A stretch of DNA of 22,534 bases from an uncultured Rubrobacteraceae bacterium (GTDB lineage Bacteria > Actinomycetota > Rubrobacteria > Rubrobacterales > Rubrobacteraceae), in the NCBI GenBank assembly GCA_902806105.1, contig CADCVI010000208.1, positions 1 to 22,534 of the forward strand, in the 5' to 3' direction. The position numbers were made by a program, and so were the translations under genes. Position 1 is the stretch's first letter. Every line of letters begins with the position of its first letter. The notes below the pieces were generated by a model, which searched no databases, was not told the DNA's origin, and worked only from the letters and a program-made list of their open reading frames with translations. Shown piece after piece: positions 1 through 22,534 of this stretch.

Positions 1-55
1 TCTACCCCACCGCGCCCGGACGGCAATCAGGCAGACCACACCATTGGATCACATG

Positions 56-71
56 CTCCCCCGCGGGGGAG
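56..71. terminator. GC-rich perfect palindrome, possible terminator
   Basis: Positions 56-71 form a perfect 16-nt palindrome (CTCCCCCGCGGGGGAG) that can fold as a 6-bp stem with a 4-nt loop. It lies about 115 nt beyond the stop of the leftward P450 gene. No T-tract follows on either strand, so termination is only a possibility. I see no gene in bases 1-184. Confidence 0.25.
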
Positions 72-184
72 AAAGCGGACAGCGGTGGCGGCACCGTCCC
101 GCCAGAACGCGGCAGGCACCGTTTTGCGTTGCTCAACTGCTCCACAAGATAGGGTTTATAGATGCCGACCGGTTGGTCTGAAAA

Positions 185-1555
185 CTAGTTGCGCCTTGTG
201 AGGACCATGCGCAGGCCGTTGCTCGGGCGCAGGGTCAGGGAGGGCAGTGGCTTCACCATCTCGGCCCCTGGCGCGTGCCGAAGGCGGAACCTCCGGGCGA
301 TGGTCGAGAGCAGGAGGACCGCCTCCATCTTCGCGAAGGACTGACCGATGCAGAGCCTCGGTCCGCCGCCGAACGGGAAGTACGCGTACTTCGGGAGGCC
401 GTCCGTGGAGCCGTCGAGCCATCGCTCCGGGCGGAAGGTCTCCGGGTCCTCGAAGAAGCGCCCGTCACGGTGCATCACCCACTGGCTCACGACCACCTGC
501 GTCCCTTTGGGTATCTTGTAGCCCCCGATCTCGCAGTCGTGCAGGGCCTCGCGGCCGAAGCCCCAGGCGGGCGGGTAGAGCCGGGTAGATTCTTTTATGA
601 CCGCGTCGGCGTAACGCAGGTTCGGGAGGTCGGACGTGGCGGGGGCGCGGCCATCGAGGACCGTTCGGAGTTCCTCGTGCAACGCCTCCTCGACCCGCGG
701 GTTCCCGGCGAGCAGGTGCCAGGTCCAGGAGAGGTTCAGGGCCGTGGTCTCGTGGCCGGCCAGGAAGATCGTCAGAGCCTCGTCGCGAAGCTGCCTGTCC
801 GTCATCCCCTCGCCGGATTCCTCGTCGCGGGCCGCGAGGAGCATCGAGAGGAGGTCGCCCGCGTCGTGGGGATTCCTGCGGCGTTCGCGGATGAGGCCGT
901 AGATGATCTCTTCGAGCCTGCGAACGGCGCGGCGGAAGCGCAGGTTGGCGGGGGTCGGTATCCTCTCCGGCACCTTGAACATGATGCCGCCGGTGAAGCG
1001 CCCCATCACCACGTCCAGGGCCTCCCCGACCTCCTCCTGAAGGTCGTCCGTCATCGACGCCCCGAAGAGGGTCTCCGAGACGATCTGTAGGGTGAGGCGC
1101 GACATGTCTTCCTGGACCCTTCGCGTCTCGCCGTCTCGCCAGGAAGAGCGGATCATCTCCTCCGCGCTCTCGACCATCGTGCGGCCGTAGGCCGAGATCC
1201 TCTGCCGGTGGAACGCCGGCTGCGCGAGCCGCCGCTGGCGCCGCCAGTAGTCCCCCTCGCTCGTCAGCAGGCCCTGGCCCAGGAAGCGCAGGCTCGAACG
1301 CTCCGCCCGGTCCTTGATGAAGTTGCGGTTGTTCCCGACCAGCATGTACTCCACGTGATCCGGGTGGTTCAGCACGTAGACCGGCACGTTCAGGAACCGC
1401 AGCCGCACCACGTCCCCGTACTCCCTCGCGCACCGTTGCAAGAAGCCGAGCTGGTCGGGGACGTAATCCGGGAGGTTGCCGCCGAGCAGGCGCCCCTTCG
1501 GACCGGGCGGAAGGGGCAGCGACGTGATCTCCGGGCTCCGCGCGACGTTCGCCAT
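185..1555 (-). CDS. Cytochrome P450
   Basis: A 456-residue heme monooxygenase that would hydroxylate or epoxidise a small organic substrate using electrons from separate redox partners; none is encoded here. The P450 landmarks are all present and in order: a proline-rich start (LPLPPGPKG, 14-22), helix C WRRQRR (104-109), the oxygen-activating I-helix AGHETT (266-271), the K-helix ExxR (E322-R325), FRPERW (374-379) and the heme loop FGGGPRLCIGQ with ligand Cys402. There is no N-terminal membrane anchor, so it is cytosolic. The ATG at 1555 gives a normal length; its ribosome site is weak. It lies 45 nt downstream of hyuB on the same strand and could be the last gene of that unit. The subfamily and substrate cannot be assigned from sequence. 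Confidence 0.95.
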   Translation of the reverse strand: MANVARSPEITSLPLPPGPKGRLLGGNLPDYVPDQLGFLQRCAREYGDVVRLRFLNVPVYVLNHPDHVEYMLVGNNRNFIKDRAERSSLRFLGQGLLTSEGDYWRRQRRLAQPAFHRQRISAYGRTMVESAEEMIRSSWRDGETRRVQEDMSRLTLQIVSETLFGASMTDDLQEEVGEALDVVMGRFTGGIMFKVPERIPTPANLRFRRAVRRLEEIIYGLIRERRRNPHDAGDLLSMLLAARDEESGEGMTDRQLRDEALTIFLAGHETTALNLSWTWHLLAGNPRVEEALHEELRTVLDGRAPATSDLPNLRYADAVIKESTRLYPPAWGFGREALHDCEIGGYKIPKGTQVVVSQWVMHRDGRFFEDPETFRPERWLDGSTDGLPKYAYFPFGGGPRLCIGQSFAKMEAVLLLSTIARRFRLRHAPGAEMVKPLPSLTLRPSNGLRMVLTRRN

Positions 1556-1600
1556 GACCCTAATGGTAAACGATGTCCCCTGACCCGAGGGGCGAACGCG

Positions 1601-3157
1601 CTAGCGCGCCCGAGTCCCGCCCTTCGGGCTCCCGTACCCGCCGCCGCCCGGCGTCTTGATGGTGACGACGTCGCCCCCCTCCAGTTCCCGGCTAGTCTTG
1701 GCCGGGAGCCCTTCGCCGTTCAGGAGGTTCTCGCCGACCTTGCCGGAACCCCCGCCCTTCGTGCCGCTCGGGCCGTGGCGGCGACGGTCGGTGAGGAGGG
1801 AGAGGCTGGCCCCCCCTTCGAGAATCTCGATAGAGCGGACGATACCGTCGCCGCCAACATGTTCCCCCTCGCCGCCCGAGCCCTGGACGAGCTCGTAGCG
1901 CGTCACGCGCATCGGGTACTCCATCTCGAACGCCTCGACGGGGGTGTTCAGGGTGTTGCTCATGCCGACGTGGACGCCGGAGGGGCCGGGGCCTCTCCGG
2001 CTCGCCCCCTGGCCGCCGCCGATCGTCTCGTAGTACGTCCAGCCGCCACCCCCCGAGCCGCCGATGATGACGTTGTTCATAGTCCCCTGGCCCTGGGCGG
2101 GGAGCTCGTCCGGGGCGAAATGCGAGAGGGCGGCGAGGACCGTGTCGGCGATCCGGTTGCTCGTCTCGACGTTTCCGGCCACGACCGCGGACGGTCTTCT
2201 CGCGTTCACGAGGCTGCCCTCGGGTGCCTGAATGTCGAGCGGAGCGTACGTGCCGGCGTTGGCGGGGACGTCTTTGGGGAGGAGGACGCGCAGGGCGAAG
2301 TAGCACGCCGAGCGGGTCACCGGCAGGGGGCAGTTTACGTTGCCCCGCACGGCGCCCGAGGTGCCGGAGAAGTCTATTGTGATCTCGTCGCCATCCACCC
2401 TTACCGTCGCCCTCACGGGGATATCTTCGTCGGTGGTGCCGTCCCCTTCGAGGAAGTCCTCGGCGGAGCTTTCGCCGTCGGGTAGTGCCCTAATAGCTTC
2501 GCGGGTTCGCCTCTCGGTGTAGGAGATCACCTCGTCGAACGCCTCCAGGACGAGGTCCTCCCCGCGCCGCCGTATAAGCTCGCCGACGCGCTCCTCGGCG
2601 ATGTTGTTCGCGGCGATCTGGGCGCGGAGGTCGCCGCGCCTGAGGGCCGGGGTGCGCACGTTCGCCAGGAGGAGGTCCAGGACGTCCCCGACGTACTCCC
2701 CCCGGCGCACGAGCCGGACCGGGGGGATGATGATGCCCTCCTGGTAGATCTCGCGGGAGTCGCTCGGCATGCTCCCGGGCCGCATCCCGCCGACGTCCGA
2801 GTGGTGCGCCCGCGTGACGGCGTACCCGACGATCCCGCCCTCGTGCGCCACCGGCGAAACTAGCGTGATGTCCGGCAGGTGCGTGCCGCCGGAGTACGGG
2901 TCGTTGATGGCGAAGACGTCGCCGGGCTCGGGGTTCCTCCTCATCACCGCCCGGACCGCCTCGGGCATCGCGCCGAGGTGGACCGGGATGTGTTCGGCCT
3001 GGGCGACCATGCGTCCCCTGGCGTCGAAGAGGGCCGTCGAGCAGTCGCGCCGCTCCTTTATGTTCGAGGAGTACGCGCCACGGATGAGGACCGCCCCCAT
3101 CTCCTCGGAGATTCCGCCGAGCGCGCTCGCGAGCACGGAGAGCGTCACCGGGTCCAC
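1601..3157 (-). CDS. hyuB: Hydantoinase B / oxoprolinase family subunit
   Basis: A 518-residue protein of the hydantoinase B/oxoprolinase family, the partner of HyuA in ATP-dependent opening of cyclic amides (N-methylhydantoin, 5-oxoproline) or in carboxylation of ketones by related complexes. Family hallmarks are the N-terminal DPVTLSVLASALGGISEEMG, the NDPYSGGTHLPD segment near residue 85, and the glycine-rich GGSGGGGWTYYETIGGGQG region around 367-385. The start is GTG at 3157, one nucleotide after the TAG of hyuA, with a purine-rich site (GAGAGGGGG) inside the end of hyuA; the pair is surely co-translated. A 12-nt palindrome (CGCGCTAGCGCG, 1597-1608) spans its stop codon. The substrate of this pair is unknown. 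Confidence 0.93.
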   Translation of the reverse strand: MDPVTLSVLASALGGISEEMGAVLIRGAYSSNIKERRDCSTALFDARGRMVAQAEHIPVHLGAMPEAVRAVMRRNPEPGDVFAINDPYSGGTHLPDITLVSPVAHEGGIVGYAVTRAHHSDVGGMRPGSMPSDSREIYQEGIIIPPVRLVRRGEYVGDVLDLLLANVRTPALRRGDLRAQIAANNIAEERVGELIRRRGEDLVLEAFDEVISYTERRTREAIRALPDGESSAEDFLEGDGTTDEDIPVRATVRVDGDEITIDFSGTSGAVRGNVNCPLPVTRSACYFALRVLLPKDVPANAGTYAPLDIQAPEGSLVNARRPSAVVAGNVETSNRIADTVLAALSHFAPDELPAQGQGTMNNVIIGGSGGGGWTYYETIGGGQGASRRGPGPSGVHVGMSNTLNTPVEAFEMEYPMRVTRYELVQGSGGEGEHVGGDGIVRSIEILEGGASLSLLTDRRRHGPSGTKGGGSGKVGENLLNGEGLPAKTSRELEGGDVVTIKTPGGGGYGSPKGGTRAR

Positions 3158-3158
3158 G

Positions 3159-5144
3159 CTAACGCCCCCTCTCGAGCACGAGCGTCCCGACCCCGTCCAC
3201 CCGCCCGTGCCACCCCGGCCTCACCACGCAGGTCGCCTCCCCGAACTCCACGATCGTGGGCCCCGAAACCTCAGAGCCCCTGCCCATACGTTCCCGGTCG
3301 AGGACCGGTACCTCCATCCAGGAGCTCCCCTCGCCGTCGAAGCTCGCCCCCCGCCGGCCGCGTTCCGCCTCGCCGCTCGTCGGTCCTTCCTCGAGCGTCG
3401 GCTTCTCGACCGGCACGGTCGCGACGAGCCTCAGGTTCACGAGCTCCACCCCCTCGCCCTCCATCCGGTAGCCGTAGCGCTTCTCGTGGGCCTCGTGGAA
3501 CCGTCCCTCCAGCCCGTCGAAATCGTCGGCCTCGACCGTCAGCTCGAAGGATTGCCCGCGGTAGCGCAGGTCCGCCCGGCGCACGAACTCCGGCCCGTCG
3601 AGGTCCCCTGCGGCGGCCTCCTCCATCTCCACGAACCGGCTCTCTACCTCCCCGGCCTCCGCCTGTGCGAGGTCCGCGAGGTAGGGGCGCACGTAGTCGC
3701 GGCGCAGATCGGAGATGGCGAGGCCCAGGGCGCTCAGGACGCCGCCCGCGCGGGGGATGAGGACCGTCCCCATGCCGAGTTCCTCGGCCAGGGAGCAGGC
3801 GTGCATACCGCCCGCGCCGCCGAAGGCCAGGAGGGCGAACTCGCGCGGGTCGAGGCCGCGCTCGACGCTTATGACGCGGAGCGCCCGGACCATCTCCGCG
3901 TTCGCGACCCGCACGATGCCGAGGGCGACCTCGCGGGCGTCGAGCCCCGTCTCCCTTCCCAGCCCCGCGAGGGCCTCCTCCGAGAGCTCGCGGCGTAAGG
4001 TCACCTCGCCGCCGAGCTTCGCGCCGTCCTCCAGGTAGCCGAGGTAGAGGTTCGCGTCGGTGACGGTCGGCTCCCCGCCACCCTTGCCGTAGGCAACCGG
4101 CCCCGGCTCGGCCCCCGCGGAACGGGGGCCTACGCGCAGGGCCCCGCCGGCGTCCGCCCAGGCCACGGAGCCGCCCCCCGCGCTCACCGTGTGGACGTCG
4201 ACCATCGGGAGCTTTATGGGGACGCCCGCGACCACGGTCTCCGTCGTCGTCTGGGCCTCGCCGTCCATGATCGCCGCGACGTCCGTGCTCGTCCCGCCCA
4301 TGTCGAAGCTCAAGAGGTCTCGGTATCCGCCGAGGCCCCCGACGTACGCGGCGCCCACTACCCCGCCCGCCGGTCCCGAGAGGACGCATCCTGCGGCGTC
4401 GGAGATCGCATCCTGTACGGGGACCACGCCGCCGGAGGACTGCATGATGAGCGGCTGGGGCACCCCCGCTTTTTTCGCCTTCCCCGCGAGGCTCCCCAGA
4501 TATGTCGCGAGCCTCGGGGCCAGGTACGCGTCGGCGGCGGTCGTGGAGAACCTCTCGTACTCCCGAAACTCCGGCAGCACCCCGCTGCTCAGGGAGACGT
4601 GGACGTCCGGAAGCGCCTCCCCGAGCGCCTCCCCGACGCGTCTCTCGTGCGCCGGGTGCGCGAAAGCGAACAGCAGGCAGACCGCCACCGCCTCTACCCC
4701 GGCTTCGCGGACGGCGGCGACGGCCTTCCGCAAGCTCCCCTCGTCGAGCGGCTCGACCTCGCCCTCCGGCCCCATCCTCTCCTTCACGACGAAGCGGAGC
4801 TCGCGCGGGACGAGGGCGGGGGGACGGTCCTGCGTCAGGTCGTAGAGGGAGGGCCGGTTCTGGCGCGCGATCTCCAGGACGTCCCTGAAACCCTCGGTGG
4901 TCACCAGCGCGATCCTGGCCCCGCGCCGCTCCAGCAGGGCGTTCGTCGCTACCGTCATCCCGTGGGCGAGGGCGACGACCGAGGAGGGCTCCACCCCGGA
5001 GGCGGCCAGGGCGTCCATCACGCCCCGGGACTGGTCCTGTGGCGTCGAGGGCACCTTGGCGGTGACGAGGCGGCCCTCCGAGAGGGCGACGAGGTCCGTG
5101 AAGGTGCCGCCCACGTCAACCCCGAGCCGCGCCCGGGCCTTCAA
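3159..5144 (-). CDS. hyuA: Hydantoinase A / oxoprolinase family subunit
   Basis: A 661-residue ATP-binding subunit of the hydantoinase/oxoprolinase family. The actin-like ATPase signatures are visible: GVDVGGTFTD (8-17), HGMTVATNAL (61-70), SFDMGGTSTD (279-288), and GGAGGMHACSLAEELGM in the second half. The order is N-terminal hydantoinase A domain, core ATPase domain, then a C-terminal region from about residue 505. The protein starts at TTG (5144); this TTG overlaps the TGA of the upstream transporter remnant (TTGA), so translation is probably coupled. No in-frame ATG exists before the first ATPase motif. HyuA and HyuB usually act as a hetero-oligomer in the cytosol. Whether it acts on hydantoins, oxoproline or another cyclic amide is not readable. 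Confidence 0.93.
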   Translation of the reverse strand: MKARARLGVDVGGTFTDLVALSEGRLVTAKVPSTPQDQSRGVMDALAASGVEPSSVVALAHGMTVATNALLERRGARIALVTTEGFRDVLEIARQNRPSLYDLTQDRPPALVPRELRFVVKERMGPEGEVEPLDEGSLRKAVAAVREAGVEAVAVCLLFAFAHPAHERRVGEALGEALPDVHVSLSSGVLPEFREYERFSTTAADAYLAPRLATYLGSLAGKAKKAGVPQPLIMQSSGGVVPVQDAISDAAGCVLSGPAGGVVGAAYVGGLGGYRDLLSFDMGGTSTDVAAIMDGEAQTTTETVVAGVPIKLPMVDVHTVSAGGGSVAWADAGGALRVGPRSAGAEPGPVAYGKGGGEPTVTDANLYLGYLEDGAKLGGEVTLRRELSEEALAGLGRETGLDAREVALGIVRVANAEMVRALRVISVERGLDPREFALLAFGGAGGMHACSLAEELGMGTVLIPRAGGVLSALGLAISDLRRDYVRPYLADLAQAEAGEVESRFVEMEEAAAGDLDGPEFVRRADLRYRGQSFELTVEADDFDGLEGRFHEAHEKRYGYRMEGEGVELVNLRLVATVPVEKPTLEEGPTSGEAERGRRGASFDGEGSSWMEVPVLDRERMGRGSEVSGPTIVEFGEATCVVRPGWHGRVDGVGTLVLERGR

Positions 5145-5455
5145 GCCCGGCCCCGCTGTTCGGCGACGAGCCTAAGTTCCTCGTTCTCGCCGGCGTCGAT
5201 GTCCTTGCGGAACGTCTCCTCGGCGAGGGCGTAGCAGACGATGCGCAAGAGGCAGAGGGCCGCGAACGCCGTGTACGAGAGCCTGGTCCCCGTGGCCTCG
5301 CCGAAGCCTTGGAAGAAAAGGGCAGGGAAGACGAGCACGGCTGTGGTCCCGTAGATGAAGTAGTCGTACCATCCTACCGTGGTCCCGACGAAGCTCGCGA
5401 CCACGACCTTTCGTATGGAGTTCGGCATATTCCCGGCCCCGTCCGTCCCCTCCAA
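5141..5455 (-). pseudogene. Internally deleted MHS-family (MFS) transporter remnant
   Basis: A 104-codon open frame (TTG at 5455; ATG at 5428 gives 95 residues). Its first half is the N-terminus of a metabolite:H+ symporter of the major facilitator superfamily: SIRKVVVASFVGTTVGWYDY followed by FIYGTTAVLVFPALFF, the typical first helix and loop. Its second half (SYTAFAALCLLRIVCYALAEET, then FRKDID) resembles the last helix and C-terminal tail of the same family. About 300-350 residues normally in between are missing, yet the reading frame is kept. One or two hydrophobic segments cannot make a transporter. It precedes hyuA with a TTGA overlap, so its translation may still matter for hyuA expression. 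It is presumably the former uptake protein for the hyuAB substrate. Confidence 0.7.
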
Positions 5456-5500
5456 GAGCTTGCTCCAGACCTCGCAGAAACCCCTACCAGCCTCGCGCGG

Positions 5501-5506
5501 ATTATA
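5501..5506 (-). promoter_or_regulatory. Candidate -10 box of the leftward hyuAB unit
   Basis: The minus strand reads TATAAT exactly at 5506-5501, 45-73 nt before the two possible start codons of the transporter remnant. No good -35 hexamer is seen 16-18 nt upstream, so an activator or an alternative sigma factor may be needed. The rest of the 5456-5637 gap is the divergent control region; on the plus strand a TTGACC (5568-5573) has no convincing -10 partner. Confidence 0.45.
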
Positions 5507-5637
5507 AGTTAGGCCGTAGTTTCGCTCCTCGGCCGGCCGGATGGAATCGCACGCTCTCTCGCACGCATTGACCCTGACACAGGGTTTGGCAGACTTGCCC
5601 CCAGGGACGTTGCCGCGATGGACGGGGGGAGAGGATC

Positions 5638-6723
5638 ATGCCGATAGTAAGGGTCGAGTGGCTGGCGGGGCGCAGCCTGGGTCAGAGGAGGACGCTGGTT
5701 CGAAGGATCACGGACGCCCTCCAGGAGGTCGCCGGTTCGCGGCGGGAGAGCATCAAGGTCATACTTCACGACGTCCCGCCCGAAAACTACGGCAGCGCCG
5801 GAGAGCTGCTCTCGGAGCGCGAGCCCGACGCGTCTGATGTATCCCAATCCCCGACAACGGAAGCGTCCCGGGGCGGGGGAGACCGTGTGGAGGCTTCTCC
5901 GGCGAGGCGTCCCCCCGTACCGGAGCTCGGCGGCGTCGCGCGCGTCTTCGACCTGGAGCAGGCGCGCACGAGCGGGATGCCCATACACCCGGCCCACGCG
6001 CAGGCCGGATACTCCTACCTCCTCCACCGCCACCACGAGGACGAGTACAGGCCCGACGAGGCCGGGCCACGCACGGGGGCGGCCGGCGTCATCATCTGCG
6101 GCGAGCACACGGGCACCCACATCGACGCCCTCTGTCATCAGGCCGACGACCTTTCCCTGTACGGCGGCGTGCCCGTCGGGGAGGTCCAGTCCTCGCGCGG
6201 CTTCTCGAAGCTCGCCGCCGAGGAGATACCGCCTATCCTCGCCCCCGGCATCCTTCTCGATGTCGCGGCGCTGGAAGGCGTCGATGCCCTTGAGCCGGGA
6301 AGCGTCGTGACGGAGCGGGATCTCCAGCGCTGCTGCGAGGGTCAGGGGGTGACGGTCGAGCCGGGGAGCGTGGCGCTAGTCCACACCGGCAACTCCCGCC
6401 ACTGGGGCGAGCCCGAGCGCTACCTCGCCGGGCCCGGGATGTCTGCGGGCGCGTCGCGCTGGCTCGCGGAGCAGGGCGTGATCGCCGTCGGCGCGGACAA
6501 CATGGCCTGGGACGTCCCCGGTCTCGTGGATCCGGACCTCGGATGCATGCTTCCGGGGCACCTGATCCTGCTGGCCCGCCGCGGCATCCATATAGTCGAG
6601 AACCTCAAGACGGACGAGCTCGCGGCTTCTGGGATACGCCGCTTCACCTTCGTTTGTACCCCCCTCAAACTCGTCGGAGCCACCGGCTCCCCGGTCAGGC
6701 CCCTGGCCGTCGTTCAGGGGTAG
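5638..6723 (+). CDS. 4-oxalocrotonate tautomerase-cyclase fusion protein
   Basis: A 361-residue two-domain protein. Residues 2-61 match the 4-oxalocrotonate tautomerase family: Pro2 becomes the catalytic Pro1 after Met removal, the GRS motif supplies the Arg11 equivalent, the Arg39 position is Lys (IKV) and the Phe50 position is Tyr (NYG). Residues 62-95 are a Ser/Gly/Pro-rich, probably flexible linker. Residues 96-355 match the cyclase / kynurenine formamidase / isatin hydrolase family, with the metal-binding HTGTHID...H signature (H157, H161, D163, H167). The ATG at 5638 has GGGGGAGAGG five nucleotides upstream. A tautomerase fused to a metal-dependent ring-opening hydrolase suggests two consecutive steps on one cyclic or enol-forming substrate. 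It is divergent from hyuAB-P450 and probably serves the same pathway (inference). Confidence 0.9.
   Translation: MPIVRVEWLAGRSLGQRRTLVRRITDALQEVAGSRRESIKVILHDVPPENYGSAGELLSEREPDASDVSQSPTTEASRGGGDRVEASPARRPPVPELGGVARVFDLEQARTSGMPIHPAHAQAGYSYLLHRHHEDEYRPDEAGPRTGAAGVIICGEHTGTHIDALCHQADDLSLYGGVPVGEVQSSRGFSKLAAEEIPPILAPGILLDVAALEGVDALEPGSVVTERDLQRCCEGQGVTVEPGSVALVHTGNSRHWGEPERYLAGPGMSAGASRWLAEQGVIAVGADNMAWDVPGLVDPDLGCMLPGHLILLARRGIHIVENLKTDELAASGIRRFTFVCTPLKLVGATGSPVRPLAVVQG
5875..5889 (+). promoter_or_regulatory. Internal ribosome site and GTG start for the cyclase domain
   Basis: Inside the linker, GGGGGAG (5875-5881) stands five nucleotides before an in-frame GTG (5887, codon 84). This is the right place to start a stand-alone cyclase of 278 residues. 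It may be a live second start or a relic of two formerly separate genes. G-rich runs are common in this genome, so chance is possible. Confidence 0.4.
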
Positions 6724-6785
6724 CGTGGGAGAATACGAGCCCTTATTCTAATAACAGCGAGAGCAAGCGGAAGGGAGAAAGAGAC

Positions 6786-6980
6786 ATGGTGGAGATCCCG
6801 AAGGCCATGATCATCGAGAAGATCCGGAGCCGCGACGGGGCCGAGAAGGCCAGCGAAGCCGACAAGGAGCTCCCCGACAAGCTCGACTCCGACAGCGACG
6901 CCGGCCTGCTCCAGAAGTACGGCATAAGCCCCGAAGAGTTGGGCGGCCAGTTCGGTGGCGGGTCCCCGGCGGTAGGGTAG
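6786..6980 (+). CDS. Small charged hypothetical protein, 64 aa
   Basis: Not recognised. The 64-residue product is acidic and highly charged, with an amphipathic N-terminal half (MVEIPKAMIIEKIRSRDG), an Asp/Ser-rich middle (PDKLDSDSDAG) and a C-terminal LLQKYGISPEELGG segment followed by a Gly-rich tail. The ATG at 6786 follows AAGGGAGAAAGAGAC, a plausible ribosome site. It starts 62 nt after the fusion gene on the same strand. A TATTCT box (6744-6749) in that gap could give it its own promoter. No signal peptide or membrane segment. The strong hairpin at 7018-7060 ends the unit. The strong start signal and uniform codon use make it likely to be real. Confidence 0.65.
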   Translation: MVEIPKAMIIEKIRSRDGAEKASEADKELPDKLDSDSDAGLLQKYGISPEELGGQFGGGSPAVG

Positions 6981-7017
6981 AAACCGACGGGGCGACAACG
7001 CGCCCGAACCCCGCGCC

Positions 7018-7060
7018 TGCGAAGGAGCGCCCGGTCGCTACGGCCGGGCGCTCCTTCGCA
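7018..7060. terminator. Long perfect hairpin, probable terminator
   Basis: Two arms of 17 nt (7018-7034 and 7044-7060; core GCGAAGGAGCGCCCGG) pair perfectly. The 9-nt centre can add three more pairs, one of them G-T, leaving a CTA loop. It lies 37 nt after the 64-aa gene and 43 nt before the next start. No T-tract follows, so it would be an intrinsic terminator of the U-less kind seen in high-GC bacteria. Confidence 0.65.
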
Positions 7061-7103
7061 TGTGCTCAACCAACAGCGGACCATCGGATGAAGGGGGTGA
7101 GGA

Positions 7104-7319
7104 GTGGTCGACGCATCGGAGAACGAGGAAGGCCGCTCGAGGCGGGAGCACAGGCAAGCCCTGATCGAACGCCTCAACGCCAACGACGATGGTCTTCGTA
7201 AGCTCGAAGGTCGCAGACGCGAGACTGCACAACTCTCCGAGGAGGAGCTTGCGCAAGAGATCGAACGAGAGCGCGAGCGCAACCTTTCCCGTCTGGGGTT
7301 CGGCCAAGCCGGAGGTTGA
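7104..7319 (+). CDS. Small charged coiled-coil hypothetical protein, 71 aa
   Basis: Not recognised. A 71-residue protein of mostly Glu, Arg and Leu, with a likely helical, coiled-coil-prone stretch from about residue 11 to 63 (ALIERLNANDDGLRKLEGRR and EELAQEIERERERNLSRLG). The GTG start at 7104 follows AAGGGGGTGAGGA, a strong ribosome site. No transmembrane segment or signal peptide. It stands alone between the hairpin and a non-coding stretch. The strong start site and biased composition argue for a real small gene, though a spurious frame in GC-rich DNA cannot be excluded. Confidence 0.55.
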   Translation: MVDASENEEGRSRREHRQALIERLNANDDGLRKLEGRRRETAQLSEEELAQEIERERERNLSRLGFGQAGG

Positions 7320-7331
7320 GTAGGCTTCCAG

Positions 7332-7469
7332 CTACGGCCGCACGGAGGACGCGAGATCCTTGTGCGCACGTATCACCCAGCCCCGGGACCTACCCACGCT
7401 GTCAGCCCCATTATCCCTCGCAGCACCGACCATCTCGTATCCCTCGAACGTGCCCCGTAAACCGACCAC
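7332..7469 (-). CDS. Possible small ORF, 45 aa
   Basis: A GTG-started 45-codon frame with AAAGGAG 11 nt upstream. It contains GYEMVGAARDNGADSVG and a tail GWVIRAHKDLASSVRP. I do not recognise it. Third-position GC is lower than in the neighbours, so it may be a gene remnant. It is the only coding candidate in 7320-7600. Confidence 0.25.
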   Translation of the reverse strand: MVGLRGTFEGYEMVGAARDNGADSVGRSRGWVIRAHKDLASSVRP

Positions 7470-7610
7470 GAGGCAACCTTCTCCTTTAAGTTACGCTGGA
7501 AAAAGCTCGCTCCGAGAGACCCCTCTAACGACACGCGCCGTTGGGGAGGGTGTGCCGGGCGGCCTGGTGGCAGCGCACGGCTCGATGCCACGGCGTAAGG
7601 AGACGCAGCG

Positions 7611-7775
7611 ATGCGAGCGGTGCGGTTCGAGGATTACGGCGACGAAGCCGTCCTCGATTTTTGAGGCCGACGATCCGCCGGGTGAAGGCGGCAAGCACCC
7701 CGGTCAAAGCTCACCTTCAAGAAGGCGCGGCGAATCCGGAACCAGCCGCGTTGGTCGACAAACACCCCCGAGCAA
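7611..7775 (+). pseudogene. N-terminal remnant of an MDR oxidoreductase
   Basis: AAGGAG (7597-7602) stands eight nucleotides before ATG 7611, which opens MRAVRFEDYGDEAVLDF and then hits TGA (7662) in a run of five Ts. Dropping one T restores EADDPPGEGG. The combined string has the start typical of NADPH:quinone oxidoreductase-like MDR proteins. In the third frame VKAASTPVKAHLQEGAANPE may continue the family's next strand. No Rossmann domain follows. Thus this is a scrap of a third MDR gene, different at its N-terminus from the two copies further on. The remainder of the 7320-7838 gap holds the small minus-strand frame above and the tetR promoter. Confidence 0.5.
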
Positions 7776-7780
7776 AGTTC

Positions 7781-7812
7781 TTGACAGCCCTACTTAACTA
7801 AGTTATTGTAAC
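7781..7812 (+). promoter_or_regulatory. tetR promoter with TetR operator (site 1)
   Basis: A perfect -35 TTGACA (7781-7786), 17-nt spacer and -10 TATTGT (7804-7809). The spacer holds TACTTAACTAAG (7791-7802), whose AACTAAGTT core is a dyad with one central base. The 12-bp motif recurs at 8469-8480 and 9069-9080. Its position between -35 and -10 fits repression by the adjacent TetR protein and autoregulation. Confidence 0.7.
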
Positions 7813-7838
7813 GTACATAGATAGGAGGTTGTGGGTTC

Positions 7839-8447
7839 GTGGGCATCAAGGAGCGCAGGCAGAGGCAGAGGCAGGAACTGCGAGGCGGGATATTAGCCGC
7901 GGCGCGTGAGATCGCCCGCGCCGAGGGCTGGCAGGCGGTGACGATCCGCAAGATCGCCGCCATCATCGAGTACAGCCCGCCCGTGATCTACGAGTACTTC
8001 GGGTCCAAGGACGAGATCCTGCTGGAGCTAATGCGAACGGGTTACGCCGAGCAACTCGAAGCCGTCGAGGCTGCCGGGAGGGCCGCAAGCACGCCCCAAG
8101 AGGCGCTGTTCGGCATAGGCCGCGCCTGGATGGACTTCGCCTTCCGCTCACCCGACCTCTACCAGGTCATGTACGGCCTGGGCGGCGTTTCCTTCCCCGT
8201 AACGGAGCTCCGGAAGGAGGGCGAGAAGATAGCCGAAGCGATAGGAGCGGTGCTGGAGGAACTCTTGAAGGAGAACGGAAAGGAGGCAGAGGACGTTTGG
8301 GGCAAGGTGACGATGCTGTGGGGGACGGTCCATGGCCTCGTAGCCCTCGCCATGGCCGGCCGGCTCGTGGGCGGGAACGAGGAGGCACGGAAGCTGGCGG
8401 ACCAGTCCGTGCGCGACTACCTGGGCGCATGGGTCAGGAGTCGATGA
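7839..8447 (+). CDS. TetR/AcrR-family transcriptional regulator, WHG type
   Basis: A 202-residue dimeric repressor. The helix-turn-helix spans about residues 35-60 (TIRKIAAIIEYSPPVIYEYF, then GSKDEI), preceded by a basic N-terminal arm. The C-terminal ligand domain carries the W..HG motif (WGTVHG, 161-166) of the TetR C-terminal WHG family. GTG at 7839 is preceded by AGGAGG (7823-7828) at 10 nt. Three copies of one operator-like motif, before this gene and before two downstream MDR genes, indicate that it represses itself and the reductases until a small, probably electrophilic or hydrophobic, ligand binds. The ligand is unknown. Confidence 0.93.
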   Translation: MGIKERRQRQRQELRGGILAAAREIARAEGWQAVTIRKIAAIIEYSPPVIYEYFGSKDEILLELMRTGYAEQLEAVEAAGRAASTPQEALFGIGRAWMDFAFRSPDLYQVMYGLGGVSFPVTELRKEGEKIAEAIGAVLEELLKENGKEAEDVWGKVTMLWGTVHGLVALAMAGRLVGGNEEARKLADQSVRDYLGAWVRSR

Positions 8448-8460
8448 GAGACCTCTTTTT

Positions 8461-8489
8461 TTGGTACTTACTTAACTTAGTTTGTAAAA
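8461..8489 (+). promoter_or_regulatory. TetR operator site 2 and relict promoter of the dead MDR copy
   Basis: TACTTAACTTAG (8469-8480) continues into the dyad AACTTAGTT. It follows a T8 run (8454-8461), and a weak -35 (TTGGTA, 8461-8466) and -10 (GTAAAA, 8484-8489) flank it. The layout copies site 3: T-run, operator, GACGTTA, ribosome site, start. The T-run just after tetR may also act in termination, but no strong hairpin precedes it. Confidence 0.6.
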
Positions 8490-8514
8490 CGAGAGACGTT
8501 AATCAGGAGGAGCA

Positions 8515-9075
8515 ATCACGAATTCCAACGAAAACCCTGGTCCCCTCACTCGTAGAGCAACCCTTCTGGATGCGCGAACGGCACCGACGATCCGGGCCGC
8601 CTGGACGCGCCTCCGGAGCGGTGACTGCACGAGCGTGGGGGCCATATTCGATGATGTCAGAGGTTCGATGATGTCCGCTCCGTACCGGATGCTCGGGCTT
8701 CGAGGTATCCGCGTCTGCTGTGCCGTAGTGTCCGGGCTCAACGAAGCTGGATCCCTTCTCCGCCCCTTTATGAAAGTCCAAACCCGGCAAGCCGTCCGGA
8801 GCGCGTTGCCGAACGGTCACACGCCCGTCTTCTACAACGCCCGGTCGAAATACGGTCTCCGTCCCGCCTTCCGAACGCACCACCGGGGGGACCTGAACCG
8901 GGTCTTCGGCCTCCTCGCCGACGCCACCCTCATCCCCAACGTTGCGGCCTGCTACCCGCTCAGCGAAGCCGGCACGGCCGTGACCCTCGCCGGATCCCGA
9001 ACCCTCCGCGGGGAGGCGATCCTTGTGCCCTGGGCGGATCAGAGGGACCTGCCCCCTTTTTTAACAGCTACTTAA
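8515..9075 (+). pseudogene. Truncated MDR oxidoreductase copy, start codon lost
   Basis: A broken paralogue of the intact reductase that follows. Upstream it keeps AGGAGGAG, but the start position reads ATC (8515), not ATG; the next codons (TNSNENPGP) parallel TTKTNETGA of the intact copy. After about 40 codons the frame jumps to the C-terminal half: VGAIFDDVRG matches VDAVFDHVGG, ALPNGHTPVFY matches TVPNGKRATFY, and LLADATLIP...YPLSEAG...ILVP matches LLAEGRIEA...LPLEKAA...LLP. Roughly 190 residues, including the whole NADPH-binding glycine motif, are absent. The frame is open to TAA at 9073, inside operator site 3. An internal ATG (8635 by GTG, 8668 or 8671 by ATG) could still produce a fragment, but no catalytic domain remains. 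Confidence 0.72.
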
Positions 9076-9090
9076 CTTAGATAACTCTCT
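9061..9090 (+). promoter_or_regulatory. TetR operator site 3, upstream of the MDR reductase
   Basis: TACTTAACTTAG (9069-9080) lies just after a T7 run and a TTAACA -35-like hexamer (9061-9066), 35 nt before the reductase ATG. The right half of the dyad is weaker here (AACTTAGAT). No clear -10 hexamer is seen at 17 nt. Shared spacing with site 2 (motif, 13-14 nt, GACGTTA, ribosome site, start) shows that promoter and gene were duplicated together. Confidence 0.65.
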
Positions 9091-9115
9091 TGTGACGTTA
9101 CCGAAAGGAGCCCTT

Positions 9116-10162
9116 ATGACGACGAAGACGAACGAGACCGGAGCGGAGGCTGGCATGGTGGTGGTTATGCCGCACGAGGGTGGTCCGGGGGTGCTCGGGG
9201 TGGCACAGCGGGAGTCGACACGCCCGAAGGTGGGGGAGGCCGTCGTCCGCGTGGAGGCGGCGGGAGTCTCGTTTGCCGAGGTGCAGATGCTCAGGGGGCG
9301 GTACTTCAACCAGCCAAAGTTCCCCTTCGTGCCGGGCTACGACCTGGTTGGTACGGTGGAGGAGGTAGGCGAGGGTGTCGGCGAGGAGTTGTTGGGTCGG
9401 CGGGTGGCCGCGCTGACGGAGACCGGGGCGTGGGCCACCCGCGTTGCGCTCGACGCAAGGAATCTGGCGCTCGTACCCGACGGCCTCGACCCCGCCGACG
9501 CGGTGGCGGCCATAACCAACGGGGTCACCGCCTGGCAGATGCTCCACCGCGCCGCGAAGGTGCGACCCGGGCAGACCGTGCTCGTGCACGGGGCCTCCGG
9601 CGGGGTGGGGACGCTCCTGGTGCAGCTTGCGCGGCTCGCAGGGGCCGAGGTGATCGGGACCGCCTCGGCCTCCAAGCACGAGACCGTGACCGCCTTGGGC
9701 GCCGTCCCCATCGACTACAAGAACGAGGACGTGGCGAAGAGGGTGCGCGAGATCTCCCCCGAAGGGGTAGACGCCGTCTTCGACCACGTGGGCGGGCCAG
9801 GGCTCGTGGACTCGTGGCGGCTGCTTCGTCGGGGCGGGACGCTCGTCTCGTACGGCTCGGCGTCCACGCTCGGTGACACCGGGCACCGGCTGAAGCCCTA
9901 CCTGCCGATCGTGGGTAGGGTGCTGCTCTGGAACACCGTGCCCAACGGAAAGCGGGCGACGTTCTACTACGTTCAGCGCTGGCCGAAACTTTTCAAGGAG
10001 GACCTCTCGAAGGTGCTCTCGCTCCTGGCCGAAGGGAGGATCGAGGCGCGCGTGGACCGGCGGCTACCGCTCGAAAAAGCCGCCGAGGCGCTGCGCCTTC
10101 TGGCTTCGGGCAGGGTGAGCGGCAAGGTAGTGCTCTTACCGGGGCTTGGAGCCGAGAGATAA
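9116..10162 (+). CDS. MDR-family NADPH-dependent oxidoreductase (quinone oxidoreductase-like)
   Basis: A 348-residue zinc-free medium-chain dehydrogenase/reductase. The N-terminal GroES-like domain (about 15-130) includes AAGVSFAEVQMLRGRY. The Rossmann domain carries the nucleotide loop HGASGGVGTLLVQLARLAG (158-176). The Cys/His zinc ligands of alcohol dehydrogenases are missing, as in quinone oxidoreductases and enone reductases. ATG 9116 with AAGGAG five nucleotides upstream is preferred to an in-frame GTG at 9092, which lacks a ribosome site. It likely reduces a quinone or alpha,beta-unsaturated carbonyl, and is controlled by the adjacent TetR through operator site 3. A decayed copy precedes it. 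Confidence 0.92.
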   Translation: MTTKTNETGAEAGMVVVMPHEGGPGVLGVAQRESTRPKVGEAVVRVEAAGVSFAEVQMLRGRYFNQPKFPFVPGYDLVGTVEEVGEGVGEELLGRRVAALTETGAWATRVALDARNLALVPDGLDPADAVAAITNGVTAWQMLHRAAKVRPGQTVLVHGASGGVGTLLVQLARLAGAEVIGTASASKHETVTALGAVPIDYKNEDVAKRVREISPEGVDAVFDHVGGPGLVDSWRLLRRGGTLVSYGSASTLGDTGHRLKPYLPIVGRVLLWNTVPNGKRATFYYVQRWPKLFKEDLSKVLSLLAEGRIEARVDRRLPLEKAAEALRLLASGRVSGKVVLLPGLGAER

Positions 10163-10247
10163 GAACGGAGATCTAGAGCAGGGTGGCAATCCTCATCGTC
10201 CGTAGCGCCGCCCGCAACGGACCCTTCAGGCGCCCCCCGCCCCCCGC

Positions 10248-10445
10248 GACCTCGGGTACATCACGGCTCATACACTCGTGATCCACGGCTCCGACGACCG
10301 CTACGTGCCGGTCAGCAACGCCGCCCTTGCCGGAGCCATCCCCGACTCCCGGCTCGTGGTCCTCCGCGATGCCGGACACTTGGTCTTCATCGAGCGCGCC
10401 TGGGAGGTCAACCGCGAGGTAACCTCCTTCCTCGAATCCCGATAG
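10248..10445 (+). pseudogene. C-terminal remnant of an alpha/beta hydrolase
   Basis: About 65 codons without a start: DLGYITAHTLVIHGSDDRYV continues to AGAIPDSRLVVLRDAGHLVF and ends IERAWEVNREVTSFLESR. This is the last third of an alpha/beta hydrolase, with the acid residue (GSDD) and the catalytic His (DAGH) but no nucleophile domain. The frame is closed upstream by TAG at 10203. It accounts for most of the 10163-10455 gap and converges on acoX with only 10 nt between the stops. Confidence 0.65.
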
Positions 10446-10455
10446 GGGAGCCTCC

Positions 10456-11499
10456 CTACCGCAGGGCGCCGTTCAGGAGGCCGCGCCGGGCGGCCTGGCG
10501 CATAGCCTCGCCGACGTCGATCGTCAGCGGGCCTTCGGGATCCAGGCAGACCCCCACCTCGTCGGAGGGCCCGACCTCTATCTCTCGTTCCCCGTCCAGC
10601 GCGATGCTCCCGGCGCCGGAGGCGAGCGCGACGGTCTCGCCGGGCTCGATCCGGTTGACCTCCTTCACCCCGACCGGCACGACGAGGCCGGGGGCGAGGG
10701 GGACGGTCAGGACGGTCTCGGCCTCGTCCGGCGGGACGAGAAGGACGTGCAGGCCGTGCGGGGCGTCGCGGCCGGTGGGCTCCAGGAGCCCGGCGATGGA
10801 GGAGAGGCCCACGGCGTCCGGGCGGGCCGAAGAAACCACGATCTCCGAGATGTTGCGCGGGCGCCACAGGGCGCGGGCCCCGACGAAGCGCTCAGAGTTG
10901 ACCGCCACGTCCACGAGGGCGCAGTCGTACCTCTCCTCCCCGTTCAGGCCGACCCGCAGGATCTTCTCGCGCCTCAAGGCCTCGTCCCCGATCCGGCCCA
11001 TCGCTACGAGGCCCGTCGCTATGCCCGCCACGGTCGCCTCGCGCATCTCCGGGAACGCGTTGTTCGTCCCGGTGGACATGGTGCAGAGCGGCGTGTCGGG
11101 GTCGCAGTGGCGGGCGACTATGCGGCTCGTGCCGTCGCCGCCGAGGACGACGACCGCGGCGACGCTCCTGCGGCCCATCTCCGCGAGGGCATCGATCGTG
11201 TCGCGGGCGGTGTGCCGGACCGTCATCTCCACGAGCTCCAGCTCCGGTATCGGGCGCTTCTCCTCGACGGAGCTTCGGTGGGCCGCGCGTAAGGTCCGCT
11301 CCAGGCTGTCGTAGAGGCCGGAGGCTGCGGGCATCATCAGGACGCGGCGGACGCCCACGGCCGCGAGACCTACCATGAAACGGTAGATCATGTTGCCCTT
11401 CTCGCCGTTGTCGAAGACGGAGGCCCCCGAGACGAGCCTCCGTATGTCCCGGCCAGAGGCGGGGTTGGCGATAACGCCGACCGTCACGGCCTCCGGCAT
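10456..11499 (-). CDS. acoX: AcoX-like ATP-NAD kinase-fold protein of acetoin operons
   Basis: A 347-residue protein with the diacylglycerol/NAD-kinase type nucleotide fold: VGVIANPASGRDIRRLVS (7-24), the GGDGTSR loop (120-126) and STGTNNAFP (142-150). Its length and motifs match AcoX, which accompanies acetoin dehydrogenase genes in several bacteria; its biochemical role is not established to my knowledge. The ATG at 11499 is 4 nt after the acoC stop, so it is the last gene of the aco operon. The C-terminal half is rich in beta-strand-like repeats, as in NAD kinases. Confidence 0.85.
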   Translation of the reverse strand: MPEAVTVGVIANPASGRDIRRLVSGASVFDNGEKGNMIYRFMVGLAAVGVRRVLMMPAASGLYDSLERTLRAAHRSSVEEKRPIPELELVEMTVRHTARDTIDALAEMGRRSVAAVVVLGGDGTSRIVARHCDPDTPLCTMSTGTNNAFPEMREATVAGIATGLVAMGRIGDEALRREKILRVGLNGEERYDCALVDVAVNSERFVGARALWRPRNISEIVVSSARPDAVGLSSIAGLLEPTGRDAPHGLHVLLVPPDEAETVLTVPLAPGLVVPVGVKEVNRIEPGETVALASGAGSIALDGEREIEVGPSDEVGVCLDPEGPLTIDVGEAMRQAARRGLLNGALR

Positions 11500-11503
11500 C
11501 CCG

Positions 11504-12631
11504 CTACCCGTCCTGGCTGTCTAGAAACTCCCCGATCAACCGGTTCGTCTGGCCCGAGGCCTCCATCTGGGGCATATGGCCCGTGTCGTCGAGCACCTCG
11601 ACCCGGGCGTTGGCGGGGGCGTTCTCGGAGTGGGCGACCGGCACGATCTGATCATCGCGCCCCCAGATCACGAGCATCGGCACCTCGACCCCGGAGAGGT
11701 CCGGGACGTCGGCCTGCTTTCCGTTTGGAAATAGCTTGTCGGCGATCTTGCGGAGCGCCTCGTCCACCCCGTCGAGACGCTTGAACCGGATGACGTCGTT
11801 CACGAGCTGGCGGTTTACGAGGTCTGGGTTTGCGAAGAGGAGACCGAGCGTGTTCTTCATCTCCTTGCGCCGGTTCGCCGCGATAAAGCCCTCGATGTAC
11901 TCGCCGTTGATCTCCTCGCCGAGGCCCGCGCTCGCGATGAGCGAGAGCGACTGGACCTTCTCGGGGTGCTGTAGCGCGAACGAGGCCGCCACCGCGCCGC
12001 CCATCGAGTGCCCGAAGAGGTGCGCCTTCTCCACCCCCATCTCGTTCATGAAGCCCTCGACGACACGGACCAGCGAGGCGAGGTCGCCCTCGCCGACGTC
12101 TTTGGTGGAGCCGCCGTGGCCGGGCAGGTCGACCGCATAGACCGTGCGTCCGCCCCCGGCGAGCGCCTCCTGGTTGAAGACCCAGATGTTGATGTCGCCG
12201 CCGAAGCCGTGCAGGAGGACGAGTGGGGTACCCTCGCCCTCGCCGATCTTGAGGTACTGGATGTTCTTGCCGTCGATGCTTACGGTTTCGGGCTCGGGGC
12301 CGCCGGCCTCCTCCTCCGAGGGGACGAAGTTCGCCTGGAACTCTTCTACATACGCGTCGATCTCCTCGTCGGAGACGGAGGCGTCGGCGATTACGCCGAG
12401 CATCGCGCCGACCGGGAGGACGTCGCCCTCATTGGCGACGCGGCGCCGCAAGACGCCCTCACCGGGCGTCTCGACGGCGTTGTTGATCTTCTCGCTCTCG
12501 ACCTCGACTACCTCGTCGCCCTTCTTGAGCTCGGCCCCCTCCTCGACGAGCCACTGGACGACGGTCCCCTCCGTCATCGAGAGGCCCCACTTGGGCATGC
12601 CGAGCTTGGTCAGCCCCGTACCCTCGCTCAA
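11504..12631 (-). CDS. acoC: Acetoin dehydrogenase E2: dihydrolipoamide acetyltransferase
   Basis: A 375-residue subunit that takes the acetyl group from the E1 step to CoA. Residues 5-82 are a lipoyl domain with the lipoylated lysine K48 in EVESEKINNAVE. Residues 83-115 are an acidic linker. Residues 116-372 are an alpha/beta-hydrolase-type domain: GHSMGG with S209, WGRDDQ (D326/D327) and DTGH with H352. This architecture is typical of AcoC and differs from pyruvate dehydrogenase E2. The start is TTG (12631), overlapping the TGA of acoB as TTGA, with GGGAG seven nucleotides upstream. The first in-frame ATG (MPKWG) would cut into the lipoyl domain, so TTG is preferred. Confidence 0.93.
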   Translation of the reverse strand: MSEGTGLTKLGMPKWGLSMTEGTVVQWLVEEGAELKKGDEVVEVESEKINNAVETPGEGVLRRRVANEGDVLPVGAMLGVIADASVSDEEIDAYVEEFQANFVPSEEEAGGPEPETVSIDGKNIQYLKIGEGEGTPLVLLHGFGGDINIWVFNQEALAGGGRTVYAVDLPGHGGSTKDVGEGDLASLVRVVEGFMNEMGVEKAHLFGHSMGGAVAASFALQHPEKVQSLSLIASAGLGEEINGEYIEGFIAANRRKEMKNTLGLLFANPDLVNRQLVNDVIRFKRLDGVDEALRKIADKLFPNGKQADVPDLSGVEVPMLVIWGRDDQIVPVAHSENAPANARVEVLDDTGHMPQMEASGQTNRLIGEFLDSQDG

Positions 12632-13647
12632 GAAGCCACTCCCTGCCCGACGGTCTGCCTGACGGCGTTGGCGACCTTCTCGGGATCCGGGACGTAGAGG
12701 TCCTCCAGGGCGCCCGAGAACGGCGGCGGCGTGTGCGGGGCCGTCACCATCTGCGGGGCGGACTTCAGGTGCTCGAAGCAGTTCTGGGTCACGAGCGACA
12801 CTATGTCCGACGCCATGCTGCACCTGGGGTTCGACTCGTCCACGACGACGAGCCGGCCGGTGTTCTCGACGCTCTCGTAGATCGTGTCCGTGTCCAGCGG
12901 GGAGGTCGTCCGCGGGTCCACGATCTCGACCTCTATCCCTTCGTCGGCGAGGGCCACCGCCGCCTGCTCGGCCATCGAGACCATCCGGCCTATGGCCACG
13001 ATGGTGACGTCCTCGCCCTCGCGCACGATCTCGGCCTCACCCAGGGGTATCGTGTACGGCTCCTCCGGGACGTCCCCCTCGACCGCGTAGAGGACCTTGT
13101 TCTCGAAAAAGATCACCGGGTCGTCGTCGCGGATCGCGGCGATCATCAGCCCCTTGGCGTCGTACGGGTTGGACGGGATGACTACCTTGAGGCCCGGAAT
13201 GTGCGTGAAGATCGGGTACAGGGCCTGCGAGTGCTGGGCCGCGGCCCGGATGCCCGCACCGTACATGGTCCTGATGACCATGGGCGTCACGGCCTTGCCA
13301 CCGAACATGTAGCGGAACTTCGCGGCCTGGTTGTAGATCTGGTCGAAGCAGACCCCCATGAAGTCCACGAACATAAGCTCCGCGATCGGCCTGAGGCCCG
13401 AGGCCGCCGCACCTGCAGCCGCCCCGATAAACGCAGACTCGCTGATCGGGGTGTCGAGGATCTGGTTCGGGAACTTCCCGTAGAGGCCCTTGGTGACGCC
13501 CATGACGCCGCCCCACGCGTCTATCTCGCCCGGGCTCCCCGTTCCGCCGATGTTGTCCTCGCCGAAGACGACCACGGTCTTGTCCCGCTCCATCTCCTGC
13601 GCCATAGCCTCGTTTATAGCGTTCATGTACGTCGTCCTGCGCGCCAA
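12628..13647 (-). CDS. acoB: Acetoin dehydrogenase E1 beta subunit
   Basis: A 339-residue beta subunit of the thiamine-diphosphate E1 component that cleaves acetoin. It has the E1-beta fold signatures: INEAMAQEMERDKTVVVFGED at the start, DTPISESAFIGAAAGAA, RPIAELMFVDFMG, and the C-terminal transketolase domain with VDPRTTSPLDTDTI. The start is placed at TTG 13647 because AGGGAGG stands six nucleotides upstream and gives MARRTTYMNAINEA, the usual N-terminus; ATG 13626 has no ribosome site. It follows acoA after a 101-nt structured gap and overlaps acoC. Confidence 0.93.
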   Translation of the reverse strand: MARRTTYMNAINEAMAQEMERDKTVVVFGEDNIGGTGSPGEIDAWGGVMGVTKGLYGKFPNQILDTPISESAFIGAAAGAAASGLRPIAELMFVDFMGVCFDQIYNQAAKFRYMFGGKAVTPMVIRTMYGAGIRAAAQHSQALYPIFTHIPGLKVVIPSNPYDAKGLMIAAIRDDDPVIFFENKVLYAVEGDVPEEPYTIPLGEAEIVREGEDVTIVAIGRMVSMAEQAAVALADEGIEVEIVDPRTTSPLDTDTIYESVENTGRLVVVDESNPRCSMASDIVSLVTQNCFEHLKSAPQMVTAPHTPPPFSGALEDLYVPDPEKVANAVRQTVGQGVAS

Positions 13648-13671
13648 AATGTTCCTCCCTGTGGTCGGAGA

Positions 13672-13739
13672 GCCCGTCGGCACCTCGACTTGCCGGCCTC
13701 TCCTGGACGAGAGCCGCCGGAGGCGGCGTGCCGACGGGC
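13672..13739 (-). other. Structured RNA element between acoA and acoB
   Basis: A perfect 12-bp inverted repeat (GCCCGTCGGCAC at 13672-13683 with its complement at 13728-13739) encloses an inner 6-bp hairpin with a 3-nt loop (13713-13727) and a weaker TCTC/GAGA hairpin. In the acoAB transcript this would be a three-part fold between the acoA stop and the acoB ribosome site. The lack of a U-tract speaks against simple termination; processing, mRNA stabilisation or attenuation are possible. Confidence 0.55.
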
Positions 13740-13748
13740 CGAAGGGTT

Positions 13749-14750
13749 CTAGTAAGAGACGTAGACGTCGGTGAGCAGCTTGTCGGGGGTGGGGTCGGGG
13801 GCCGCCTTGGCCTTCCTGACGGACTCGTCTATGAGGTTCTTGACCTCCTCGTCTATCTGATCGAGCTCCGACTCCTCGATGAGGCCCGCGCTCGTGACGC
13901 GCTGGCGGAAGAGCATCAGGCAGTCCTTCTCCTTGCGGACGTTCTCGACCTCGTTCTCGCCCCGGTAGGTCTGCGCGTCGCCCTCGAAGTGGCCGTAGTA
14001 GCGGTTGACCTTGCACTCTATGAGGGATGGCCCGCCGCCCTCGCGAGCGCGCCTGATGGCCTCGCCCGCGGCCTCATGCACGGCGAAGAAGTCGTGCCCG
14101 TCCACGACGACGCCGGGCATCGAGAAGCCGTCGGCCCTCTTGGCGATGTCTATGCCCTTGCTGGAGAACGCCTGGGCGGTCGCCTCGGCGTAGCCGTTGT
14201 TCTCGATGACGAAGATCACCGGCAGGTCCCAGGCGCTGGCGAGGTTCATGCTCTCGAAGACCGTGCCCTGGTTCGCGCCGCCGTCGCCGGTGAACGAGAT
14301 GGCCACCTGATCGGTGCCGCGTACTTTGGCCGAGAGACCGACGCCGCAGACCAGCGGCGGCCCGCCGCCGACGATGCCGTTCGCGCCGAGCATCCCCTTT
14401 TCGAGGTCGGCGATGTGCATGGAGCCGCCCTTGCCCCGGCAGATCCCCTCATCCTTGCCGTAGATCTCGAGCATCATCCCCGTGACGTCGCAGCCCTTGG
14501 CGATGGAGTGCCCGTGGCCGCGGTGCGTGGAGGCGACGTAGTCGTCGCCGTCGAGGTGCGCCATGAACCCGGCTGCGATTGCCTCCTCACCGGCGTAGAG
14601 GTGAACGAAGCCCGGGATCTCACCGGTCGCGAACTCCGTGTGCAGCCGTTCTTCGAAGTCTCGGATCGTTTTCATCGTCCGGTAGGCATCGAGCAGGGCC
14701 CCCTTGTCGAGATCCCCGTGGCGCTCCCTTGCGCCAGCAACTTCGGTCAT
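13749..14750 (-). CDS. acoA: Acetoin dehydrogenase E1 alpha subunit
   Basis: A 333-residue alpha subunit of the thiamine-diphosphate E1 component. The thiamine-diphosphate/Mg motif is complete: GDGGANQGTVFESMNLAS (155-172) and ENN (183-185). THRGHGH (75-81) and the GKGGSMH segment (107-112) are typical of the E1-alpha family. ATG 14750 with GGAAGGAG five nucleotides upstream is preferred over an in-frame TTG at 14771. With AcoB it would convert acetoin to acetaldehyde plus an acetyl group passed to AcoC. The 89-nt gap to the preceding SDR gene shows no terminator, so all five leftward genes may be one transcript. Confidence 0.94.
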   Translation of the reverse strand: MTEVAGARERHGDLDKGALLDAYRTMKTIRDFEERLHTEFATGEIPGFVHLYAGEEAIAAGFMAHLDGDDYVASTHRGHGHSIAKGCDVTGMMLEIYGKDEGICRGKGGSMHIADLEKGMLGANGIVGGGPPLVCGVGLSAKVRGTDQVAISFTGDGGANQGTVFESMNLASAWDLPVIFVIENNGYAEATAQAFSSKGIDIAKRADGFSMPGVVVDGHDFFAVHEAAGEAIRRAREGGGPSLIECKVNRYYGHFEGDAQTYRGENEVENVRKEKDCLMLFRQRVTSAGLIEESELDQIDEEVKNLIDESVRKAKAAPDPTPDKLLTDVYVSY

Positions 14751-14839
14751 AGAGTCTCCTTCCTTTCCCAAGGAACAGATGTAGCGGAACGATAAGTCCT
14801 GACACCATCAGCGTCAAGATCGTCAGAGCTCCGGGATAC

Positions 14840-15631
14840 TCAGGCGAAGAGGACACCGCCGTCGATCATCACGGATTGGCCGGTCATGTAGTCCGAGTCC
14901 CTCGAAGCGAGGTACGAGACGAACGACGCGACGTCCTCGGGCGTCTCGACGCGTCCCAGAGCGATAAGCTCGGAGAACTTTTGTAGCGCCCCTCCTCGCT
15001 CGATCCCCATGCGCTCCGAGAGCTTCTCGTCGATGAGGTCCCACATCGCGGTGCCGACGATGCCGGGGCAGTAGGCGTTGACGGTGATCCCGTGCTCCGC
15101 CCACTCCTGCGCCGCCGCCTGCGTGAGACCGCGCACGCCCCACTTCGAGGCCGAGTAGTGGCCGAGCATGGCGAAGCCCTTGTGGGCGGCGATGGAGGCC
15201 GCGCCGATGATCTTGCCGCCCTCGCCCTGGCGGATCATCTGCCGCGCAGCCGCCGTGTAGCACAGGAAAACCCCCCTGAGGTTCACCGCCATCAGCCCGT
15301 CGAAGTCCTCGGGCGTTACCTCCAGAAGCGGCGCGACCTGCGCGATACCGGCGTTCGCCACCATGACGTCGAGCCGCCCGAGCTCCTGCGCCACGCGCCC
15401 TACCATCTCCTCTACCTCGTCCGCCCGCGACACGTCCGCGATGACCGTCGCCGAGCGCCTCCCGAGGCCCCGAATCTCCTCGGCCACCCCGTCGAGCCCG
15501 CTGCTGTTCGCCCCGATGTCGTTGACCGCCACGTCAAGACCGTCCGCTGCCAACCTCAGCGCGATGCCGCGCCCGATCCCCCTCGCCGCGCCCGTGACCA
15601 GCGCGACCCTCGCCGAACCGTTTCTCTCCAT
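14840..15631 (-). CDS. Short-chain dehydrogenase, acetoin (diacetyl) reductase / butanediol dehydrogenase type
   Basis: A 263-residue NAD(P)-dependent SDR. It has TGAARGIG (13-20), NAG (93-95), the catalytic Ser146 in GAASIAAHKG, and YSASK with Y159 and K163. The segment CPGIVGTAMWDLIDEKL is typical of meso-2,3-butanediol dehydrogenases / acetoin reductases. ATG 15631 with AAGGAG eight nucleotides upstream is preferred to ATG 15667, which lies at the presumed promoter -10. As first gene of the aco unit it likely interconverts butanediol, acetoin and diacetyl. Exact stereospecificity cannot be read. Confidence 0.9.
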   Translation of the reverse strand: MERNGSARVALVTGAARGIGRGIALRLAADGLDVAVNDIGANSSGLDGVAEEIRGLGRRSATVIADVSRADEVEEMVGRVAQELGRLDVMVANAGIAQVAPLLEVTPEDFDGLMAVNLRGVFLCYTAAARQMIRQGEGGKIIGAASIAAHKGFAMLGHYSASKWGVRGLTQAAAQEWAEHGITVNAYCPGIVGTAMWDLIDEKLSERMGIERGGALQKFSELIALGRVETPEDVASFVSYLASRDSDYMTGQSVMIDGGVLFA

Positions 15632-15841
15632 CCCGAAGGCTCCTTTCCCTGGATACTCCGGATACATGATGTGTGGACGCCAAAGCCAGAGTCAAACACG
15701 CTCCGAAGGATAGGTCGCTACCAGGAGCCGAGAAAGGGACAAAACGCTCCCGCCATCGACCCATGCTTGCACGGGAGAGAGCCCTCTGTATAGTGAAACA
15801 TGTTACGAGCGTTAGGGGCGTTCGGGGAAAGGAGGAGCGGT
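15632..15841. promoter_or_regulatory. Divergent control region of the acetoin/butanediol locus
   Basis: Leftward: -35 TTGACT (15695-15690), 18-nt spacer, -10 CATCAT (15671-15666), then a direct repeat GGATAC (15651-15656 and 15660-15665). Rightward: TTGCAC (15767-15772), 16-nt spacer, TATAGT (15789-15794), then an 8-bp palindrome AACATGTT (15797-15804) at the expected transcription start. No sigma-54 type -24/-12 promoter is seen, so an AcoR-like mode of control is not supported. Confidence 0.45.
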
Positions 15842-16348
15842 ATGGAGGGATCTCCTACGGGGATCTCGTCCGTGGATCAGGTCGCCGTGGTGGTGCGTGA
15901 TCTGGATGCGTCGATGAAGAGGTACGTGGAGGAGTTCGGGATCGGGCCGTGGCGCGTCTACACGTTCAGCCCGGATTGGATCGAGGGGATGACCTTCCGA
16001 GGTCAGGAGCAGGGCTACAGCATGAGGCTCGCCCTCGCCGACGTCGGCGGGATGATGTACGAGCTTATCGAACCGGTCCAGGGCCCGAACTCCTACCAGG
16101 AGTTTCTCGACGAGCACGGCGAGGGGCTCCATCACCTCGGCTACTTCGTCGACGACCTCGACGTCGCTATAAAGGAGATGGAGTCGAAGGGCTACGGGCC
16201 ACTCCAGAGCGGCCGGGGCATAGGCACGAAGGGCGAAGGCGGCTACGCGTACTTCGAGACGGAGAGCGCCCTGGGCCACATCGTCGAGGCCATCGAGATG
16301 CCGCAGGAGATGCCGCCGCCCGAGAAGACCTACCCCGAAGGGGCATAA
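15842..16348 (+). CDS. VOC-family metalloenzyme (glyoxalase / epimerase fold)
   Basis: A 168-residue protein of the vicinal oxygen chelate superfamily with two beta-alpha-beta-beta-beta modules (about 8-80 and 94-155). Candidate metal ligands in their usual places are Q13 (VDQVAVVV), E74 (MMYELIEP), H98 (GLHHLGYF) and E149 (GHIVEAIE), a Q/E/H/E set as in human glyoxalase I; methylmalonyl-CoA epimerases use His at the first site. ATG 15842 follows AAAGGAGGAG at five nucleotides. It stands 26 nt before the butanediol dehydrogenase gene in one unit. The chemistry of the fold (enediolate formation next to a carbonyl) would suit acetoin isomerisation, but this is inference. Confidence 0.85.
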   Translation: MEGSPTGISSVDQVAVVVRDLDASMKRYVEEFGIGPWRVYTFSPDWIEGMTFRGQEQGYSMRLALADVGGMMYELIEPVQGPNSYQEFLDEHGEGLHHLGYFVDDLDVAIKEMESKGYGPLQSGRGIGTKGEGGYAYFETESALGHIVEAIEMPQEMPPPEKTYPEGA

Positions 16349-16374
16349 CCCGCGACTCAAGAAGGGAGCGAAGC

Positions 16375-17442
16375 ATGAAAGCAGCGGTATTCTACGGACC
16401 ACGCGACATCAGGCTAGAGGATGTTCAGGAGCCAGAGATCCGTCCCGGAAACGTCAAGGTGAAGGTTGACTGGTGCGGCATCTGCGGCACCGACCTGCAC
16501 GAGTACCTGGCCGGTCCGATCTTTATCCCGCCGGTCGGGAGCCCCCACCCCATCACCGGCGAGACGCTGCCCCTGACCCTGGGGCACGAGTTCGCCGGCG
16601 AGGTCGTCGAGGTGGGGGAGGACTCCGACGGGATCTCCACCGGCGACAAGGTAGCCATCGAGCCGGTCTTCCGCTGCGGCGAGTGCGCGGCGTGCCAGCG
16701 CGGCGCCACCAACCTCTGCGAGAAGCTCGGGTTCTACGGCCTCATGGGCGGGGGCGGCGGGATGTCCGAGTACGCGGTCATACCCTCGTACATGATCCAC
16801 AAGCTCCCCGAGGGGCTCACGACCGAGCAGGGGGCGCTCGTCGAGCCCATCGCCGTCGGCCTGCGCGCCGTGCGCCGGGCCAGCTTCAAGGAGGGCCAGA
16901 GCGCGCTCGTCTTCGGGGCCGGGCCCATAGGGGCGGTCACCGTGCAGTGCCTCAAGGCGCTCGGCGCCGGCCAGATCATGGTCGCCGAGGTCTCCGAGGC
17001 CCGCAAGAAAAAGGCGATGGAGATAGGGGCCGACGCGGTCATAGACCCGACCGAGGAAGACGTCGTCGAGAAGGTCCGGGAGCTGACGGGCGGCGAGGGG
17101 ACGGAGCACTCGTTCGACTGCGCCGGCATTCAGCAGACGCTCCAGACCGCGCTCCATGCCACGCGCAAGGGCGGCCACGTCACCATCGTCTCCATCTGGG
17201 AGGGACCCGTACAGATCAACCCCAACGATATCGTGCTGGCCGAGCTCAACGTGGGCGGCATCATCTGCTACACGCCGCAGGACTTCGCCGACACCATCGA
17301 CATGCTCAAGGACGGCAGCATAAAGACCGAGGGGATCATCACCGAGCGCATCCCCCTCTCCGACATCGTCCAGGGCGGCTTCGAGGAGCTCGTGGACCAC
17401 AAGGACCGCCACGTGAAGATCCTGGTCAACTCCACCCAGTAG
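16375..17442 (+). CDS. Zinc-dependent (R,R)-2,3-butanediol dehydrogenase-like
   Basis: A 355-residue medium-chain alcohol dehydrogenase. Catalytic zinc residues are C37 (CGICGTD), H71-E72 (GHEFAGE) and E157 (VEP). The structural zinc site is C101, C104, C107 and C115. The NAD-binding loop is FGAGPIGAVTVQCLKALGA. The insert EYLAGPIFIPP...HPITGETLP before GHE is characteristic of (R,R)-butanediol dehydrogenases. ATG 16375 follows AAGGGAG at seven nucleotides. It would oxidise butanediol to acetoin for the divergent AcoABC complex, or reduce acetoin under other conditions. It ends at a strong hairpin. Confidence 0.93.
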   Translation: MKAAVFYGPRDIRLEDVQEPEIRPGNVKVKVDWCGICGTDLHEYLAGPIFIPPVGSPHPITGETLPLTLGHEFAGEVVEVGEDSDGISTGDKVAIEPVFRCGECAACQRGATNLCEKLGFYGLMGGGGGMSEYAVIPSYMIHKLPEGLTTEQGALVEPIAVGLRAVRRASFKEGQSALVFGAGPIGAVTVQCLKALGAGQIMVAEVSEARKKKAMEIGADAVIDPTEEDVVEKVRELTGGEGTEHSFDCAGIQQTLQTALHATRKGGHVTIVSIWEGPVQINPNDIVLAELNVGGIICYTPQDFADTIDMLKDGSIKTEGIITERIPLSDIVQGGFEELVDHKDRHVKILVNSTQ

Positions 17443-17458
17443 AAACGCTCCATGCTCG

Positions 17459-17490
17459 GGACGCCCGGAACTGCTACCTTCCGGGCGTCC
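17459..17490. terminator. Bidirectional terminator hairpin
   Basis: A perfect 12-bp stem (GGACGCCCGGAA / TTCCGGGCGTCC) with an 8-nt loop between the convergent butanediol dehydrogenase and CoA-transferase genes. The loop and right arm lie within the last codons of the CoA-transferase. No T-tract, but the convergent placement makes termination on both strands likely. Confidence 0.65.
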
Positions 17491-18628
17491 ATCCTGCGTC
17501 CTCGCCGGTGTGCTGGCCGAGCGTCGGGGGCGGGCGGCGGATCGGCAGCCGCTCCCCGTCCACGAGGATGGGCGAGGCTAGCATCTTCAAAGCCCCGGCC
17601 GTCGGGTGCTCGACGTCCTGCAACATGCCGGAGGCCAGCACGTGCTCGTCGGAGAAGACGTCCGCGAGCGTATTGACCGGGCCGCAAGGGACGCCCGCCC
17701 CCCGTACCTTCTCGACCCACTCGTCGGCGGTCCCCTTCGAGAATTCTTCCTGCAACTGTGCCACCAGGCCCTCGCGGTTCGCGACGCGGTCCGGGTTCGT
17801 GGCGTAGCGTTCGTCGGTAGCAAGCTCTTCGCGCCCGAGGGCGCGGCAGAGGTTCGCGAACTGCGCGTCGTTGCCGACGGCGACGGCCACGGGTTTGTCC
17901 GATGCGTCGAAGGTCTGGTAGGGGACGATGGAGGGGTGGGCGTTGCCCATGCGGCCCCTGTCCTCGCCGGAGACCAGAAACTCCTGGGCGCGGTTGGCGA
18001 GCCAGCCGAGCTGCGTCTCGAAGAGCGGGACCTCGATGCGGGCGCCCTCGCCCGTCTCCGAACGCTTGTGGAGGGCGGCGAGGATGGCGGTGGAGGCGTG
18101 CAGGCCGCAGACCATGTCCGCTATCGCGACCCCGACCTTCACCGGGTCGCCGTCCGGGAAACCGGTGATGCCCATGATCCCGCCACGGGCCTGCACGAGA
18201 AAGTCGTAGCCTGGCCGGGTCTCGTCCGGCCCCGGTCCGAAGCCGGTTATGGAGCAGTACACGATACTCGGGTTGATCTCCTTGAGGACCTCGTAGCCGA
18301 GGCCGAGTTTCGCCAGGGCGCCCCTTCGCATGTTCTCTATGACGACGTCCGCCCCAGCCGCGAGCTCCTTTACCTTCTCCAGCCCCTCCGGCGTCTTGAG
18401 GTCGACGGCGACCGAGCGCTTGTTGCGGTTGATGGAGAGGAAGTAGGCCGATTCGCGGGCTTCGCCCTCTCCCGCGAAGGGCGGCCCCCAGTGGCGCGTG
18501 TCGTCGCCGCGGCCCGGGTGCTCGACCTTCAGGATATCTGCCCCGAGGTCCCCGAGGATCATCGTCGCGTAGGGACCGGCCAGGACCCGCGATAGGTCCA
18601 GCACCCGCACGCCCTCCAGCGGCAGCAT
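17474..18628 (-). CDS. Class III (CaiB/BaiF) CoA-transferase
   Basis: A 384-residue enzyme that moves CoA between carboxylic acids. It has the family start LEGVRVLDLSRVLAGPYATM, DLGADILKVEHPGRGD (27-42), NRNKRSVAVDLK (67-78) and the nucleophile Asp142 in PGYDFLVQARGG. ATG 18628 lies 4 nt after the stop of the cupin gene, so the two are co-transcribed. It is divergent, across the cupin gene, from an acyl-CoA ligase, suggesting two alternative ways to activate the same or related acids. The acid pair is unknown. Confidence 0.93.
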   Translation of the reverse strand: MLPLEGVRVLDLSRVLAGPYATMILGDLGADILKVEHPGRGDDTRHWGPPFAGEGEARESAYFLSINRNKRSVAVDLKTPEGLEKVKELAAGADVVIENMRRGALAKLGLGYEVLKEINPSIVYCSITGFGPGPDETRPGYDFLVQARGGIMGITGFPDGDPVKVGVAIADMVCGLHASTAILAALHKRSETGEGARIEVPLFETQLGWLANRAQEFLVSGEDRGRMGNAHPSIVPYQTFDASDKPVAVAVGNDAQFANLCRALGREELATDERYATNPDRVANREGLVAQLQEEFSKGTADEWVEKVRGAGVPCGPVNTLADVFSDEHVLASGMLQDVEHPTAGALKMLASPILVDGERLPIRRPPPTLGQHTGEDAGWTPGR

Positions 18629-18632
18629 CGCC

Positions 18633-18974
18633 CTAGCCCTCCATCGCGTCGTCGATGAGGAAGAGCCGCGTCGCCCCGCGCGCGAGGTTGCGGCCCCGGT
18701 GCGCTCCCCTCCCCAACGGTGCGGTTGGAAGTAGGAACGCCTGGCCCTCGGTGGCCCTCAACGGCGCCCGGCCGTCGTCGAACTCGTACTCGATCCCGCC
18801 CGAGAGCACGAAGCCGCGGTGGCCGTCCTCGCACCACTCCTCGCGGCCAACACCCTCCCCGTACTCGACGAGCGCCCAGCGCGCGCCGCCTACCTCGGCC
18901 TCCCGCGCCCGTATGCCCGGCGCGTCGTCTGTCCAGGCCATCTCGCCGAAAGGCACGGTGCGCGGATCTTCCAT
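18633..18974 (-). CDS. Cupin-domain protein
   Basis: A 113-residue single-domain beta-barrel protein. The motif WCEDGHRGFVLSGGIEYEF (47-65) is the first cupin motif, with His52 and a conserved Gly; the second motif is degenerate (LLPTAPLGRGAH, His92), so the metal site may be incomplete. ATG 18974 with GGGGAG about ten nucleotides upstream is preferred: an in-frame GTG at 19007 has no ribosome site and lies beside a minus-strand TATACT box (19014-19009) whose transcript would start near it. It leads the two-gene unit with the CoA-transferase. Function unknown; sensor-like or small-molecule binding roles are common in the family. Confidence 0.8.
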   Translation of the reverse strand: MEDPRTVPFGEMAWTDDAPGIRAREAEVGGARWALVEYGEGVGREEWCEDGHRGFVLSGGIEYEFDDGRAPLRATEGQAFLLPTAPLGRGAHRGRNLARGATRLFLIDDAMEG

Positions 18975-19008
18975 GAAGAAGTTTCTCCCCTCTCTCGCCC
19001 TCCGCACG

Positions 19009-19033
19009 AGTATATAGAACGTCCCGGTATAAT
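19009..19033. promoter_or_regulatory. Overlapping divergent -10 boxes
   Basis: TATACT on the minus strand (19014-19009) serves the cupin unit. TATAAT on the plus strand (19028-19033) lies 33 nt before the acyl-CoA ligase start. Neither has a convincing -35. They are only 13 nt apart and face away from each other, so polymerase binding at one could exclude the other. Confidence 0.45.
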
Positions 19034-19066
19034 CCCCCGCAGGGAAAGCAAGGCAGGAGGATAAGC

Positions 19067-20632
19067 ATGACGCTGAACCTTGCGGTGTTGTTGGAAGAGA
19101 GCGCGAAGGAGCGGCCCGAGAAGTCCGCTCTCGTCACCGGGGGGCGCGAGATCTCATACTCGGCTCTGCGCGACGGGGCGAGAAGCTTCGCGAGTGCTTT
19201 GTCTTCGATGGGCGTGCGGCCGGGGGACAGGGTCGCGCTCATGGTCCCCAACGTGCCGCAGTTTGTCGTCGCGTACTACGGCATCCTGGCGACGGGAGCC
19301 TCGGTCGTGCCTCTGAACGTGCTGCTCATGGGGCCGGAGATCACGTACCACCTCGACGACTCCGACGCGAAGGTCCTCGTCGCCTGGGAGGGCTTCCTGG
19401 AGGAGGCCAGGAAGGGCTTCGAGGGCTCCGGCGGGACCTGCGAGAGCCTCGTCGTCGTCGAGTCGCCGGACGGCTCCGGGGCGACCGGCGACGAGAAGAG
19501 CTTCGACGCGCTGGTGAAGGAAAACCCGCCCGAGTTTGACTCGCACCCGACCATGCCGGACGACACGGCGGTCGTGATCTACACGAGCGGAACTACGGGA
19601 CGCCCGAAAGGCGCCGAGCTGACGCACGCCAACATGTTCATGAACGCGATGTGCAACGCGGACAAGCTCCTCAAGATGGACGAGGACGACGTCGCCATCG
19701 CCGTCCTGCCGCTCTTCCACATCTTCGGCCAGACCTGCGTGATGAACGCCACGATCTACCGCGGAGGCACGACCGCCCTCGTCCCCCGCTTCGAGCCCGG
19801 GGCGGCCCTCAAGGCCATACAGGACGCGGGCGTAACCATCTTCTCCGGCGTCCCGACGATGTACCAGTACCTCCTCCGCTACCCCGAGCTCGACGACTAC
19901 GACATCTCGTCCCTGCGGATAGGGGTGTCCGGCGGCGCCTCCATGCCGGTCGAGGTCATGAAGGCCGTCGAGGAGCGGTTCGGGATCGTGATACTTGAGG
20001 GCTACGGCCTCTCCGAGACGAGCCCGACCGCGACGTTCAACCGCTCGGCAGAGAACCGCAAGGTCGGCTCTATCGGGCTCCCCATCTGGGGCACCGAGGC
20101 GATGGTCGTCGATTCGAACGACGCGGAGGTACCCCCTGGCGAGCGCGGCGAGCTTGTCCTGCGCGGCCACCACATAATGAAGGGCTACCTCAAGAAGCCC
20201 GAGGCAACGGCGGAGGCCATAAAGAACGGCTGGTTCCACACCGGGGACCTCGCAACGATGGACGAGGACGGCTACTTCTACATCGTGGACCGGGTGAAGG
20301 ACATGATCATCCGCGGCGGCTACAACGTCTATCCGCGCGAGGTCGAGGAGGCCCTCTACGAGCATCCCGGCATCGCCGAGGTCGCCGTCGTCGGCTTCCC
20401 GCACGAGGAGCTCGGCGAGGAGGTCGCCGCCGTCGTCGCCATGAAGGACGGCGAGGCAGCGACGGAGGAAGAAATCATCTCCTTCGCGAAGGATCGGGTC
20501 GCCGCCTACAAGTATCCGCGCCGCGTCACCTTCATCGACGAGCTCCCGAAGACCGCGACCGGCAAGATCCTCAAGCGCGAGCTCACGAAGGGGGCCGCCG
20601 ACGCCGCGGAGTCGGCGCGCGTCACGGGCTGA
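19067..20632 (+). CDS. Acyl-CoA ligase (long/medium-chain fatty acid-CoA ligase type)
   Basis: A 521-residue AMP-forming enzyme that activates a carboxylic acid with ATP and CoA. Motifs are in order: P-loop IYTSGTTGRPKGA (171-183), YGLSETSP (about 315-322), TGDL (about 393), DRVKDMIIRGGYNVYP (hinge and A8) and the C-terminal lysine motif PKTATGKILKREL with the adenylation lysine. ATG 19067 follows AGGAGG (19055-19060) at six nucleotides. Cytosolic, with no membrane anchor. Substrate chain length cannot be told. The last 11 nt overlap the convergent CPBP protease gene. Confidence 0.95.
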   Translation: MTLNLAVLLEESAKERPEKSALVTGGREISYSALRDGARSFASALSSMGVRPGDRVALMVPNVPQFVVAYYGILATGASVVPLNVLLMGPEITYHLDDSDAKVLVAWEGFLEEARKGFEGSGGTCESLVVVESPDGSGATGDEKSFDALVKENPPEFDSHPTMPDDTAVVIYTSGTTGRPKGAELTHANMFMNAMCNADKLLKMDEDDVAIAVLPLFHIFGQTCVMNATIYRGGTTALVPRFEPGAALKAIQDAGVTIFSGVPTMYQYLLRYPELDDYDISSLRIGVSGGASMPVEVMKAVEERFGIVILEGYGLSETSPTATFNRSAENRKVGSIGLPIWGTEAMVVDSNDAEVPPGERGELVLRGHHIMKGYLKKPEATAEAIKNGWFHTGDLATMDEDGYFYIVDRVKDMIIRGGYNVYPREVEEALYEHPGIAEVAVVGFPHEELGEEVAAVVAMKDGEAATEEEIISFAKDRVAAYKYPRRVTFIDELPKTATGKILKRELTKGAADAAESARVTG

Positions 20633-21317
20633 GGAGCAGGACCACCAGCAGGTTGTGGAGGGCGTGCAGACCGTACGCGCTCCACAACGAGCCGGTCCTC
20701 ACCATCGCCCAGCCGAAGAGCATCCCGAAGACCACGAGGCCCACGAAGTCCACGGCCACGAACGACGTCGCGAACCTGCCGAGGGCGAGCCAGCCGGGGA
20801 CGTGGATCAATCCGAACAGCACCGCCGACGCGAGGTTCGCACGCCAGAAACCCGTGGCCTGCCGGAGCTTGTTCAGCAGGAAGCCCCGAAAGTAGATCTC
20901 CTCGACGAGCGTGGCGGGGGAGAAGACCGTGAAGATCACGACCGCGGCGGCGGCCCCGCCAGCTCTCCCGTCCCCGATCACCCGGTCCAGCAACAGAAAC
21001 CAGCACGCGAGCAGCGCCCCGAGGAGGGGCAGGAGCCACGCCGCGCCTCTCCCCGGAGCCCGAATCCGCAGAAACACCAGGGCCGGAGCCCGCTCGGCGT
21101 ACCTCAGGTAGAGCAGCACGGGCACCACGAAGATCACGGCCCGCAACACCTCGTTCAGCACGCCAGCGAGGGTCAGGTCGGCCAGGGCGTCGAAGCCCAA
21201 GAACGACACGCGCAGGGACCACGCGATGAACGTGGTCAGGACGACGACCATCAGGAGGCTCATCCCCCGGCGTCCCCCGAAGCCTCGTCCCTCGCGCGTT
21301 GAAGCCGCTCCTCGCAT
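20622..21317 (-). CDS. CPBP-family intramembrane metalloprotease
   Basis: A 231-residue, very hydrophobic protein with about six or seven membrane segments. The Abi/CPBP signatures are complete: EEIYFRG (E139, E140, R144), a His in FGLIHVPGW (H172) and HALHN (H218, H221). Such proteases of the Rce1 type cut within the membrane; some give self-immunity to bacteriocins, most have unknown targets. ATG 21317 is used; ATG 21263 would drop 18 basic residues. It converges on the ligase gene with an 11-nt overlap and has no partner gene in view. Confidence 0.9.
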   Translation of the reverse strand: MRGAASTREGRGFGGRRGMSLLMVVVLTTFIAWSLRVSFLGFDALADLTLAGVLNEVLRAVIFVVPVLLYLRYAERAPALVFLRIRAPGRGAAWLLPLLGALLACWFLLLDRVIGDGRAGGAAAAVVIFTVFSPATLVEEIYFRGFLLNKLRQATGFWRANLASAVLFGLIHVPGWLALGRFATSFVAVDFVGLVVFGMLFGWAMVRTGSLWSAYGLHALHNLLVVLLLSP

Positions 21318-21405
21318 CCCTCATTCTTCCCCCGGGTCTCTATCCCAGCCGCCCCGCGAAGCCGGGCAGAAGATAGATCGACGGGGCGACGTATTCAAGC
21401 TGGGG

Positions 21406-21411
21406 TATAGT
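21406..21411 (+). promoter_or_regulatory. Candidate -10 box for the second MDR gene
   Basis: TATAGT at 21406-21411, 46 nt upstream of ATG 21457. The -35 region is GC-rich and weak. Confidence 0.35.
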
Positions 21412-21456
21412 TTGCCGCTACGAGTCGTGGTCCGTACGCTGTTGATAGGAGGGGAG

Positions 21457-22440
21457 ATGCCGCAGATGAAGGCGATCCGGGTGGAGGAGTTCGGGGACCC
21501 GAGCGTGCTCGAACTCGTCGAGGTCGAGCGGCCGGAGCCGGGCGAGGGCGAGGTCCTCATAGAAGTGAAGGCCGCCGGCGTGAACTACGCCGACACCATG
21601 CGCCGCCAGAACCAGTACGTCGTCCGCCAGGAGCTCCCGTTCACCCCCGGCTCCGAGGTAGCGGGCGTCGTCGCGGGACTCGGCCCGGGTGTTGAGGGCG
21701 TCTCCGAGGGGGACCGCGTCGTCACGCTCCTCGGCACGAACGGCTACGCCGAGTACGTCGTGGCCCCGGCACGGAACCTCATCCCCGTCCCTGAGGATAT
21801 GGGCTTCGACGAGGCGGCGGCCATACCGCTCCAGGGCCTGACGGCCTACCACGTCATAAAGACGAGCGGGCAGTTGCAGGAGGGCGAGTCGGTGCTCGTC
21901 CACGCGGCGGCCGGCGGCGTCGGCTACCTGGCCGTCCAGATGGCGAAGCTCCTCGGCGCGGGGACCGTCATCGCCACGGCCAGCACGCAGGAGAAGCTCG
22001 ACCTCGCGGGCGAGCTTGGGGCGGACGTCCTCATAAACTACACGCAAGAAGACTGGCCCCAGAAGGTCAAGGAGGCGACGGACGGCAGGGGGGCCGACGT
22101 CATCATGGAGATGGTCGGCGGGGACTTCCCCGAGAAGAACCTGCGCTGCCTCAACACTTTCGGGCGGATGGTAGTCTTCGGGGCGGCGAGCGGGGACCGG
22201 GGGAGCCTGGTACCGGCGGCGCTGATGAAGAAGAACCACGTCGTCGCGGGGTTCTACCTTCCCCAGATCATGAGCCGCCCCGAGCTCTTCGGCCCGAGCC
22301 TCGAAGAGATGCTCGGCTGGATAGCCTCCGGCCAGGTCAAGCTCAACATAGGCGGCCGCTACGCGCTCTCGGACGCCAGCAAGGCCCACGAAGACCTGCA
22401 GGGCCGCCGGACCACCGGCAAGCTCGTCCTCAACCCGTAA
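21457..22440 (+). CDS. NADPH:quinone oxidoreductase-like MDR protein
   Basis: A 327-residue zinc-free medium-chain reductase. The start MKAIRVEEFGDPSVLELVEV is typical of quinone oxidoreductases; KAAGVNYADTMRR (38-50) and the NADPH loop VHAAAGGVGYLAVQMAKLLG (148-167) follow. ATG 21457 sits three nucleotides after AGGAGG; ATG 21466 (nine nucleotides after GGGGAG) is an equally good choice and gives the family-standard MKAIRV start. It belongs to a different branch from the TetR-linked reductase and has no copy of the TetR motif upstream. It is probably co-transcribed with the gene that follows after 24 nt. Confidence 0.93.
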   Translation: MPQMKAIRVEEFGDPSVLELVEVERPEPGEGEVLIEVKAAGVNYADTMRRQNQYVVRQELPFTPGSEVAGVVAGLGPGVEGVSEGDRVVTLLGTNGYAEYVVAPARNLIPVPEDMGFDEAAAIPLQGLTAYHVIKTSGQLQEGESVLVHAAAGGVGYLAVQMAKLLGAGTVIATASTQEKLDLAGELGADVLINYTQEDWPQKVKEATDGRGADVIMEMVGGDFPEKNLRCLNTFGRMVVFGAASGDRGSLVPAALMKKNHVVAGFYLPQIMSRPELFGPSLEEMLGWIASGQVKLNIGGRYALSDASKAHEDLQGRRTTGKLVLNP

Positions 22441-22464
22441 CCACCCCGAGAAGACCGGAGAAGG

Positions 22465-22534
22465 ATGGCCCCGCGCGCAACGAACCACAAGGAGGAAGAC
22501 GGCCGTCTCCTCAGCTACTTCGAGGTGGGGGACG
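22465..22534 (+). CDS. Partial gene cut by window end, possible alpha/beta hydrolase
   Basis: ATG 22465 with GGAGAAGG just upstream opens 23 codons, ending DGRLLSYFEVGD at the window edge. The last residues resemble the first strand of alpha/beta hydrolases, but this is too little for a firm call. Confidence 0.4.
   Translation, partial: MAPRATNHKEEDGRLLSYFEVGD

Follow-up and report, generated by a model that had tools for sequence, protein, structure and literature searches.

The window, by which we mean the whole 22,534-nucleotide stretch analysed here, carries at positions 5638–6723 of the forward strand a fused tautomerase–cyclase gene with an open frame of 361 amino acids, whose ATG is the first start following a stop and is immediately preceded on its 5' side by a GGGGGAGAGG stretch. 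The sequence-only reading had proposed that two enzyme families are joined in this one frame, and Pfam bears this out, with Tautomerase (PF01361) at residues 2–60 (E 3.6e-16, 59.3 bits versus a cut-off of 22) and Cyclase (PF04199) at residues 105–293 (E 1.8e-28, 99.9 bits versus a cut-off of 23.1). The tautomerase domain (residues 2–60; 5641–5817, +) opens with Pro2, which would be the mature Pro1 if Met is removed, and is followed by a variable linker at about residues 61–98 (5818–5931, +) and a cyclase/isatin-hydrolase-type domain at about residues 99–361 (5932–6720, +). The residues named in that reading are also as it gave them: Pro after Met, Arg12 (Arg11 of 4-oxalocrotonate tautomerase, 4-OT), Lys40 at the Arg39 position and Tyr51 at the Phe50 position, in a 4-OT numbering fitted to our alignments, and the metal-site motif HTGTHIDALCH (residues 157–167; 6106–6138, +), which reads H157-T-G-T-H161-I-D163...H167. 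These four metal-site residues are conserved in 72 of 73 rows each, the remaining row being a gap; H308 (73/73) and E321 (69/73) presumably belong to the metal site as well, by analogy with kynurenine formamidase.

Structurally, a model predicted from 83 alignment rows (pLDDT 89.8; an earlier prediction from 33 close rows only was poor, at 59.5) has a 4-OT fold from residue 2 and a cyclase-family fold in its C-terminal part, both matching solved enzymes, with pLDDT <50 for linker residues 62–84. The 4-OT tautomerase pocket is formed by several subunits. Of the suggested check that Pro1 faces such a pocket, the fold is supported by the prediction, and the multi-subunit pocket itself lies beyond the reach of a monomer model. 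The N-terminal domain has the fold, the Pro after Met and the Arg11 position of the 4-OT family (PF01361; 1bjp, 4x1c, 2x4k), but differs in its Lys for Arg39, its Tyr for Phe50 and its extra catalytic partner, and scores below every NCBIfam curated cut-off, subfamily and equivalog (53.3 versus 56.9 bits for TIGR00013). The C-terminal domain has in common with isatin hydrolase and kynurenine formamidase (PF04199; 4j0n, 5nmp, 4co9, 5ibz) the fold and the HxGTHxD...H motif, at 18–28% identity over aligned residues; its likeness to isatin hydrolase, as judged from sequence and model, lies in the fold and 20–25% identity, and the listings of these four entries, unlike the window, report no N-terminal tautomerase. 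The window protein clearly misses the arylformamidase equivalog TIGR03035 (KynB; 34.1 bits versus a cut-off of 223.05) and so should not be named a kynurenine formamidase. Another N-terminal 4-OT part joined to a further domain is found, according to entry title and structure match, in the 4OT-SnoaL protein of P. atlanticus (9mua, 9mup), where the partner is SnoaL by title rather than a PF04199 hydrolase; 9mua hints that an N-terminal 4-OT domain can be fused to partners of other kinds.

The fusion is real and conserved. From 7996 proteins scored, 3686 passed and 120 were listed as matches, of which 33 combine the two domains in this order, the arrangement for which a search had been proposed, and 87 have the cyclase alone. 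The fused proteins among the matches listed comprise group A, made up of the window protein and 10 others (78–84% identity to it, coverage 99–100%, both domains in the same order), and group B, with 22 members at 57–64% identity to the window protein. At the genome level, the group A frame is open in L024, open to the contig end in L001 (residues 1–349), and broken in the Rubrobacter marinus copy (L002, 10001–11077) within a complete genome, through either error or decay. Of 39 Rubrobacteria genomes from the class around R. marinus, 23 match the cyclase at E 1e-50 or better and five carry fusions: three of group A (one with the broken frame, one cut by the contig) and two of group B, both of the latter also carrying an unfused A-type cyclase. 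A Thermomicrobiales MAG (L006) holds another fusion; in a search of its class for tautomerases beside cyclases, 35 of 158 genomes matched and, among the 30 loci listed, a cyclase stood within about 1.5 kb only at the fused L006. The broken R. marinus frame is the one observation that would suit a sequencing or assembly error having joined two genes, and this explanation can be dismissed as extremely improbable given independent copies, namely at least 33 proteins with the fusion, which also occurs in 5 of the 39 Rubrobacteria genomes. Nor is the cyclase merely preceded by an unconserved extension, the other case that would have told against the proposal, as the nearest unfused relatives simply do without the domain. 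An exact-word search with the window's tautomerase part returned group A alone (11 of 59 candidates), a limit that follows from the need for words to match exactly. In an open-access collection, with few subscription journals in it, no description of a tautomerase–PF04199 hydrolase fusion was found.

At the catalytic positions, groups A and B diverge. Group A has Pro after Met, Arg12, Lys40 and Tyr51 in 11/11 proteins each, and group B has Arg12, His40 and Trp51 in 22/22 each, with the residue after Met being Val in 13, Pro in 6 and Ala in 2, and the start missing in one. The Arg11 position is therefore kept in all 33 fused proteins, and at the Arg39 position A has Lys and B has His. In canonical 4-OT, Arg39 has a role, and it is not kept in every tautomerase. 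The Val forms of L003 and L019 are not start errors, since their DNA reads ATG GTT/GTC GTG GTG about ten bases 3' of a AAGGAGGAGG stretch. With Val or Ala at most Pro1 positions in B, a free Pro1 cannot be what preserves the domain there, and the earlier argument that the need for a free Pro1 dictates the domain order finds no support as a general reason (13 Val, 2 Ala, 6 Pro and 1 unread start, n = 22). Pro1 in 11/11 of A and 6/22 of B makes tautomerase catalysis likely for the window and not general; because its loss in most of B means that the domain can serve something else, we would put tautomerase catalysis in the window protein, as judged from these residues, at about one half. Among the nearest solo relatives, the standalone tautomerases P0212, P0218 and P0219 have Ala in place of Pro1.

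These residues bear directly on a doubtful though serious alternative, that the tautomerase domain has a chiefly structural role, its trimer or hexamer fold arraying hydrolases or its Arg11 binding an anionic ligand, with chemistry secondary or lost. Such a role would accommodate the 15 of 22 group B proteins that have Val or Ala for Pro1 while Arg12 stays in 22/22, and unfused orthologues do occur; Arg12 is, however, general by eye among solo relatives too, so its retention is weak evidence for a structural role. Harder to square with it are the retention of Pro1 in 11/11 of group A, in L006 and in two loci where tautomerase and cyclase are separate genes (L060 and L077), and the very existence of such pairs, which are unlike a scaffold arrangement. 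One architecture with Pro kept in A and mostly replaced by Val in B amounts to a natural experiment on the need for Pro1 chemistry.

The gene pairs themselves were found at four actinobacterial loci with tautomerase and cyclase as separate neighbours (L060, L077, L207, L209). In L060 (Streptosporangiaceae MAG) and L077 (Nocardioides MAG), the end of the tautomerase gene overlaps the cyclase start by 1 and 8 nt, respectively. Across 341 genomes of the family around L077, the cyclase occurs at E 1e-60 in three genomes and four loci, with a tautomerase directly upstream in three of them (L206, which is L077 again, L207 and L209) and none upstream in L208; across 394 genomes of the class around L060, it occurs in four, with a tautomerase only at L060 itself. 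Tautomerase–cyclase gene pairs exist, then, but are not the rule, and in profile scans of the locus frames only the fused genes and the pairs gave a tautomerase next to a cyclase. Both domains could also be active on different substrates, the fusion only co-regulating one pathway with no intermediate handed over; the long and variable linker and the pairs, which function without a covalent link, would be compatible with this, but placing two unrelated steps in a single gene makes for a less specific reading, which we regard as rather improbable.

Beside the fused gene, the window encodes on the reverse strand a hyuA-type hydantoinase/oxoprolinase subunit (3159–5144, −; PF05378, PF01968), a hyuB-type subunit (1601–3157, −; PF02538) and a cytochrome P450 (185–1555, −; PF00067), with N-methylhydantoinase 7hk5 as the best match of both HyuA and HyuB among solved structures. 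The neighbourhood comparison that had been suggested for hyuAB and P450 genes comes out positive, hyuA and hyuB lying on the opposite strand with a P450 beyond in 4/4 group A loci (window, L001, L002, L024), though these four belong to one clade and so amount to a single association. Unfused Rubrobacter cyclases (L005, L007, L008, L017, L018) have hyuAB at 77–84% identity and a family III CoA-transferase gene, which adjoins the cyclase in relatives and lies 11 kb off in the window (17474–18628, −; PF02515). A P450 match at 1e-8 was absent from the unfused hyuAB loci with enough flank (L007, L008, L017); among loci with enough flank, a P450 joins hyuAB only in the fused-gene clade. The P450 may supply the substrate. 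An MFS transporter gene beside the cyclase is open over 456–479 aa in L007, L008 and L017 (for L007 with a Pfam check) and a fragment in the window (5141–5455, −), L001 and L002. Group B loci L003 and L019 are surrounded by SDR, HbpS-like, gluconate-2-dehydrogenase-subunit-3-like and GMC oxidoreductase genes, and L006 by gluconate-2-dehydrogenase-subunit-3-like, GMC oxidoreductase, IclR regulator and branched-chain-type transporter genes, with no SDR or HbpS match at that locus. HbpS-like and SDR genes are found at the pairs L060 and L077, joined by a more distant GMC gene in L060 and the branched-chain-type transporter in L077, and also at the unfused L075 and L079, which gave no tautomerase match.

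Evolutionarily, the two domains have different histories as judged by their trees. The cyclase tree held 69 of 100 rows (16 dropped as long, stop-holding or unsure, 15 thinned), with the fused rows A_P0004, A_P0010, B_P0013, B_P0027 and B_P0062 left out and L002 included in no tree. In it, group A together with the unfused P0012 (95/94) sits within a 40-row clade (100/97) of otherwise unfused Rubrobacter-type cyclases, and the unfused Rubrobacter cyclases grouping with A share its hyuAB locus. Thirteen of 17 group B rows form a separate clade (99/94), outside which fall P0029, P0077 with P0120, and L006, so that group B is not one cyclase clade. The AU test rejected a tree that holds A together with the 13 B rows, which were picked after the tree was seen (102 log-likelihood units worse, p 3e-53), and did not reject one in which group A by itself is a clade (p 0.42). 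The tautomerase trees unite A and B in a single clade, both against 24 solo and 2 pair rows (95/92) and against 106 solo and 2 pair rows (SH-aLRT 86, below star), in alignments whose 62 columns give little resolution; from the larger tree 13 of 119 proteins were excluded as fused-gene fragments or rows without an N-terminus, and five rows were badly trimmed. A linker-end motif V/L-P/S-E/D/K-L/F before the cyclase recurs in 11/11 A and 16/22 B proteins and in 0/86 unfused ones, a count made weak by most unfused proteins having only five to seven residues there.

The simplest reading of this discordance is that a tautomerase domain with its linker was grafted onto a resident hyuAB-linked cyclase. 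A tautomerase–cyclase gene pair would have been fused first in the group B lineage, and the module grafted later in the Rubrobacter marinus clade (A). The alternative, a single ancestral fusion from which the tautomerase domain was lost several times, would explain the single A and B tautomerase clade (95/92; 86), the similar linker end (11/11 A, 16/22 B) and the unfused P0012 within A; we consider it unlikely, in that several losses are needed to place A inside a 40-row otherwise unfused clade (100/97) and no tautomerase remnant was seen 5' of unfused cyclases; a single A and B cyclase clade, which the AU test rejects, is nothing that it requires. The search for remnants was made by eye in the upstream frames of 32 loci, for L028 and L026 in the frame before a match beginning further out and for L023 and L128 in only 61 bases; the contigs of L023 and its copy L128 begin there, which makes their 'unfused' label provisional. 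In L095 and L111 the upstream frame resembles, by eye, a transporter tail, and at a guess the extension of P0042 is of the same kind. Any PF01361 match occurs in only 17 of 39 Rubrobacteria genomes, so several genomes with an unfused cyclase are without a recognisable tautomerase. Under the graft reading, the discordant domain trees look as if a domain had been moved from one paralogous locus to another. Going further, and tentatively, we speculate that the module is transferable, having passed from an SDR/GMC-operon fusion to a hyuAB-linked cyclase, where it gave rise to a two-step enzyme, encoded next to a P450, that acts on a new ring substrate, while the donor's domain lost its catalytic proline and was put to another role (amine chemistry of an N-terminal Val or Ala, or a scaffold).

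In group A, both catalytic parts are under purifying selection and the linker is loose. Three group A gene pairs gave dN/dS values, rough ones given the high synonymous change, of 0.08, 0.15 and 0.19 for the tautomerase, 0.17, 0.19 and 0.18 for the cyclase, and 0.69, 0.72 and 0.61 for the linker. The loose linker holds for group A only, as the group B pair L003–L019 has 0.15 (tautomerase), 0.13 (cyclase) and 0.09 (linker) and the A-versus-B comparison of window and L003 has 0.34, 0.23 and 0.34.

Functionally, we posit, at a probability of about 50%, that the fused protein is a bifunctional catabolic enzyme in which a Pro1 keto-enol tautomerase and a metal-dependent ring-opening hydrolase are carried on a flexible linker. 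Removal of Met would free Pro1 of the N-terminal 4-OT-type domain, and Pro1 could then serve as the general base in converting between keto and enol (or dienol) forms; the flexible linker would tie this domain to a metal-dependent, probably Mn-dependent, cyclase-family hydrolase that opens a ring at a C–N bond (lactam, imide, hydantoin) or a C–C bond (cyclic 1,3-dicarbonyl). The tautomerase might either provide the cleavable tautomer for the hydrolase or ketonise the enol that the hydrolase releases. We infer the activity of both domains, the metal, the order of the steps and the kind of substrate, and with them the coupling of ring opening to keto-enol conversion; what we observe is the fusion itself, the predicted folds, the conserved residues, selection against change, tautomerase and cyclase as separate neighbours in other actinobacteria, and domain histories that differ. 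Isatin is opened at its C–N bond by cyclase-family hydrolysis. The cyclic 1,3-diketone dihydrophloroglucinol has its C–C bond opened, in a retro-Claisen reaction that works best with Mn, by a cyclase-family cyclohydrolase of Clostridium scatologenes, an enzyme likened here by description, encoded in another gene cluster and with no fused tautomerase in the passages describing it (PMC10470551). Because such substrates or products can be keto or enol, a tautomerase acting through Pro1 would be of use. The hyuAB genes next to group A suggest a ring of the lactam or hydantoin type, with which the wider context of hyuAB, CoA-transferase, transporter and P450 would also agree.

Against the two-step reading stand the loss of Pro1 in at least 15 of the 22 group B fusions, which retain the domain, the 87 proteins among the 120 matches listed that do without it, including cyclases at the same hyuAB locus, the many Rubrobacteria genomes in which such a cyclase occurs with no PF01361 match, the replacement of Arg39 by Lys or His, the scores below all NCBIfam curated cut-offs for the tautomerase domain, and an A-versus-B tautomerase dN/dS (0.34, window–L003) no lower than that of the linker. 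The fusion and its operon neighbours nevertheless connect a tautomerase and a metal hydrolase that are both orphans, and narrow the substrate search for the two.

Elsewhere in the window, two small frames lie 3' of the fused gene (6786–6980, + and 7104–7319, +) with counterparts in the same place in L002, and Pfam gave no match for the first. Farther along, at 10456–14771 (−), consecutive genes encode an E1 alpha, an E1 beta, a protein in which a lipoyl domain is fused with an alpha/beta hydrolase, and an ATP-NAD-kinase-like protein; the row resembles an acetoin dehydrogenase cluster, and a zinc alcohol dehydrogenase follows at 16369–17442.
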